64,000 nt of DNA from Nitrospira lenta (lineage in GTDB: Bacteria > Nitrospirota > Nitrospiria > Nitrospirales > Nitrospiraceae): the NCBI RefSeq assembly GCF_900403705.1, contig NZ_OUNR01000001.1, positions 744,001-808,000 on the forward strand, given 5' to 3'. A model generated the notes under the pieces. The model had not been told where the DNA came from. It ran no database searches and saw only the letters and a list, made by a program, of their open reading frames with translations. Below, piece after piece: positions 1 through 64,000 of the stretch; the first letter of the stretch is position 1, and every line of letters begins with the position of its first letter. The translations under genes and the position numbers were made by a program.

Positions 1-353
1 GTGATCGCTGGTTCCTCGGCAAGATCTACTATTACCCCGACCCCGGCTGGCATTTCGGCATTCCCTTCGCCAACTATGTCGGATGGGCCGTCGTCGGGCT
101 GATTTCTCTCGCCATCTACTTTCCGCTCGACCGCCGACTCCCCGTGCTGCAGGCCCGCCCTTCAGACGACACGACGCTCAAAATCCTACTGGGCGTCGGC
201 CTCTACTACGGAGTCTTGCTCTTCAACCTCGCCATGACCTTCTGGATCGGCGAATCCTTCATGGCTCTGAGCGGCCTCCTCATGCATGTGCCGGTGCTCG
301 TGCTGCTCGCCTCTCGCGTATACGTGGCGACACAGCGCCCTCTCGCGTTGTAG
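1..353 (+). CDS. cruF: Carotenoid biosynthesis protein (CruF/DUF422 family), C-terminal part
   Basis: Only the 3' end is in the window, in the frame that ends with TAG at 351-353. The visible part is hydrophobic, with about three membrane segments. It starts with a DRWFLGKIYYYPDPGWHFG stretch and a GIPFANYVGWAVVG stretch, which is the typical core of DUF422/CruF membrane proteins. These hydrate or otherwise modify the ends of C40-C50 carotenoids in the cytoplasmic membrane. The family call rests on recognising this motif and the membrane pattern. The exact reaction cannot be told from a fragment, and the upstream neighbours are not visible. Confidence 0.68.
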   Translation, partial: DRWFLGKIYYYPDPGWHFGIPFANYVGWAVVGLISLAIYFPLDRRLPVLQARPSDDTTLKILLGVGLYYGVLLFNLAMTFWIGESFMALSGLLMHVPVLVLLASRVYVATQRPLAL

Positions 354-356
354 CAA

Positions 357-386
357 TTGGCAATTCTTCCACAATCTTTGTATAGT
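357..386 (+). promoter_or_regulatory. Sigma70-like promoter for the cytochrome c gene
   Basis: TTGGCA at 357-362 and TATAGT at 381-386 are separated by 18 bases. The expected transcription start, near 392, is only about six bases before the ATG at 398. No Shine-Dalgarno sequence is visible, so the transcript may be leaderless or nearly so. Confidence 0.5.
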
Positions 387-397
387 GATTTACGCGT

Positions 398-1018
398 ATG
401 AAAGCCAAATTCATCGGGACAGTCGTTATCCTGATTGTGGGCGCACTGGCGTTACTAGGCTGGTTCGGCTATCAATCCTTCACGACCGGATTCAGCGCCA
501 AAGCCGAACCGAATGCCCTTGAAGTGTTGATGGCCCGGCAGGTCCGCTACCTGGCGATCCCTCTTGAGCAGCGCAACAAGCCGAATCCTGTGCCGGTCAC
601 CCCGGACGTGCTGCAAGATGGCTTGGCGCATTTTGCCGATCACTGTGCCACCTGCCACGCGAACGACGGCAGCGGCCAAACCCCCATCGGCAAGAATGTG
701 TATCCCAAGGCGCCGGATATGCGCGAGGCACCGACCCAAACGATGTCGGATGGCGAACTCTTCTGGGTGATCCACAACGGCATTCGTTTTACCGCGATGC
801 CGGCCTGGGGCGAAGGCGACCCGGAGCAGGATTTAGACAGCTGGAAGCTCGTGCACTTCATTCGTCATCTGCCCAAACTCACGCCCCAGGAGTTGGAAAC
901 CATGAAGTCGCTGAATCCGAAGTCCAAACATGCGGCGGACGAGGAAGCGGCGTTCGATCAATTCCTGCAGGGCGATGACTCGGTTGCCGCACCCGCAGAA
1001 TCCGGTCATCATCATTAA
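398..1018 (+). CDS. Membrane-anchored monoheme c-type cytochrome
   Basis: A 206-residue protein. It has one N-terminal membrane segment (about residues 5-25) that acts as an uncleaved anchor or signal, then a periplasmic class I cytochrome c domain with a single CATCH heme motif near residue 85. A likely distal Met ligand lies in the TAMPAWGEG stretch near residue 133. This suits a periplasmic electron carrier or a heme subunit of a respiratory complex. The C-terminus ends in three His residues, which might bind metal. The ATG at 398 is the first in frame after the promoter-like element and has no ribosome-binding site. Its redox partner cannot be inferred, because the neighbours are not oxidase genes. 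Confidence 0.9.
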   Translation: MKAKFIGTVVILIVGALALLGWFGYQSFTTGFSAKAEPNALEVLMARQVRYLAIPLEQRNKPNPVPVTPDVLQDGLAHFADHCATCHANDGSGQTPIGKNVYPKAPDMREAPTQTMSDGELFWVIHNGIRFTAMPAWGEGDPEQDLDSWKLVHFIRHLPKLTPQELETMKSLNPKSKHAADEEAAFDQFLQGDDSVAAPAESGHHH

Positions 1019-1037
1019 TATCTTCGATAAGGAGCTG

Positions 1038-1382
1038 ATGCCTACCATGATTCAACACCTCGTATTGGCCTTCGCGCTCGTGTTCGCCTCCTCCGCCGCC
1101 TGGGCTCATGGCTCGGGCCAGCATGTGCTGGGCACCGTCACCGTGATCGACGGCACCCATATCGAAGTCAAGACTCCCAAGGGGAAAGTGGTCTCGGTAA
1201 CGCTGACCACGCAAACCAAGTTCAAGGCCAAGGGCAATCCGTCGTCAACCGAGCCGCCGTCTGTCGGTGACCGCGTGGTGATCGAAGCGACGAAGGATAA
1301 AAAGGCATTGACGGCCACCGAGGTGCATTACTCCGCGGCAAAGAAGGCCGCCGCCGCACCGCAAGCGCCTGCGGTGCCATAG
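1038..1382 (+). CDS. Small exported DUF5666-like protein
   Basis: About 114 residues: a signal peptide ending near AWA-HGSG, then one compact beta-rich domain (GTVTVIDGTHIEVKTPKG, then a VGDRVVIEA segment) and an Ala/Pro-rich tail. The pattern matches the small OB-like DUF5666 domains of exported proteins of unknown function, sometimes found near metal or cytochrome genes. Two starts compete: ATG 1038 (AAGGAG three bases upstream) and ATG 1047 (the same AAGGAG 12 bases upstream). Neither spacing is ideal, and the upstream one is listed. The gene follows the cytochrome c gene by 19 bases, so the two are probably co-transcribed. Confidence 0.7.
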   Translation: MPTMIQHLVLAFALVFASSAAWAHGSGQHVLGTVTVIDGTHIEVKTPKGKVVSVTLTTQTKFKAKGNPSSTEPPSVGDRVVIEATKDKKALTATEVHYSAAKKAAAAPQAPAVP

Positions 1383-1396
1383 AGGGTCCGTCCAAC

Positions 1397-1852
1397 ATGG
1401 AGAGAGTACAGATATCTCGATTCGCTCAGGCGTCGCCGTTCCACGGAGGCCTCCGGCCCGTGCTCACACGGGTCTTCACAACCGGCATTGCGGTCTTTCT
1501 TGCCGTGGCCATCGTGCCCGGCATCGAAGCCTCAACCCTGACGGCCGGTGCGGCCGCCGTCCTGGTGCTGACATTTCTGAATCTTATCCTGCGACCGATC
1601 CTCTTGGTTCTCACCCTTCCGCTGATCGTCCTGTCGTTGGGGCTGTTCCTCGTAGTGGTGAATGCCCTGCTGCTGGAATTCACCGCTTATCTCGTGAAAG
1701 ATTTTACCGTCGCAGGCTTCTGGCCCGCCGTCGGCGGCGCGCTGGTCATCAGCATCGTCACCAGCATTCTGAACATAGGGCGACTCGAACCGCCGCCGGT
1801 TGAGCAGGTCATCGTCGAACGCCGGGCTCCGAAGATTATCAATCCGGAGTAA
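1397..1852 (+). CDS. Phage-holin-4_2 (YvlD-like) family membrane protein
   Basis: A 151-residue protein with four hydrophobic segments covering roughly residues 28-135. These include the typical FLNLILRPILLVLTLPL and VNALLLEF stretches of the YvlD/holin-4 superfamily. Despite the family name, these are usually ordinary small inner-membrane proteins of unknown role, and nothing around it suggests a phage. A weak GAGGG lies about ten bases before ATG 1397. It starts only 14 bases after the preceding gene, so it may share that transcript. The C-terminal tail is charged and predicted to be cytoplasmic. Confidence 0.83.
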   Translation: MERVQISRFAQASPFHGGLRPVLTRVFTTGIAVFLAVAIVPGIEASTLTAGAAAVLVLTFLNLILRPILLVLTLPLIVLSLGLFLVVVNALLLEFTAYLVKDFTVAGFWPAVGGALVISIVTSILNIGRLEPPPVEQVIVERRAPKIINPE

Positions 1853-1871
1853 AGTATCTACACGCGTGTCA

Positions 1872-1900
1872 TTGCATCACCCCTCCATCGTTGCTAGAAT
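1872..1900 (+). promoter_or_regulatory. Sigma70-like promoter before the kinase-like gene
   Basis: TTGCAT at 1872-1877 and TAGAAT at 1895-1900 are 17 bases apart. They end 27 bases before ATG 1928. The match is by eye only. Confidence 0.5.
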
Positions 1901-1927
1901 GCGATCCCTTAATCGAGAACGCTACCC

Positions 1928-3757
1928 ATGACCATGCCCGCGACGCAATCGAAACAAAACGCTGAAACACATTTGCAACGGACGTTGAACACCGCTCTGA
2001 ATGAGCTGGGAACGGATTCGGCGCTCGCCGCCATTTTCCACCAGGAACAGGGGCCGCTCATCAGTCACGCCACCCGCGGCTTTACCCCGCGCGACGTACA
2101 AGCCATCTTGCGAACGCTTTCGACCCAAGCAGCGGCGATCCAGGGCTCACCGCAGGATCAGGATGCCGGCCGCACCGTCCGACTGCGCCTCATTACGCCG
2201 GGGGCCAAATCGCTCCTCGGCATGCCGCTCCGCCATCGCCAGCGCACCTACGGCTTTTTGGTCATCGCCCGAAAAGAAAACGCCACCTTCGCGAAGAAGG
2301 AAAAAGGCCTGATGGAACAGGCCGGCGACGACATCACGAAAGCGCTGGAGCGCGACGGCCTGTTCGACATGAACGTGGTGCTCAGCCGCCCCTATGTGTC
2401 GCGCGAGCCGGCACCGGCCGCCCCGGCGGTCTCGGAAATGTTTACCGCACCGACCGCGCAATTCACGCCTGAATTGGAAGAAAAAATCGTCAAGGTATTG
2501 GAAGAAGCGAGCCAGTACACGACCTATGACCGCGCCTGGGCCTGTTATTACGACCCCCTCGCGGGCAGCATGGAAGTCCTTGGTGTCGCCGGCGATCAAA
2601 AGAGCGAAAAGGACAGCAAGAAAGACATGCGGGCCGGACATCGGCTCACGCTCGACAGTTCGGCATCCGGCTGGGCTGTCCGGCACCGGAAGCCGCGCGT
2701 CGACCATGACCTGGCTTCGACCCAAGGGCGCTTCCTCGATCATAAACACCTCTACAAAGAGCGGTTTGTCTCCTCTCTCGTGGTTCCGTTCTTTGTCCGC
2801 GGACAAGTCGGCGGCACGCTGACGCTCGGATCGAAAGAAGCCGGACGCTACCAAGCCACCGACGCCCGCACATTGGAACCGATCATTCTGAAGCTGGCTG
2901 ACCTCCTCCAAGCGCCGCCCGCATCGGTGGCAGCCCCAGCAGCCCAACCAGAAACCGGATCCGACAACGCCGCGGTCCCCGCGGCAGCGCCGACAATCCT
3001 GGAACCGGTCATCCGCAAGCAGGAACGGCAAGCCGCCATCGGAGAATTCAGCGCCTTCCTCGCCACGGAAATCCGTGAGCCGATCGGCGCCATCCGCTCC
3101 CAACTGGAAGAAGTGACGGCCGAGGGCATTCTTGATTTCGACCCGCAAACCCGCGTCGAAAACGCCATGCGCGATTTGATCCGAGTCGAAGCCATCCTGA
3201 ACGAAATTCTCGATTTTGCGAAACCCCTCGAACTGAACCGGCGCCTGTGCCGCATTCCCGAAGTGCTCGAGAGCGCGCTGGTCGTGGTAGGCACCGACTT
3301 AGAAGTGACTCGAATTCAGGTCACGAAAGACTATGCAACGCAAATTGCCCCGGTGCGCGGCGATGAAGCGAAGCTCCAGCAGGTCTTCCTGAGTATCTTC
3401 AAAAACGCCGGAGAAGCCATGACTCCCGGCGGCCATCTGCACATTCAGGTCACACAACATCGCGCCGGCCGCGGCATTGAAGTGCAGATCCTGATTAAGA
3501 ACGACGGGGCCCCCATTCCGGCTGAAATTCTCGACAAGGTCTTCGAGCCGTTCTTTACGACGAAGCGCTCCGGGACTGGCCTGGGGCTCGCGACCGTCAA
3601 AAAAATCATCGAAGAGCATGGCGGATCGATTGCTATCGCCAGCGCCCCCGGCGAAGGGACGACGCTGACGATTCGCCTCCCAGGGGTCAGCCGAGGCCCG
3701 GCCTTCCGCCACCGCGGGCGTGGACGACGACCACCGGCTCGCCGCCCTACGGCCTAG
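1928..3757 (+). CDS. GAF-domain histidine-kinase-like protein lacking the phospho-acceptor His
   Basis: A 609-residue soluble protein with no membrane segments. An N-terminal GAF-like sensor is followed by a second GAF domain (about 175-330, with ASGWAVRHRKPRVDHDL), a dimerisation/H-box helix (about 370-440) and an HATPase domain (about 450-595). The ATP-binding region looks intact: the N-box has FKNAGEAM, and FEPFFTTKRSGTGLGLATVKK and GEGTTLTIRLP are present. The H-box, however, reads ATEIREPIGA, with Thr380 (codon 3065-3067) where NtrB/AtoS-type kinases have His. The G1 motif is KNDGAPIP rather than DNGxGI. Autophosphorylation by the normal route is therefore unlikely. No response regulator is adjacent. 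The final 25 residues are an Arg/Pro-rich tail. Confidence 0.85.
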   Translation: MTMPATQSKQNAETHLQRTLNTALNELGTDSALAAIFHQEQGPLISHATRGFTPRDVQAILRTLSTQAAAIQGSPQDQDAGRTVRLRLITPGAKSLLGMPLRHRQRTYGFLVIARKENATFAKKEKGLMEQAGDDITKALERDGLFDMNVVLSRPYVSREPAPAAPAVSEMFTAPTAQFTPELEEKIVKVLEEASQYTTYDRAWACYYDPLAGSMEVLGVAGDQKSEKDSKKDMRAGHRLTLDSSASGWAVRHRKPRVDHDLASTQGRFLDHKHLYKERFVSSLVVPFFVRGQVGGTLTLGSKEAGRYQATDARTLEPIILKLADLLQAPPASVAAPAAQPETGSDNAAVPAAAPTILEPVIRKQERQAAIGEFSAFLATEIREPIGAIRSQLEEVTAEGILDFDPQTRVENAMRDLIRVEAILNEILDFAKPLELNRRLCRIPEVLESALVVVGTDLEVTRIQVTKDYATQIAPVRGDEAKLQQVFLSIFKNAGEAMTPGGHLHIQVTQHRAGRGIEVQILIKNDGAPIPAEILDKVFEPFFTTKRSGTGLGLATVKKIIEEHGGSIAIASAPGEGTTLTIRLPGVSRGPAFRHRGRGRRPPARRPTA

Positions 3758-3877
3758 CCTCTTATGCACACATCGACGCTCCTCATCGACGGATGGTCTC
3801 TGCGCTATCCAGAAGGGATTCGTTCACTATTATGGATGGGGCATACCTAGACACGAACCGCGGCCTCGCTTTCTCGC

Positions 3878-3907
3878 TTGACAGGGGTACCCCCCCCTCG
3901 CTATGAT
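3878..3907 (+). promoter_or_regulatory. Strong sigma70-like promoter with a GGGGTACCCC palindrome in its spacer
   Basis: A perfect TTGACA at 3878-3883 and TATGAT at 3902-3907 are separated by 18 bases. The spacer contains GGGGTACCCC followed by more C. A palindrome between -35 and -10 is a usual place for a repressor or MerR-type activator. It serves the exported protein that starts at 3988, leaving a leader of about 75 bases. Confidence 0.68.
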
Positions 3908-3987
3908 CTCGGCCACTTGATTAGGCCTAAAAAATTCGCTGTTTTTAAACGTATTTTTCCCAGTCACCATTTTCAAAGGAGTAGGGT

Positions 3988-4353
3988 ATGAAGCTCGTAC
4001 TCGGCACTATTGCGACGTTGTCCGGTGTGCTTTTCACGTTGTCGTTGGCCTCGGCCAACCCCGCACTGCTCCCCAAGCATGAAGGCTATCCGATGAAGAA
4101 CAGCGGAAGCCCCGTCACTGGCCAGCCTACCGCCAATGACCCAGGCCAGTCTGATGCGCGTGGTGAGGCTACGCTGCTGAAGTCCGCCAGTTCCATCAAG
4201 CACAGCGAGCAGAGCTTGACCAAGACTGACAATGCCAGAATCACCGAGGGACAGGGCGCTGGCCGTCTCCCAAACGTGCAGGGACCGCAGATTAAGATTG
4301 CACCGCCAGTGACCTCAGCCACCAAGATCGGCGCTGATCGGAAGATCGAGTAG
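3988..4353 (+). CDS. Small exported protein of unknown function
   Basis: A 121-residue protein with a clear signal peptide (residues 1-23, cleavage near SASA-NP). The mature part is polar and low in hydrophobic residues. It is rich in Gly, Pro, Ser, Lys and Asp, and contains no Cys. No domain was recognised. A strong Shine-Dalgarno (AAAGGAG) precedes ATG 3988. The gene has its own near-consensus promoter and its own terminator, so it is a monocistronic and probably well expressed unit. The mature protein is likely disordered in the periplasm or outside the cell. I cannot assign a role. Confidence 0.72.
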   Translation: MKLVLGTIATLSGVLFTLSLASANPALLPKHEGYPMKNSGSPVTGQPTANDPGQSDARGEATLLKSASSIKHSEQSLTKTDNARITEGQGAGRLPNVQGPQIKIAPPVTSATKIGADRKIE

Positions 4354-4379
4354 TCGACGGTTTAAGCGGATCGTGGAGC

Positions 4380-4417
4380 GGGGCCGTCGTATGACTACGG
4401 CGGCCCCGTTTTATTTT
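4380..4417 (+). terminator. Intrinsic terminator
   Basis: A 12-bp stem (4380-4391 with 4396-4407, one G-T wobble) has a TGAC loop and is followed by GTTTTATTTT. It ends the transcript of the small exported protein. Confidence 0.9.
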
Positions 4418-4463
4418 GTCCCTATCGCTACCTGCGTGCACAAGTTCTTCGCCCCTTTGATCG

Positions 4464-5027
4464 CTACTCCTTGCTCCGCTTCAACCGCGTATTTACAGCT
4501 TGCTGCAATCGAAATCGCCAGGGCTTCTTAGCCCACGCGCCGGCATAGTCCACACCGATTCTCGGAAGCGCGGCAACCTGCCCGCGCAAGATCCGGTCTC
4601 CTCGATCCTCAAACCAGAGAGACTCCTGTGTCGTCAAATCCATCCGGTTCAGGCTCCGGTCAATCTGCAACGCGCGGCAGAGCCGTCCGGGACCATCGAT
4701 CAACACTCCATCAACTTCAATCGCCCGAATCAACACCGCAGCGGGAAACTCCTCCCGCTCCGTCACAACATTCAAGCAGTGATACATCCCGTAGATCAGA
4801 TAGACGTACGCATTCCCCGGTGGCCCAAAGAGCACCTCAGTCCGCTTCGTTCGTCCCTTCGACGCATGACAAGCCTTATCCTGCGGCCCGACATAGGCCT
4901 CGACTTCAATAATCCGTCCGGCAATTTCACGACCATCGAGTACGCGCACCAAATACTTACCGATCAGCGAACGCGCGACCTGAACGGTGCCTCGGGAGAA
5001 GTAGTGCTGGGGGAGAACGTTGCTCAT
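4464..5027 (-). CDS. DNA-3-methyladenine glycosylase, AAG/MPG type
   Basis: A 187-residue monofunctional glycosylase that would remove alkylated bases such as 3-methyladenine and start base excision repair. It carries the family signatures RIIEVEAYVGPQDKACHAS (with the catalytic Glu and the Tyr that wedges the helix) and GPPGNAYVYLIYGMYHCLNVV. Length fits bacterial members. I chose ATG 5027 (MSNVLPQHYF) over an in-frame start at 5105, because the family normally begins just before the YF-x-R segment and the extra 26 residues look non-coding. It stands alone, convergent with the upstream plus-strand gene. Confidence 0.93.
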   Translation of the reverse strand: MSNVLPQHYFSRGTVQVARSLIGKYLVRVLDGREIAGRIIEVEAYVGPQDKACHASKGRTKRTEVLFGPPGNAYVYLIYGMYHCLNVVTEREEFPAAVLIRAIEVDGVLIDGPGRLCRALQIDRSLNRMDLTTQESLWFEDRGDRILRGQVAALPRIGVDYAGAWAKKPWRFRLQQAVNTRLKRSKE

Positions 5028-5178
5028 ATGAAGCCGCTTGCAAATACTCTCACACTGCCACCTCAAAATGACATCCAGCAGGGCCGCAGGAAGCTCGACG
5101 ACCAAGACGTACGATTTCGATACGTTGCAGGGAGACGAGCGCCCGATAACGCAGCTGGGAGTTATTTTCAGGTGCCAT

Positions 5179-7224
5179 TTAAAAGTACCAGGCTAGGCCG
5201 CCCATGAAAGTCCGCGGATTCCCCGGCACAAAATGTATGTCGGTGACCGGAGCAGACTCATTGCGCAGCTGGGAAGCGAACGCGAATGTCGCTTGCTCCC
5301 ATTTTGTATTAAACAGATTTTGGATAAATAGGAACGCCTCCATTCGTCCATGAGGCAGCTTGATCGGCAGCTGATAGCGCTCCGATAGATCGACATCGAT
5401 CCAGGCTGGCGACTTGATGCTGCGATCTTCGATCAGCGGCCGGACGCCGAGATAGGTCGCCTGCAACTGAGAGGTGAGCCCCTCGGGCCATTTCAAGAGG
5501 AGCGCTCCGTATGCCGTCACTTCAGGAGCCAAGGGAATGGCGTCGCCGTTGCGGAATTCAGCCTTAGTCCAGGTCACGCTCCCGTTGAAGTACAGTGGTC
5601 CCCACACCTGACCTCGTGCGGCGACTTCTACTCCCTCCCGTCTGGTCGCCCCGCGAATCTCCGTTGTGCCTTCGTCACCGACAAAGACGAGCTCCGATTT
5701 CAGATCGAGGCGCCAGAGCGTCGCGATCAATTCCAGGCCATCGGCACCGAAGGGTTTCGATCGAACACCGACTTCATAGCTCCTGGCCCGCGCGAGCGGC
5801 GCAGAGCCCGGCGCCACCGCCGACCGCGCATCGTTGCTGTGATACCCCTCCCCGTAATTGATAAACAGCTCAGTGCTCGCCCAGGGGCCAAGGATAACGT
5901 TCATCTTGGGCAGGACGACGCCGGAACTCTTCCGACCGGCCGGCTGCTCCGTGCAGGTCGCGCAGCGATTACGGACGTCGAAGGTAAAGGTTTCACCGCG
6001 AAGGCCACCGGCCAGCCGCAGCCACTCCGTCGGCTGAACCTCGGCCTTGACGAAAGGCGCGTAGGAGGCTTCCAGAATATCGCTGTCCGTCGTGACCCCT
6101 GTCACTGCCCGCTTCGTTTGCGTGCCGAGCCGCGCATGGATGTCGTCTACACGGGTTTGCACACCGATGGTTCCGATGCTGGGAAGGCCGAACACGTCGC
6201 CACGCTGCTTGTAGCCAAGATCGCCGCCATACATCACACGGCGATCGGATTGGACGATCCCGTCGCCGTTGACCGGATCGTTCTGAAAGAACGTGAAGTT
6301 GGTATAGAGATCGAGCCGATAGTATTGGGCGTAGGCATTCGCAAAGAACTGCCCGCCGGACGTGGTGTCGTAGTGGTACTTCAGCCTGGCCGTGCTGCGC
6401 ATGGTTTTCCCGCCTTCCGACGGGTCGATCGCCCCGAAGCGATCGACCAGACCATCATGGACGGCGCGCAACGGAATCTCACCGGACGCATTCCACTGAG
6501 ACTTCAGGAATGTTGCCGTCAGACTCAGCTCATCACGGCCCGTGAGATTCGTCGTCAGCTTCCCGAAAAGATTGGTACGGAAATATCGGTTGTCGCTCTG
6601 GAACGGACCGTTGGTGTAATACCCCTCCGCCGCAATGAGCGTGCGGATTTTCTCCGTCGTCGGCGAAAACATCAAAAGGTTTCGAGTCGTACTGAACTGC
6701 CCGCCCGCAACCTGCACCACCCCTTCCTTTACCATCTCGCGCGTCTTGAAATTCACCGCCCCCGCCGTCGCAAAGTCGCCATACTCCGGCAGATAAGCCC
6801 CCTTATTCACATCCAGGCCTTCAATCGTTTCAGGGATGATGAAGTTGAGATCCGTGTAGCCTTGGCCATGGCCATGCGAACGCAGATTGATCGGCATACC
6901 ATCGGCGAAAAAGGCGACATCGGTTCCGTGATCGGCATCGACCCCCCGCAGAAAGTATTGATCGGCCTTCCCAGCACCCCCGGAATGTTCCACGGCCAGA
7001 AAACCGGGAATCAATCGCAACACTTGAGCCGGACGGCCTTGCGGCTGGAGCAAATATTCTTTATCGGGAATAAACTGCTGAGAGGAGGCCGCCACGGGCC
7101 GCTCGCCGATGACGGAGACTTCGGACACTTCCAATTCAGGCACATCCGGATCATGGGCCGCGGCTCGTTCAATGCTACTCGCCGAGACACACATGACGAT
7201 GACTGCGACTGCAATCCGCCTCAT
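5179..7224 (-). CDS. TonB-dependent outer-membrane receptor, probably for nickel
   Basis: A 681-residue receptor: signal peptide, short TonB-box region (LEVSEVSVIGERP), plug domain with FLRGVDADHGTDVAFFADG and INLRSHGHGQGYTDLNF, then a beta-barrel ending in an aromatic residue (GLAWYF). Start ATG 7224 has GGGGAG eight bases upstream; a GTG at 7233 is possible. It follows nikR and a DUF3842 gene on the same strand (116-base gap), which suggests uptake of a nickel chelate. This substrate is inferred from context only. The plug has several His residues (HSGG, HG, HGHG) that could line a metal path. A CATC pair lies in one extracellular-type loop. Confidence 0.88.
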   Translation of the reverse strand: MRRIAVAVIVMCVSASSIERAAAHDPDVPELEVSEVSVIGERPVAASSQQFIPDKEYLLQPQGRPAQVLRLIPGFLAVEHSGGAGKADQYFLRGVDADHGTDVAFFADGMPINLRSHGHGQGYTDLNFIIPETIEGLDVNKGAYLPEYGDFATAGAVNFKTREMVKEGVVQVAGGQFSTTRNLLMFSPTTEKIRTLIAAEGYYTNGPFQSDNRYFRTNLFGKLTTNLTGRDELSLTATFLKSQWNASGEIPLRAVHDGLVDRFGAIDPSEGGKTMRSTARLKYHYDTTSGGQFFANAYAQYYRLDLYTNFTFFQNDPVNGDGIVQSDRRVMYGGDLGYKQRGDVFGLPSIGTIGVQTRVDDIHARLGTQTKRAVTGVTTDSDILEASYAPFVKAEVQPTEWLRLAGGLRGETFTFDVRNRCATCTEQPAGRKSSGVVLPKMNVILGPWASTELFINYGEGYHSNDARSAVAPGSAPLARARSYEVGVRSKPFGADGLELIATLWRLDLKSELVFVGDEGTTEIRGATRREGVEVAARGQVWGPLYFNGSVTWTKAEFRNGDAIPLAPEVTAYGALLLKWPEGLTSQLQATYLGVRPLIEDRSIKSPAWIDVDLSERYQLPIKLPHGRMEAFLFIQNLFNTKWEQATFAFASQLRNESAPVTDIHFVPGNPRTFMGGLAWYF

Positions 7225-7349
7225 ATCCACCACTCCCCATTGCTCATGTGTGGACGGATGAGACGCCCACGGTGATCACGCGACAGCCGACTCATCGACT
7301 GGCGTAGACCCTCGTGGCCTCGCAACTCACAACCGTTTGAAACACGTTG

Positions 7350-7775
7350 CTACGTCTGGCAGGCCGGCTGCGCTAAGGCGCGGACGCGCGCGAGAGAGCG
7401 GGCAATCAACATATCCAAGGTCCCGTCTTCACTTCCCACAATCTCCACCCGGGCTCGATTCAGCGGCAACAATACCTTCGTGGCCTTTGCCGCAAGAATG
7501 GCCTTCACCATCTCAGGAGTGACCTCACCCAGCATGGCGCCGGGCAACACCACGTTCAACGATGCCACGATGACATCGACCGTCGAAACCATGTGCATAA
7601 TAGCGTGTGGTCCGGCAGCCACCTGCTCGGCCCCGGCCTGCCTCATCGCTTCGGCAGCTGCTTCGTTCGTCCCCAAGGCAACAATTTGGCAATCCGGCCC
7701 TACGGTCTCCCGCAAGCCTATGACCAACCGACAACCCAGCCCTCCGCCCCGCCCATCGATCACACAGACCCGCAC
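7350..7775 (-). CDS. DUF3842 family protein
   Basis: A 141-residue cytoplasmic protein. It shows the DUF3842 pattern: an N-terminal VIDGRGGGLG nucleotide-binding-like loop, LGTNEAAAEAMRQAGAE, a LPGAMLGEVTPEM segment and LLPLNRARVEIVG near the C-terminus. The function of the family is unknown; the glycine-rich start suggests a Rossmann-like fold. The start is GTG 7775, three bases after the nikR stop, so the two are almost certainly translated from one message. Its place between nikR and a TonB receptor points to a part in nickel handling or sensing. This is inference from position only. Confidence 0.8.
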   Translation of the reverse strand: MRVCVIDGRGGGLGCRLVIGLRETVGPDCQIVALGTNEAAAEAMRQAGAEQVAAGPHAIMHMVSTVDVIVASLNVVLPGAMLGEVTPEMVKAILAAKATKVLLPLNRARVEIVGSEDGTLDMLIARSLARVRALAQPACQT

Positions 7776-7778
7776 CGT

Positions 7779-8195
7779 TTAATCCAGGCCCTTGCCGGTC
7801 GTGGTCATCGTCAACTTGCCGTGCTTCACGCCTTTCACCGTCACCAGCGCGTCGGCAATTTTTCTGATCTCCGACCCTTTTCCCTTCACCACCAGCACTT
7901 CCAGGCAATGATCGTGATCCAGATGCACATGCATGCCGGACAGAATCTTTCCGTGATAGTCGTGCTGAATATCGGTGAGCTTGCTCGTCAAATCGGGCAC
8001 ATGATGATCGTAGACAAACGTAATGGTGCCGACCGTTTCCTTATTTTGATCCCACTCTTGCCCGACCAGATTATCGCGGATCAAATCGCGCAGAGCTTCC
8101 GACCTATTGGTGTACTTCCGCCGCTCGATATGTTGATCGAATGCATCCAGCAGATGATGATCAAGAGAGACGCCGAAACGAACCAGCTTTTTCAT
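7779..8195 (-). CDS. nikR: Nickel-responsive transcriptional regulator NikR
   Basis: A 138-residue ribbon-helix-helix/ACT repressor. The N-terminal DNA-binding part includes VRFGVSLDHHLLDAFD and RSEALRDLIR. The C-terminal nickel-binding domain has the four ligands of the family at His78, His89, His91 and Cys97 (QH, then HVHLDHDHC), spaced as in E. coli NikR (76, 87, 89, 95). It binds DNA as a Ni-loaded tetramer. GGAGGAG lies just before ATG 8195. It heads a nikR-DUF3842-TonB receptor operon and has a perfect inverted repeat directly upstream, so it probably regulates itself and the receptor. Confidence 0.96.
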   Translation of the reverse strand: MKKLVRFGVSLDHHLLDAFDQHIERRKYTNRSEALRDLIRDNLVGQEWDQNKETVGTITFVYDHHVPDLTSKLTDIQHDYHGKILSGMHVHLDHDHCLEVLVVKGKGSEIRKIADALVTVKGVKHGKLTMTTTGKGLD

Positions 8196-8203
8196 ACTCC
8201 TCC

Positions 8204-8232
8204 AGTGCTACGATTTTCTGAAACGTAGCACT
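8204..8232 (-). promoter_or_regulatory. Probable NikR operator
   Basis: A perfect 9-bp inverted repeat, AGTGCTACG (8204-8212) and CGTAGCACT (8224-8232), with an 11-base AT-rich spacer. Written as GTGCTAC-N13-GTAGCAC it resembles the GTGTTAC-N13/14-GTAACAC operator reported for Geobacter NikR. It lies 9 bases upstream of the nikR ATG, next to its Shine-Dalgarno. Confidence 0.75.
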
Positions 8233-8239
8233 GTAGGAA

Positions 8240-8269
8240 CACGGGCGTCAAGACAGGGCGACGCCCGTG
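8240..8269 (-). terminator. Hairpin after the HtrA protease gene
   Basis: A perfect 10-bp stem (8240-8249 with 8260-8269) has a 10-base loop. It lies 29 bases past the stop of the protease gene and ahead of nikR. On the minus strand it is followed only by TTCC, so the U-tract is weak. Confidence 0.52.
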
Positions 8270-8298
8270 ATTACCCCATTCTTCAACAGCGTGGAGAG

Positions 8299-9711
8299 CT
8301 ATTCCCCTTGAATGGGGATATACAGAGCGTTGCCCTGCCGGTTGACGAGCAGGAGCACGAGGTCGGTCGGTTTGAGTGGATCGGCGAGGCGCTGGAAGGT
8401 CGTAAAATTGTGAATGGCCTGCCGGTTGAGCTCGAGCACGACGTCACCCGGTTGCAGGCCTGAAGATTCGGCGAGGCTGCCTTCCTCAATGTCGGTGACC
8501 ACCACGCCGCTGTTCACGGAAAGATCCATCTGCCTGGCGAGCGGAGGCGTCACGTCATCAAAGACGACCCCCGTCAGCGGATGCGCGGTTGAAGCGGCTG
8601 CGGACGGGCTCTGAGTTTTCTTCGCTCGCTCACGCGGAGCTTCCTGAACCGTCAACTCCGCCTGATAGGTCTTGCCGTCGCGAATAAGGTCCAGACGATG
8701 CTTGCTGCCGATCGGCGATTGGGCCACGAGATTGCGCAGCTGCCCGCTGTCCATCACGTCGCGGCCGTCGAACCGCACCACGACATCCCCGCGCCTGAGC
8801 CCGGCTCGCTCCGCCGATCCCTTCGCTTGCAGGTCGGTCACGATTGCGCCCTTGACGTCCGGCAGGCGAAAAATCTTTCCCAGCGACGGACTGACGTCCT
8901 GGGTCGAGGCGCCGAGAAATCCTCGGACGACCCGGCCGGTCTTGATCAGACTCTGCATCGCGGCCCGCGCCATGTTGCTCGGGATCGCAAACCCGACCCC
9001 GACGCTGCCGCCGGTCGGGCTCGCGATGGCCGTATTGATCCCGACCAACTCGCCGTTGACGTTCACGAGCGCGCCGCCGGAATTTCCGGGATTGATCGGC
9101 GCGTCGGTCTGAATGAAATCCTCGAAGTCGGCCACGCCGACATCCGCCCGCCCTACGGCACTGACGATCCCGAACGTCACCGTGCGGCTCAGCCCAAGCG
9201 GATTTCCGATCGCCAGCACAAACTCTCCGACGGCCAGCGTGTTGGAGTCCGCCCAGGGCACGGTCGGAAGATTCGTCGCATTGATCTTGACCACCGCCAC
9301 ATCCGTCTTCGGATCGGTGGCGACGACTTTGCCTTTGTACTGGCGCCGATCGGCCAGAATCACTTCCACATCCACTGCGTCTGCCACGACATGGTTGTTC
9401 GTAATGATGAAGCCGTCCGGTGAGACGATCACGCCCGAGCCTTGCCCGTACTGACGCCGCGCCGGCGGTTCCTTGAACAAACCGAACGGGAGCGTCTCGT
9501 CGCTGAACGCCTGGTCGCGCACCATTACTGTGGAGGCAATACTCACAACCGCAGGAATGACCTTGATAGCCGTGGCCTTCACCTGGCTTTGTAGGTCGTG
9601 GCCGTTCGCGACGGGCACCAGATGCGTCGCGGCCAGGCCGGTCCCGGCGGCCAGATGGCTTCCCAGACAGAGACTCAGCATCCAGGTCGTGATTGCAGTC
9701 GCTCGATTCAT
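8299..9711 (-). CDS. degP: Periplasmic HtrA/DegP-type serine protease
   Basis: A 470-residue exported protease and chaperone. It has a signal peptide (about 1-28), a trypsin-like domain with His107 (TNNHVVA), Asp137 (KTDVAV) and Ser211 (NPGNSGG), then two PDZ domains (about 285-375 and 395-470). Length and order match DegP/DegQ. I used ATG 9711 (MNRATAITTW), which begins a normal signal peptide; an in-frame start at 9792 would add 27 unlikely residues. No strong ribosome-binding site is visible. It lies 81 bases after the copper ATPase gene, which suggests envelope stress repair coupled to metal export. Confidence 0.93.
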   Translation of the reverse strand: MNRATAITTWMLSLCLGSHLAAGTGLAATHLVPVANGHDLQSQVKATAIKVIPAVVSIASTVMVRDQAFSDETLPFGLFKEPPARRQYGQGSGVIVSPDGFIITNNHVVADAVDVEVILADRRQYKGKVVATDPKTDVAVVKINATNLPTVPWADSNTLAVGEFVLAIGNPLGLSRTVTFGIVSAVGRADVGVADFEDFIQTDAPINPGNSGGALVNVNGELVGINTAIASPTGGSVGVGFAIPSNMARAAMQSLIKTGRVVRGFLGASTQDVSPSLGKIFRLPDVKGAIVTDLQAKGSAERAGLRRGDVVVRFDGRDVMDSGQLRNLVAQSPIGSKHRLDLIRDGKTYQAELTVQEAPRERAKKTQSPSAAASTAHPLTGVVFDDVTPPLARQMDLSVNSGVVVTDIEEGSLAESSGLQPGDVVLELNRQAIHNFTTFQRLADPLKPTDLVLLLVNRQGNALYIPIQGE

Positions 9712-9792
9712 AGTCAGGTTGCAGAAATACTCGTCGCCTTGGGATCGGTGAAATGCCGTGGCCAAGGTACCATGCAGAGATAATGAGCGCAC

Positions 9793-12339
9793 TTATAATT
9801 CGATATGCCGCAGCCGGAGTGCGTTCGAGATCACGGACACTGAACTGAACATCATCGCGGCGCTGGCGATCATCGGACTCAGCAACAACCCGGTGAACGG
9901 ATACAGCACGCCGGCGGCGATCGGCACACCCAGTAGATTATAGGCGAAGGCGAAAAAGAGGTTTTGCCGGATATTGCGCATCGTCGCCACACTCAAATGG
10001 CGCGCCCGCACGAGCGCCTGCACATCGCCTTTCAGCAAGGTCATGCCGGCATTTTCCACCGCAACGTCGGCGCCTGTGCCCATCGCGATTCCGACATCGG
10101 CCAACGCCAGGGCCGGCGCGTCGTTCACACCGTCTCCCGCCACCGCCACGATCCGCCCTCCGGCCTTGAGCTCACGGACAATATGAGCCTTCTGTTCCGG
10201 CAACACTCCGGCCCTCACCTCATCGATCCCGAGCTGCGTGGCAACGGCATCCGCCGTGCGTTGATGATCCCCCGTCACCATGACCAAGCGAAGCCCATCG
10301 GCTTTCAATCGCTTGACGGCCTCCGCCGAGGAGGCCTTAATCGGATCGGCCACTCCTAACAAGCCGGCCGCTTTCCCATTCACCGCCACAAACATGACCG
10401 TCTGCCCGCGCTCACGAAACGCGGCCGCCTCTTCCTCCAACACCTCCAGCGTCCGCCCGACCGCACCACGGTCGCTCAAGAACGCCGCCGTCCCGATCGC
10501 CACAGATTGATCGTCAATGATGCCGGTCACGCCCTTTCCAGTGACGGCCAGGAACTGCTTGACCGGAGCCAACGTGATACCGCGTGCTCGCGCACCGGAT
10601 ACCACCGCATCGGCCAGCGGATGCTCACTGCCCTGTTCGAGACTGGCGGCCAGCCGCAATACATCCTGATCGCTATACGGCGGCACAAACCGGACGGTGA
10701 CCAGCACTGGCTTTCCCTCCGTCAGCGTGCCGGTCTTGTCGAACACGATCGTGTCCACCTTGCCGAGCACTTCCAACGCTTCGGCTTTTTTGACCAACAC
10801 ACCGACGGCGGCGCCACGACCCGTCCCCACCATAATCGACATCGGCGTCGCCAGACCCAATGCGCAAGGGCACGCGATGATGAGCACCGCCACGGCATTG
10901 ACCAGCGCGTAGGCGAGCTTCGGCTCAGGCCCCACCCAGATCCAGACACCCGCGGTGATGACCGCGGCCGCCACGACCAGCGGCACAAAATAGCCCGCCG
11001 CCGTATCGGCGACCCGTTGAATCGGAGCCCGGCTCCGCTGCGCGTCACTGACCATTTGCACGATGCGCGCAAGCAGCGTGTCCCTGCCGACCTTCTGTGC
11101 TTGCATCAGCAGACTACCCGTCCCGTTCATCGTGCCGCCGGTCACCGGTGCGCCGACCGTTTTTTCAACCGGTATCGATTCACCGGTCAACATCGACTCA
11201 TCGACGGCGGAGCCGCCGTCGACGACGACCCCATCGACCGGAATACGCTCACCGGGCCGCACACGCAGCCGGTTGCCGACCTGCACCTGATCGAGGGACA
11301 CATCAATCTCCCGGCCGTCCCGTACGACCCGCGCCGTCGTCGGGGCCAGTCGCAACAGCCCCTTGATAGCCGACGTGGTCTGGCTTCTCGCGCGAAGCTC
11401 CAGAATCTGACCGAGCAACACCAGCACCGTGATCATCGCCGCCGCCTCAAAATACACCGCCACGCCGCCGCCGTGCTGATGAAAGGAGGCCGGCAGCCAC
11501 TCGGGAACGACCGTCCCAACGGTACTGAATCCATAGGCGGCGCCGGTGCCGAGGGCAATCAAGGTAAACATATTCGGAGCCCGATTGACGATCGAGGCCC
11601 ACCCGCGCTGAAAAAACGGGAGCCCGCCCCAGAGCACGACGGGCGTCGCGAGCACCCACTGAATCCAGTTGAGCCGCGCGCCGCCCAGCCACTGATGCAG
11701 CGGTTGACCGGGAAGCATGTCCGACATGGCCAGGATCATCACCACCACGGCAGGCCCGAGGCTCCACCAAAATCGCCGGCTCATGTCGTCGAGTTCCGGA
11801 TTGGGGCCCTCTTCCATCGTCACGATCTTCGGCTCCAGCGCCATCCCGCAAATACGGCAGACGCCGGGTTTCGTCTCAAGGATCTCGGGATCCATCGGAC
11901 AAATGTATTCGACGGTCGAACCCGCTGGAACAACAACCTGGCGGGCCGGGCGCTGATCCGGGGGCAAGAGATAATAGGCGGGATCGTCCTTGAATTTGGT
12001 CAGGCAACCCGTGGCACAGAAGTAATAGGTCTTTCCGGCATGCACGTGCGAACCGGCCGCCGTCTCGGGCTGCACCGTCATCCCGCAGACCGGATCGAGT
12101 GCACCGCCGGCGGCAGGCGCCGCCGGCATCATCATCGGTAACGGTTTCCGTGCCGTGGGAGAAATGGGAGTCGTGATGAGAGGAGCGGACGCCTTACTCA
12201 GGGCCTTCACAGGGTCGGCGCGAAACCGATCGAGACAGGACGTCGCGCAAAAGTAGTAGGTCTGCCCCCCGTACTCATACCGCCCGGCAGCCGTGGCCGG
12301 ATCGACCGTCATCCCGCAGATCGGATCAATGGCCATCAT
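9793..12339 (-). CDS. copA: Copper-translocating P1B-type ATPase with two N-terminal YHS domains
   Basis: An 848-residue inner-membrane ATPase that would export Cu(I) (or Ag) from the cytoplasm. In place of the usual HMA domains it has two YHS domains (4-50 and 81-125, each with CGMTV and YYFCATxC) and a small heavy-metal-binding segment (144-171, YICPMDPEI and CRICGMAL). The core has the TGES loop near 385-388, transmembrane CPC at 490-492, phosphorylated Asp534 in DKTGT, and GDGxND in the hinge. CPC with N/M in later helices indicates the CopA/SilP group. Start ATG 12339 is followed by a second ATG. Neighbours are a DsbA-like protein and HtrA. Confidence 0.95.
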
Positions 12340-12418
12340 TCCTCACCGAGTGTTGCGCCTGACGTGCTGCGTGCTCAGACGACCGATCCTCCCAACCTCA
12401 GCACTCAGGACTGTTAGA

Positions 12419-13069
12419 TCACTTCTTCTTATCTGCATCCAGGATGCTATGGATCACCAGCTTCAGATTGTCCGGATCGATCTGCTCGACTTTGATGTTG
12501 CCGTCGATCAGCACCGTCGGCGTCTGCTGCACCTTGATGCGCTCGCCCCATTTCTTGCTCTCTTCTAAGGCCTTGGCCGGCTTGCCGCTGGACATTCCCT
12601 CTTCAAACGCTTTGGGATCGAGTCCGACTTCCTTGATCAGGACTTCGCGCAACGAACGATCCAGCACGCCGGTCACTTTTTCCGTATGAATCGTCCGGAA
12701 GAGGACCTTCTTCATCTCGTCCCCTTTGCCCATCGTCCGGGCTTGCTCATACATATCGAACGGCGTCGGCAACTTGCCCTGAAAAACCGGGAAACCCACC
12801 ATCGTGACTTCGATCTTGTCGCCGAATTCTTTCTTCAGCAGCGCCACGCCTTCACTGTCAAAGCGATGGCAATGGGGACAGTAGAAATCGGCAAACTCGA
12901 TCAGCTTCACCTTCCCCGGTTGATGCGTGGACTTTTCGTCCTTGAGGACTTCGAACTTCCCCTTCAACTCGGGCGTCGCCGCAGAAACTCCCGGGGATGT
13001 CCCTAATGCCAGAAGGGCCCCCACGGCCACGAGAGCGCCACGCCATCCCCACTTGCTGCTATGCGTCAT
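12419..13069 (-). CDS. DsbA-family thiol-disulfide protein
   Basis: A 216-residue exported thioredoxin-fold protein. It has a signal peptide (1-30, ending near VSA-ATPE), a CPHC active site in EFADFYCPHCHRFD near residue 65, a helical insertion, and a cis-Pro loop QTPTVLIDG. It would make or exchange disulfide bonds in the periplasm. The start is ATG 13069, preceded by AAAGGAGCAGGAC. A longer frame to 13129 lacks support. It is the first gene of a minus-strand run with copA and the protease. This suggests oxidative folding of Cys-rich envelope proteins or copper-related thiol chemistry. Confidence 0.9.
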   Translation of the reverse strand: MTHSSKWGWRGALVAVGALLALGTSPGVSAATPELKGKFEVLKDEKSTHQPGKVKLIEFADFYCPHCHRFDSEGVALLKKEFGDKIEVTMVGFPVFQGKLPTPFDMYEQARTMGKGDEMKKVLFRTIHTEKVTGVLDRSLREVLIKEVGLDPKAFEEGMSSGKPAKALEESKKWGERIKVQQTPTVLIDGNIKVEQIDPDNLKLVIHSILDADKKK

Positions 13070-13140
13070 GTCCTGCTCCTTTCGAGATTGTCCAACCATG
13101 CGTCCCATTATAACGGATACCGGCGTCACCTGCCCTCTGT

Positions 13141-13146
13141 TATACT
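13141..13146 (+). promoter_or_regulatory. TATACT -10 element close to the Slp start
   Basis: TATACT ends only seven bases before ATG 13154, with no Shine-Dalgarno between. The -35 region is poor. The arrangement suggests a leaderless or very short-leader transcript. Confidence 0.38.
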
Positions 13147-13153
13147 GAAGCCT

Positions 13154-13690
13154 ATGCAGAGGCTCAGCATCTTCCTATTCAGCGCGCTCTTCCTCGGTGC
13201 CGCCGGCTGTGCGACGAGCCAGGAGTCCGGCGACAGCGCCCAGCCTCCCCCGCTCGCATTTGCGCAGGTCAAAGCGGCCCCCGATTCCTATAAAAACCAA
13301 ACCGTCATCTGGGGTGGAGAAGTTTTGAGCGCCCGGCGCCTGAAGGAAGGAACTCGCATCGAGATTCTACAACTCCCGCTCAATTCGTCGCTCCAGCCCA
13401 CGACGGAACTGAACCAGTCGCAGGGGCGCTTTGTCGCGTTGCGGCGGGAATTTCTTGATCCGGCCACCATTCCAGCGGGCACATTTCTCACGATCACCGG
13501 AGAAGTCGCCGGTTCAATCACCCTGCCCTTGGACGAAATGGAATATGCCTATCCGATCGTCGAACTCAAGACCATGAAAGTCTGGGTGAGGGTGGAAGAT
13601 CAACCGGTCCGTATTCGTCCCCACATGGGACCAGGCCCCTACTGGGGACCCTATTGGTCTCCCTACTGGAGACCCTGGCCCTACTGGTAA
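13154..13690 (+). CDS. Slp-family outer-membrane lipoprotein
   Basis: A 178-residue lipoprotein. The signal peptide ends in a lipobox LGAAGC, so Cys near residue 19 would be lipidated. The body matches the Slp/YeaY family: FAQVKAAPDSYKNQTVIWGGEVL, an EILQLPLNS strand, and GRFVALRREFLDP. It is predicted to sit at the inner face of the outer membrane. The C-terminus has a repeated P-Y-W motif (PYWGPYWSPYWRPWPYW), which is unusual and might bind a surface or membrane. I chose ATG 13154 because the longer frame from 13061 runs through the divergent promoter region. It is divergent from the DsbA-like gene. Confidence 0.86.
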   Translation: MQRLSIFLFSALFLGAAGCATSQESGDSAQPPPLAFAQVKAAPDSYKNQTVIWGGEVLSARRLKEGTRIEILQLPLNSSLQPTTELNQSQGRFVALRREFLDPATIPAGTFLTITGEVAGSITLPLDEMEYAYPIVELKTMKVWVRVEDQPVRIRPHMGPGPYWGPYWSPYWRPWPYW

Positions 13691-13698
13691 GTGCGCCG

Positions 13699-14766
13699 CT
13701 ACCGGAACGTCGATCCGACGATCCGCTCCACGCGATCATCCCGGCCGCCGAGTTCTCGATACTTGCGATACTGCGCGAGGGCGCGCGGCATGTCTTTCCG
13801 GTGCAATTCATAAAACACGCCGAGATTGTAGTGCGCTTCGGCATACTCCGGCTTCAACTCCACCGCCGACGCATATTCGCGTTCGGCTTCGTCCAGCTGC
13901 CCCAAGCTCGTGTAGACCACGCCTAAATTCAAATGCGCCTCCGCATAGGCCGGCTGATACCGGAGTACTTCCAGGAATTCCCGCTCGGCCTCGGCGGACT
14001 TTCCCTGACTGCGATAGATGAAGCCCAAATTGTAGTGCGCATCGACCAGGTCTGGCTTGGCCGCGACCGCCTGCTTATAGGCATAGGCCGCGTCCACCAG
14101 ATCATTGCGTTTTTCTGCCATCCGCCCAGTCAAATACCAGGCATCGGCATGTTTCGGATGGGCCTTCGTCAACCGGGCCAGCGTCTCCGCCGCCGCCTTC
14201 GTGTCACCGGTGTAATCTTGAAGCCTCGCCAGAGAGAACAACGCCTCGGCATGGGCCGGCTGAACCGCCAGGAGTCCTTGATACGTCTTGATCGCCGCCG
14301 GCGCGTCCCGCTGCGACTCATAGAGCTTCGCCAGATCCAGATACGACTCCGCATGCTTGGGATCGGCGTCGATCGCCTTTGTCAGCGCCTGCTGCGCCTC
14401 AGCCGACTTCCCCTGCGCGGCGTAGACGTCGGCGAGATCGTTGAGCGCCTCGGCGAATGCCGGCTTCACTTTGAGCGCGCGCACGAACTCCTCCGCCGCC
14501 TCAGTCGGCTTCCGCCCTTTCAATAAGACGAGTCCGTGGAGATGGAGCGCCTGAGGGGACGCGGGATTGAGATGCAGCGCCTTCTGCACCGCCTCGTCAG
14601 CCGCTTTGAGATCGCCGCGCCCCAGCGCCGCGCGCGTCAGATCCAGCTCATGTTGGAGCGCATCGTGAGGAGCCGCGGCATAGCCGGAATGGGAGGCGGA
14701 AAGAATGAGGAGGGTGCAACAGAAACTAAGGACGGTCACAACCTGAATCCGGCGGCCTGAAATCAA
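13699..14766 (-). CDS. Exported TPR-repeat protein
   Basis: A 355-residue protein with a signal peptide (about 1-30) followed by about nine tetratricopeptide repeats. These show as recurring A-x-x-x-Y-x-x-A and P-x-x-A-E-A-x-x-N-L-G segments every 34 residues. Such solenoids bind partner proteins. The start is a TTG at 14766, chosen because AAGGAGGG sits six bases upstream and the frame then begins directly with the signal peptide. The in-frame ATG at 14895 would add 43 residues that overlap a neighbouring terminator hairpin. It is convergent with the Slp gene (8-base gap). The partner is unknown. Confidence 0.85.
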   Translation of the reverse strand: MISGRRIQVVTVLSFCCTLLILSASHSGYAAAPHDALQHELDLTRAALGRGDLKAADEAVQKALHLNPASPQALHLHGLVLLKGRKPTEAAEEFVRALKVKPAFAEALNDLADVYAAQGKSAEAQQALTKAIDADPKHAESYLDLAKLYESQRDAPAAIKTYQGLLAVQPAHAEALFSLARLQDYTGDTKAAAETLARLTKAHPKHADAWYLTGRMAEKRNDLVDAAYAYKQAVAAKPDLVDAHYNLGFIYRSQGKSAEAEREFLEVLRYQPAYAEAHLNLGVVYTSLGQLDEAEREYASAVELKPEYAEAHYNLGVFYELHRKDMPRALAQYRKYRELGGRDDRVERIVGSTFR

Positions 14767-14860
14767 GGCGTGCCCTCCTTCCACAGAAACCAGTATGGTC
14801 GGACTATAAACGGGCCGCAGGAGGGAAATCAACGTGGGCACAGCGCCCCATGCGATACGC

Positions 14861-14893
14861 GCGGGAGCGATGCCGACGCGGCGCCGCTCCCGC
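14861..14893 (-). terminator. Hairpin terminator of the exported 158-residue protein
   Basis: A perfect 9-bp inverted repeat, GCGGGAGCG (14861-14869) and CGCTCCCGC (14885-14893), lies 13 bases past the stop at 14907. No clear U-tract. Confidence 0.55.
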
Positions 14894-14906
14894 ATCGAAG
14901 ACTCGC

Positions 14907-15383
14907 CTACTTCAGCAGCAACAACTTTCCTCCGGCATCTTTGGGATTGAGCTGATCCCGATACACAAACGTGCTGCCGGCGGCATACAGCAGATCGCTC
15001 GTCGGAATGCCGATATATTTCGTCTCTCCCGGCTTCAACACGATCTTCACATTCAACACGGTCGGCGCCGATTGATTCTCCGCCGCCGTCATATGAAATC
15101 CGCGCTCGACCGCCGACTTATTGGTCACCCGCAGCAACACCGGCGTACCCGGACGATTCTTCATGTCCAAAACCGACGTCGGTGGATACAAAATCTTCAG
15201 CGCCCCCACCTCAGTCGCATAGATATCCAGATCGACCGGCAATTCCTTGAACGCCTGGCCGACCACCGATCCGGTTTCAAGATCGCCGACCTCCACGCCC
15301 CCGGACTGCAATGCCCAGGCTCCGGAAGCCATCATCGCCACACCGGCACAGACGGCAAGACCAAGACCTAACTTCCGTACCAT
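14907..15383 (-). CDS. Exported beta-sandwich (cupredoxin-like) protein
   Basis: A 158-residue protein with a signal peptide (1-24, ending AWA-LQSG). The mature part is beta-rich, with VLLRVTNKSAVERGFHM, a VLKPGETKYIGIP turn and a C-terminal strand. This layout (hydrophobic strand, His-Met after it, then a K-P-G-E-T turn) is like plastocyanin-type cupredoxins. The full Cys/His/Met copper set is not visible, since the mature part has no Cys, so copper binding is doubtful. GGAGG lies before ATG 15383. It has its own terminator. The function is unknown; the cupredoxin likeness is a fold guess only. Confidence 0.68.
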   Translation of the reverse strand: MVRKLGLGLAVCAGVAMMASGAWALQSGGVEVGDLETGSVVGQAFKELPVDLDIYATEVGALKILYPPTSVLDMKNRPGTPVLLRVTNKSAVERGFHMTAAENQSAPTVLNVKIVLKPGETKYIGIPTSDLLYAAGSTFVYRDQLNPKDAGGKLLLLK

Positions 15384-15401
15384 ACGCCACCTCCTCCTGA
15401 G

Positions 15402-15746
15402 TTAAGAACGATTAGGGCCCTGCGGAACAAACTCCATACATGCACACACGCCTCGCGTAATCCTTCGTAAAGCACAGAGAACGAAATCCTCAGGATACTC
15501 AAAGCGGCGTCCGGCAATGCTGCTTCGTGACGCAAGAATGCCGCCGCCGACCGCGGTTACTTTCCGCGAACCATCTGCCTGTGGTTGATCCGCTTCACGA
15601 GTCATTGAATAGGAGTCGATGCCGTTGAAGACCTGAGAGAAGGGATGCCCGCGAAGCCACTGTTCCAGAAATTGGTCCGGAGCTGCGATAGATAGCCCTG
15701 GGTGCAGGGCCGTGCCGGTGAGCATCGTGGCAAACCAAAGACGCAC
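15402..15746 (-). CDS. Small exported hypothetical protein
   Basis: The frame is open from 15827. A GTG at 15746 with GGAG eight bases upstream starts a plausible signal peptide (MRLWFATMLTGTALHPGLSIA) and gives 114 residues. The mature part has no recognised domain. It contains an SSIAGRRFEYPEDFVLCALRR segment and a closing CACMEF cluster with three Cys within reach of each other. It lies just upstream of the 158-residue exported gene and reads the same way (18-base gap), which supports it being real. Confidence is limited because no family was recognised. Confidence 0.4.
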   Translation of the reverse strand: MRLWFATMLTGTALHPGLSIAAPDQFLEQWLRGHPFSQVFNGIDSYSMTREADQPQADGSRKVTAVGGGILASRSSIAGRRFEYPEDFVLCALRRITRGVCACMEFVPQGPNRS

Positions 15747-15911
15747 AACACATTCTCCGAGGAGCCGGTACTCTAGCCGCCGACCCCAACCCTGTCCACC
15801 GACGCCTGCCAACCGATGCACATCCATGCAACAGAAGGTCGAATTGACCAGGGACGAACCGGCTTGAACGCTTAGGGAAGGAACAGAGGACGGGCAGAGG
15901 GAGGGAGAACT

Positions 15912-15939
15912 GGCACGGCCCTATCAGAAGAGCCGTGCC
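15912..15939 (-). terminator. Hairpin after the SmbP-like gene
   Basis: An 8-bp inverted repeat, GGCACGGC (15912-15919) and GCCGTGCC (15932-15939), lies 35 bases past the stop of the SmbP-like gene. The following bases are C/T-rich but not a clean U-tract. The rest of 15747-15974 shows nothing else recognisable. Confidence 0.42.
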
Positions 15940-15974
15940 TGAGAGATCGATCCGGACACACCACCGCGCGTCGG

Positions 15975-16274
15975 CTACTTGCTCTTCTTGCCCTTCGCCG
16001 GCTTCTCCGCCTGCTCGGCATGCATCAAGGCTTCTTCCGCATGCTTCACGGCTTCTTTCGCATGCTCCAACGCTTCCTTCGCATGCGCATCGACGCTGGC
16101 TTTCACCGATTCTTCCAGGTGCACGATCGCTTCTTTTTCATGCGCGATGGCTTCCTTGGCGTGCGCAATCGTTTCCTTCACATGCGCATTCCCGGCCAGC
16201 GCCGTTCCAACCGGCCCGACCGCCATCACCGCACCGCACGCGACAACCGCCAACAGCACGCGAGCTTTCGTCAT
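15975..16274 (-). CDS. smbP: SmbP-like small periplasmic metal-binding protein
   Basis: A 99-residue protein with a signal peptide (1-28, ending ALA-GNAH). The mature part is a run of seven-residue repeats of the form A-H-A-K-E-A-(I/L/V), giving a helical hairpin with His at regular steps (about nine His). This is the pattern of SmbP from Nitrosomonas europaea, which binds several Cu(II) and other divalent ions. The C-terminus is Lys-rich. ATG 16274 has AGGAGGATGT before it; the longer frame from 16403 overlaps the neighbouring permease. A periplasmic copper/nickel buffer is the likely role. Confidence 0.75.
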   Translation of the reverse strand: MTKARVLLAVVACGAVMAVGPVGTALAGNAHVKETIAHAKEAIAHEKEAIVHLEESVKASVDAHAKEALEHAKEAVKHAEEALMHAEQAEKPAKGKKSK

Positions 16275-16365
16275 ACAACATCCTCCTGTGAAATGTGGAT
16301 AGTCCAACAAGACCGAACGGATTGTACCGAGGTATGGAGAAATTAGAAAGCAACGGGCAGCGCGC

Positions 16366-17538
16366 TTACACCGTCCGCTCGCCGAGAGCCTGCACGATTT
16401 CAAGACGGGCCGCGCGCGCCGCCGGGATGACCCCTCCCGCCATGCTCATGAGCACGGCGAACACCAGGGCTAACCCGATCATACCGGCAGACAGTTGGAA
16501 CCCGAAGGCGATCTCGGATCCAGTATCCCAATTCACCGTCGAGATCGTCACCGACTGAAGGAAGAAGGCTCCGGCGATACCGAGCACCCCGGCGCCCGCA
16601 CCCAACGCCATCGACTCGAATAGAAAGGTCTGCAGAATCGCGAGCCGCGTAAAGCCGAGCGTCCGAAGCGTCCCGACCTCCGTCGTGCGCTGCGCCACAG
16701 CCGCGGACATCGTCATCGTCGCGCCCAAAATCGCCCCGAGGCTGAAGACCGCCGTGAGAAACAGTCCGGTGACGCGAATCATCTTCGCCAGACTCTCGGC
16801 CTTGCCTTCATAGTAGTCCGGCTCGCGTTTCACCGAAAGATTGAACCGCGGGTCCCGCTCCAGCGGCTCCTTCACCTGACTCAAGATGTCGGGCCGCACG
16901 AGCCGAACCGTCATGGAGGAGAAACCCGTGCGGTGAAACGTCGTCATGAATTGCTCCGCATCGCCCCAGACCTCGGAGTCAAATCCGCTGCCGTCCGCGT
17001 CGAACACGCCCACCACCGTCCATTCCCGATTCCCAAAGTGCAGCACGCGGCGCAGTCCGGCTTCGGGAAACTGTCTGGCCACTTGCGTCCCCACCATGAT
17101 CTCCGTGGTGCCCGGCTCCCACAAACGGCCCTGCGCCAGCCGAACCTTCGGCCGAACGGTGAACGCGTCGTGCGACGTCCCGCGCAAACTGAGGCTCGCA
17201 AGGCTCCGCTCTTTCGCCTTTCGAAGCGTGAGCTGCAGCCCGATCTCGCTGACCGCCATCGGCCGGCCCTCGGGCGTCTGTTCAACCCCCGCCTGAAGCG
17301 CGATAACCTTGGCATGATCGCGGGAAATGTTGCTGTCGATTTCCGAGAGCGCGCCCTTGCGCAACACGATCGCATTCGCCGGATCGCCGGTTTTCCCCAA
17401 CGTCCGCTCCAATCCATGCGCCAGCATCAGCACGGCCAGCAACACAAACACCACCAGGCCCATGCCCGCCACCGTGAACGCCGTCGTCACCCGGCGAGAC
17501 CAAAGATTTCTCAGACTGTAGGCGCCCCACAGCAACAT
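16366..17538 (-). CDS. MacB/FtsX-type ABC transporter permease (second subunit)
   Basis: A 390-residue permease. It has one N-terminal membrane helix (about 18-42), a large periplasmic MacB-PCD-like domain (about 45-255) and three C-terminal helices with the FtsX signature (QRTTEVGTLRTLGFTRLAILQTFLFE). It forms the membrane part of a MacAB-type tripartite exporter or a lipoprotein-type extractor. ATG 17538 (MLLWGAYSLRN) fits the family start; the frame opens earlier, at 17655, inside the previous gene. It is 14 bases downstream of a paralogous permease, so the two probably form a heterodimer. Confidence 0.9.
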   Translation of the reverse strand: MLLWGAYSLRNLWSRRVTTAFTVAGMGLVVFVLLAVLMLAHGLERTLGKTGDPANAIVLRKGALSEIDSNISRDHAKVIALQAGVEQTPEGRPMAVSEIGLQLTLRKAKERSLASLSLRGTSHDAFTVRPKVRLAQGRLWEPGTTEIMVGTQVARQFPEAGLRRVLHFGNREWTVVGVFDADGSGFDSEVWGDAEQFMTTFHRTGFSSMTVRLVRPDILSQVKEPLERDPRFNLSVKREPDYYEGKAESLAKMIRVTGLFLTAVFSLGAILGATMTMSAAVAQRTTEVGTLRTLGFTRLAILQTFLFESMALGAGAGVLGIAGAFFLQSVTISTVNWDTGSEIAFGFQLSAGMIGLALVFAVLMSMAGGVIPAARAARLEIVQALGERTV

Positions 17539-17552
17539 CCGATCACCCCTGC

Positions 17553-18719
17553 CTATCCGGCATGCCGCAATCCTTCCAGCGTCGTCATGCGGATCAACCG
17601 AATCGCGGGCCAGACCGCAGCCACCAGGCCCACGAGGAGCATGACGGCGAGACACAGGACGATGGTCTCCGGCGTGATAAGATATGTCGCGTCGTAGCCG
17701 CGGTCTTGCGTCAACACCGCATAGAGTTGCGCGGCGGGAAACAGGAGCACGAGCCCGAGGCTGCCGCCCAACAGCGCCAACAGCAACGACTCGCCCAAGA
17801 CCAGCGACGCAAAATGATGCGGCTGAAACCCGAGCGTCTTGATGACGGCATACTCACGGGTCCGCTCACGGACGGCCATCGCCAGCGCATTCACCAAGAC
17901 CAGCAACGCGATGCCGTTGATGACCCCGGACATCCACTCCAAGCCCCGCAACAATGCGCCGGAGCGCGCCACCCATCCCGCGAAATACGCCTGTTCCGAC
18001 TCCGTCCTCGTTTCGGCGGCAGAATTAGCAAAGCTCGCATCGATCGCCTGCGTCACCGCCTGGGCCTTACCCTCGTCGTCGATGCGGACCACATACCAGC
18101 CGACCTGATCGGCTCGATCCGGCTCCGTCGTCTTCAACCGTTCGTTGGCATAGGCCCAATGCAGATACATCTCCCCCTCGCCCATAACATTGGGACTGGT
18201 GCTCCTGAAAATCCCGCGCACCACGAGTTCCCAGTCCCCCGGATACACCGTGCCCTTGAGCGTAATCGCCTCGCCGACCTTCCACCCGAACCGCGCCGCC
18301 AGCCGATGTCCGACGATGCAACCGCGCCGGTCCTGCTGAAAGGCCAGCCGCTCGTCGTCGCTCAAGACGACTTCCGGATACGTCTCGAAAAACGTGGCGG
18401 CCTGTTCGGCGTATGAGGCGAACGATTGTTTCGGATCTTGATAGACTCCGCCGAAGACCGACCCATAGTGGACGATCCGCACGCCGGGAACTACCGCCAG
18501 CCGGTCTTTGTATGCCAGCGGAAGTCGCAACTCATCCGACATGGCGTGCACCGTGATCAACCGGTTCTTCAAGGCCGCCCGCGACCCCGCCTGCCACTGA
18601 TCGAGCGTCAGCCGAATCAGTCCGAACGCCAGCACCACCATCGCCAGCCCGCCGACCGTCAGCCCCAATCGGACCGGCCGCCGTACCGTATTGCGAAGAA
18701 TGAGCCGGCCCAGCGTCAT
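17553..18719 (-). CDS. MacB/FtsX-type ABC transporter permease (first subunit)
   Basis: A 388-residue permease with the same layout as the next one: helix 1 at about 18-40, a periplasmic domain to about 255, then three helices. The cytoplasmic coupling segment is [28 protein letters not shown]. Its ATG overlaps the stop of the ATPase gene by four bases (ATGA at 18716-18719), so translation is coupled. Together with the ATPase, fusion protein and second permease it makes one exporter that couples ATP hydrolysis to periplasmic movement. The substrate is not known. Confidence 0.9.
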
Positions 18720-19399
18720 GGCGGAGTCTCCAACACGCCCTTTTCGAGATGCCGGATCAATTGCGCCCGCTCGGCCGCGCGGGGATCGTGCGTGACCATC
18801 ACAATGGTCTTCCCCAATTCGCGATTCAGCCGGACAAACAGCGTCAGAATAGCTTCCGCCGATTCACGGTCCAGATTGCCGGTCGGCTCATCCGCAAGAA
18901 TCATGGTGGGATCGCTCACGATCGCGCGGGCTAACCCGACCCGCTGCTCCTGTCCTCCGGAGAGCTGCCGCGGGTAATGGTCCATCCGGTCTGCAAGCCC
19001 CACCAGCCGCAGCGCCGTCTTCACGTGCGCCGTCCGCTCTGCCCGCGATAGGTGCGTGAGCAGAAGCGGCAGCTCGACATTTTCAGCGGCGGTCAAGACA
19101 GGGATAAGATTGTAGGATTGAAACACATAGCCGATGTGGCGCGCGCGCCAACGGGCCATGTCGCCTTCGGACAGTTCGTGCAATCGCGTGCCGGCCACCA
19201 CCACAATCCCGCTGGTCGGGCGATCGATCCCGGCCATCAGATTGAGCAGCGTGCTCTTTCCCGACCCGGATGGCCCCATAATGGCGAGGAACGTACCGGC
19301 AGGAATCGAAAAGGAGAGGTCTCGCAGGATGGACATCTCCGTGCCAGCCCTGGAGTAGACCTTCGAGATGCGCTGCAGCGTAACTACCGGATCGTACAC
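18716..19399 (-). CDS. ABC transporter ATP-binding protein (MacB/LolD type)
   Basis: A 227-residue ATPase with Walker [10 protein letters not shown] near residue 42, Q-loop in [23 protein letters not shown], signature [14 protein letters not shown], Walker [13 protein letters not shown] and H-loop VMVTHD. The [16 protein letters not shown] segment is typical of the LolD/MacB group that works by mechanotransmission. It starts with GTG 19399, 11 bases after the fusion-protein stop, and ends overlapping the first permease. It powers the two permeases in this operon. Confidence 0.95.
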
Positions 19400-19410
19400 G
19401 TGAGCAGGCC

Positions 19411-20682
19411 TTACGACGAACGACGGTGCACGGTGACGGCCACGCCGGAGCGGAGACTGTCAGACGGCGCGATCACGACCTCATCGGTCTGCGACAGCGC
19501 GCCGCGCACCGGCGTGAGCGACTTCACCGGAGCACCGGGCTGAACCTCTTGCTCCACGATGGTGCCATCCCGCGCCAGCAGCACAACCGAGCGGCCGCTC
19601 TTGGTCACGACTGCCGTAGACGGCACGCCCCATTCCTCTCCCATCGACTCGGCCGCCCCCGGACGAACCCCGAACGTCACCTTCGCGCTGAGTTCCGGCC
19701 GCACCTGCTCGTCGAGATCGAGAAACCGCACGCGGGTCAGGATCGTCGCTTTCGCCCGGTCCGCAATCGGCATGACTTGCGCCACTTCGCCGCGATAGCG
19801 ATGGTCGGGCACGGAATCCAGCTGGATCTCGACCGGCTGACCGGCCTGCACGCGATGAATCATCGATTCCGACACCTCCGCATCCACCGTCACGGAATGC
19901 ATGTCCGCAATGGCCACGACCGACCCGCGCGAGAGCGTGGAGGCGGCCATCGGAGCCACCACTTCGCCGACTTCGGCAAACTTCTTCACCACCGTGCCGT
20001 CGAACGGCGCGCGAACAATCGTGCTCTCCACTTGCACCTCAGCGGACTGCTGTTCCGCTTCGGCCGCCTTGATCGCCGCTTCGGCAGACTTCACCGCGCC
20101 GGCTGCGCGCCGGAGCCGTGCGCCGGCCATGTCGAACTCAGACTGTGTCGCGAAAGATTGCTCCATGAGAGATTTCATCCGGTCGAAATGAAGTGTCGCA
20201 TCCTGCCACTCCGGCTTGGCCGTCGCCAGCTGCGCGCGGGCCACGTCCAACTTCGCGCGGGCCTGCCGCAGCAACGCGTCCATATCGGTATGCTCCAGCC
20301 GCGCGATGACCTCACCTTCCTTCACCCGATCGCCGACTTTCACCCCGAGATACTCCATCCGGCCGGTGCCTTTCGAGGCGATCGACGCCTGACGCTGCGC
20401 CACCACATACCCCGTCGCGGCGAGCCCCGAGACGCCACCGGCAGGCATGCGCACCACCGCCGTCACCTCGACGGCCGGCATGGGATCGAGCAATCCCGTC
20501 TTCCATACGGCCACGGCTCCGGCCAATAATACGATCAGCAGCCACCAGCGCCACCCGCCCGATCGGGCCGGTGAGCGTTTCGCGGCCTGCTCCTCACGTT
20601 GAATAGTCAACCCATCCAAATCCGCATCATGGATGCCGACTTTCAATGGATCCGGACGTTCGGGTGTTGGGTGCACAGACAC
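19411..20682 (-). CDS. Membrane-fusion (MacA/HlyD-type) protein
   Basis: About 423 residues. An N-terminal cytoplasmic tail and one membrane segment (about 45-60) are followed by a lipoyl/barrel-sandwich hybrid region, an alpha-hairpin coiled coil (about 130-210, rich in Ala/Gln/Glu), the returning lipoyl half (TIVRAPFDGTVVKKFAEVGEVV) and a beta-barrel domain. It bridges the inner-membrane ABC exporter to an outer-membrane channel. The start is probably GTG 20682 with CGGAGG four bases upstream; GTG 20676 is equally possible. No TolC-like gene is in the operon, so it must use one encoded elsewhere. Confidence 0.9.
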   Translation of the reverse strand: MSVHPTPERPDPLKVGIHDADLDGLTIQREEQAAKRSPARSGGWRWWLLIVLLAGAVAVWKTGLLDPMPAVEVTAVVRMPAGGVSGLAATGYVVAQRQASIASKGTGRMEYLGVKVGDRVKEGEVIARLEHTDMDALLRQARAKLDVARAQLATAKPEWQDATLHFDRMKSLMEQSFATQSEFDMAGARLRRAAGAVKSAEAAIKAAEAEQQSAEVQVESTIVRAPFDGTVVKKFAEVGEVVAPMAASTLSRGSVVAIADMHSVTVDAEVSESMIHRVQAGQPVEIQLDSVPDHRYRGEVAQVMPIADRAKATILTRVRFLDLDEQVRPELSAKVTFGVRPGAAESMGEEWGVPSTAVVTKSGRSVVLLARDGTIVEQEVQPGAPVKSLTPVRGALSQTDEVVIAPSDSLRSGVAVTVHRRSS

Positions 20683-20788
20683 AGGACCTCCGTTGTCATG
20701 GAACGCGAAGCTTACCATAGACCGTCCAACCTGCTACAGCGCCACCTGTGCCGAGAGCCCCGCCCGGCGCTCGTCAATCCGGCGGCCA

Positions 20789-21973
20789 TCAGTTCGAGAC
20801 CGCGTTAGGGTTCCGTTTCCGCCACCACATGAGCACGCCGGTGACATAAATAACCGGACAGGCCAGGCCGCTGAGACACACCAGCAACCGCCCGGCCAGA
20901 CCGAACGCCTGGCCTGAATGCAGCGGCCACTGCCAGTCCAGAAAGGTCTCTCCGGCGCTCCGCCTGGTCGTCGGATCTCGGACCTCCAATATCGCGCCGC
21001 TATATTGATCGACGGCCACCTGCCGCTCCGACCAGAACGCGCTCAACCCCGGCACCTGGCGACGGCTCACCAGATAGACCCCGGTTTCATCGTCCGGCAT
21101 GGCCACGCCGCTCAACAGACCTTCCGGATACGCGGCGGCCGCAAGCGCGACCGCGTGTTCCGCGCCGATCGGAGTCAGGCCAGGCCCCGGCGCCGACTGC
21201 GGCGCTTGCGCCGGTCCACGGGTGGCTGGGGAAAAGAGTTGCACCATCCACACATACGGCCCATTCATGTTCATATCGACCCCCGACAACAACACCGCCC
21301 CTAAAACCAGACAGAGGTAGAGCGAGACGGTCTTGTGCAGATCGAACAGAAACCGAAACGACGCCATCGGTCGCCGGATGACGAAGGCCCGGCGCCATTG
21401 TCCGGTGCGCGGCCACCAGACGACGATCCCGGTGAGCAACGACAGGATCAGCAGCAATGCGCCTATGGCCGCCAGCGTGACCCCGGTCTCGCCGGTAAAC
21501 AGCGTGTAGTGCAGGGCAAAGACCCCATCCATGAACGAGGACGGCACCCACTCGTTCGCTCCATACGGGCGAACTCCCGTGACCCTAGCCCGATAGGGAT
21601 CGACAAAAATTCGCGCCCAGGCTTTCGACGGCTGCTCGACATACACCGCAACGACCCGCTCACGAGTCGGCGCGCCATAGAACTGAGTGACGCGGCTGTC
21701 CGGCGGCGCCGCCTGCAACGCGGCCGCCAGCAGCTCTCCTAACGGCCGGGAAGCATCCTGCCCCGGTGGGGGCGCCTCCACCGTCAGGAGCGCCGGATTG
21801 AGCCAGTCATCGATCTCCTGCCAGAATACCAACACGCTGCCAGTCAATCCGAAGACAACCAACAGCGCCCCGATAAACAGCCCCAGATACAGATGCACCT
21901 GTACCCACAAACTGCGCCACGTCCGAAGGCGATTCGCACGCGGCTCCGCCAAGCTTGCCTGACTGGCACTCAT
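20789..21973 (-). CDS. PepSY-associated membrane protein (siderophore-iron reductase type)
   Basis: A 394-residue inner-membrane protein with four membrane segments: about 27-50, then in the middle and C-terminal thirds, ending just before a WWRKR tail. Periplasmic PepSY-type domains lie between them. Conserved parts include WVQVHLYLGLFIGALLVVFGLTGSVL, FALHYTLFTGETG, FDLHKTVSLY and the LHSGQAFG segment, whose His residues may bind heme. Proteins like this sit beside TonB siderophore receptors and are thought to reduce or release iron. ATG 21973 has GGGGAG upstream. It follows a TonB receptor by 58 bases in the same operon. Confidence 0.9.
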   Translation of the reverse strand: MSASQASLAEPRANRLRTWRSLWVQVHLYLGLFIGALLVVFGLTGSVLVFWQEIDDWLNPALLTVEAPPPGQDASRPLGELLAAALQAAPPDSRVTQFYGAPTRERVVAVYVEQPSKAWARIFVDPYRARVTGVRPYGANEWVPSSFMDGVFALHYTLFTGETGVTLAAIGALLLILSLLTGIVVWWPRTGQWRRAFVIRRPMASFRFLFDLHKTVSLYLCLVLGAVLLSGVDMNMNGPYVWMVQLFSPATRGPAQAPQSAPGPGLTPIGAEHAVALAAAAYPEGLLSGVAMPDDETGVYLVSRRQVPGLSAFWSERQVAVDQYSGAILEVRDPTTRRSAGETFLDWQWPLHSGQAFGLAGRLLVCLSGLACPVIYVTGVLMWWRKRNPNAVSN

Positions 21974-22031
21974 CGCGGCTCCCCTCATACCCGACAACAT
22001 TCCTGTGACCCACGACCTCCGGCCCGAGGCA

Positions 22032-24248
22032 TCAATATGTCATGGAGTATCCAATCGTCACGGTAGCTCCCCTCGCGGCATAATTGAAACTGTTGAGAGA
22101 CTGAATCTGATTGAACGCCACAACATATTTCTGATTCAAGAGATTCTCGATGCCGAAACGCAGGGTTCCCGGCCCAGCCTTGACGGTGCTCATGAAGTCC
22201 ACGACGAAATACTCTCTCATCGAGAAAGGATCGCCGCTCGGGTCGAGGCCGGTGGTAAACGCCGTCAGGGAACGGGTGCGGCTCGCGGAATACAACACTT
22301 GTAGCCGGTTCCGCCATTGCCACTCCGGCACCGCCAGATACTCAAGATAGCCAGTGACCTTCTGCGGCTGGATATTGAATCCGTTGATAGGCACACGGAC
22401 ATCGGGGTTAGAGGAAATGGTCTGGTCTCCTTCCACAAAGGTATAGGTCCCGCCGATCCGCCAGCCTTCGTAGGGTTGCACATCGAGCGTCGCCTCGACA
22501 CCATAGATAGTTTGCGGCGCCCGATGCAGCGAGTTCGTGAACTGATCGAAAGCGAGACCGAGGCTCGATTTAGAAATGTACCCGGAGAGCGACGTTTGGA
22601 CCTTGGACCATTTGCCCCGCAATCCAACCTCGTAATTATTTACGCGCTGAGGCTGCAGCTTGGTCAGCTGAATCGCCGTGCCCGGCGTCACGGACAAGGC
22701 CCCGTCGATCGACCCAACGGGCACGTTGAAGCCCTGGCTGAAGTTGAAGAACAGATCCAACGGATCGTTCAGATGGTAGACAAACCCGGCATTGAACACC
22801 GTGGCGTCGAACCTAATAGAACTGGCTGGAGAAGACGTCCCGAGACTGTCGGTGAAGTCGCTGCTCGAAATCCCGAGCCGTTCGTACCGCAATCCTCCTC
22901 GAAACACCAGTGCGCTGATCGGCGTCCACTCGCCTTGCGCAAAGGCCGCGGCCGACTGAAAGACCCGCGCCGGCAGCAGTTGATTCTGGCCGGTTTTCGT
23001 GAAGACACGGCCTCCCGTGGCATCAAATATCGTGGGGTTGTAGAGATTCTGATTCTGGACACCGTGCTGACTGGAAAAGTCCATGCCCCACGTGACTTGC
23101 GGCTTCCCGTAGACTGGAATCGGCGTCGTGATCTCGGCCCGCGTCCCCAAGACATCCGTCTGCACGAGGCCTTGCACAATGTCGGTTCCCCCGAAAAGCC
23201 TGTCATCGAGGGTTGGAAACCGCGTCTGCTGATTCCGATAGTACCCCTGAATATGCACACGGCTATCGAGAAACAGATGCGGGTGAGAATAGTCCACACT
23301 CACCTGCGAGTTCACCAGCTTGGGTTGCTCGTCGAGCGCAAGGCCGGGGACAAACCGGGCGGTGGTGCGAGGAAACGTATCTACGTTGGGATCGACGACG
23401 TAGTTGGTATCCTGCCGGGACTCCTTTCGATTGAACGTGAGCTGCAAACGGTGCTCCCCAAAGGTAGCGCCGAATTTGCTCAGAATATTGTATGTCTTCG
23501 TATCGGCAAAGCCACCGACTCCGTTGGTCCCCGGCATGGTCCGTGATCCTTCGGCATCGAACATGCCCCCTTGCTGATTGAAGCTGCCGACGATGTTGTA
23601 ATCGAACCAGTCTTTCTTCCCTTGAAAGCCTTGCACGACGGTCCCGCTGAGTCCCCGCAGCACACGGGTCAACGATCCGCTCCCCTGCACCTCGGTATGG
23701 AAACTGGGTTTCCCTTCCCCCGCCTGTTTCGTGATGATGTTGATGAGCCCGCCGGTCCCGCCATTGCCATAGATGGCCGTCGCGCCACGAACGACTTCGA
23801 TCCGCTCGATGGCGCTGGGGTCGATGTGCGCGAGGTCGAACTGGACCGTAGGGCTGCTCAACTGCGGCACCCCATCGATCAAGACGGCAATCTGGCGTCC
23901 CCGAATGGTTTGGGACGTGCCTGAATCCATAGAGCCATCGTTCTGAGACAAGCCTGGAACGAGCTTGGGCAGAATCTGGCTCAAACTTCGTCCGGGCGAC
24001 GCCGCAATCTGTTGCTGAATCTGTTCTTCCGTGACGATGGTCACAGATTGATTCACATTTCCAATCGATGTCGGAGTCCGCGTGGCAGAGACGATCACGT
24101 CGGCCGCAAAGAGATCCGGCGGCTCTTCCAACGGTTCCGAGGCCGCCGGCTCGGCAGCCCAAACCGGCAGAGAGGCACATACTGCAACGAGTCCGACGAC
24201 AACGAGGATTCCAGTTCTGACCTTGGGATCGCCCACACCCATCTTCAT
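22032..24248 (-). CDS. TonB-dependent siderophore-type receptor
   Basis: About 738 residues: signal peptide, plug domain (TATxTPTSIGNVNQSVTIVTEEQI, then IRGRQIAVLIDGVPQ and IERIEVVRGATAIYGNGGTGGLINIITK), then a 22-strand barrel ending in TIGYSMTY. The plug resembles those of siderophore receptors. Context supports iron: the next genes are a PepSY membrane protein and a fusion-protein/ABC exporter. The start is uncertain among several ATGs; ATG 24248 (MKMGVGDPK) gives a normal signal peptide. It follows one of the small R-G-P-P proteins (219-base gap). Confidence 0.93.
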   Translation of the reverse strand: MKMGVGDPKVRTGILVVVGLVAVCASLPVWAAEPAASEPLEEPPDLFAADVIVSATRTPTSIGNVNQSVTIVTEEQIQQQIAASPGRSLSQILPKLVPGLSQNDGSMDSGTSQTIRGRQIAVLIDGVPQLSSPTVQFDLAHIDPSAIERIEVVRGATAIYGNGGTGGLINIITKQAGEGKPSFHTEVQGSGSLTRVLRGLSGTVVQGFQGKKDWFDYNIVGSFNQQGGMFDAEGSRTMPGTNGVGGFADTKTYNILSKFGATFGEHRLQLTFNRKESRQDTNYVVDPNVDTFPRTTARFVPGLALDEQPKLVNSQVSVDYSHPHLFLDSRVHIQGYYRNQQTRFPTLDDRLFGGTDIVQGLVQTDVLGTRAEITTPIPVYGKPQVTWGMDFSSQHGVQNQNLYNPTIFDATGGRVFTKTGQNQLLPARVFQSAAAFAQGEWTPISALVFRGGLRYERLGISSSDFTDSLGTSSPASSIRFDATVFNAGFVYHLNDPLDLFFNFSQGFNVPVGSIDGALSVTPGTAIQLTKLQPQRVNNYEVGLRGKWSKVQTSLSGYISKSSLGLAFDQFTNSLHRAPQTIYGVEATLDVQPYEGWRIGGTYTFVEGDQTISSNPDVRVPINGFNIQPQKVTGYLEYLAVPEWQWRNRLQVLYSASRTRSLTAFTTGLDPSGDPFSMREYFVVDFMSTVKAGPGTLRFGIENLLNQKYVVAFNQIQSLNSFNYAARGATVTIGYSMTY

Positions 24249-24466
24249 GACTGCACACATTCCTTTCATTCCATGCGGAGGAACGCTTCTCCTGAAACCG
24301 AAGCCTCGTAAGAGGATCACCCTCCTGCGGCGCGCACAAAGAAGGGCGGCAGGAATCCATACTCCCGCTTATCCGGCATCAAGCGACGCCGGGTGCTTCT
24401 CGCAAGCGAGATCGGACCTCACGGGTGTCCGGCTCGTGACTATTCAGTGACGGTGAACGATGGCAA

Positions 24467-24865
24467 TTAGGAGATGCTGACAGGAGGCCCGCGGCCATGG
24501 GTCGCGATCAGGGAGCGGCTTTGATAGGAAACGAGGACGAGCACCAAGGGCACGAAGACTGACACCACGACCGGCAGGCGGGGAATCTCCGGCAGAACGA
24601 AGGCCGTCTCATCTTGCGTCACCGTGCAGGCCCATTGCACTAACGGAACGGCTTCCGTTCGACCATGGCCACAGGGCTCATGATCGCCGCCGCTATGGAG
24701 GTGCGCGACAGAGCTCTTCACCAGCTCTAACGGCAGAATGCACGTTGAGCAGATCACGCCGGCGATCAGCCGGATGCAGACGAGCAGGCAAGCCACCAGC
24801 ATCACCGCCTGTGACGCCCGGCCCGACAATCGAGTCACGTGCATGGAACGAGGCCCATTGCTCAC
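24467..24865 (-). CDS. Small R-G-P-P family exported protein, copy A
   Basis: About 132 residues, with an N-terminal membrane segment (about 18-42) that includes ICSTC, a His/Cys stretch (HLHSGGDHEPCGHG), then WACTV, a second membrane segment and a C-terminal GRGPPVSIS. It shares with six other small genes here the layout signal - His/Cys - W-x-C - hydrophobic - R-G-P-P end. Start GTG 24865 has GGAAGG eight bases upstream; ATG 24844 is possible. It comes before the siderophore-type receptor and after a copy of the 30-nt element. The closest known types I can think of are DUF2946/CopL-like metal-operon proteins. The function is unknown. Confidence 0.62.
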   Translation of the reverse strand: MSNGPRSMHVTRLSGRASQAVMLVACLLVCIRLIAGVICSTCILPLELVKSSVAHLHSGGDHEPCGHGRTEAVPLVQWACTVTQDETAFVLPEIPRLPVVVSVFVPLVLVLVSYQSRSLIATHGRGPPVSIS

Positions 24866-24919
24866 CAACCACACCTTCCGATAAATAAGGCTGTGACTTT
24901 ACAAAACCGCCAGGCAGTT

Positions 24920-24949
24920 CGTCTACCTACTTCTGCTCACGGGTGCTAC
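24920..24949 (-). promoter_or_regulatory. Shared 30-nt upstream element, copy A
   Basis: Read on the plus strand it begins CGTCTACC and holds CTGCTCAC in the middle. It matches copy B at 26 of 30 positions without gaps. It lies 55 bases upstream of the start of small protein A. Possible operator, promoter part or RNA leader element. Confidence 0.6.
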
Positions 24950-24981
24950 AACTCGTACGGAAAAACCGCGTGGGACGCCGG

Positions 24982-25158
24982 TCACGCACGAACCACTTCC
25001 ACGCTCGCCTGCCGGAATCCCGGCGCACAGATGCGATTGACGACCGAAACGAACCGCTCCAATCGCGTTACGTTGTCGCCCGGACCAGAGCCGGCGACTC
25101 GCGAAGATAGGCCAGGAGCATCGCATTGAGTTGCGCATCCGCCAGCGGTTAAATTCAT
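24982..25158 (-). CDS. Short ORF overlapping the exbB stop
   Basis: Fifty-eight codons from ATG 25158, which overlaps the exbB stop as ATGA, to TGA at 24982. The C-terminal half (VTRLERFVSVVNRICAPGF) looks like protein. The first half does not, but a neighbouring frame over the same bases reads PLADAQLNAMLLAYLRESP, which looks coding. Two compensating frameshifts, or a decayed gene, would explain this. It is not ExbD: there is no N-terminal membrane helix. No family was recognised. Confidence 0.35.
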   Translation of the reverse strand: MNLTAGGCATQCDAPGLSSRVAGSGPGDNVTRLERFVSVVNRICAPGFRQASVEVVRA

Positions 25159-25580
25159 GATCCATAGTGAGCCTGATGCAGCGTCAGCAGTTCACTCACA
25201 CGGCGGCGCAGCACGTTGTTCATGACTACACAGGGAATCGCGATAAGGAGCCCCACCGCCGTGGCCTTCAACGCCAAACTCAGGCCGACCATGATCGTGG
25301 CCACCGCCAGCGCCCCGGACGTACCCATCGTGTGGAACGTCAGCATGATGCCGAGCACCGTGCCGAGCAGGCCGATATAGGGCGCATTCGCGGCGATGGT
25401 CCCGATGATGACCAAATGCTTTGTGAGCGCCATCTCCAACATGTCGCGATGCTGAAACTCGGCGGGATTGATGCGTTGAAAATACCTCCACCGCTCAATC
25501 GCCACGCCTAACGCCACTAGCCCCAACGCCAACAACAGGCCGATCACCCCGTAGTCCACGATCTCTTTCAATGCGTCCAT
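25155..25580 (-). CDS. exbB: ExbB/TolQ/MotA-family proton channel protein
   Basis: A 141-residue inner-membrane protein with three membrane segments (about 10-30, 60-85 and 98-125). It has the family core TIAANAPYIGLLGTVLGIMLTFHTMG and LALKATAVGLLIAIPCVVMNN. It is short compared with E. coli ExbB (about 240), but such short forms are common. With ExbD it would use the proton gradient to drive TonB. It overlaps the amidohydrolase gene by 13 bases. No exbD is found downstream or anywhere in this window; tonB is 11 kb away. Confidence 0.93.
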   Translation of the reverse strand: MDALKEIVDYGVIGLLLALGLVALGVAIERWRYFQRINPAEFQHRDMLEMALTKHLVIIGTIAANAPYIGLLGTVLGIMLTFHTMGTSGALAVATIMVGLSLALKATAVGLLIAIPCVVMNNVLRRRVSELLTLHQAHYGS

Positions 25581-27040
25581 GACTCGCCCTTCTCCACTGC
25601 AACGATGTGACCCTGCTTCATTCGAAAATCGATCTGCGTGACCGCCTCGAATCGTTCGAGCGGATTGGCTCTCAGAACAAGAAGGCTTGCCTCAAATCCT
25701 TCCTTGAGTGATCCGATCTTCCGGTCGGGAAAGATCGACCGCGGGGTATTTTCGCACCACAACTTGAGCAGGGTCAGATTGTCGAAGATCCCGAGTTCAT
25801 GCAGATGCACCGCTTCGGCAAGTGACGTCTCGGCATGATCGCTGCCGATCGCGAGTGTGACGCCGTGGCGGTGAAGCAAACCGAGATTGTGCCGCTGCAC
25901 GGCGATCGCCCGCTGCCAGACCGTGAGGTCCATCGAGAATGCGTGGCCACCTTGACTATGCGCGCTATGCGGATCGTGGGGCGCCGCATGCTGTCCGTGC
26001 TCGCCCTCCGCCGGTTTCATCGCCACCATGGTGGTCGTCACGATCACCCCGGATTTGGCCGCAAGACGCGCATCCTCTTCCGTCAGCATCATGCGGGACT
26101 CTTGGTCGGCCGGCTCCAGAAACCACCCCGGCACATGCGCGATTTCATCGACGCCCGCCGTCAGGGCCAGGCGAAAATCGGCGGCCGTCTCAACGTGCGC
26201 GGCCACTCGCAGCCCTGCACGATGGGCGCGCGTGACAATCCCCGGAACCAGCTCGGGATCGAGCCCCTTCCGGACATGTGCTCCGCCCGCGTCACGATGC
26301 CGCTCGCGGTCTTCCGAATGGACGAGAAAGATTTTGAGCAGGTTCGGCTTACCTTCGACAATGCCGCTCCACTTGTTTTGCAGATCGGCTTCGCGATCGA
26401 TGACGACATAGCCCCGATCATTGAACCAACCGGCCGTCACCTCGCCGATGACAGCCCGGTATCGAGACCCTCGCAGCACCTGTTCATACAATGGAACCGG
26501 GTGCCCGCCTGAAGAGGTGAGGCCCGCATTCGCAAAGACCACGTCGATGCTGCCCGGTGTATTGAGGCGCGGCGCAATCTGCGCCGTGAATTCCCGAATG
26601 CTGTTGGGGTTCTTCACGTAAAACACGCCGTCACGGAGATAGCGGGCCACGACCGCATCCAGATTCCACGGCCCTTCGACGTTATGATTGTGGGCTTCGC
26701 CGAATGGCGGAACGACATAGCCACCCTTCAGATCGATCCGTTCATCCACGACGGCGGGTTTTGTTGTCGTCAGTCGTCCGTCACTCGTATAGAAGGTGGC
26801 CTCCTGAAACTCACGCCCATCGAACCATCGCCCGTTGACCAATTCATAGCGTTTCGGCGCAGACCCGCCGGCCGCGTCATCGCCAGACGCTCCCTGCTTG
26901 AACGCAATGGGGCCGAGCAGCAGGAGGAGTGTCATCGCGACTCCCACTCCGTTCAGAACCATACCGAGCACCGTACGCAGACGATGGCCTTCCGTACGGT
27001 TCGGCCGCATTTCTTTCACCCCATCGCTTGAATGAGTCAA
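25568..27040 (-). CDS. Membrane-anchored amidohydrolase with a His-rich insertion
   Basis: A 490-residue metal-dependent hydrolase. An N-terminal membrane helix (about 28-45) anchors it with the enzyme outside the cytoplasm. Active-site parts of the amidohydrolase superfamily are visible: H-x-H at 117/119 (EAHNHN), a Lys near 236 (LLKIFLVH), His 282 (AAHVET), His 302 (EIAHVPG) and Asp 401 (AIGSDHAE). Between the last two is a His-rich loop (about 346-366, seven His). Start TTG 27040 has AGGAGG five bases upstream; ATG 27010 is possible. It sits between a TonB receptor and exbB, so it may process an imported ligand. The substrate is unknown. Confidence 0.9.
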   Translation of the reverse strand: MTHSSDGVKEMRPNRTEGHRLRTVLGMVLNGVGVAMTLLLLLGPIAFKQGASGDDAAGGSAPKRYELVNGRWFDGREFQEATFYTSDGRLTTTKPAVVDERIDLKGGYVVPPFGEAHNHNVEGPWNLDAVVARYLRDGVFYVKNPNSIREFTAQIAPRLNTPGSIDVVFANAGLTSSGGHPVPLYEQVLRGSRYRAVIGEVTAGWFNDRGYVVIDREADLQNKWSGIVEGKPNLLKIFLVHSEDRERHRDAGGAHVRKGLDPELVPGIVTRAHRAGLRVAAHVETAADFRLALTAGVDEIAHVPGWFLEPADQESRMMLTEEDARLAAKSGVIVTTTMVAMKPAEGEHGQHAAPHDPHSAHSQGGHAFSMDLTVWQRAIAVQRHNLGLLHRHGVTLAIGSDHAETSLAEAVHLHELGIFDNLTLLKLWCENTPRSIFPDRKIGSLKEGFEASLLVLRANPLERFEAVTQIDFRMKQGHIVAVEKGESWTH

Positions 27041-27102
27041 CGCACCCTCCTCTTTCTCTTCCTCTGGCAACGAGCGGCGGCCCCCGCCGCCGCTCGTCCC
27101 GA

Positions 27103-29361
27103 TCAGAACTTGTATTCAACGCCCCCATAGGCGCTGATGCCTTGCGCCGGATTGGCAAACCGGTTGAGCGAGTCGTTCACGACAACCGACCCGGCATAGG
27201 TCTTGTTCGTGAGATTGCGGCCTTCCGCGTACAGCGTCAGCCGGTCGGTAATATTCCAGCCGGATTTCATATTGAGCACGAAGTAGGAGGGGTTCTTCAC
27301 CGTATTCAAATAGTCCACGTAGTAGCCCGACAGCGACCATTCCACGTTCGGCGCCACCCACCATTTGTCGGGATGGTCGTACCGAAGTTCGAGACTCAGA
27401 CTATGCTCCGGCGCCCCCGCGATCGTGTTCCCGTCTTTCGCAATCAGCGTCCCGGCGCCGTACACATCATCCGTGAACTTGAAGCGCGACCAGGTGTAGG
27501 CGACGCGCGTTTGGAGACTATCCTCCTTGCCTCCTCCGCCCTGCGCAAACAAGCCCTTGGTCAGCACCATGGCTCCGCCGGCTTCGACGCCGGTATGGCG
27601 GGTGCTTCCGGCATTCTGAAACGTATCTTGATTGTTGATGACCGACGCCAGCAGTTCTTTCTGCATCTCCAAGTCATAGACCGTCACATCCCAGGAATAG
27701 CGTTTATCCGCGGAGGTGCCGCGATGGCCCAATTCAAACTGCCAGGCGCGTTGCGCATCGAGATTGAGGAAGCCGTTATTGGCGCTGCCGTTGGCGTTCA
27801 CCGAGGAGAGCAGCTCGACGTTGAGCGGCGCTTCGTAGGACCGGCTGGCATTGAAGTACAATTGCGAAGTCGGCGTCGTGCGATAGACAAAGCCGAGTTT
27901 CGGATTCAGGGCCTCGAACTGCCGCAGCGGCCGCTGCGCCGTGGTCGGCGTGGACGCAATCGTCGGATCGAAGGGATTGCCCGCCGGCCCGTAGTTCTGG
28001 ATCGTGGCCTCCCGCGAGCTATGATCCCACCGCCCTCCGATCACGACCGTCAGATCTTTCGTCACATCGAGCGCATCCTCGGCATACGCGCCGATATAGG
28101 TCGATATGGCTCGATACTCCTGAGCCAGCGCGCCGATGCTCCCGTTGATATTCACATGCCTGGTTTGTTTCTGATTTCCATACCGCGGCTGCAGGCCGGC
28201 CGTGAACGAATGGTTCATCCCAAATAGCTGATTGGTATTCACATAGCGGATCTCGCCGCCCACGTTCTGCGTGCTCTGTCGCAGCGTCTGAAAGATCGGA
28301 TGATCGACATACTGATTCGAGACGTAGGGAATGATCTCGATGAATTGATTGATGGCGAATTCGTTGTGATAGGCAATGCCGAGCCGCTGCAGATTGTAGT
28401 AGCGCCCCCATTGGCAGGTCTGGTTGTTCGTCACGCAGGCGAAGAATCCGGGCACCGGGAAAGGCGTCTGCCCGCCGACCTGACGCCGGTTCTGAGACAG
28501 CTGTTGGTTGGTCAGCGCGCCGGGGATGGATTCGGAGACGACCGATTGCAGGAAATAGGCGCGAATTTCCTGGTGGGTGCCGAGTTGCAACCCCACGTTG
28601 GCATTGATCCGCTCCCTGGCCTGCTGACTGTGATCCTGAAACCCGTCCTGCCGGTTACCGGAGACGCTGATGTAATAGTCGGCCGTCGCATTCATGTCGC
28701 CGACCTTGAAGGGTTCTGAGACTTTTCCGCTGGAGACCTGGCCGCTGACCATGCCGAAACTGCCCGCCAGGAACCGCATTTGGAGAATCGAGGCGCTGTA
28801 GCCCGTGCGCGGCACAAAGTTGATGGCCCCGCCGATCGTATTGGCCCCGTACCGGAGCGCATTGGCGCCCTTATAGACTTCGATCCGCTCATAGGCCAGC
28901 AGGTCGATGGACTCGAAGTCGGAAAATCCGTCGGCGTCGCCGAAGAAAATGCCGTTGATGAGAATATTGATGCCGCGATGATGATAATTGTTCCGCAGCG
29001 AGGTGCCGCGGATTTGGAACTGCCCTTCGTCGGCGCCGAAGCGGGACTGGAAACGCACGCCCGGCGCGAACTGCAACACGTCATTGAGATTCATCGCGCG
29101 TGATTCGGTAATCTGCTTTTCCTCGATGAGAATGTTGCTGCCCGGCCGCCTGGCCAGCTCCTTCTTGACCGATTCCACATTCTCAATCCGCTGGCCTTCG
29201 ACCTGGATCGGCGCCATCTCAAGCACCGGCGGCTCATCTCCACCTACGACAGACTCCTGCGCCTGGGACTCCGACCACCCCAATCCCACACTTATTGTAC
29301 TGACGACACTCAGCGTCACCACCAGCCGGCAGAACTTCAGCCAGCCACATCCCGTAGCCAT
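27103..29361 (-). CDS. TonB-dependent outer-membrane receptor
   Basis: A 752-residue receptor: signal peptide ending near AQA-QES, plug with MAPIQVEGQRI, FQIRGTSLRNNYHHRGINI and YERIEVYKGANALRYGANTIGGAINFV, then a long barrel with a C-terminal aromatic residue (GGVEYKF). ATG 29361 has AAGGAG nine bases upstream. The plug type (HHRG, GANALRYGA) is like FecA-like receptors for metal chelates. It heads an operon with the amidohydrolase and exbB and is preceded by small protein B. One loop has a Cys pair (ACVTNNQTC). Confidence 0.93.
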   Translation of the reverse strand: MATGCGWLKFCRLVVTLSVVSTISVGLGWSESQAQESVVGGDEPPVLEMAPIQVEGQRIENVESVKKELARRPGSNILIEEKQITESRAMNLNDVLQFAPGVRFQSRFGADEGQFQIRGTSLRNNYHHRGINILINGIFFGDADGFSDFESIDLLAYERIEVYKGANALRYGANTIGGAINFVPRTGYSASILQMRFLAGSFGMVSGQVSSGKVSEPFKVGDMNATADYYISVSGNRQDGFQDHSQQARERINANVGLQLGTHQEIRAYFLQSVVSESIPGALTNQQLSQNRRQVGGQTPFPVPGFFACVTNNQTCQWGRYYNLQRLGIAYHNEFAINQFIEIIPYVSNQYVDHPIFQTLRQSTQNVGGEIRYVNTNQLFGMNHSFTAGLQPRYGNQKQTRHVNINGSIGALAQEYRAISTYIGAYAEDALDVTKDLTVVIGGRWDHSSREATIQNYGPAGNPFDPTIASTPTTAQRPLRQFEALNPKLGFVYRTTPTSQLYFNASRSYEAPLNVELLSSVNANGSANNGFLNLDAQRAWQFELGHRGTSADKRYSWDVTVYDLEMQKELLASVINNQDTFQNAGSTRHTGVEAGGAMVLTKGLFAQGGGGKEDSLQTRVAYTWSRFKFTDDVYGAGTLIAKDGNTIAGAPEHSLSLELRYDHPDKWWVAPNVEWSLSGYYVDYLNTVKNPSYFVLNMKSGWNITDRLTLYAEGRNLTNKTYAGSVVVNDSLNRFANPAQGISAYGGVEYKF

Positions 29362-29404
29362 GATTCCATGCTCCTTGCAAGAACGTTGTTGAGAGATCGA
29401 GACC

Positions 29405-29704
29405 TTATGCGAGGCCGGCCAGAGGCGGCGCCCGTGAGGAAGCAAGCAGCAACGGCACAAACCGAACTCGGATCCCAAAAACAACGGCCAGCCAGATGCT
29501 CAGCGGGAAATACGCGCTCGCAGGAGGCCACGAGACGATCGCCACCGACGAGATGTTCTGGCAATCTCCCCCACAAAACAGCTCGTGCATATCACGCTCG
29601 CCGGAACCGCGCTCCGACTCGTGCAGAATCAACGACTCCTGCGAACACACGGCGGCCTGCCCTACCAGCAGCAGGTAGAGCAAGCACAACAGCCTCACGC
29701 CCAT
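29405..29704 (-). CDS. Small R-A-P-P family exported protein, copy B
   Basis: About 99 residues: hydrophobic N-terminus (signal, with CSQES after it), a charged stretch with ILHESERG, then a compact HELFCGGDCQN metal-type motif, a second hydrophobic segment and the end SSRAPPLAGLA. It is a diverged member: the usual C-x-W-x-C is here C-x-x-x-C. ATG 29704 was chosen; a TTG at 29713 is possible and neither has a good ribosome-binding site. It lies 43 bases before the TonB receptor and 81 bases after element B. Confidence 0.58.
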   Translation of the reverse strand: MGVRLLCLLYLLLVGQAAVCSQESLILHESERGSGERDMHELFCGGDCQNISSVAIVSWPPASAYFPLSIWLAVVFGIRVRFVPLLLASSRAPPLAGLA

Positions 29705-29785
29705 CAAAGACAACCGTCCGATCGCATCACCGCTTTCGCGTCACACATAGAAAGGGACACGAACTATATAGACTTTGCAGCCACT

Positions 29786-29815
29786 CGTCTACCGACGACT
29801 GCTCACGGCTGCTAC
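29786..29815 (-). promoter_or_regulatory. Shared 30-nt upstream element, copy B
   Basis: This is the same 30-nt block as copies A and C, with identical CGTCTACC and CTGCTCAC parts. It lies 81 bases upstream of small protein B. Confidence 0.6.
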
Positions 29816-29846
29816 TGAGCACGATCCTCGTCCGCCCCGATTCTCT

Positions 29847-30353
29847 TCACATCACCGGCAATCGACAGACGCCGCAATCCAACACATCCCTCGCCACCAC
29901 TCGGCCGCCGCCATCGTAGGTCGCATACGCCCATCCTTCCCGCGAATGGCACCCCAGACCCGGGTGATCCAGGCTCGACACTTTTTCCATCACAAAGACC
30001 GATCGCAAGTGCCCTCCGGTTACCGGGGCGGACGAGAAGGTTTCCACCACCAGCGCCGTCCCGACAGGAAACGTGTCCTCGTCGGTCACCGACGCCGCCT
30101 TCGGACAAACGGCAAAGCGCAGATAGCGGGGAATACCGGAGACCTCCACGTCAGACTCGACGAGCGGCCAGGTCCGATAGTGCGTCGGCACCGGCACGCC
30201 CGGCACCGGGGCGGCATTCGGCCGCCAACGAGACACCGTCAGCGCGATCGCCAGCAGCCGAACAACGACCACATTGAGCGTATAGTCGCCAGGATCTTTC
30301 CGTGTCACCGCACTGACGAACGCGGCGCGGGTCATCTCAAGACTGCCGAGCAT
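29847..30353 (-). CDS. Cytochrome P460-like protein with a CxxCR end
   Basis: A 168-residue exported protein. The N-terminal 40 residues include a membrane or signal segment. The body follows the P460 layout: HYRTWPLVES, an RYLRFAVCP strand, FPVGTALVVETF, VFVMEK and GWAYATYDGGGR. In P460 the end has a CxxCH heme site and a following D/N-rich tail. Here the end is CGVCRLPVM and then stop, so the heme His is Arg and the tail is missing. Either it no longer binds heme or it is truncated. ATG 30353 has GAGG upstream. It is downstream of an HTH gene. Confidence 0.6.
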   Translation of the reverse strand: MLGSLEMTRAAFVSAVTRKDPGDYTLNVVVVRLLAIALTVSRWRPNAAPVPGVPVPTHYRTWPLVESDVEVSGIPRYLRFAVCPKAASVTDEDTFPVGTALVVETFSSAPVTGGHLRSVFVMEKVSSLDHPGLGCHSREGWAYATYDGGGRVVARDVLDCGVCRLPVM

Positions 30354-30457
30354 CACTCACCTCATCCTTTCCCCGAAGACCGGGGGTTTGGGGAAAATGC
30401 ATCTTCGACTCTTCAGGCAAGTTATGCGGCGCACCGTTTGTATAGCCCCGAAGGGCC

Positions 30458-30490
30458 GGGGACTCGGAGGGAGGCCACCTCCGACTCCCC
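30458..30490 (-). repeat. Strong hairpin between the HTH gene and the P460-like gene
   Basis: A 13-bp stem (30458-30470 with 30478-30490, one mismatch) and a 7-base loop. More G/C hairpins lie at about 30365-30385 and 30445-30460. On the minus strand no U-tract follows. It may weaken read-through or stabilise the RNA. Confidence 0.4.
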
Positions 30491-30537
30491 GGGCAGGTCT
30501 GGAAGAAGGGTGCACAACCGCCAGACCCGTTTTCCAC

Positions 30538-30792
30538 TCATCCTCGCCTCTTGCTTGCCCGGAGCCCCGATCGCAACCGCACGACCTTGCCTCGCCCATC
30601 CGGCTTACGACTCCCCTGATCGGCGCACTGTCCTTCGATGAGTCCGTTCAGCGACGCGCGAAAGATGCGCAGGCTGCCACGACCGATCTTCGTTGCGCGC
30701 AAGCGGCCCTCTTCGATCCATCGATAGATCGTCCACTTACTCACCCGGAGCAGCGCGGCCGCTTCTTGGACTCGCAATAACGATGGTTCCAT
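30538..30792 (-). CDS. Excisionase-type helix-turn-helix protein, copy 1
   Basis: An 84-residue protein made mostly of one winged helix-turn-helix of the MerR/excisionase (helix_turn_helix_17) type: RVQEAAALLRVSKWTIYRWIEEGRL, then KIGRGSLRIFR. The C-terminal 30 residues are basic. No effector domain is present. It is closely similar to the protein at 38180-38419, so the two are paralogs, both placed among metal and envelope genes on the same strand. They may be local regulators rather than phage excisionases; no integrase is nearby. Confidence 0.86.
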   Translation of the reverse strand: MEPSLLRVQEAAALLRVSKWTIYRWIEEGRLRATKIGRGSLRIFRASLNGLIEGQCADQGSRKPDGRGKVVRLRSGLRASKRRG

Positions 30793-30911
30793 CCGGTCCT
30801 CTCGAACGGCGCGTGTGGCGGGGGAGCGCCCAACCCGCGCTCCCCCGTGATGAAATCTGCGTCAGGAGGTCGCCTACACGCAGACTCCAACTCCTCCACA
30901 CCATTGCCCGG

Positions 30912-31025
30912 CTAGTGCGCCATCCGCTGGTCGAAATACTCGTCATACCGATGCACAAAGTCCTTGGCCATCAGCGGTACCAGCAAGCCGGCATACGCAC
31001 GATGCTGCGCTTCAGCATCGGCCTC
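30912..31025 (-). other. Coding-like continuation behind the TAG of the HMA-like gene
   Basis: Directly after the TAG at 31026-31028 the same frame stays open for 37 codons (to TAG at 30912). It reads like protein: ADAEAQHRAYAGLLVPLMAK, then HRYDEYFDQRMAH. It has no good start of its own. It may be read-through, a recent nonsense change, or a small gene with an unusual start. The rest of 30793-30911 shows nothing. Confidence 0.3.
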
Positions 31026-31394
31026 CTATGATTTCGCTTGCGAGGATCCGCCGCGATCCACCCAGGCTTTGCAACCGATCCCCGATGCAAGCGCCTGCTC
31101 GACCGACATCGCCAATTGCATCGGAGGAACGCCGTCAGACTGATAGCGCACCAACACGGTGCCGTGATCGTTCAAGAACTCGACGGCGTGCACCATTGAA
31201 AAACGCCGCAGCGCTCCTTCGACCTCCTCGCGATGGTATTCGCAAAAGCGCCCGCCGATCTGGAGGATGACCTGATTGAGCACCGAAGCGTCCTGTTCTA
31301 GCCCAGTCGCCGGCTGAGGGCCCTCTTCGGCCTGAACCGGCGCACACAGACTCATCCACACCGCCAATCCAATCCCCATATGACCAAGCTTCAT
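31026..31394 (-). CDS. Exported HMA-like protein
   Basis: A 122-residue protein with a signal peptide (1-22, ending VQA-EEG). The mature part looks like one heavy-metal-associated fold: QIGGRFCEYHREEVEGALRRF, HAVEFLNDHGTVLVRYQ, and a C-terminal helix and strand with GIGCKAWVDR. The usual C-x-x-C is C-E-Y-H, so Cys and His might bind the metal, as in some MerP relatives. ATG 31394 has AGGAGGGGG upstream. It follows small protein C and precedes an HTH gene. A periplasmic metal carrier is a reasonable guess. Confidence 0.65.
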   Translation of the reverse strand: MKLGHMGIGLAVWMSLCAPVQAEEGPQPATGLEQDASVLNQVILQIGGRFCEYHREEVEGALRRFSMVHAVEFLNDHGTVLVRYQSDGVPPMQLAMSVEQALASGIGCKAWVDRGGSSQAKS

Positions 31395-31767
31395 AGTTCC
31401 CCCTCCTCTTGGTTACTGCCAAGTCACTACCATCCAACCGGCGACGACAATCCCGTCGCGTCCAATACACGGGATGCTCAAACTGGCCGCTGATCTCACC
31501 CGCCCAACCCCGGCGCAAAGAGACAAGGCGGACTGCTCAGCATCCCGATCAAAGGCCGGAGCGGAGACTCGTGGAGAGAGCCTGCGCCCCAGTGGGTCCG
31601 GGCAAGGAGGCCGCCATACCCGGACCACACAGATGTTTCGAGACAGACCGGGGCAACCCGGATCGCTCAGGCGGAAGGCGTTCGGCTGAGCCTAGACCGG
31701 TCTCCCTAAGGAGTCCGAGCGCCCTGCCGCATGGAATCTGAAAAGAATGGAACGCGTCCCGCCTGAA
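31395..31767 (-). other. Gap without a supported gene
   Basis: About 370 bases between small protein C and the HMA-like gene. Open frames here do not look like protein. An 8-bp inverted repeat, GGTCCGGG (31595-31602) and CCCGGACC (31619-31626), is present. I saw no riboswitch signature and no clear promoter. Confidence 0.3.
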
Positions 31768-32109
31768 TTATCCGAGCGGGAGCACGGGAGGAGCACGAGA
31801 ATGGAGAAATGACTGTGAAGAAACCAAGACCCGTTGAGCGGGCGCAACAACCGGAACACGTACGACCGACTCAACAACGTCGGCAGGAGCCGACGCGACC
31901 AACCCGGTCTCCGGAGTAGCCTGGCAGGCCCAGGCGCAGAGGGGCGAGTGCGCAGTCTCATGACTGTGATGCGGCGCATGTCCGCCGGCGCCGGCGGACA
32001 CCGGCAAGACCAGCGAACAGGTCGCGACCAGACACACCAGTCCGACATACATCACCGCCGTAATTCCGGCGACGACCATCCCGACTGTTTTGACTGAACG
32101 ACCGCTCAT
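31768..32109 (-). CDS. Small R-A-P-P family exported protein, copy C
   Basis: A 113-residue protein with an N-terminal membrane segment (about 9-38), a His cluster (HAPHHSHETAHS), the motif LCAWACQ, a Val/Ala-rich part and the end SRAPPVLPLG. His and the two Cys could make a metal site on the periplasmic side. ATG 32109 has AGGCAGGT before it. It is 48 bases downstream of element C. It comes first in the run with the HMA-like, HTH and P460-like genes. It is similar in motif order to copies D, E1 and F. Confidence 0.7.
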   Translation of the reverse strand: MSGRSVKTVGMVVAGITAVMYVGLVCLVATCSLVLPVSAGAGGHAPHHSHETAHSPLCAWACQATPETGLVASAPADVVESVVRVPVVAPAQRVLVSSQSFLHSRAPPVLPLG

Positions 32110-32156
32110 ACCTGCCTACCCCTTCACCGTATTCATCTACGCCGATCCCACGAAAC

Positions 32157-32186
32157 CGTCTACCGATGGCTGCTCACTTGTGCAAC
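32157..32186 (-). promoter_or_regulatory. Shared 30-nt upstream element, copy C
   Basis: It has the same CGTCTACCGA and CTGCTCAC blocks as copies A and B, ungapped, with the 3' third less conserved. It lies 48 bases before small protein C. Confidence 0.58.
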
Positions 32187-32242
32187 AGATTGTTTCGCCG
32201 CTCCAACGCGGCCAGCACAAAATCCATCTCTCACAACCGTCC

Positions 32243-32280
32243 ATGCAAACAGGGCCGCCAGACGGTGGCCCTGTTTGCAT
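32243..32280 (-). terminator. Terminator-like perfect inverted repeat
   Basis: A 14-bp perfect stem (32243-32256 with 32267-32280) with a 10-base loop that can pair further. It lies ten bases past the stop of the TonB receptor. The minus-strand 3' arm contains TGTTTGCAT, but no long U-tract follows. Confidence 0.62.
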
Positions 32281-32289
32281 ACTCACACC

Positions 32290-34704
32290 CTAGAACAATC
32301 CCAGCGTCACACCGCCGTAAATAGCCCGACCGTAGCCGGAGAAAAAGGCCAACTGCCCCGCTGCTGCCGCATGCGTTTCGCCTCCGATGATCTGGCCGGA
32401 CGCGGCGTACTTCTTGTCAGCCACGTTGTCGATTTCAACGAAGAATTTCGCGAACCGGAACCAGTAATTCTTCACTTCAACATGCTTATGAATATTGACG
32501 TTGCCGATCATATAGGCGGGAATGCCGAACGTATTACTATTGTTCAAGACGTAGCTATTGTAGTAGCTGCCTTCCACCCAACCGCCCCAGCCGCTTTCGG
32601 CATGTTCGTACTCCACTTTGCTATTCAGCACATCGGTCGGCACGTTCGGCACCTTCTTGCCGTCACGGACTAAGAGTCCCACCGCCGTATTCGTCTGATC
32701 TGAAAAGTTGATGTACTTCGCGTCGATATGCGTGTAGGCCCCGGAGACGCGCAGCCCGGACAACGGGCGCCAGTCGTAGAAGGCTTCGATCCCTCGATAG
32801 CGTGAGGAGTCGGCATTGACCGAAGCCACATTCGTGCCCGACACGGCCCGGGAAATGATCTCGTCCTTGAAGATCGTCCAAAATCCGACGAGCTGAATCG
32901 TGAGATCTTTGGTCAGTCTCGATTCCGTTCCGATTTCTGTATTGAGATTTTTCTGCGGCTTCAAATCGAAGTTCGTGCCGGGCAACCCGGTGACCGGATC
33001 GCGGGTGAGATTACTAAACTGCGGGATCCCGTACCCCGTCGAAGCCCGGACCCAATGCCGGTACCCCTCGGCGGGCTTCCAGGTGAGCGACGCCTCGGGC
33101 GCCCAGTTATAGAAGGTACGATTGGCGTTGGCTCGCGTCCTCACAGACCCGGCTCCCAACCCAGCCGTGTTGTTGCATGGCGCTACGCCCGTTCCTACGA
33201 CAGCATCCGTAGACGAGCAGTAATTGATCGTTTGAACGCCGAGCTGCGACTGCTCAAACCCCAGTCGAATGGCCGCCGTCCACTTTGGGATGAACTCCAG
33301 CTCCTCGCCGAACCGGGCCCCGATATTCCGGATGTTCCCTCGGTTATTGGCCAACAACACGCCGCGAGTTCCCTGTCCATCACCCAGATTCTCGAATGTC
33401 TGTCCTTCCTGCTCCATGTTATTGAAGAAGAATCCGAGATAGCTCTTCAGCGGCATCTCACCCAACCGGCCGTCATGCCGCAAGTCCACATACATTTTAT
33501 AGTTGGGATTCACGTTATCGGATATCTGTGAAAACGTTTGATTGATATCCTTCACGTCATAGTCGCCTTCGATCGTCAGCACCGTATTCGCGTTCAGCTG
33601 GCGCTCGTACATGCCGCCGACGATCGTGCGACGATCGAAACGCCCCTGTCGCAGTGCCGTGGCATTCGCACAACCGGACCGGTATTGACCGGGGACGCAT
33701 GGCGTGAGCGCGCCGCCGGCCTGCCGATCGTCGGTCAGGAATTCCGCCTGGGTCAGCCTGGTCGGCACTCTGGTGTCCAACCAATTGGAGATCGCTTTGA
33801 AGTAGAAACTCTGCTTGTCGTCGATCTTGAACCGCAGATTGAAATTGACCGTTTGGGTCTTATAGGTGCTGTTCCGGATATACCCGTCTTCCTGCACGTT
33901 GCTGGCAAACATGGAGATATCGAGATGCTCGGTCTCCTGCCCTACCGCAAACGCCTCTTTGTGATACCCGTACGAACCGCCGGAGAAAAAGCTCTCAAAT
34001 CCGTTGATATCGCTGCCGCGGCGCGTCCTGAAATGGACCATACCGCCCAGCGCATAATTGTCGTACATGGATGAGGAGGCGCCGCGGATTGCCTCTACGC
34101 TGCGCATGAACCAGGGATCATGAATGTCGAGGCGGGAGAGTCCGTCCGACTGAGTCTGAATAAAGCCATCTTCATACATCTTGATGTCGCGCACGGCAAA
34201 GGTCGTCTTGGCACCTTGCCCGCGGATCATCATGCTGAAATCCCGTGGACCGTTCGCCTGGCGCATCACCACACCGGGCAGTGACTCCATCGACTCCTTC
34301 ATCGTGCGGGTCGGCTGCGAATCCGTCTCGGCCTGAATCGTCGAAGAGAGGGAGACTCCCTCCGGGCGTTTTTGGAATCGCTTGCTCACGATGCTCGTGT
34401 CCGACAATTCATATTCCGGCATCGCTCCGGCTGCCTCCGTCGCCTCTGTCTGTTCTGGCTTCACTTTTTCCGTCACGATCTTTGGCCGTTCTGCCGGCGG
34501 CACCCCGCTCTCCCGCCCTTTCTGAATCTCCTCCAGCTCCTGAAGAATTCCCTTGAGCTGCCCGCGCAGTTCCTGTTCACGCGGCAACGCCGTCGCCTCT
34601 GCGGAGTTCTGCTCCTGCGCCTGCGCGAGCAGCTGCCCCGCCGCGAGCGTTCCGATGACCGTCATGACGACTGCGATCCGACTGACACACGTAAACGACA
34701 CCAT
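32290..34704 (-). CDS. TonB-dependent receptor with an N-terminal helical extension
   Basis: An 804-residue receptor. After the signal peptide (ending AQA-QEQ) there is a charged helical segment (about 45-75, RGQLKGILQELEEIQ) before the plug, which is unusual. The plug has ESLPGVVMRQANGPRDFSM, IRGQGAKTTFAVRD and VEAIRGASSSMYDNYALGGMVHFRT. The barrel ends in a Phe. ATG 34704 has GAGAGGAG eight bases upstream. It is last in a run of HTH, tonB, BNR protein, TlpA and small protein D. The ligand is unknown; copper or another metal complex is possible from the neighbours. Confidence 0.9.
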   Translation of the reverse strand: MVSFTCVSRIAVVMTVIGTLAAGQLLAQAQEQNSAEATALPREQELRGQLKGILQELEEIQKGRESGVPPAERPKIVTEKVKPEQTEATEAAGAMPEYELSDTSIVSKRFQKRPEGVSLSSTIQAETDSQPTRTMKESMESLPGVVMRQANGPRDFSMMIRGQGAKTTFAVRDIKMYEDGFIQTQSDGLSRLDIHDPWFMRSVEAIRGASSSMYDNYALGGMVHFRTRRGSDINGFESFFSGGSYGYHKEAFAVGQETEHLDISMFASNVQEDGYIRNSTYKTQTVNFNLRFKIDDKQSFYFKAISNWLDTRVPTRLTQAEFLTDDRQAGGALTPCVPGQYRSGCANATALRQGRFDRRTIVGGMYERQLNANTVLTIEGDYDVKDINQTFSQISDNVNPNYKMYVDLRHDGRLGEMPLKSYLGFFFNNMEQEGQTFENLGDGQGTRGVLLANNRGNIRNIGARFGEELEFIPKWTAAIRLGFEQSQLGVQTINYCSSTDAVVGTGVAPCNNTAGLGAGSVRTRANANRTFYNWAPEASLTWKPAEGYRHWVRASTGYGIPQFSNLTRDPVTGLPGTNFDLKPQKNLNTEIGTESRLTKDLTIQLVGFWTIFKDEIISRAVSGTNVASVNADSSRYRGIEAFYDWRPLSGLRVSGAYTHIDAKYINFSDQTNTAVGLLVRDGKKVPNVPTDVLNSKVEYEHAESGWGGWVEGSYYNSYVLNNSNTFGIPAYMIGNVNIHKHVEVKNYWFRFAKFFVEIDNVADKKYAASGQIIGGETHAAAAGQLAFFSGYGRAIYGGVTLGLF

Positions 34705-34830
34705 GGCCCACACTCCTCTCCCGACAATGAATGATGATGAGACACAACTCCCCGCCACAGACACAGACTGCGTAAAACGCAGCACTGCCCGCACAGGGGA
34801 AGACCGATCGAACGATGTGATGATGAGGGG

Positions 34831-35139
34831 TTAGAAACGAGGCGGCGCCCGCGACGGAGAAAAATACGGGAAGAACAGCGATGACCGGATGGACGCGACG
34901 ACCAGCACAAACACCGCCAGAGCTAGCGGCTGTAACTCCGGCGCTGCGGATAAACCGTCAACCGGTTGATTGACCTGGCAAGCCCAGGCGCAGAGCAATG
35001 AGTGGGCCGCCCCGTCGCCATGGTGATGGGGCGCGCTCGGATACGCTTGATGCGTGAGCAGACAGGCGGCGGCACTAAACGACAAGGTCAGATAAACGGC
35101 GACGGTGGCAAGCGCGAGCGGGAGGGTCCACTTCTTCAC
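34831..35139 (-). CDS. Small R-A-P-P family exported protein, copy D
   Basis: A 102-residue protein: N-terminal membrane segment (about 5-28), AYPSAPHHHGDGAAHS, LCAWACQ, a second membrane segment, and the end SPSRAPPRF. It starts with a GTG at 35139 that overlaps the stop of the TlpA gene (GTGA), so the two are translationally coupled. It is 126 bases before the TonB receptor. The Cys pair next to a TlpA-type thioredoxin suggests that this thioredoxin may act on it. That is inference. Confidence 0.7.
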   Translation of the reverse strand: MKKWTLPLALATVAVYLTLSFSAAACLLTHQAYPSAPHHHGDGAAHSLLCAWACQVNQPVDGLSAAPELQPLALAVFVLVVASIRSSLFFPYFSPSRAPPRF

Positions 35140-35684
35140 TGGGCCGGTTCCATCGCCTGCCGAATCATCGCGACCGCCTCCGGGCTGTCCCACGCGCGCG
35201 GCCCGACCGCCCGCCCGAACAATGTCCCGTCGCGGCCGATCACGACGGTGGTCGGCAACCCGCGCACCAGAAAGGATCGCGACACTTCTTGATCTTCATC
35301 GAACAGCACCGGCAGCGCGACGCCTGTCTGCGAGAGGAACTGGGCGATGCCCTGGCGCTGCAGATCGGCCGTCACCGTCAAGAGGACAAACTTCTTCGGA
35401 TCCAACTGCTGCTGCAAACGGGCCAGCGACGGCATTTCCTCTTTGCAGGGCCCGCACCAGGTCGCCCAAAAGTTCACCAGCACGACTTTGCCCGCCAGGT
35501 CGCTCAACTTGACCCGCGCGCCATCCAACGACGTGAGTTCGAACGGGACAGCCTGCATGCCTGCGGGCATCCGGCTCATCTTGAGCGCGGCAACGGGATC
35601 GTGGGCAGACACGGCAGCCGCCCCAGCCAGACTGAGTATGGCCAGCAAGCCCGCAAGCTTCCATCCTTGCCGCACAACGCCCAC
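35136..35684 (-). CDS. TlpA-like exported thioredoxin
   Basis: A 182-residue periplasmic thiol-disulfide protein. It has a signal peptide (about 1-27, ending VSA-HDP) and a TlpA/ResA fold with FWATWCGPCKEEMPSL at about 75-90 and the cis-Pro loop RGLPTTVVI. Start GTG 35684 has GGAG seven bases upstream and lies right behind the stop of the BNR gene. It would reduce or exchange disulfides in nearby exported Cys proteins, most simply the coupled small protein D (C-A-W-A-C) or the BNR protein (C-V-C-C). Confidence 0.92.
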   Translation of the reverse strand: MGVVRQGWKLAGLLAILSLAGAAAVSAHDPVAALKMSRMPAGMQAVPFELTSLDGARVKLSDLAGKVVLVNFWATWCGPCKEEMPSLARLQQQLDPKKFVLLTVTADLQRQGIAQFLSQTGVALPVLFDEDQEVSRSFLVRGLPTTVVIGRDGTLFGRAVGPRAWDSPEAVAMIRQAMEPAQ

Positions 35685-35685
35685 G

Positions 35686-36975
35686 CTACGGCTCCTGTTT
35701 CGCGACGGCCTGAATTGCAGGCAACTGGATCGTTTGGACCACGATTCGGTGCGCCGGCATGGCATGCTCCATCCAGGCCAGCGCCGCAAGGCCTTGGGCA
35801 TTGATAGAGAGCGTCGGAGTTTGCCCCTTCTTCTCGTTCAATTTCTGCGGCACGCTGAAGGTCTGCCCGCGATCCAGCGACACCCGCATCACGACCTCGC
35901 GCCGGACCGGCGACTGCTCTTCCCACACGATGATCAGCCGGCCTTCGGGATCGACGGCCATCTGCGGATGGTCCGGGAAGGTGCCCTTGGAGAGATTCAA
36001 TTTCTGTTTCGGCGAAAACGTCTCGCCCTTGTCGTCTGAATAGGCGAGATAGACCGACGGCGTTTCGTCCGACCCTTCCGTGTACCAAACCACATAGAGA
36101 CGTCCCAGACGATCCGTCCCCACAGACGCGGGGCGATGGGGACAACCGGGAAAGACCCATCGATCATGGCCGACGATGACCGGGGCCGCGAACGTCTGGC
36201 CTCCGTCGGTCGACCGCGCCACGACGGTCTCGCGGAGATCGCCCGGAAGAATTTTGCGCCAGGCGACGTACAACGTACCGTCCGGGCTGCTGGTCATCGA
36301 CGTCCGGCAACACACGCAGGTGTTCTCATCAACCTTGAGATTCTTTTCCACCGTGCGACCTTGGTCGCTGGAACGCGTGGCAAACGTGCCGGATTCTTTC
36401 TTGCCTTCCCGCCCGTCGATCCAGGCCATATGGACAACGCCATCAGGCGCCACATGGATCGAATCAAAACTGTGACCGATGACTTGCTGATCGTCGTTCA
36501 CCAACACCGACGGTTGAAAAGTCCTCCCGCCGTCGGTCGACCGGCTCAAACGCAGATCATTGGAAAACGGCTTGTCCGCGGTCATCTTCGGATGGGTCAC
36601 GGCCCAGGTGATGAGCAGATCGTCGCCGGACAACGCGAGCGCCGGCGCTTCCTGACGGTTATAGGGCACCTCGCCAGGGCCATTCACCCGCACAACGTCG
36701 CCGAGAGAGTCCCCGGCCTTCTCGATGCGCGAGTAGAGCACGGTGCGGGTGTCCTTCTCCTCCTCAACCCAGGCAAGAGAGATCTGTCCCTGGCCGTCGA
36801 TCCGGACAGATGGGCCCACGACGCTCCGCACTTTGCGATCCGCCGTCGATTTAGGACCGAATACGAACGACGGCGCAGACTCCGCCGACGCGATCGCGGC
36901 ACAGAGCAACAGGCTGCCGGCGATTCCAAGACACCCGGCAATTCGACTTGTCATGATTTGCATCATGGGTTTCAT
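35686..36975 (-). CDS. Exported BNR/sialidase-type beta-propeller protein
   Basis: A 429-residue protein with a signal peptide (1-31) and five Asp-box motifs (S-T-D-G-G-R-T-F type) near residues 150, 205, 260, 315 and 365, which form a propeller. The key Arg/Tyr/Glu set of true sialidases is not evident, so enzyme activity is doubtful. An odd ENTCVCCRTS segment places three Cys close together, with PGCPHRP further on, so it may bind metal. It lies between tonB (9 bases) and the TlpA gene (2 bases), clearly in one operon. Confidence 0.85.
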   Translation of the reverse strand: MKPMMQIMTSRIAGCLGIAGSLLLCAAIASAESAPSFVFGPKSTADRKVRSVVGPSVRIDGQGQISLAWVEEEKDTRTVLYSRIEKAGDSLGDVVRVNGPGEVPYNRQEAPALALSGDDLLITWAVTHPKMTADKPFSNDLRLSRSTDGGRTFQPSVLVNDDQQVIGHSFDSIHVAPDGVVHMAWIDGREGKKESGTFATRSSDQGRTVEKNLKVDENTCVCCRTSMTSSPDGTLYVAWRKILPGDLRETVVARSTDGGQTFAAPVIVGHDRWVFPGCPHRPASVGTDRLGRLYVVWYTEGSDETPSVYLAYSDDKGETFSPKQKLNLSKGTFPDHPQMAVDPEGRLIIVWEEQSPVRREVVMRVSLDRGQTFSVPQKLNEKKGQTPTLSINAQGLAALAWMEHAMPAHRIVVQTIQLPAIQAVAKQEP

Positions 36976-36984
36976 GGATGGTTC

Positions 36985-38100
36985 CTATCCCGCGAGGCTA
37001 TAGACGATGGGCACATACACCGCCACTTCCGCCGCGCTCAACGCCTGTTTCATATGGATGGGACAGGCCAATCGAACGGTCTCCATCGCGGCGCGATCGA
37101 GCACCTCGTGGCCGGAGCTGCGGTGTACCGTGACATCGGCCAGATGGCCATCGGCACGGAGAATGACGCGCAACACGACCTTCCCTTCCGAACCGTTCAA
37201 ACGAGCCGAACTGGGATAGCGCGTCAGTTCTTTAATGCGCCGGCCGAGCGACTCCGCCAGCCAGGCATTGTCCGCCTTCGTCGCCGGTCGAACCGGAGCC
37301 ACACTCGCGACCACCGGCGCATCAGCATGGTGAGCCGGCGCCTGGACCGGAGCCGCAGCCGCTGAAACGGGAGCCGCAGCAGCCGGGGCCGGTTCAGCCG
37401 GAACGGATGCGGCCGCGACCACTGTTTTCGCCGGCGCCTCTCCGACCGCTGTAAGCGGCCGCCATTCAGGCGCCGCCTCTTCAGGAGACGGGCTCTCACG
37501 ATGAATCACCGGAGCCGCCTCCGCATGATGCGCGCGAGACGACGCGGGAGGCTCATACGCCTGCGCGGTGGCTACCGATTCGACCGGCGGCGCAACTTCT
37601 CTGGCAACAGGCGCCGGATGCGGCTCGCGCACCACCGGCTCAGACTTCACCACTTCTTGATGCTTGACCTCTTCTTTTTTTATCTCTTCTCGCTTAATTT
37701 CCTGCGGCTCAACCGGCTGGACCTTTGCCTGAACAATTTCCCGCACGGGCTCCGGCTTAGGCGGGACCATCGTCGGATGGACAATCTCAGGACTGTACGA
37801 AGTCGCTACGCGCGTCACAACCGTGTCAGCCGACGACTCTACCGGGGGCGTAGCCTGAACGGTCCGAACCGGTGTCGGTTTCGACGGTTGCACCGTCGGT
37901 GTGGACTGCGCTGTTTCAGGCTGAGGCACGTCCGGTGAAGGATGGACGAGCGCCACTTCCCACTGAAAGGTCTCTTCCTTGAGAACCGGTTGCACCTGAG
38001 CCGACAACACCAGCGCGACGCAGAGCGCCGCGCCATGGATGGCAAAAGATACGCCCCAGGCAGAATACGGCATGCCCTCATAATTCTCAGCAACCATCAT
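36985..38100 (-). CDS. tonB: TonB energy-transducer protein
   Basis: A 371-residue protein. It has one N-terminal membrane helix (about 15-35, with the S/H face needed for ExbB contact), a long Pro/Glu/Lys/Ala-rich periplasmic spacer (about 45-285) and a C-terminal TonB domain (YPSSARLNGSEGKVVLRVIL, then SSGHEVLDRAAMETVR). It would link ExbB-ExbD to the TonB receptors in this window. ATG 38100 has GAGG five bases upstream; the frame opens at a GTG at 38121. The spacer is longer than in E. coli TonB (239 residues in all). Confidence 0.93.
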   Translation of the reverse strand: MMVAENYEGMPYSAWGVSFAIHGAALCVALVLSAQVQPVLKEETFQWEVALVHPSPDVPQPETAQSTPTVQPSKPTPVRTVQATPPVESSADTVVTRVATSYSPEIVHPTMVPPKPEPVREIVQAKVQPVEPQEIKREEIKKEEVKHQEVVKSEPVVREPHPAPVAREVAPPVESVATAQAYEPPASSRAHHAEAAPVIHRESPSPEEAAPEWRPLTAVGEAPAKTVVAAASVPAEPAPAAAAPVSAAAAPVQAPAHHADAPVVASVAPVRPATKADNAWLAESLGRRIKELTRYPSSARLNGSEGKVVLRVILRADGHLADVTVHRSSGHEVLDRAAMETVRLACPIHMKQALSAAEVAVYVPIVYSLAG

Positions 38101-38179
38101 GGCAACCTCACTGAAGGACACAAAAAAGACTCAGCGCACCGATCATCCAACACATCCGCCGGCATCAGACCCTGCGCCT

Positions 38180-38419
38180 TCAGCCGACAGCAGAGCCTGC
38201 AGGAGACAATTCTCCTCGATGAACGAGCAGGCCGGAAGACACGTCATCCGTCCGATTCTGTTCAACCAGTTTCTCGATCGACCGGCTAAACACCCGCAGA
38301 CTGCCGCGACCGATCTTGGTGCCTTCCAACCGGCCCTGTTCCACCCAGCGGTAGATCGTCCATCGGCTGACGGCAAGCGCCGCAGCCGCCTCTTCGACAC
38401 GTAATAGTGGTTTATTCAT
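38180..38419 (-). CDS. Excisionase-type helix-turn-helix protein, copy 2
   Basis: A 79-residue protein with the same fold and core as copy 1 at 30538-30792: RVEEAAAALAVSRWTIYRWVEQGRL and KIGRGSLRVFSRS. About two thirds of the first 50 residues are the same. ATG 38419 has GAGAGG before it. It is the first gene of the run with tonB, the BNR protein, TlpA, small protein D and a TonB receptor, so it may regulate that run. There is no sensor domain. Confidence 0.86.
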   Translation of the reverse strand: MNKPLLRVEEAAAALAVSRWTIYRWVEQGRLEGTKIGRGSLRVFSRSIEKLVEQNRTDDVSSGLLVHRGELSPAGSAVG

Positions 38420-38496
38420 GGTCCTCTCACGTCCGGGTGCGGGAAGGAAACGGCACGTCCGCCTCCTTCCCCAGCCCTGGTGATAATTGTTCCGCC

Positions 38497-40077
38497 TTAC
38501 TCCGGCATCCCGTGATCGTCCAGCCGCTCTGCCAGCACTGTTGGAGCCGCCGATGAACCACCGGTCAAGGACGACGTCGCTTGATTGCCTGCGGCCACCG
38601 TACCGGGCGCATAGACCATCACACCACCGAGCGTCGATCCGAGTGCCCCAATATTCTGCACCGTCTGCTTGATCAGATTATCCGTCGCGTTAATAACGGA
38701 AATGGAATTGTCGGTACTGTTGGACACGGCAATGAAGGTCGCTGCGCCAGCGCCCTGCGCCAGCACATCGAAACTATGCGCACCGGTCGAGACTAGCGGA
38801 ATCTCCCTGAGGAGCGTGAGCGCCGCCGGGGTGGCGGTCAAGGTCGATGCGTCAAACGCGAACAGCCGGTCTTTCTTGGTGACCGTCGCGAGCGCCGAAT
38901 TCGCCGCAAGGATATAGAAGCGATTGCCGTCCGGCGAGAACTTGAACGCGCCGGGCGCGGTTCCATCTAAAGCAGGAATAGTGAAATCCGTGCGCACGGC
39001 GGGAGTAACGCTCAAATCCAGCACGCCCAGCTTCGTCCCCTGAGGCGCCGTCGTTTGCCCGCGCAACACGAGGAACCGCCCGTTCGGGCTGATGCCGAAA
39101 GCCGTATACGGCAATCCCGTCAGATCGAGAATCGGCGTGACGGTGAAGGTCACTGGATCGATTTCAGAAATCTCATGATAGCCTTCCTGAATGCTATAGA
39201 CTTTCTGGGTCAGCTTGGACCAGCGAATGCCGTGCGGCCCAGAGCCGTTAGGCGTAAACGCCGCGTTCGCAGCCGTGGTCGATTCATCATTGCACGTCGC
39301 CGGCACGGCTTCCTTGGCGGATCGGCAAAGATCGATACGGGCGATGACGCGTCGAAAATTGACGGATGTTTCGTCGCCGTCGATGACCGCGATTTCACCA
39401 GCCGTTTCGCTCGACACGAAGGCCCGCTTTGGCATGCCCGCGCCCGATGAGAACGCGGTCACCTTATGCCCATCGGCCAACAGGCAAGTCGTCCCCAAAA
39501 CAACAGGCGGAACCCCGCCTGGGCCCAGGTGGGAATTATGGATCACCGTCACCGATCCGCCGCCCTGCGCGGCGCAGTTGATGAGATCATCCCCCGGCGT
39601 CAACGTTCCCCCGGCATTGTCGCCGTCGTTCATGATCCAGACAATTTCTCCATCGTTCGAATCCCGGTACATATGTACCGGCCGCGTCCCCGCTGCCAAA
39701 TTTGCCTCATGGACAGGCTGGGCTCCTGTCAATGGATCGATCGCCGCAACCTTATTGGCGGCGGCCAAATTCAGGAACACCCATTCACCTTCAGAGAACT
39801 GCATGTCTCCCAACGCCACATTCTCGAACTTCGTCGCATCGATCTCGCCCAGCTTAGTGTTCCCCGTATCGCCCTTGAGCGCCACACTCACAAGCGATTT
39901 ACTCGTGGTGTTGTTTACAAACACGATCGGCCCTTGCAGCGCCGCGCTGCCGCCTGACGTCGCCACAGGGGCGCTGGAATCACCCGAGCTGCAACTGGCG
40001 AGGCCAATTAGCGCCAGACCGAGCAGACTGATCTTGGCATAGGTTGAATACTGCTTTTGTGCACTGATGAATCTCAT
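38497..40077 (-). CDS. Beta-propeller lipoprotein
   Basis: A 526-residue protein with a lipobox LIGLASC near residue 29, then a Ser/Gly-rich linker and a YncE-like propeller. Repeats are seen as IAVIDGDE, ISEIDPVTFTV, LGVLDLSV and ISVINATDN, each starting a blade. It likely sits in the outer membrane or on its surface, bound by lipid. Several Cys (INCAAQ, TTCLLAD, DLCRSA, ATCNDES) could make disulfides. It follows small protein E2. No enzymatic motif was recognised. A substrate- or metal-binding role is possible. Confidence 0.75.
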   Translation of the reverse strand: MRFISAQKQYSTYAKISLLGLALIGLASCSSGDSSAPVATSGGSAALQGPIVFVNNTTSKSLVSVALKGDTGNTKLGEIDATKFENVALGDMQFSEGEWVFLNLAAANKVAAIDPLTGAQPVHEANLAAGTRPVHMYRDSNDGEIVWIMNDGDNAGGTLTPGDDLINCAAQGGGSVTVIHNSHLGPGGVPPVVLGTTCLLADGHKVTAFSSGAGMPKRAFVSSETAGEIAVIDGDETSVNFRRVIARIDLCRSAKEAVPATCNDESTTAANAAFTPNGSGPHGIRWSKLTQKVYSIQEGYHEISEIDPVTFTVTPILDLTGLPYTAFGISPNGRFLVLRGQTTAPQGTKLGVLDLSVTPAVRTDFTIPALDGTAPGAFKFSPDGNRFYILAANSALATVTKKDRLFAFDASTLTATPAALTLLREIPLVSTGAHSFDVLAQGAGAATFIAVSNSTDNSISVINATDNLIKQTVQNIGALGSTLGGVMVYAPGTVAAGNQATSSLTGGSSAAPTVLAERLDDHGMPE

Positions 40078-40153
40078 GGGTCTGTTCCTTCCTCAATTCC
40101 TAGTCTCGATACTCACGTTATCTTTTGCCGGTTCAGAGAGGCCGTCACATCAT

Positions 40154-40471
40154 TCACACGGCCGGAGGGCCGCGAGGGATGGTTCCCGTTTGATGGGCCA
40201 CGGTCCGGGGGGACCGGCCTCCTGTATTCGCCAAATATCCGAAGGGGTCGAGCTGAGCGCCGGGATTTCTTCCGGCGGATGCCTGCGTATCAACCCCGTC
40301 GCAATGCCAGACGCAATGGCTCTGACTATGCTGGGCATGATGTGACGCTCCTTGCGGACAATGCGGCGTAGTCCATTGCGGCGTCAGACTGCCGTACGCC
40401 GCAGACACCGACCCCGCGACCCAGAGCAGGGCGCAAAACCCCACCAGCGCGCGGCCGACCGCTCTCTGCAT
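40154..40471 (-). CDS. Small R-G-P-P family exported protein, copy E2
   Basis: About 105 residues from ATG 40471, which begins a good signal peptide ending VSA-AYG. It then has HCPQGASHHAQHSQSHCVWHC, a polar middle and the end TIPRGPPAV. The motif is C-V-W-H-C in place of C-A-W-x-C. The frame extends upstream into a palindromic repeat, so starts beyond 40510 are not real. It lies 76 bases before the propeller lipoprotein gene. The weak ribosome-binding site lowers confidence in the start. Confidence 0.6.
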   Translation of the reverse strand: MQRAVGRALVGFCALLWVAGSVSAAYGSLTPQWTTPHCPQGASHHAQHSQSHCVWHCDGVDTQASAGRNPGAQLDPFGYLANTGGRSPRTVAHQTGTIPRGPPAV

Positions 40472-40523
40472 CAGGCCACTTCGACGCACTGTCGCTCGCG
40501 CACGCAGCATCCCGTCTCGCCCA

Positions 40524-40647
40524 GCAGGATACTCAAACAAGCCACCCAGCCAGGCCGCAGCAAGAGAAAAGGCAAGGCGTACGCTTCGGTACGTTGAGCT
40601 TCTGCGCGAAGCGAGAACGCCGCTGGCGGATTGTTTCAGCATCCTGC
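40524..40647 (-). repeat. Palindromic intergenic repeat (REP/MITE-like)
   Basis: About 124 bp with inverted ends: GCAGGATACTCAAACAAG at 40524 and the complement of GCAGGATGCTGAAACAA ending at 40647. The inside holds GGCGTACG and CGTACGTT-like palindromes. I recall near-identical blocks as common intergenic repeats in Nitrospira genomes. It starts right at the stop codon of the outer-membrane protein gene. Only one copy is in the window. Confidence 0.62.
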
Positions 40648-41720
40648 TATGACCCACTCAACAGTTGAAACGACTTCGTAAGCCCGAACACATAACTGAC
40701 TTGCTGTTCCAGATTGCCGTTGAAATCCCGCATGACCGGAATCTGCGCGATGAAATACATCGACGCATAGCTCCAAAGATTCAGCATGACGCCGGGTGAA
40801 TACGCCATGTAGGTAGAGCCAGTCGTAGGCACGGCGCGGAATCGCACTGTTGGATCGAGCAGAATGGCGCCGCCACCCGGATTAAACTGAAACAGAGAGG
40901 CGTCCATCGCATCGTTCTGCATCCAGCGGTAATTCACCTGCTGCGTCAGTACGAACCAGGGCGCCTGCTCGACCGGAATAATGTTGAACCCGGCGCTGAG
41001 ATTGACCTCGTCGCCGAACTTGTACCCGTCGCTGTTCTTGAGCGTGTGCCGATAGCTCGCCAGGGCGAACTGATTCAGCCGGTGCGGGATCAACTCGTAA
41101 CTCTGATAGATCGACGGCACGAATCCGAAATTGCCCTTGCCGATTTGCAACGTCGACTCGGCCAGAGATCCGCCCTGCACCCGCTGCCCGTAGTCGCCCG
41201 TCGGCAAATCGACGCCCACCCCCACCACAATCATGCTACGCAACGTGGGCAACACGTTGTACTTGAGACTCACGCGAACATCGCCGATCCCTTTGTCGCT
41301 ATAGGGCACCGGCGTCAGTCCGCCGATCTGGGCGTCGGAATTCACATGCTTGTAGGGCACGGTCACTTGCAGGCCTAACCGCTCGGTCAAGCCGTAATTC
41401 ATGTCGAACGTGACCGTTCGCATGAGGGTGCGAATCTGATTGGCATTCAGGTTTGCCAGGGTCAAGGTTCTGCTGCCTTGGTTGGAAAACGGAATGCTCC
41501 CGCCTTGGCCCGACGGCGCTTCCATCGGCGTGTAGTTATAAATCGCATTGACGGTCAGCAGACCGGCCATCGGGACCTGCTGTTGCGAGCCGATCACGAC
41601 AAAGCAGCTCACGGAGCCGCACGAGGCCTGAACCGAGTCCGGACGGACGGCCCCCACGCTCAGAAAGAAGACGCCGAGAGAGAGAAGGATGAGCCGCCGG
41701 AATCGGGAAAAGAACATCAT
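40647..41720 (-). CDS. Outer-membrane beta-barrel protein, paralog 1
   Basis: About 357 residues with a signal peptide (ending VQA-SCG). The mature start is SCGSVSCFVVIGSQQQVP, with a Cys pair, then a series of amphipathic strands (FDMNYGLTERLGLQVTVPY, DVRVSLKYNVLP, SYELIPHRLNQFALASYRH) and an end in KSFQLLSGS. This is typical of 12-18-strand transporter-like barrels of the MetA/phenol-type family. It may be a porin for a metal complex. ATG 41720 was chosen; GTG 41729 is possible. It follows small protein E1 and is paralogous to the gene at 42702. Confidence 0.76.
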   Translation of the reverse strand: MMFFSRFRRLILLSLGVFFLSVGAVRPDSVQASCGSVSCFVVIGSQQQVPMAGLLTVNAIYNYTPMEAPSGQGGSIPFSNQGSRTLTLANLNANQIRTLMRTVTFDMNYGLTERLGLQVTVPYKHVNSDAQIGGLTPVPYSDKGIGDVRVSLKYNVLPTLRSMIVVGVGVDLPTGDYGQRVQGGSLAESTLQIGKGNFGFVPSIYQSYELIPHRLNQFALASYRHTLKNSDGYKFGDEVNLSAGFNIIPVEQAPWFVLTQQVNYRWMQNDAMDASLFQFNPGGGAILLDPTVRFRAVPTTGSTYMAYSPGVMLNLWSYASMYFIAQIPVMRDFNGNLEQQVSYVFGLTKSFQLLSGS

Positions 41721-41811
41721 AAGTCTCACAATGGTTGAGGTGAAGGCGCCGGAGTGGCCGTGAATTTTTCACCGCCGCTCGATGCCATGACGCTGTCGTA
41801 TGTCGAAGAAG

Positions 41812-42120
41812 TTAGCTGAGGAGCGCGGGCGGTCCGCGGAGGAAGCGGGAGACAGGTGAGGCCGCAGCGATACGATCGGCCCGCTGAGTATCGGCCAATT
41901 CAATGAACTGTAGGGAGGCGCTGAAGACCACCACCGCCGTGTCGATGCTCTGACCGGCCGCGCATTCCCAGGCACAAAGGCCGGTGGAGTGCGTGCCTGC
42001 CTGATGCTTCGCATGATGATCGGCATGGGCAACCGCCGGGGCCGCCAGGAACCCGCTCACGAGCACGAGGCAGAGCAGCAGCGGCCAGACCAACCAGGAT
42101 TGTTTCAGTTGCGCCATCAT
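41812..42120 (-). CDS. Small R-G-P-P family exported protein, copy E1
   Basis: A 102-residue protein: signal or membrane segment (about 8-30, ending VA-HAD), HADHHAKHQAGTHS, GLCAWECAAG, a hydrophobic middle and the end FLRGPPALLS. ATG 42120 is four bases after the stop of the TlpA gene, so it is probably translated together with it, as in the copy D pair. It is 91 bases before the outer-membrane protein gene. There is no obvious Shine-Dalgarno, which supports coupling. Confidence 0.7.
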   Translation of the reverse strand: MMAQLKQSWLVWPLLLCLVLVSGFLAAPAVAHADHHAKHQAGTHSTGLCAWECAAGQSIDTAVVVFSASLQFIELADTQRADRIAAASPVSRFLRGPPALLS

Positions 42121-42124
42121 AAAT

Positions 42125-42673
42125 TTATCGAAGCGACGCCGCCTTGATCGGTTCCGGTTTGTGCATTTTCGCGACGACGTCAACGATCATCTGTTCCGTC
42201 AGCAAGCCGCCTTTGATGTATTCCTGCACGCGTCCCTGCTGATCGATGAACACGCTCACCGGCAAGCCGAAAACCCCGAACTGGTTCGCCACTTTATTGT
42301 CGCGATCCATCAACACGGGGAAGGTATGGCCATACTGCTTGATGTGCTCCCGCACCTTGGCATCGTCTTCAAGTTCGTTGATCGCCAGCACGACAAATCC
42401 CTTATCCCGCAGCTTATCGAAGCTGGCTTGCATGGCCGGCATTTCCGTCGTGCAGGGCTTGCACCAGGTGGCCCAGAAATTCACCAGGACCACTTTCCCA
42501 CGGTACTGGCTGAGGCTATGCATCTTGCCGTCGAGATCCGCCAGACGGAATTCGTCTGCCGGCGCGCCCACCGTAGGAACCCGCGATCCCATACTCCACC
42601 CATCGAGAGCAGGGGAGGCCAGTAACACCGCAACCGCCAACGCCCATACGCATCGAGAGGTCTGTGCTCTCAT
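42125..42673 (-). CDS. TlpA-like exported thioredoxin, second copy
   Basis: A 182-residue periplasmic thioredoxin of the TlpA/ResA type. It has a signal peptide (about 1-25), FWATWCKPCTTEMPAM at about 70-85 and the cis-Pro loop FGLPVSVFI. ATG 42673 has GAGGAG six bases upstream. It differs from the other copy (35136-35684) at the active site (WCKPC against WCGPC), but both are followed at once by a small His/Cys protein of the same family. This repeated pairing suggests a functional link. Confidence 0.92.
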   Translation of the reverse strand: MRAQTSRCVWALAVAVLLASPALDGWSMGSRVPTVGAPADEFRLADLDGKMHSLSQYRGKVVLVNFWATWCKPCTTEMPAMQASFDKLRDKGFVVLAINELEDDAKVREHIKQYGHTFPVLMDRDNKVANQFGVFGLPVSVFIDQQGRVQEYIKGGLLTEQMIVDVVAKMHKPEPIKAASLR

Positions 42674-42701
42674 AGGACTCTCCTCATTCATCACAGTCGC
42701 A

Positions 42702-43817
42702 CTACGACGGCTTCACCAGCTGAAACGAGCGGGTGAGTCCGAACACGAAACTGGTGCCTTGCGCCAAACTACCGTTGGAATCCCGCGCAAACGGAATCTG
42801 TGCGTAGAAATACATCGAGGTCATGTTCGTCCAGCTGGATTCAACAAGCTGTCCGAGACTGACCTGAAAGCCAGGAGAGAAGGCGTGGTACGTCGAACCG
42901 GTCGTTGGCACAGCGCGATTTCTAATTGTGGGGTCAAGCACAACTGGCTCCCCAGGAAAGTCCGGCGCATCAGCCGGCGTGGCCGATCGTGACAGCGAAG
43001 ACTTAAAATTGTCATGAACCAAATAGCGGTAATTCACCTGGCCGGTCAAAACCAGCCAGGGCGTCGCCACATAGTTCAGACCGGCGTTGATCATGTACTC
43101 GTCGCCGAACTGATACCCGTCATTGTTCCGGAACGTATGACGGTAGCTGGCCGAGGCAAACTGATTCAACAGATGGGGGATCAACTCATAGCTCTGGTAG
43201 ACGGTCGGGTTCAGCCCGACTTGTCCGCGCCCCAGCTGCGTCGGCGACTCCATAATATTTTCTTCGCTGTCATGCGCATGAGTATTACCCGTTGGAAGGT
43301 AGACCCCTAGGCCCAGCACCACCATATTGCGAAGAGTCGGCAACACGTTGTACTTCAGCCCCACGCGAATATCGCCGATCCCATTAGCCGAAAACCGGTT
43401 CGGATCTCCCTCGCCGTTTGCACCACCTTCTCCCAAACCGTCGATGTGCTTATGCGTGCGCCACATATACGGAACCGTCAGTTGCACGCCCAGCCGGTCG
43501 GTCAGGCCATAGTTCAGATCCAACGTGGCCTGCTGCGTAATGGTGCGGGTCTCTTTGTGGTGATCCAGAATCATCTGCCGGCTAGCTTGATCGACGGCCG
43601 GGATCACGCCGGAGGTCCCCTCCAAGAGTCGCATGGGTGTGTAATTGTAAATGCCGTTGACCGTAAGGAGCCCCGCCTGCGGAACCTGCTGTTGGGACCC
43701 GATGACGACAAAACAGTTGACCGCTCCGCACGAGGCTGATGCGCCGGGAGCAAAGGACAGGGAGATCACGATACTGACAATGGCTGCGGCAATAAGGATT
43801 CGACCGGAGAGCTTCAT
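42702..43817 (-). CDS. Outer-membrane beta-barrel protein, paralog 2
   Basis: A 371-residue protein with a signal peptide (ending ASA-SCG). The mature start is SCGAVNCFVVIGSQQQVP, nearly the same as paralog 1, and the strands and end (TRSFQLVKPS) also align. The barrel carries an extra loop (about 105-130) with HKHIDGLGEGGANGEG, and HAHDSEEN later on. ATG 43817 was chosen. It follows small protein F and precedes the second TlpA gene. The gene pair looks like a tandem duplication with a TlpA/small-protein cassette between. Confidence 0.76.
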   Translation of the reverse strand: MKLSGRILIAAAIVSIVISLSFAPGASASCGAVNCFVVIGSQQQVPQAGLLTVNGIYNYTPMRLLEGTSGVIPAVDQASRQMILDHHKETRTITQQATLDLNYGLTDRLGVQLTVPYMWRTHKHIDGLGEGGANGEGDPNRFSANGIGDIRVGLKYNVLPTLRNMVVLGLGVYLPTGNTHAHDSEENIMESPTQLGRGQVGLNPTVYQSYELIPHLLNQFASASYRHTFRNNDGYQFGDEYMINAGLNYVATPWLVLTGQVNYRYLVHDNFKSSLSRSATPADAPDFPGEPVVLDPTIRNRAVPTTGSTYHAFSPGFQVSLGQLVESSWTNMTSMYFYAQIPFARDSNGSLAQGTSFVFGLTRSFQLVKPS

Positions 43818-43972
43818 TTCGTTAATCAACCTTTGCTTCTTTGCTCTGTCCCACTAGGACATCAAGCGCGATGTTCGATCAGATGGAAAGTCCGAGAGCC
43901 CCGCTGTGGTTGAAATCGATCGCTGTTCCCGATCGATCGGGCTCAACGGCCATTCACACAGAGCAGGATGAA

Positions 43973-44284
43973 CTAGATGGTCGAAGAAGCTGGAGGCCCG
44001 CGAGAGGTCGTTCGATGAAGAGGACTCGTGAGGAGTGAAACCCTGCTGTCGGTCTCGGACCACGCCACCGGAGCAAGATCGATGAGATAGGGAGCCGTAC
44101 CGTGATCCAGCACGTTCCCGGCCGCACACATCCAGGTACAGAGGGATGTGCTGTGAGTGGCTTTCTGATGGTGCTGATTATGATGGGATTCGTGCGAGAT
44201 CGACTGGGCCGAGGCAAGCCCCCCGACCACAAGAATACACACCACAAGGAGACAGGCAAGAAGCCGTGGGATCATTCCGTACAT
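43973..44284 (-). CDS. Small R-G-P-P family exported protein, copy F
   Basis: About 103 residues: signal segment ending SAQ-SIS, SHESHHNQHHQKATHS, SLCTWMCAAG, a hydrophobic middle, and the end TTSRGPPASSTI. ATG 44284 or 44275 may be the start. It lies 155 bases before the second outer-membrane barrel gene, a gap in which I saw nothing. It is the first gene of the minus-strand island as seen from the secA side. Confidence 0.66.
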   Translation of the reverse strand: MYGMIPRLLACLLVVCILVVGGLASAQSISHESHHNQHHQKATHSTSLCTWMCAAGNVLDHGTAPYLIDLAPVAWSETDSRVSLLTSPLHRTTSRGPPASSTI

Positions 44285-44490
44285 CGTATCTCGTACTGTA
44301 ACAGGACCGGCGAGCGGATGGTACTGGAGTGCCGCGGAAAGAGTCAAGGCACGGGCTCAGCCGGAAGCCCAGTGTCTTCCTGGTAGGATTCGGAAAAAGT
44401 TTGCTGTATACTGCGCGGACTATTTTGTGCGGTAGGCGGTAGATCGACCTCTCCCGCAAGTACTATCCAAACGACCCGACGACATCTTCT

Positions 44491-47223
44491 ATGCTGACAC
44501 AACTCCTGAATCTCGTCTTCGGCAGTAAGAACGACCGTGAAATCAAAGCGTTGCTGCCCGTTGTCACGCGCATCAACGACCTGGAGTCCAGCCTGACGCC
44601 CTTGTCGGATCAGGACCTGGTCGGAAAAACTCAGCTATTCAAACAGCGCCTGGCCGACGGTCAGACACTCGACGACATCCTGCCGGAGGCCTTTGCCGTC
44701 TGCCGCGAGATGTCCCGCCGCATACTGAACATGCGGCACTTCGACGTCCAGCTCATCGGCGGCATGATTCTCCACCGGGGCCGGATCGCGGAAATGAAGA
44801 CCGGCGAAGGGAAGACGCTCGTCGCGACCCTGCCGATCTACCTAAACGCGCTCGAAGGCAAGGGCGTTCACCTGATCACCGTGAACGATTATCTCGCCAA
44901 ACGTGATGCCCAATGGATGGCGCAGCTGTATCACGCGCTGGGATTATCCGTCGGCATTATCCAACACGACGCCTCGTTCCTCTACGACCCGACATACGAT
45001 GCGGCCGACAAACGCCTGCAATCCCTCCGCCCCTGCACAAGGCGGGAGGCCTATCACGCGGACATCACGTACGGGACCAACAACGAGTACGGGTTCGACT
45101 ACTTGCGCGATAACCTGATCGTGAGTGAATTGAGCCAGTGCGTCCAGCGCGAGCTGAACTTCGCGATCGTCGACGAGGTCGACAGCATTCTGATCGACGA
45201 AGCCCGCACTCCCTTGATCATCTCCGGTCCGACCGACCAGACTACCGATCTGTACTACCGGATCAACGCCGTGATCCCGCAGCTGAAGCCCGAACATGAT
45301 TTTACGATCGAAGAGAAAACCAAGACCGCTTCATTGACGGAAGAGGGCAACATCCGGATTGAGCAGCTCCTCGGCGTGGACAACCTCTACGATCCGGACA
45401 ACATGGATCTGGTCCACCACGTCGTCAAGGCGCTCCAGGCCTACACCTTGTATAAGCGCGATGTCGATTATGTCGTGAAAGACGGCGAGGTCATCATTGT
45501 CGATGAGTTCACCGGGCGCCTCATGCAAGGCCGCCGCTGGAGTGACGGGCTCCACCAGGCCGTGGAGGCCAAGGAAGGCGTGAAGATCGCCAACGAGAAT
45601 CAAACGCTGGCCTCCGTCACGTTCCAAAATTACTTCCGCATGTACAAGAAGCTCGCCGGCATGACCGGCACGGCCGACACGGAAGCTGCGGAATTCGCCA
45701 AGATTTACAATCTCGACGTGAACGTCGTTCCGACAAATCGAAAAATGGTCCGCCTGGACTATGCCGACGTGGTCTACCGAACGGAAAAAGAAAAGTTTGG
45801 GGCCATCGTCGAGGAAATCAAGGAATCCAACGAGCGCGGACAACCGGTACTCGTCGGGACGATCTCCATTGAAAAGTCCGAAAAGCTCTCGGGCCTGCTG
45901 AGCCGGAACGGGGTCAAACACAACGTCCTCAACGCGAAACAGCATGAACGCGAGGCGGAAATCGTCGCCCAGGCCGGACGCAAAGGCGCCGTCACCATCG
46001 CCACCAACATGGCCGGCCGCGGCACCGACATTCTCCTCGGCGGCAACGCCGACTTCATGTTCAAGCAGATTCTTTATCGCGAGGAAAACTTGCCGGAATC
46101 GCGCAAGCTGGAAATCTTCGAAGAAATCCGCAGCGATTGTGAAAAAAACAAACAGGAAGTCGTCGCCGCCGGCGGCTTGCACATCCTCGGCACTGAGCGG
46201 CACGAGAGCCGCCGCATCGACAACCAGTTGCGCGGCCGAGCCGGCCGCCAGGGCGATGCCGGATCATCCAGATTTTACCTGTCCCTCGAAGACGACCTCA
46301 TGCGAATCTTCGCCTCCGAGCGCGTTTCGCAGCTGATGCTGAAGCTCGGCATGGAAGAAGGCGTGCCCATCGAGCACGGCATGGTTACCCGCGCCATCGC
46401 CAATGCGCAAAAGAAAGTCGAAGCGCACAACTTCGAGATTCGTAAACAGCTGCTCGAATACGACGATGTGATGAACAAGCAGCGCGAAGTCATCTATCAA
46501 CACCGTCATGCCGTGCTGGCGGGCGAGGATCTGAAAGCCGACCTCCTCGGGATGATGTCAGACATGATCGACTCCGCCATGGCCGTCTTCTGTCCGGCCG
46601 AACAATATCCCGAAGAATGGGATATGCCCGGCCTCGTCGAGATGATGCACGGCCAATTCGGAATCGACATCACGCAGGGCAAACAGGACCAGGGCGATTC
46701 GCTCCGCGATCTCGGTCGCGATGCGCTGACCGAAGATCTCAAGAAACTCGTGCACGACGGCTACGAGCGGAAGGAACAGGAACTGGGCTCAGAGCTGATG
46801 CGCTTCCTGGAAAAGACCTTCATGCTCCAAGTCATCGACCACCACTGGAAAGACCACCTCCTCGGCATGGACCATCTGCGCGACGGCATCGGCCTGCGCG
46901 GGTATGGCCAAAAAGATCCGCTCATCGAATACAAGAAGGAAGGTTACGACCTCTTCGCCGGCATGATGCAGCGGGTCAAATCGGATGCGCTGGAACGGCT
47001 GTTCCGCGTCCAGGCTGTGAAACATGAAGAAGTCGAGCCCACCCCTGCGGCACCGCCTCCTCCCCCTCCGGTCATCACGCGCCCGCTGCCGACGCTCACA
47101 CTGAACCGCGGCGAGGCCGCCGAGGCTCCACGGACTGTCGAGCGAGTCGACGATAAAGTCGGCCGGAACGATCCCTGTCCCTGCGGGAGTGGGAAAAAGT
47201 ATAAAAAGTGTCACGGAACCTAG
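44491..47223 (+). CDS. secA: Preprotein translocase ATPase SecA
   Basis: A 910-residue motor that pushes unfolded proteins through SecYEG. It has Walker [12 protein letters not shown] near residue 110, Walker [20 protein letters not shown] near 217, the preprotein cross-linking domain, [21 protein letters not shown] in the second motor domain, the helical scaffold, and a C-terminal zinc site [13 protein letters not shown] that binds SecB or the ribosome. Length and order are as expected. A TATACT at 44407-44412 may be its -10. It is transcribed away from the exported-protein island, alone. Confidence 0.98.
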
Positions 47224-47325
47224 CCGAATAACGGCCGGACACCCTTCCACAATTTCAATCGAAACTCTTCCGAATGAATCCATGAGGCGCGCTTCAATCG
47301 TATCGCCTTTCTCACTGATTCTTCC

Positions 47326-47355
47326 TTGACTTAGAGAAGGCGGGAAGGCTACTCT
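47326..47355 (+). promoter_or_regulatory. Sigma70-like promoter before the methyltransferase-nuo run
   Basis: TTGACT at 47326-47331 and TACTCT at 47350-47355 are 18 bases apart and 95 bases before GTG 47451. No terminator is seen after secA. Confidence 0.45.
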
Positions 47356-47450
47356 AGCCCACTTTTTGACCGTCTCGACGGGTGCAGTCTACCTGTCGTG
47401 GATTGGTGTCTTCACTGACGCGCCTTGTCAGCAGAGAAACGGACTTCTTT

Positions 47451-48629
47451 GTGACGATCGGGCATCCTAAACTCGTTGCCGCCATAACCGCCGAGATTGC
47501 CGCCTCGGGTCCGATGCCCTTCGTCCGTTTTATGGAACTGGCGCTCTATCATCCCCAATTCGGTTACTACATGCGCCCGCCTGAACCCGGAGCCGAACGC
47601 ATCGGCTGGTCCGGCGACTTTTACACCAGTTCGGACGTCCATCCCATTCTCGGCCAGGCGCTGGCAAAGCAAGCGCGGCAGCTCGACGCCGCCCTCGGAC
47701 ATCCCGATCCATTCACGGTCGTCGAAATGGGACCAGGGAAAGGGTTATTGGCCAAGCATTTTCTGTCGGCCTGCCGCGTCAATCCGGACGACTCGTTCAG
47801 CCAGCGCCTCCGCTATGTCCTCATCGAGCGCAGCCCGGCCATGCAGGAGTTGCAACGCCAGAATTTGCTGCATGGGCTCTGCGAGCCGGGCCGTATTACC
47901 TGGCTCGAAGGACTCGATTCGCTGACGGAACAGAGCGTCACCGGCCTGTGTTTCAGCAACGAGCTTCCCGATGCGTTTCCCGTCCACCGCATCCAGATCG
48001 AGCAGGGCCGGGCGCAGGAAATCTGCGTCGACTATGACGGCACCAACTTCGTGGAATGTCTCCGCCCCTTGTCGTCGCCGGACGTTCAGCACTATCTGGA
48101 CAACTTGAAGCTGACGCTGCCGGAAGGTTACCAGACCGAGATCAATACGGCCGCGGTGCGCTGGATGGCGCAGGTGGCCCGCGCGATCAATCGCGGCCTG
48201 GCAATTACGATCGATTACGGCCATACCGCGCAGGATCTCTATGGGCCAGATCGTGCGAAAGGCACGCTGCTCTGTTACTACTCGCAAATGACCTCGGAGA
48301 ATCCTTATGAGCGGGTCGGCCTTCAGGACATGACCTCACATGTGGATTTTTCAACCCTCGCCACCGCCGGCGACGCGCAGGGTCTGCACGTGACGGGCTT
48401 TACCAATCAGATGAGTTTCCTGATGGGGCTCGGGTTGGAAGATTTTCTCGCGAAGATGGACCCGGAAGGCGCCGAGTTTCGCGCGGCCATTCATCTGGTG
48501 CGGCCGGAAGGCATGGGACGCACGTTCAAAGTCCTTATTCAGCATAAAGGCATCGAGGCGCCGACACTGGACGGACTGGCCTTTAAGCCGTTCTTCGGAA
48601 CCGCCTTGATGTTGCATCACGCCGCCTAA
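47451..48629 (+). CDS. MidA/NDUFAF7-family SAM-dependent methyltransferase
   Basis: A 392-residue protein with the family signatures MELALYHPQFGYYMR, WSGDFYTSSDVHPILGQALAKQ, motif I VVEMGPGKGLLAKHFL, SNELPDAFPVHRI and ITIDYGHTAQDLY. In humans NDUFAF7 dimethylates an Arg of NDUFS2 (the NuoD counterpart) during complex I assembly. Here the gene lies eight bases before nuoA, which fits the same task in bacteria. GTG 47451 is the likely start; the frame is open from 47382. The matching Arg in NuoCD is Arg239. Confidence 0.9.
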   Translation: MTIGHPKLVAAITAEIAASGPMPFVRFMELALYHPQFGYYMRPPEPGAERIGWSGDFYTSSDVHPILGQALAKQARQLDAALGHPDPFTVVEMGPGKGLLAKHFLSACRVNPDDSFSQRLRYVLIERSPAMQELQRQNLLHGLCEPGRITWLEGLDSLTEQSVTGLCFSNELPDAFPVHRIQIEQGRAQEICVDYDGTNFVECLRPLSSPDVQHYLDNLKLTLPEGYQTEINTAAVRWMAQVARAINRGLAITIDYGHTAQDLYGPDRAKGTLLCYYSQMTSENPYERVGLQDMTSHVDFSTLATAGDAQGLHVTGFTNQMSFLMGLGLEDFLAKMDPEGAEFRAAIHLVRPEGMGRTFKVLIQHKGIEAPTLDGLAFKPFFGTALMLHHAA

Positions 48630-48637
48630 GGGACGCT

Positions 48638-49009
48638 ATGGGAAACGCCGCAGTTCCAGCGAACTATCTTCCGATCCTCCTGTTTATCGGGATCGCGATC
48701 GCCTTCGGCGCCGTGTCGCTACTGGCCGGATGGTTCGTGAGGCCGAGCCGCCCCTACCGCGCCAAGTTGGCGCCTTACGAAAGCGGCAGTCCGCTGTTTC
48801 AGGACGCCCGCGTCAAGATTCCGATGCGCTATTACATCATCGCGATGTTGTTTGTGATCTTCGATGTCGAGATCGTGTACATGTTTCCCTGGGCCGTGGC
48901 ATTTTCCAAGCTCGGATTCGTCGGGCTTGCTGAAATGGTGACCTTTATCGGCATCCTGGTCGTCGGGTTCTGGTACGCCTGGAAAAAAGGGGCGTTGGAG
49001 TGGGATTAA
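48638..49009 (+). CDS. nuoA: NADH-quinone oxidoreductase subunit A
   Basis: A 123-residue membrane subunit with three helices (about 8-30, 65-87 and 92-113) and the conserved loop [38 protein letters not shown]. The loop takes part in the quinone site and in coupling. AGGGA precedes ATG 48638. First nuo gene of the operon, 28 bases before nuoB. Confidence 0.97.
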
Positions 49010-49037
49010 AGGCCAGCGGGGAGGAGAGAGAAAAACT

Positions 49038-49517
49038 GTGAGCTTTCTAGAACGACAATTCGAAGCCAATATCCTCACGACGAATCTGGATGCCGTCGTG
49101 AACTGGGCGCGCAAGTCGGCCCTCTGGCCTATGACCTTCGGTCTCGCCTGCTGCGCGATCGAGATGATCGCCAGCGTGTCATCCCGCTACGACCTCGATC
49201 GGTTCGGCGCCGGCGTGTTCCGCGCGTCTCCGCGCCAATCGGATCTGATGATCATCGCCGGCACCGTCACACGCAAGATGGCCCCCGTGATCCGCCGGAT
49301 CTACGATCAGATGCCCGAGCCGCGCTATGTGATTTCGATGGGTTCCTGCGCCACCTCCGGCAATCACTACAACAGCTATGCGGTGGTGCAAGGCGTCGAT
49401 CAAATCATTCCGGTGGATGTGTATGTGCCGGGCTGCCCGCCGCGGCCAGAAGCCTTGATGGACGGGCTGCTGAAACTCCAAGAGAAAATTCAACGCGAAA
49501 AGGTGTTCGTGAAGTAA
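49038..49517 (+). CDS. nuoB: NADH-quinone oxidoreductase subunit B
   Basis: A 159-residue subunit that carries cluster N2, the last iron-sulfur cluster before quinone. The ligands are in Cys38-Cys39 (LACCAIEM), [12 protein letters not shown] and [12 protein letters not shown]. Start GTG 49038 has GGAGAGAG about nine bases upstream. Its TAA overlaps the nuoCD ATG (TAATG), so translation is coupled. Confidence 0.97.
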
Positions 49518-51271
49518 TGTTGCAAGCGCTGGCCGACAGGCTCGTGAAACAATTTCCGGACGCCGTCCTCTCCGTCGATCTCGACACCGGCCGCGGTGAG
49601 ATGGCCGCCCAGGTGCGCGCGACGGATATGCTCGCGGTCGCCCGCTACCTGCACGACGCGCCCGAGATGGCCTTCAACCATATTACCGATATCTGCTCCG
49701 CGGACTACCCCGCGGACCAGACCCGGTTTGAAGTAATTTATCATTTGCTGTCACTGCCGCATGGCCGCCGGATCCGCGTAAAAGCCCGCGTCACCGAAGA
49801 TAATCCTTCGATCCCTTCGGTCACGAGCGTGTGGCGCGGCGCGGAGTTCCTTGAGCGGGAAGTGTTCGACATGATGGGCATCATCTTTACCGGACATCCG
49901 GACCTCCGCCGGATCCTCATGCCGGAAGACTATGCCGAAGGCTATCCGCTTCGGAAAGATTTCCCCACGGAGGGCCGTGGCTGGCGCAGCCAGTTCGACT
50001 TTATTCCGCGCCTCGACGAAGCGCCGGAGGAGATGACTGACGGCGAGTATTCGGAAACGGAAAAGAAGCCGTTTATCTCCACGGATGTCGCCCCTGGATC
50101 GCGGCGGCGGGAAGAACTGCTCTTGAACATGGGACCGCAACACCCCAGCACGCACGGCGTGTTGCGCGTCGTGCTCGAACTCGACGGCGAACGGATTGTT
50201 AAGGCGACCCCGGATCTCGGCTATCTCCACCGCGGCGTCGAAAAGCTGGCCGAGGGCCTGGCGTATATGCAGATTATTCCGCATACCGACCGGCTCGATT
50301 ACGTCTGCGCCATGGCCAACAATTACGCTTACGTCCGGGCCGTGGAAAAGCTGCTCGACATCACTGTGCCGGAGCGCGCCGAATACATCCGCACGCTGGT
50401 GGCGGAGATGCAGCGCATCATCGGCCACCTGTTCTGGCTGGGCACGCAGGCGCTCGACATCGGAGCCATGACCGTCTTTTTCTGGACCTTCCGCGAGCGC
50501 GAGATCCTTCTTGATCTTTTCGAGCAGCTCTGCGGCGCCCGCCTGACGCTCAATTATTACCGGATCGGCGGAGTCGACAGCGACTTCACGCCGGAGCTGG
50601 TCCAGCGGCTGCGCACATTCCTGAGCACGTTCCCGCAGAGAGTCTCCGAATATGATTCGCTCATCGCATCCAACCGCATCTGGGTCGGGCGCACGAAAAA
50701 TGTGGCCGTGATCTCCGGAGAAGACGCGATCAATTTCGGCCTCACCGGCCCCACCTTGCGCGGCTCCGGAGTCAACTACGATATTCGCAAGCTGGAACCG
50801 TACGGAGTGTACGACAAGGTGGAGTGGGACGTGCCGCTCGGGAAACATGGCGACACCTACGACCGGTACTGGGTCCGGATGGAGGAAATGCGACAGAGCG
50901 CCAGGATCATTGCACAGTGCCTGGATCAGATGCCTGAAGGGCCCATCATGGCGGACGTGCCGCAATACATCCCGCCGCCCAAGCAGCAAGTGATGCGGGA
51001 TATGGAAAGCCTGATTCATCATTTCATTATTTTCACGCAGGGCTTCAAGCCGCCGAAAGGCGAAACTTATTGCGCCACCGAAGCTCCGAAGGGCGAGTTG
51101 GGATTCTTCATCATCAGCGACGGGAGTCCCCGTCCCTACCGATTGAAGATCCGCTCCCCCTCCTTCATCCATATGGGCGCCTTCGATCATATGGCCCGAG
51201 GATACTTGATTTCCGACATCATCACGATCTTCGGTTCCTATGACATCGTGATGGGCGAGTGTGACCGGTAA
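49517..51271 (+). CDS. nuoCD: NADH-quinone oxidoreductase fused subunit C/D
   Basis: A 584-residue fusion: NuoC at about 1-170 (HITDICSADYPADQTRFEVIYHL, EVFDMMGIIFTGHPDLRRILMP) and NuoD at about 195-584 (MGPQHPSTHGVLR, GYLHRGVEKL, DRLDYV, GGVDSDFTPELV, and a C-terminal FGSYDIVMGECDR). NuoD forms the quinone-binding site with NuoB. Arg239 in YLHRGVEKL lines up with the Arg of human NDUFS2 that is methylated by NDUFAF7. The fusion is also known from E. coli. Confidence 0.97.
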   Translation: MLQALADRLVKQFPDAVLSVDLDTGRGEMAAQVRATDMLAVARYLHDAPEMAFNHITDICSADYPADQTRFEVIYHLLSLPHGRRIRVKARVTEDNPSIPSVTSVWRGAEFLEREVFDMMGIIFTGHPDLRRILMPEDYAEGYPLRKDFPTEGRGWRSQFDFIPRLDEAPEEMTDGEYSETEKKPFISTDVAPGSRRREELLLNMGPQHPSTHGVLRVVLELDGERIVKATPDLGYLHRGVEKLAEGLAYMQIIPHTDRLDYVCAMANNYAYVRAVEKLLDITVPERAEYIRTLVAEMQRIIGHLFWLGTQALDIGAMTVFFWTFREREILLDLFEQLCGARLTLNYYRIGGVDSDFTPELVQRLRTFLSTFPQRVSEYDSLIASNRIWVGRTKNVAVISGEDAINFGLTGPTLRGSGVNYDIRKLEPYGVYDKVEWDVPLGKHGDTYDRYWVRMEEMRQSARIIAQCLDQMPEGPIMADVPQYIPPPKQQVMRDMESLIHHFIIFTQGFKPPKGETYCATEAPKGELGFFIISDGSPRPYRLKIRSPSFIHMGAFDHMARGYLISDIITIFGSYDIVMGECDR

Positions 51272-51293
51272 CGAGCGAGAGACGATCAACGGC

Positions 51294-51818
51294 ATGACAC
51301 TATCAGAGAAATATAAGGACGAAATTGCGGAGATCCTGTCCCGCTATCCGGTGAAGCGCTCCGCACTGATTCCGCTGTTGTACCTAGCGCAGCGTGAACC
51401 GGGCTACATCACGGAAGCGGCCATGACGGAGATCGCCGGCCTGCTGAAGCTGACGCCGCCGCAGGTCTATGAGACCGCGACCTTCTATACGATGCTGAAC
51501 CTCAAGAAGGTCGGCACACACCATATCCAGGTGTGCAAATCCCTTATGTGCGCGCTGGTCGGATCGGACACCGTCATCGGCTGGATCAAGACCAAGCTCG
51601 GAATCGCTCCCGGCGAAACGACGGCCGACGGGCTGTTTACACTGACCGCCGTCGAATGCCTGGCGGCCTGCGGCACCGCGCCGATGATGCAGATCAACGA
51701 CGATTATTATGAACGACTGACGGAAGAGAAGGTGGAGAAGATCCTGGCGGATCTCCGGACCACCGGAACCAGCCCGTTGAAAAGCGGCCCCTACATGTGG
51801 CCGGAATCGACGCGATAA
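51294..51818 (+). CDS. nuoE: NADH-quinone oxidoreductase subunit E
   Basis: A 174-residue thioredoxin-fold subunit with a [2Fe-2S] cluster (N1a). Ligands are in CKSLMCALVGSD (C-x4-C) and ECLAACGTAP (C-x3-C). The N-terminal helical part has LIPLLYLAQREPGYI. I chose ATG 51294; a GTG at 51261 inside the end of nuoCD is in frame. It pairs with NuoF to form the NADH-oxidising tip. Confidence 0.95.
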   Translation: MTLSEKYKDEIAEILSRYPVKRSALIPLLYLAQREPGYITEAAMTEIAGLLKLTPPQVYETATFYTMLNLKKVGTHHIQVCKSLMCALVGSDTVIGWIKTKLGIAPGETTADGLFTLTAVECLAACGTAPMMQINDDYYERLTEEKVEKILADLRTTGTSPLKSGPYMWPESTR

Positions 51819-51834
51819 ACGTCTCGAACACACT

Positions 51835-53142
51835 ATGCCGAAACACGAACTCGTCCTTCTGAAAAACATGATGCAGCCCGGATACACCGGGTCGTTGGCG
51901 GACTACGAAAAGACCGGCGGCTATCAAGCCTTGCGCAACGCACTCACCAAGCTGGCGCCGACCGACGTCACGGCCACGGTCATGAAGTCCGGCCTGCGCG
52001 GCCGGGGCGGCGCAGGCTTCCCGACCGGCGTGAAGTGGGGATTTCTCCCGAAGGATTATCAAGGCCCGCGGTACCTCTGCTGCAATGCCGACGAGAGCGA
52101 ACCGGGGACCTTCAAGGACCGGCAACTCATGGAGCGGGATCCGCACCAGGTCCTCGAAGGCATTGTGCTGGCCTGCTATGCCATCGGCGCCCAGTCCGCC
52201 TACATTTACATCCGTGGCGAAATGGTCCTCGGCTCCAAGATTCTGGAGCACGCCATCGGAGAAGCCCGTGCCGCCGGATACATCGGCCAGAACATCTTTG
52301 GAACCGGCGTGACGGTAGATGTTTGGGTCCATCGCGGCGCCGGCGCCTACATCTGCGGAGAAGAAACGGCGCTGCTTGAATCGCTGGAGGGGAAGCGGGG
52401 CCTGCCGCGGGTCAAGCCGCCGTTCCCGGCGACCCATGGCCTCTACAACAAACCGACGGTCGTCAACAACGTGGAGACGCTGGCCAATCTCCCGCACATT
52501 CTTTCCCGCGGGCCCGAGTGGTTTGCCTCCATCGGCTCGCCTCCCAAGAGCACCGGCACGCGGGTCTTCTGCGTCAGCGGCCATGTGAAGCGTCCCGGGA
52601 ACTATGAATTGCCGATGGGTGTAACCGTGCGCGACCTGGTCTTCGAACATGCCGGAGGGATGCGTTCGGACAAGCCGATGAAAGCGTTTATCCCTGGCGG
52701 AGCGTCGGCCCCGTTCCTCACGCCCAGTCACCTGGATGTGAAGCTAGATTTTGAATCAGTCGCGGCAGCCGGGTCGATGCTCGGCTCCGGCGGTGTCACG
52801 GTCATGGAAGAAGGCACCAGCATGGTCTGGGCCGCCCTCCGGCTGATGGAATTTTTCTATCACGAGTCCTGCGGCAAGTGCAGTCCCTGCCGCGAAGGCA
52901 GCTCCTGGCTCGTCCAGACGATGCGCCGGATTATGGCCAAGCGCGGCCAAATGCAGGACCTTGAAACGCTGACAGATCTGTGCAAGAACATCGCCGGCCG
53001 CACAGTGTGCGCCTTCGGTGATGCCGAGGTCGCGCCGATCATGAGCACATTGAAGCACTGGCGGCATGAATACGTGACGCTCATTCAGGAAGCAGAGGCG
53101 GCGAACTTGATCCGCCCGGAGTCCGTGGGAACCAGGCACTGA
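51835..53142 (+). CDS. nuoF: NADH-quinone oxidoreductase subunit F
   Basis: A 435-residue flavoprotein. FMN and NADH bind at GLRGRGGAGFPTGVKWGF and CNADESEPGTFKDR. Cluster N3 is held by ESCGKCSPCREGSSW and a later Cys in GRTVCAFGDAE. The soluble ligand-binding and helical-bundle domains are complete. It takes the hydride from NADH and passes electrons along NuoE/NuoG. It is 16 bases after nuoE. Confidence 0.97.
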   Translation: MPKHELVLLKNMMQPGYTGSLADYEKTGGYQALRNALTKLAPTDVTATVMKSGLRGRGGAGFPTGVKWGFLPKDYQGPRYLCCNADESEPGTFKDRQLMERDPHQVLEGIVLACYAIGAQSAYIYIRGEMVLGSKILEHAIGEARAAGYIGQNIFGTGVTVDVWVHRGAGAYICGEETALLESLEGKRGLPRVKPPFPATHGLYNKPTVVNNVETLANLPHILSRGPEWFASIGSPPKSTGTRVFCVSGHVKRPGNYELPMGVTVRDLVFEHAGGMRSDKPMKAFIPGGASAPFLTPSHLDVKLDFESVAAAGSMLGSGGVTVMEEGTSMVWAALRLMEFFYHESCGKCSPCREGSSWLVQTMRRIMAKRGQMQDLETLTDLCKNIAGRTVCAFGDAEVAPIMSTLKHWRHEYVTLIQEAEAANLIRPESVGTRH

Positions 53143-53146
53143 CATT

Positions 53147-55816
53147 ATGCCGAATACGCCAGCGGAAACAGTTCGAGTCACGATCGACGGCCACACGATC
53201 AGCGTGCCGAAAGGCACCTTGCTGATTGAAGCTGCGCGGCGTGTGGGCGCGATGATTCCGCACTTCTGCTATCACCCCAAGCTCAAGCCGGACGCCAACT
53301 GCCGCATGTGTTTGGTCGAAGTCGAAAAGATGCCCAAGCTGCAAACGGCTTGCAGCACGCCGGTCACCGAGGGCATGAGCGTCCGGACGGCCACGACGGT
53401 TGTGAACGACGCCCATAAATCCGTCCTGGAATTCATTCTCGCGAATCATCCGCTGGACTGCCCGGTCTGCGACCAGGGCGGCAAATGCGACCTCCAGGAC
53501 TTCTCCCATCAGTACACCGCCACCACGAGCCGGTTCGCCGAAACCAAGCGCATTTTCCAGAAAGAATATTTCAGCCCATTGATCGAAACCCAGATGAATC
53601 GCTGCGTCCAATGCCTCCGCTGCGTCCGGTACTGCGACGAAGTGATGGACGTGAAGGCCCTCGCCCCGGTCGGCCGCGGGACGATGACGGAGATCAAGCA
53701 TTTCGGCGCCCATCCATTGGACTGTGAGTTCTGCGGAGGCTGCGTGCAGATCTGTCCGGTCGGCGCGATCACCAGCCGCCTGTCCATGTATGAATACCGT
53801 CCCTGGATGCTGAAACGCGCCGAGACGATCTGCGGCTATTGCGGCGACGGCTGCCAACTCACCGTCCAGACTAAAGACAATGAGTTGATCGAAGTGAACT
53901 CTGCCTACGGCGCCGGACGCAACAACGGCGACCTCTGCGCTAAAGGGTTCTTCGGCTTTCACGCCACCAGCCATCCTGAGCGGCTCACGCATCCCTTGAT
54001 CCGCAAAAACGGCACCCTGGTGCAAACCACCTGGGAAGAAGCGCTGGAGTTCATCGCCGAACAAGCCAGCGGGATCAAACAAGCGCACGGCGGCCAGGCA
54101 TTCGGAGGCCTGATTACGGGCCGCTGCACGAATGAGGAGCTCTATCTTTTCCAGAAATTCATGCGGCTGACCCTCGGCACCAACCATCTCGACAGCAGCG
54201 CCCGGTACGGGCAGATGAACAGTGCGCAGGCCATGCGCCGGGTGCAGGGCACCCACCGCTGGACCGTGACCTTCGAGGATCTCGAAGCCGCCGACGTGCT
54301 GTTGCTGGTGGGGACGAACATCACGGAAACGAATCCCATCACCGGCCTCGCCATCAAAGAAGCCGTCAAGAAACGCCAGGCGACTCTCATCACCGTGGAA
54401 TCGCTGCGGCCGGCGATCGGCACGATCAGTAACATCGCGAATCTGTCGCAGCACCATTTCTGCGTCTCGCCTACGCTGTTCCGCACCGCCATCCTCGGCC
54501 TGCAGAAAGCGGTCGTCGAACAGAACCTGGTCACCGCCGATCTGACCCAACTACGTTCACCCTTTGTGACCGCCGTCACCGCTCGCCTGCAAACACTCCC
54601 CTGGCAGGACATCCAAGCCGCAACAGGGTCCGGCCAGGAAGCCTATGTCGCCGCCGCGCAGGCGCTGGCCACAGGGAAACGCGTCGTCGTCGTCACTGGA
54701 CAGGGCCTCTTACGCAGTGACCAGGGCTATGCCGGCGCCATGAATCTGCTGGACCTGCTACTCCTCCTGGGCAAACTCGATCAGCCGGGCTGCGGGCTGG
54801 CTCCGCTGACGGAAGAAAACAACGACCAGGGCGCAATCGAAATGGGCGCGGTCGCCGAATTCCTACCGGGCCCCGTCGAAACGGGCGATCGTGCCGGACG
54901 AGACCGAGTCCTGGATATCTGGAAAGAAGCGCCGCCGGCAACCGAGGGCGTGGCGCTGGTTGAGATGCTGGCCCGCGCCAAATCAGGCCAGATCAAAGCC
55001 ATGTTCATTGTCGGAGAGAACCCCCTGGCCAGCCTGCCGGCTCCGTTAGAAGTACGCGAATCGCTCGACGCGTTGGACCTGCTGGTCTGCCAGGAGCTTT
55101 TCTTGACGGATACCGCCGCCCTGGCCCATGTGGTCCTGCCGGTCTGTTCGTCGCTCGAAAAAGACGGCACCTTTACCAATACGGAAGGCCTCGTCCAGGC
55201 CGTTCGGCAAACCGTCGAGCCGGTCGGCGAAGCCCGTCCTGATTGGGAAATCTTCTCGGCCCTCTCGGAGCTGCTCGGCGCACCGCTGGATTATAGCGAC
55301 AGCCGCGAGATCCTGAAGGAGATCCGCAGCCTCATCCCGGGATACGGATCGTTAGGACCGGCTCCGCTTCCCGTAAAAGTCGATCGCGCAGCGATCGATC
55401 GCTATCTCAGTCAAGGCTTTGAACGCGATCTCGCCGAGCGCTATCAGATGCCGCGCACGCCGTCCCGTCCCGACGGAACCGTACAGATTGAACTCGTGCA
55501 GAGCTTGTTCCATTCCGGCAAGCTGTCCACTAAGTCGAAAGGGTTGATCCAAATCGAAGGCCGCAGTTCGCTGCGCATCAGCCCACGCGATGCGACCCGC
55601 TTCGCCCTCGTCGACGGCAACCGTGTCCGCCTCTCGAATTCACAGGGCGAGGTCACCGCGGAAGTAAAAGTCGCGGACCGGGTGCCGGAAGGCCACGCTT
55701 GGTTCCCAGACCATTTCAGTCAGGAAGTGAACAACCTGTTCGCCTGTGTCATAGATACCGAGACCAAGGTGCCGTACATCCGGACGACCTCGGTCTCTAT
55801 GGTGAAAGTGTCGTGA
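53147..55816 (+). CDS. nuoG: NADH-quinone oxidoreductase subunit G
   Basis: An 889-residue iron-sulfur subunit. The N-terminus holds a [2Fe-2S] domain (CYHPKLKPDANCRMCLVEV, then ACSTPV). A His/Cys 4Fe-4S motif follows (HPLDCPVCDQGGKCDLQD), then two ferredoxin-type sites (CVQCLRCVRYC and CEFCGGCVQICPVGAI). Next is the extra N7-type site CGYCGDGCQ with a later CAKG, and then a molybdopterin-oxidoreductase-like domain without cofactor to the end. All ligands look intact. It lies four bases after nuoF. The remaining 45 bases to nuoH are plain. Confidence 0.96.
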   Translation: MPNTPAETVRVTIDGHTISVPKGTLLIEAARRVGAMIPHFCYHPKLKPDANCRMCLVEVEKMPKLQTACSTPVTEGMSVRTATTVVNDAHKSVLEFILANHPLDCPVCDQGGKCDLQDFSHQYTATTSRFAETKRIFQKEYFSPLIETQMNRCVQCLRCVRYCDEVMDVKALAPVGRGTMTEIKHFGAHPLDCEFCGGCVQICPVGAITSRLSMYEYRPWMLKRAETICGYCGDGCQLTVQTKDNELIEVNSAYGAGRNNGDLCAKGFFGFHATSHPERLTHPLIRKNGTLVQTTWEEALEFIAEQASGIKQAHGGQAFGGLITGRCTNEELYLFQKFMRLTLGTNHLDSSARYGQMNSAQAMRRVQGTHRWTVTFEDLEAADVLLLVGTNITETNPITGLAIKEAVKKRQATLITVESLRPAIGTISNIANLSQHHFCVSPTLFRTAILGLQKAVVEQNLVTADLTQLRSPFVTAVTARLQTLPWQDIQAATGSGQEAYVAAAQALATGKRVVVVTGQGLLRSDQGYAGAMNLLDLLLLLGKLDQPGCGLAPLTEENNDQGAIEMGAVAEFLPGPVETGDRAGRDRVLDIWKEAPPATEGVALVEMLARAKSGQIKAMFIVGENPLASLPAPLEVRESLDALDLLVCQELFLTDTAALAHVVLPVCSSLEKDGTFTNTEGLVQAVRQTVEPVGEARPDWEIFSALSELLGAPLDYSDSREILKEIRSLIPGYGSLGPAPLPVKVDRAAIDRYLSQGFERDLAERYQMPRTPSRPDGTVQIELVQSLFHSGKLSTKSKGLIQIEGRSSLRISPRDATRFALVDGNRVRLSNSQGEVTAEVKVADRVPEGHAWFPDHFSQEVNNLFACVIDTETKVPYIRTTSVSMVKVS

Positions 55817-55861
55817 GAAAATCGTGTCGATGTTGACGGTCGCTAATCCAGGGGTGTCATC

Positions 55862-56938
55862 GTGACTGAACTCAGCTTGCGTCTTGCTGTCTCGCTCGCA
55901 CAAATCGCCGCGGTCATGGGCATTGTGATGCTCACCGTGATGATTCTGACGCTCGCCGAGCGAAAAGTGCTCGGATGGATGCAGGATCGGATGGGCCCCA
56001 TGGAAGTCGGCCCCTACGGCATTCTGCAGCCGATCGCCGACGGTCTGAAACTCTTCTTCAAAGAAGACATCGTTCCGGCCGGCGCCAACAAGTTCATGTT
56101 CAGCCTCGCGCCGATTCTGGCGATGGTGCCTGCGTTAATCGGCTTTGCGGTCATTCCCTTCGGCCCGAGTGAAACCATCCAGGTATTCGGGATGACCATC
56201 ACGCCCTTCGTCATCAGCGATATCAATATCGGCGTACTCTATATCCTGGCCTTTGCCTCGATCGGCGCCTACGGCATCATCCTGGGCGGCTGGGCGTCGA
56301 ACAGCAAATACTCGCTGCTGGGCGGACTGCGGTCGGCCGCGCAGATCATCAGCTACGAATTGAACGTCGGCTTGGCCATCGTAGGCGTCCTGATCATGTC
56401 CGGCTCGCTCAGCCTGGTGAAGATCACCGACGCTCAGGCGGGCGGCTTCTGGCATTGGTACGTATTCGCCTTCCCGGCTCCGCAGATCTTCGCCTTCGTC
56501 GTCTATGTGATTTCAGCCGTTGCGGAAACGAACCGCGTCCCCTTCGACCTGCCTGAAGCCGAAAGCGAACTGGTGGCCGGATTCTTCACCGAATACAGCG
56601 GCATGCGCTTCGCTTTTTTCTTCATCGCGGAATACGCCAACATGGTGTTGGTCTCCTGCGTCGCCGCAGCCCTGTTCCTCGGCGGATGGAATGCGCCTTA
56701 TCCAGGCACCATTCTCGCGCATATCGGCCTGGAGTCCTTCGCCTGGATCGAAGGGGTGGCCTGGTTCACAGTGAAAGTGTACGGGTTTCTGTTTCTATTT
56801 TTCTGGCTGCGCGCGACGCTGCCGCGGTTGCGCTACGATCAATTGATGAAGTTCGGCTGGAAGGTCATGCTCCCGATCGCGTTGGCTAACATCGTCGTGA
56901 CCGCCATCGCCATGTACATCTATAACCAGTTCAAGTAA
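55862..56938 (+). CDS. nuoH: NADH-quinone oxidoreductase subunit H
   Basis: A 358-residue membrane subunit with eight helices. It links the quinone site to the proton channels. Signatures are LAERKVLGWMQDRMGPMEVGPYGILQPIADGLKLFFKED split over the first loop, and ETNRVPFDLPEAESELVAGFFTEYSGM with the acidic residues of the E-channel. GTG 55862 has AGGGG upstream. The C-terminal YNQFK is cytoplasmic. Confidence 0.97.
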   Translation: MTELSLRLAVSLAQIAAVMGIVMLTVMILTLAERKVLGWMQDRMGPMEVGPYGILQPIADGLKLFFKEDIVPAGANKFMFSLAPILAMVPALIGFAVIPFGPSETIQVFGMTITPFVISDINIGVLYILAFASIGAYGIILGGWASNSKYSLLGGLRSAAQIISYELNVGLAIVGVLIMSGSLSLVKITDAQAGGFWHWYVFAFPAPQIFAFVVYVISAVAETNRVPFDLPEAESELVAGFFTEYSGMRFAFFFIAEYANMVLVSCVAAALFLGGWNAPYPGTILAHIGLESFAWIEGVAWFTVKVYGFLFLFFWLRATLPRLRYDQLMKFGWKVMLPIALANIVVTAIAMYIYNQFK

Positions 56939-56952
56939 GACCGGCGAACCCA

Positions 56953-57513
56953 ATGGCCCAAGCAACGACAACAGAGCGCTTCCTCGGCTGGCTCAAGACC
57001 ATCACGTTCTATGAACTCCTGGTCGGGATGAAAGCCACGATGTCGCATCTCATTCACTACAAGCCCATCACGCTGCAATACCCGCACGAGAAACGGACCT
57101 TGCCGGATAACTATCGCGGCATGCTCGCACTCCTGCGCTACGACGATGGGACGGAGAAGTGCGTCGGCTGCGACCTCTGCGAAGCGGCCTGTCCGTCGCG
57201 CGTAATTCGCGTCGTGAGCGCGGAAATTCCTGGTGAGCCGACGAAGCGCTACTCCAAAGAGTATTCCATGAACATGACCCGCTGCCTGTTTTGCGGGATG
57301 TGCGTCGATGCCTGCCCGGTCGATGCCCTCGGCATGACCAGGGAGTTCGAGTGGGCGGTCTACGATAAGCGCGACCTCCAATTGAACAAACAACAGCTGC
57401 TCGCCATCGGCGACCGGTCGTTCCCCGTTCGTGAGAAACGCCTGGAACTCCAGCACCAGAACGTCGCCTTCTTTAATGTGGCGTTCAAGCACGTGCCGCA
57501 GAAACCGAATTGA
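56953..57513 (+). CDS. nuoI: NADH-quinone oxidoreductase subunit I
   Basis: A 186-residue ferredoxin-like subunit with two [4Fe-4S] clusters (N6a/N6b). The motifs are CVGCDLCEAACPSRVI and CLFCGMCVDACPVDALG, ending in the usual E-x-x-x-x-x-Y-D tail. The N-terminal amphipathic helix binds the membrane arm. It lies 14 bases after nuoH. A 100-base gap without recognised signals follows before nuoJ. Confidence 0.97.
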   Translation: MAQATTTERFLGWLKTITFYELLVGMKATMSHLIHYKPITLQYPHEKRTLPDNYRGMLALLRYDDGTEKCVGCDLCEAACPSRVIRVVSAEIPGEPTKRYSKEYSMNMTRCLFCGMCVDACPVDALGMTREFEWAVYDKRDLQLNKQQLLAIGDRSFPVREKRLELQHQNVAFFNVAFKHVPQKPN

Positions 57514-57613
57514 GGCCGGACCGTTGATGGGGTCCGACTTCCCCGACGGAGAGACCGGACAGTGATAAATCCATGCCCGTCATACGACAAGGCACGGCCC
57601 TAGAGGAAACGAC

Positions 57614-58126
57614 GTGGAGCACTTGTTCTTCGGATATTTCGCCGGCGTGATCGCCCTCACGGCAGTATTCGTCGTGGCGTTCAGAAACCCGATTTACAGC
57701 GCGCTCTCGCTGCTCATCATGTTCTTCCACGTCGCGGGGCTCTACGTGACGCTGCACGCCGAATTTCTGGCGGCCGTTCAGGTCATTGTGTATGCCGGCG
57801 CCATCCTGGTCCTCTACCTCTTCGTCGTCATGCTCCTCAATCTCCATCGCGACGACCGCTACCATAGCCAATGGCGCGCAGCCGCATTTGTCGGTGGGCC
57901 GTTGCTTATCGAATTTCTGGTGCTCTTGGCCGGCAGCCTGTCCGCCCCGCCCGCGGCCTTGCCGCGCATCGATATGGAAACCGGGGACAATACGCTGGCG
58001 ATCGGAGAAACACTGTTTTCAACGTACTTGTTCCCGTTTGAAGTAGCCTCGCTCATCCTCTTGGTGGCCATGATCGGCGCCATTGTCCTGGCGAAGCGAG
58101 AAGTCCCGGAGACACCCGCGTTATGA
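57614..58126 (+). CDS. nuoJ: NADH-quinone oxidoreductase subunit J
   Basis: A 170-residue membrane subunit with five helices. The third has [22 protein letters not shown], with the pi-bulge region that moves during coupling. Start GTG 57614 has AGAGGA six bases upstream. It overlaps nuoK by four bases (ATGA at 58123-58126). Confidence 0.96.
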
Positions 58127-58428
58127 CCGTTCCGATTACCTACTATCTGGTCTTGAGCGCCATCGTCTTTCTGACGGGATTGGTGGGCGTGCTCATTCGC
58201 CGCAATATCATCGCGATTCTGCTGTCGGTGGAATTGATGTTGAACGCCACGAATATCAACTTCGTGGCCTTCTCCGAACATCTGCACGATCTGGGCGGAC
58301 AGGTCTTTGTCTTTTTCACCCTCACCGTGGCAGCCGCCGAAGTCGCGGTCGGATTGGCAATCATCATCGCCCTGCACCGGTCCAAAGACACGATCAACGT
58401 AGAACAGTTCAATCTGTTGAAGTGGTAA
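58123..58428 (+). CDS. nuoK: NADH-quinone oxidoreductase subunit K
   Basis: A 101-residue subunit with three helices. The second and third carry the conserved Glu residues of the proton path ([17 protein letters not shown] and [17 protein letters not shown]). Related to MrpC. Its start overlaps the nuoJ stop, so the two are translated together. Confidence 0.97.
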
Positions 58429-58435
58429 CTCGACG

Positions 58436-60331
58436 ATGTATGCGCTGATTCCATTGTTCCCGCTGGCTGCCTTTCTCATCCTGGGTCTGGCCGGCAACCG
58501 TATCAAGGACCGCGCGCACCTCGTCGCCGTGCCGGCGGTGGTTCTGTCCTGGCTTCTATCCCTGTTCGCTTTTTCTGAAGTCGCCCAGGGCGCCCCGATC
58601 AACCAGCCGCTCTATACCTGGCTGACGTCCGGCAACCTCGATATCCACATCGGCCTCTATTTGGATCGGCTGACCGTCGTAATGCTCCTGTTGGTCACGA
58701 CCGTCAGTTCCCTGGTCCACATCTACACCATCGGCTACATGCATGGAGAACCGGGCTACGCGAGATTTTTCAGCTACATCGCACTGTTTACCTTTTCAAT
58801 GCTGATGTTGGTGCTGGCCGACAATCTGCTGCAACTGTTCGTCTTCTGGGAAGCGGTCGGACTCTGCTCGTATCTCTTGATCGGCCATTGGTACGAACGC
58901 GCCCCGGCCTGCGCCGCCGCGACCAAAGCGTTTCTCGTCAATCGCGTGGGAGACTTCGGCTTCATGCTGGGCCTCCTGCTCGTCTGGTACTCCTTCGGTT
59001 CGCTGAATTATCTGGATATTTTTCCTGCGGCCCTTGAGACGGCCAATCTAACGATGAACCTGTTGGGCCCCTTCGGCGGCACCTGGAATGTGTCGGTGTT
59101 CACCGTCATCTGTCTGCTGTTGTTTACCGGAGCCGTCGGCAAATCGGCACAGGTGCCGTTGCATGTCTGGCTGCCGGATGCGATGGAAGGCCCGACCCCC
59201 ATCTCCGCGTTGATCCATGCCGCCACAATGGTGACCGCCGGCGTCTTCATGGTAGCCAGGCTGGCTCCCCTCTATAATTTGTCGCCGACCGCGATGACTG
59301 TCGTCGCACTGGTGGGGGCGGCCACGATGGTGCTCGGTGCCACCATCGCCATGACGCAAACTGACATCAAACGCGTGGTCGCCTACTCGACCGTCAGCCA
59401 ACTCGGCTATATGGTCATGGCCTGCGGCCTCGGCGCGTACAGCGCCGGCATGTATCACCTGCTCACGCACGGCGCCTTCAAGGCGTTGCTCTTCCTGGGT
59501 TGCGGGTCCGTGATCATCGCGCTGCACCACGAGCAAGACATGCGTCGCATGGGCGGCTTGAAGAGTAAGCTCCCCGTAACCTACTGGACCTTCATCATCG
59601 GCTCACTGGCGCTGGCCGGATTCCCGTTGACCGCCGGTTTCTTCAGCAAGGACGATCTGCTGATCTCCTCCTGGTCATCCGGCCCGCTTGGACAAGTGCT
59701 CACCGTGCTGGGGTTGCTGACCGCCCTGATGACCGCGTTCTACAGCTTCAGGCTGGTCTTCGTCACCTTCTGGGGCCCCTCCCACGTCGATAAGAAACAC
59801 GCTAAGCACGTGCATGAGCCGTCGAGCACGATGACCTTTCCGCTGATCGTACTGGCGGTCTTGAGCATCGCGGCCGGGTACGTCGGGATCCCCGAATTTC
59901 TTGAACCGGTGTTTGCCCACGGCGGATCCGCCGCAGCCCATCATGGGGATGCCGGACTGGTCATCATGATCGTCGCGACTCTCATGGGCCTGACGGGGAT
60001 TGCCGGAGCCTACTATCTCTACGTGTTGAACCCACAGTTGCCGGATCAATTCGCCGTCCGATGGAAGACGTTGTACGAAGGCTCATTGAATAAGTGGTAT
60101 GTGGACGAGGCCTATGACCGCGCGTTCGTGAAGCCGACCTTTGCCGTAGCCGCCGACATGTGGAAGCGAATCGATGTGGCCGTGATCGACGGCGCGGTGA
60201 ACGGGATCGCACGCGGGATCGCCTGGAGCGGATGGCTGTTGCGCCTGGTCCAAAGCGGTCAGACGCAGCACTATGCGCTTGCGATGGCCTTCGGCCTGGT
60301 CATTCTCATGACAGTCTTTTTGGTGTTCTGA
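58436..60331 (+). CDS. nuoL: NADH-quinone oxidoreductase subunit L
   Basis: A 631-residue antiporter-like subunit with about 16 helices, the distal proton pump. Key parts are FFSYIALFTFSMLMLVLADN, FVFWEAVGLCSYLLIG (Glu), KSAQVPLHVWLPDAMEGPTPISALIHAATMV (Lys) and KRVVAYSTVSQLGYMV. The C-terminus holds the long lateral helix along the membrane arm and a final membrane helix. Seven bases separate it from nuoK. Confidence 0.97.
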   Translation: MYALIPLFPLAAFLILGLAGNRIKDRAHLVAVPAVVLSWLLSLFAFSEVAQGAPINQPLYTWLTSGNLDIHIGLYLDRLTVVMLLLVTTVSSLVHIYTIGYMHGEPGYARFFSYIALFTFSMLMLVLADNLLQLFVFWEAVGLCSYLLIGHWYERAPACAAATKAFLVNRVGDFGFMLGLLLVWYSFGSLNYLDIFPAALETANLTMNLLGPFGGTWNVSVFTVICLLLFTGAVGKSAQVPLHVWLPDAMEGPTPISALIHAATMVTAGVFMVARLAPLYNLSPTAMTVVALVGAATMVLGATIAMTQTDIKRVVAYSTVSQLGYMVMACGLGAYSAGMYHLLTHGAFKALLFLGCGSVIIALHHEQDMRRMGGLKSKLPVTYWTFIIGSLALAGFPLTAGFFSKDDLLISSWSSGPLGQVLTVLGLLTALMTAFYSFRLVFVTFWGPSHVDKKHAKHVHEPSSTMTFPLIVLAVLSIAAGYVGIPEFLEPVFAHGGSAAAHHGDAGLVIMIVATLMGLTGIAGAYYLYVLNPQLPDQFAVRWKTLYEGSLNKWYVDEAYDRAFVKPTFAVAADMWKRIDVAVIDGAVNGIARGIAWSGWLLRLVQSGQTQHYALAMAFGLVILMTVFLVF

Positions 60332-60337
60332 GGTCCT

Positions 60338-61903
60338 ATGCAATCGGGCGGATTTCCCTGGCTGACATTCCTGATCTTCTTGCCGCTGGCCGGCGCGGCG
60401 GCGCTGTTCTTTGTGAAAGAGACCAGCGTCCGGATGGTGGCGCTCGGGATCACGGTCGCTGACCTGCTGCTCGCCCTCCCCCTCTGGTGGCTGTTCGACG
60501 CCTCATCGAGCCAGATGCAGTTTACCGAGAATGTGGTCTGGATCACGTCGCCGTCCATTCATTACCATCTGGGCCTGGACGGGATCAGCCTGCCGCTCGT
60601 CCTGATGACGGCCGTACTCATGCCCCTCTGCGTCGCGATTTCCTGGCGCTCGATCACCACGCGGGTCAGCAGCTTCATGGCCACGCTGCTCGTTATGGAA
60701 GCCGCGATGATCGGCGTCTTCTCGGCATTGGATTTCGTCCTGTTCTACGTGTTCTGGGAAGCGATGCTGATCCCGATGTATCTGCTCATCGGCGTCTGGG
60801 GCGGACCCAATCGGCTGTATGCCGCCATCAAGTTCTTCTTGTACACACTGGCAGGCAGTATCCTGCTGCTGGTCGCGATTCTGGCGCTCTATTTCCAGGG
60901 CGGCCACACCTTCGACATCGTGCAACTCAGCCAGCAGGCCTATTCACCCAGACTCCAGTTCTGGCTCTTCATCGCGTTCTTTGCCGCCTTCGCGGTAAAG
61001 GTCCCGATGTTCCCGTTCCACACCTGGTTGCCGGACGCCCACGTCGAAGCGCCGACCGCCGGCAGTGTGATCCTCGCGAGCGTCCTGCTGAAGATGGGCA
61101 CCTATGGCTTTCTGCGATTCAGCCTGCCCATGCTGCCGGATGCGTCCAAGGATTTCACGCCCATGATCGTGGCCCTCTCGATCATCGCGATTGTGTACGG
61201 CGCCTATATGGCGCTGGCCCAGGCGGACCTGAAGAAACTCATCGCCTACTCCAGCGTGAGCCACATGGGCTTTGTGACGCTCGGCCTGTTCATGTTCAAT
61301 CAGCAAGGCATCGAAGGCGCGGTGATGCAGATGGTGAACCACGGGATCACCACCGGCGGCCTCTTCCTCTGCGTCGGCGTGATCTATGAACGGACCCATA
61401 GCCGGCAGATCGCCGACAATGTCGGGCTGACGAAACCGATGCCCCAGTATGCGACGCTGCTGGTGATTTTCTCCCTCTCTTCGCTGGGCCTTCCGGGCAC
61501 CAACAGTTTCGTGGGAGAGTTCTTGATCTTGGTCGGCACCTTCCTGTGGAGCAAGATCGCAGCAGCCCTCGCCTCGCTGGGGATCATCCTCGCCGCGGCC
61601 TACATGCTGTGGATGGTTCAGCGTGTCGCGTTCGGCGTGCCGTCGCCTCACCAGTTACCCAAACTGACCGATCTTACTCGGCGCGAGATGGCGACACTGA
61701 TTCCGCTCGTCGTATTGGTCTTCTGGATCGGTCTATTTCCCAATCCGATTCTGAGCCGTATGCATGCCTCGGTCACGAATGTCGTGGCCCGCGCGACGCA
61801 CGGACCGCAAGAGTCTCCGACCTCAACCGGTCAGGTCACCCCGGTCGTTGAGCCAGTTCCGGCCACGCAGACCGTACAGTCGACGGAGGCGCCACGCCCA
61901 TGA
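60338..61903 (+). CDS. nuoM: NADH-quinone oxidoreductase subunit M
   Basis: A 521-residue antiporter-like subunit with 14 helices. Key parts are LFYVFWEAMLIPMYLLIG (Glu), FAVKVPMFPFHTWLPDAHVEAPTAGSVILA (Lys) and LKKLIAYSSVSHMGFV. The tail is Pro/Thr-rich and polar (about 490-521), longer than usual. It overlaps nuoN by four bases. There is only one nuoM here, so this is not the two-M form reported in some Nitrospirota. Confidence 0.97.
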   Translation: MQSGGFPWLTFLIFLPLAGAAALFFVKETSVRMVALGITVADLLLALPLWWLFDASSSQMQFTENVVWITSPSIHYHLGLDGISLPLVLMTAVLMPLCVAISWRSITTRVSSFMATLLVMEAAMIGVFSALDFVLFYVFWEAMLIPMYLLIGVWGGPNRLYAAIKFFLYTLAGSILLLVAILALYFQGGHTFDIVQLSQQAYSPRLQFWLFIAFFAAFAVKVPMFPFHTWLPDAHVEAPTAGSVILASVLLKMGTYGFLRFSLPMLPDASKDFTPMIVALSIIAIVYGAYMALAQADLKKLIAYSSVSHMGFVTLGLFMFNQQGIEGAVMQMVNHGITTGGLFLCVGVIYERTHSRQIADNVGLTKPMPQYATLLVIFSLSSLGLPGTNSFVGEFLILVGTFLWSKIAAALASLGIILAAAYMLWMVQRVAFGVPSPHQLPKLTDLTRREMATLIPLVVLVFWIGLFPNPILSRMHASVTNVVARATHGPQESPTSTGQVTPVVEPVPATQTVQSTEAPRP

Positions 61904-63375
61904 TGCTCTCGGCTCAGGATCTCTTCGCCATTCTGCCGGAATTACTGGTCGTCTTCGCCGCCTGCGCGATCCTGGTCTTGGACCCGATTACGCCACCGTC
62001 CAAGAAAGACAGCCTGGCTTGGCTCAGCCTGGGCACCATGGCCGTCTGTATGGGATTGACCGCCGCGAGTTTCGGCTCGCCAACGACGGCCTTCGGCGGG
62101 CTGGTGGTCATCGACAATTATTCCTGCTTCTGGAAACTACTCCTGTATTTCGTCACCGGGCTCACGATTCTGCTGTCCTTCCCCTACTTGAAAGAAGAAC
62201 GCATTTATCTCGGCGAGTACTACGGGTTCATCCTCCTCACCCTCGCCGGCATGATGGTCATGGTCTCCGGCGCCGATCTGCTCACGATCTATCTCGGCAC
62301 CGAACTCATGTCCCTCTCCCTCTATGTCATGGCGGGTCTCAAGCGGGCGGACGCCAAATCGCTCGAAGCCTCGGCCAAGTACTTCGTGCTCGGAGCATTT
62401 TCATCCGGCATTCTGCTCTACGGCATCTCGCTGCTGTATGGCTCGGCCGGCAGCACGCAACTCTCGGCCATCGCCGCCGCGATCGCGGGGCGGAGCCTGG
62501 ACGACCCCTTGCTCCTCTTCGCCACCATCCTCATCGCCGTGGGGTTCAGCTTCAAGCTGGCGGTCGTGCCCTTCCACATGTGGACACCGGATGTGTACCA
62601 GGGCGCCCCGACGTCCGTCACGGCCTTTATGGCAGTGGCCTCAAAAGCCGCCAGCTTCGGCGCCTTCATGCGGGTCTTCGTCGAAGGACTCGGCGGCGTG
62701 CGGGCCAACTGGTCGCTGATGTTCCTGCTGCTGTGCATCGGAACGCTGATTCTGGGCAACATCGTCGCGCTGGTGCAAACGAACGTGAAACGCATGCTCG
62801 CCTATTCGAGCATAGCCCACGCGGGCTATGCCTTGATCGGCATCGTGGCCGCCGGCCGCCTGGCTCCGGCTGAAGCCTCGTCCGCGATTTCAAGCGTCAT
62901 GCTCTACATTGCCTTGTACGCCTTCATGACCTTCGGCGCCTTTGCCATCATTGCGATGCTGCGGAAGGGCGGCCTGGAAGGCGATGAGATTGAAGACTTC
63001 AGCGGCCTGGCCAAACGCCACCCGTTCGCCGCGCTCCTCATGATGGTCTTCATGGTTTCGCTGGCCGGCATCCCGCCGACAGCCGGCTTCATTGGCAAGT
63101 TCTACGTATTCATGTCCGCCGTGCATGCGGGACTCGCCTGGCTGGCGGTACTGGCCCTGGTCTTTGCCGCGATCTCGGCCTACTTCTACCTGCGGCTCGT
63201 GATGGTGATGTACATGCGGGAGCCGGAAGCGGTCACCGCATTGTCGCCCAGGTTTGTGTCGTCCCCGGCCCTCTCCATTGTCCTGGCCTGTGCGATTGCA
63301 GGCGTGATGTTCTTTGGGCTCTATCCCGATCCGATTGTGAACCTGGCAACCCAGGCCGCCCTCACATTGAAATAG
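61900..63375 (+). CDS. nuoN: NADH-quinone oxidoreductase subunit N
   Basis: A 491-residue antiporter-like subunit with 14 helices. Key parts are YLGTELMSLSLYVMAGL (Glu), FKLAVVPFHMWTPDVYQGAPTSVTAFMAV (Lys) and VKRMLAYSSIAHAGYAL. It is the last nuo gene; a 110-base spacer without a clear terminator follows. Confidence 0.97.
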   Translation: MMLSAQDLFAILPELLVVFAACAILVLDPITPPSKKDSLAWLSLGTMAVCMGLTAASFGSPTTAFGGLVVIDNYSCFWKLLLYFVTGLTILLSFPYLKEERIYLGEYYGFILLTLAGMMVMVSGADLLTIYLGTELMSLSLYVMAGLKRADAKSLEASAKYFVLGAFSSGILLYGISLLYGSAGSTQLSAIAAAIAGRSLDDPLLLFATILIAVGFSFKLAVVPFHMWTPDVYQGAPTSVTAFMAVASKAASFGAFMRVFVEGLGGVRANWSLMFLLLCIGTLILGNIVALVQTNVKRMLAYSSIAHAGYALIGIVAAGRLAPAEASSAISSVMLYIALYAFMTFGAFAIIAMLRKGGLEGDEIEDFSGLAKRHPFAALLMMVFMVSLAGIPPTAGFIGKFYVFMSAVHAGLAWLAVLALVFAAISAYFYLRLVMVMYMREPEAVTALSPRFVSSPALSIVLACAIAGVMFFGLYPDPIVNLATQAALTLK

Positions 63376-63486
63376 CGCTTCCTGTTCTTCAAATAGGATG
63401 CGCCACCGGCAAACCCGTGCTAGGCTCATCTACGCACGCACCTGAAGCCGCAACAGATCCACCATCGCGAGCATCCTGAACTGAAC

Positions 63487-64000
63487 ATGATGCAAGCTAT
63501 CCGGTTCGTTCTCGATCTCCTCAAAGCCTTCCAACGCCACGGCTGCGCCAGTCTGGCGGCGTCGTTGGCGTTCTTCTCGCTGCTCTCCCTGTTTCCGCTG
63601 GTGTTTCTGTTGCTGTACGGAATCAGTTTCCTGGTCAGCCAGGACGTCATCGGCGAGCAGTTCCTGCTGAGCTTTCTGAAAGGCTTTCTCCCGTCGCTGG
63701 GTGAGCGCCTAGCCGAAGAGCTGCACCGTATCAGCGTGCTGGAGAGCGTGCGATGGGCGGTCTTTTTGTCGTTTGCCTGGTTCGGCGCGCTGGTATTTTA
63801 CGAATTAGACTACGCGTTGAATGTCGTGTTCGAAAGTACCTGGAAACGTCACCCGCTGATCTCGACGGCGATTTCAGTCGCGTCTCTGAGCGCGACCGGA
63901 TTGCTCCTGATTGTTTCGTACGTGGCAACACAGATTATCAACTTCCTCACCGGCTACGTGCCGCGACTATGGGGGTTGGATTTGGTGGCGCTGGCCGCGC
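63487..64000 (+). CDS. YihY/BrkB-family membrane protein, N-terminal part
   Basis: The first 171 residues of a polytopic inner-membrane protein, cut by the window end. It shows the family start LLKAFQRHGCASLAASLAFFSLLSLFPLVFLLLYG and then FAWFGALVFYELDYALNVVFE. These proteins were once called ribonuclease BN, but they are now seen as membrane proteins of unclear role. It follows nuoN by 111 bases and may be an independent unit. Confidence 0.88.
   Translation, partial: MMQAIRFVLDLLKAFQRHGCASLAASLAFFSLLSLFPLVFLLLYGISFLVSQDVIGEQFLLSFLKGFLPSLGERLAEELHRISVLESVRWAVFLSFAWFGALVFYELDYALNVVFESTWKRHPLISTAISVASLSATGLLLIVSYVATQIINFLTGYVPRLWGLDLVALAA

Follow-up and report, generated by a model that had tools for sequence, protein, structure and literature searches.

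The palindromic element just upstream of nikR in the window (the whole stretch of Nitrospira lenta DNA analyzed here, 64,000 nucleotides long) is very probably the operator of the nickel repressor NikR, through which nikR, a DUF3842 gene, and a TonB-dependent receptor gene would be repressed when nickel is plentiful (Table 1). With somewhat less assurance, we favor a broader reading for a large NikR branch (Arg-Gly-Ser type and close variants; Nitrospirota, Acidobacteriota, and Gamma-/Deltaproteobacteria), in which the operator consists of two orientation-free, self-symmetric GTRNYAC heptamers at a fixed two-turn spacing, with direct, inverted, and everted layouts interchangeable, and all NikR-regulated genes of Nitrospira form a single operon, centered on an undescribed nickel receptor of the outer membrane. 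The main nitrite oxidizers are Nitrospira, a group that includes the comammox bacteria, and many of them need nickel for urease; a family-wide NikR-controlled TonB receptor would be a testable nickel route through the outer membrane. A literature search (relevance judged by title) found nothing on NikR in Nitrospira.

Table 1. Features of the predicted nickel-responsive operon in the window
Feature	Positions	Strand	Description	Basis
TonB-dependent outer-membrane receptor	5179..7233	minus	proposed nickel/nickel-complex receptor and main operator target	PF00593/PF07715
DUF3842 protein	7350..7775	minus	optional operon member	PF12953
nikR	7779..8195	minus	nickel-responsive ribbon-helix-helix repressor, 138 aa, Arg-Gly-Ser DNA-contact strand	NF003381, PF08753, PF01402
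nikR Shine-Dalgarno	8197..8203	minus	GGAGGAG	sequence
Predicted NikR operator	8203..8233	.	CAGTGCTACG-N11-CGTAGCACTG; core heptamers 8205-8211 and 8225-8231, 13-bp spacer	exact sequence and conservation
-10-like hexamer	8222..8227	minus	TACGTT, TG one base upstream; overlaps promoter-proximal heptamer	sequence
-35-like hexamer	8246..8251	minus	TTGACG	sequence; recurrence in relatives

The element and its probable repressor

A sequence-only reading had described a perfect inverted repeat, GTGCTAC-N13-GTAGCAC, before nikR. The match is exact (8205-8211 and 8225-8231), and the perfect arms are longer than claimed, at 10 bp each (CAGTGCTACG, 8203-8212; CGTAGCACTG, 8224-8233), around an 11-bp loop. 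The distance of 9 bases from the heptamer element to the nikR ATG (8195, minus strand) was also borne out; the nikR Shine-Dalgarno sequence is located between palindrome and ATG, with base 8203 common to both it and the palindrome. Searched exactly across the 3.76-Mb genome, GTGYTAC-N12..15-GTARCAC occurs just once. Between htrA and the operator lies another inverted repeat (CACGGGCGTC...GACGCCCGTG, 8240-8269), which contains the -35-like TTGACG; it is possibly the htrA end and is not kept in the nearest relative (L068).

By its sequence, the gene directly downstream is a true NikR, scoring 206.6 bits against NF003381 (cut-off, 105), 118.4 against PF08753, and 28.6 against PF01402, with its RHH_1 and NikR_C domains both above curated cut-offs. 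The nickel ligands H78, H89, H91, and C97 do not vary among nine aligned relatives; those of E. coli NikR are H76, H87, H89, and C95 (PMC7055735). The closest solved structure is P. horikoshii NikR (2bj1). The DNA-contact strand reads R6-F-G8-V-S10 (RFGVS), and an R-x-G-x-S strand is present in 104 of the 114 loci having the element. Arg-Gly-Ser contact strands are linked to the Geobacter site type, and Benanti and Chivers are said to have reported one in G. uraniireducens NikR in 2010. Compared by sequence alone, the window protein is alike in R6-x-G8-x-S10, whereas phylum and regulon differ; a literature search found nothing on the G. uraniireducens protein (GuNikR).

One locus (L157, = G053) has the sole Arg-Ala-Ser NikR of the set, paired with the sole GTATTAC-N14-GTATTAC site, possibly a single case of protein-DNA co-change. 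At another (L093; G034:C124:257170-257570), a change of frame breaks nikR, the receptor match ends early, and the operator is retained; either this copy is decaying or the assembly is in error.

Conservation, half-site orientation, and known operators

What was computed here covers the sequence and its conservation, half-site spacing and orientation freedom, overlap with the promoter, and gene neighborhood. The sample comprised 135 nonredundant nikR loci from the phylum and beyond, and heptamer pairs were searched from -350 to +1000 relative to the nikR start at spacings of 4 to 26. Exact GTRNYAC pairs were found at N13 in 71/135 loci and at N14 in 5/135, with no more than 3 at any other spacing, and for two control heptamer pairs of comparable composition, the count at N13/N14 was 0 to 1. 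With one mismatch allowed, the element was present in 114/135 loci, and all 38 single mismatches fell on the outer G1 or C7; the 21 loci with no element of at least 11/12 near nikR were mostly from other phyla or distant classes. Within a close set of 79 nonredundant loci with NikR at least 72% identical, which share descent and are not independent events, every locus has a 7-13-7 element just 5' of nikR (76 score at least 11/12, and the other 3 score 10/12). The sequence-only reading had named a lack of such sites before nikR in relatives as grounds for abandoning it; they are present throughout this set. Information per column (76 relatives) is mostly 1 to 2 bits in the half-sites and below 0.3 in most flanking columns, and the central heptamer base is freer (1.12 bits in one half and 0.19 in the other).

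The palindrome by itself is weak evidence, because perfect inverted repeats with 9-bp arms (loops of 3 to 20) are not rare in the GC-rich window, where 26 were counted versus 7 in dinucleotide shuffles; a chance palindrome would be in keeping with these figures. Conservation among relatives refutes it, however: the footprint in 79/79 close loci, the spacing peak seen alongside its controls, and the one genomic copy leave chance a negligible probability. As a separate observation, two loci from genomes without detected NikR (L233, G054; L234, G039) both have GTGCCACAAAAATTCCATTCGTATTAC, a match to the strict operator pattern that represents chance or another function.

The GTRNYAC pattern is unchanged by reverse complementation. 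Halves were classed as forward (F; GTGNTAC), reverse (R; GTANCAC), or symmetric (S; GTGNCAC/GTANTAC), and the 76 exact sites fell into all nine combinations (FS 16, FR 15, SR 12, FF 11, RS 9, SF 6, RR 3, SS 3, RF 1). The perfect inverted repeat that had been put forward as the feature therefore holds for the window site itself, but most relatives are direct, mixed, or everted; because the strictly inverted layout (FR) occurs in only 18/114 relatives, it is not defining in the wider set. At L120, where NikR is 86% identical, GTGCTAC-N13-GTGCTAC stands at nearly the same place. The essential feature would thus appear to be a pair of self-symmetric heptamers at a fixed 13/14-bp spacing rather than a perfect inverted repeat. 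Each heptamer would contact a ribbon-helix-helix dimer of two-fold symmetry, and since the heptamer is nearly its own reverse complement, its orientation should hardly matter; the 13-bp spacing should, as it gives a center-to-center distance of 20 bp between the heptamers, close to two turns of the helix. An orientation-free heptamer would also account for the NikR sites of "opposite orientation" described in D. psychrophila and at D. vulgaris nikK (Rodionov et al. 2004, PMC545781). Scans for inverted repeats only would miss most sites, because most relatives are not strictly inverted, and the orientation-free heptamer may be the better pattern for NikR regulon searches.

The delta-proteobacterial NikR signal, GTGTTAC-[N13/14]-GTAACAC (Geobacter and Desulfovibrio; Rodionov et al. 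2004, PMC545781), has the same GTRNYAC frame, 13/14 spacing, and association of NikR with nickel-transport genes. The likeness to the Geobacter site noted earlier holds up, in that the arms are identical except at their central base (C/G in the window, T/A there), and this base varies freely across relatives. The targets differ (nikR and a TonB receptor here, NikMNQO there), and relatives of the window add direct and mixed layouts to the inverted ones and to the everted ones of the 2004 study. With heptamers at 13/14, conservation in relatives, an Arg-Gly-Ser cognate NikR, and an inverted layout, the window operator would be a new member of the known Geobacter-type class; what the analysis adds is a target that stays constant (the receptor), a single strong site in each genome, the promoter overlap, and the orientation-free heptamer. 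The E. coli NikR operator, GTATGA-N16-TCATAC (PMC7055735), is likewise bipartite, with a tetramer reading it through two ribbon-helix-helix dimers, as proposed for the window, but half-site and spacing differ, in agreement with the earlier reading, and its target is nikABCDE; the window sequence does not fit the E. coli pattern.

The arms also resemble CIRCE, the HrcA element (TTAGCACTC-N9-GAGTGCTAA; consensus from PMC545781), with TAGCACT/AGTGCTA common to the heptamer core and CIRCE, and could in principle belong to this other regulator. The arm order is inverted relative to CIRCE, however, and the spacer is 13 rather than 9; the outer bases are not conserved, and the neighbors are nickel-type rather than chaperone genes. 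A CIRCE identity was rejected by arm order and spacing, and a regulator other than NikR is extremely improbable.

Promoter overlap and a proposed nickel switch

The predicted NikR operator overlaps a sigma70-like promoter at its -10 hexamer. The -35-like and -10-like hexamers of the window are spaced 18 bp apart, and the overlap of -10 and heptamer recurs in relatives, 47/76 of which have a -35-like hexamer (two mismatches at most; shuffles, 13.5%), separated from the downstream -10 position by 17 or 18 bp in every case. A generic promoter scan placed the window promoter below threshold because its -10, TACGTT, is weak.

When nickel is scarce, apo-NikR would be off the DNA, and the free promoter would allow transcription of nikR, DUF3842, and the TonB-dependent receptor from a predicted start near 8215; the receptor made would let more nickel pass the outer membrane. 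Once nickel suffices, a Ni-NikR tetramer would bind with one ribbon-helix-helix dimer on each heptamer, and the dimer on the promoter-proximal one would lie over the -10 and the predicted start. Because the element overlaps the -10, Ni-NikR most likely represses through such a block of RNA polymerase. The result would be a negative feedback loop in which NikR itself is limited too. In this scheme, we infer NikR binding, nickel dependence, and the direction of regulation.

The same bases could act in RNA, as a leader hairpin that hides the nikR Shine-Dalgarno sequence (translation control or attenuation). The arms do extend into Shine-Dalgarno pairing (8196-8240, minus strand; -22.2 kcal/mol, z -6.6), the same stem is found in the nearest relatives (in L073, 8511-8556, -27, z -9.1), and outward pairing is raised among inverted-type sites, although this surplus may reflect a pyrimidine-rich promoter spacer opposite the purine-rich Shine-Dalgarno sequence. 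In most relatives, however, the layout is direct or mixed and the stem impossible; three such leaders folded near shuffle level (z -0.2 to -1.8), and heptamers and spacing are kept where pairing is not. The predicted transcript start within the spacer would also leave the 5' arm out of the RNA. Because direct and mixed relatives do not form this stem and the predicted start is inside the spacer, RNA pairing would not be the conserved function; folding and pairing counts rejected it for most relatives, and we consider it very improbable as an explanation of the element. A minor RNA role on read-through mRNA from the upstream htrA is possible.

Receptor, operon, and regulon

As a NikR operator, the element would have the receptor as its main target. 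The same TonB receptor family adjoins nikR in 79/79 close loci. DUF3842, on which a literature search found nothing, starts 3 bp past the nikR stop and lies between nikR and the receptor in only part of these loci; in the others, the rest of the operon is unchanged and the receptor stands almost directly behind nikR. Control by NikR of the whole nikR-DUF3842-receptor run, as proposed from the first reading, is supported by this gene order, with the receptor as the constant target and DUF3842 often absent.

Were the operator to autoregulate nikR only, the receptor would be a bystander under its own control, an arrangement suggested by the position of the window element closest to nikR and by the 116 bp that separate DUF3842 from the receptor. 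However, no evident terminator and no promoter-like site were found in this gap, the receptor comes almost directly after nikR where DUF3842 is absent, and among 11 distant receptor-bearing loci, the element has moved to the receptor's upstream region in 10. Nine loci (sister family and relatives) have it between nikR and receptor, directly before the receptor; at L157, receptor and nikR are divergent, with the element between them; and L206 is the sole distant locus keeping it before nikR. Because the element relocates with the receptor, the receptor, rather than nikR, would be the constant target, and autoregulation of nikR only is very improbable.

Neighboring genes elsewhere point to the cargo. 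At three loci (L155, L167, and L169; Gamma-/Deltaproteobacteria), the element is beside CbiM/CbiQ transporter genes (CbiM-type, nickel/cobalt), and at L223, from the window's class, it separates nikR from a divergently oriented gene run, in which a NicO-like gene (26 bits, just below the 27.7 cut-off) is accompanied by a TonB_C gene and a TonB receptor gene. Nickel, free or complexed, is therefore the likely cargo of the window receptor, which we infer from context alone because the receptor had no sequence relative in the PDB at E <= 0.001. Control of outer-membrane nickel uptake by NikR, as proposed here, is also found in H. pylori (fecA3 and frpB4; PMC7055735), but NikR is pleiotropic there, with poorly conserved sites, whereas here there is one well-conserved site per genome.

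The first reading had suggested looking for the site near hydrogenase, urease, and nickel transport genes; no further strong site was found in this genome. A one-mismatch genome scan gave 12 matches, none beyond chance (67 in a reversed-pattern control), and there was no second strong site near urease or the NicO-type gene, both of which the genome has, so the NikR regulon would be a single operon. Over 59 genomes, a stricter pattern recovered nearly only the nikR or receptor site. CbiM was not found in this genome, nor a CbiM/NikM importer in any of the 59 genomes of the order. Matches to NiFe-hydrogenase in the genome are weak and N-terminal and probably represent the related complex I subunit.

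Several receptor histidines and cysteines are near-invariant in 78 relatives (H83, H102, H120, H122, H287, C424, C427, and H465), and the plug loop RSHGHGQGY is among the near-invariant positions; these His/Cys residues are possible metal contacts. At one locus (L072:8575-9549), a gene resembling a TonB-type energy-transducing protein is inserted between nikR and DUF3842, and L074, L076, and L077 have nikR-DUF3842 gaps of similar size; if the insert is TonB-type, the receptor would have its own TonB. A 3-methyladenine DNA glycosylase gene (4464-5105 in the window) lies behind the receptor in most relatives.
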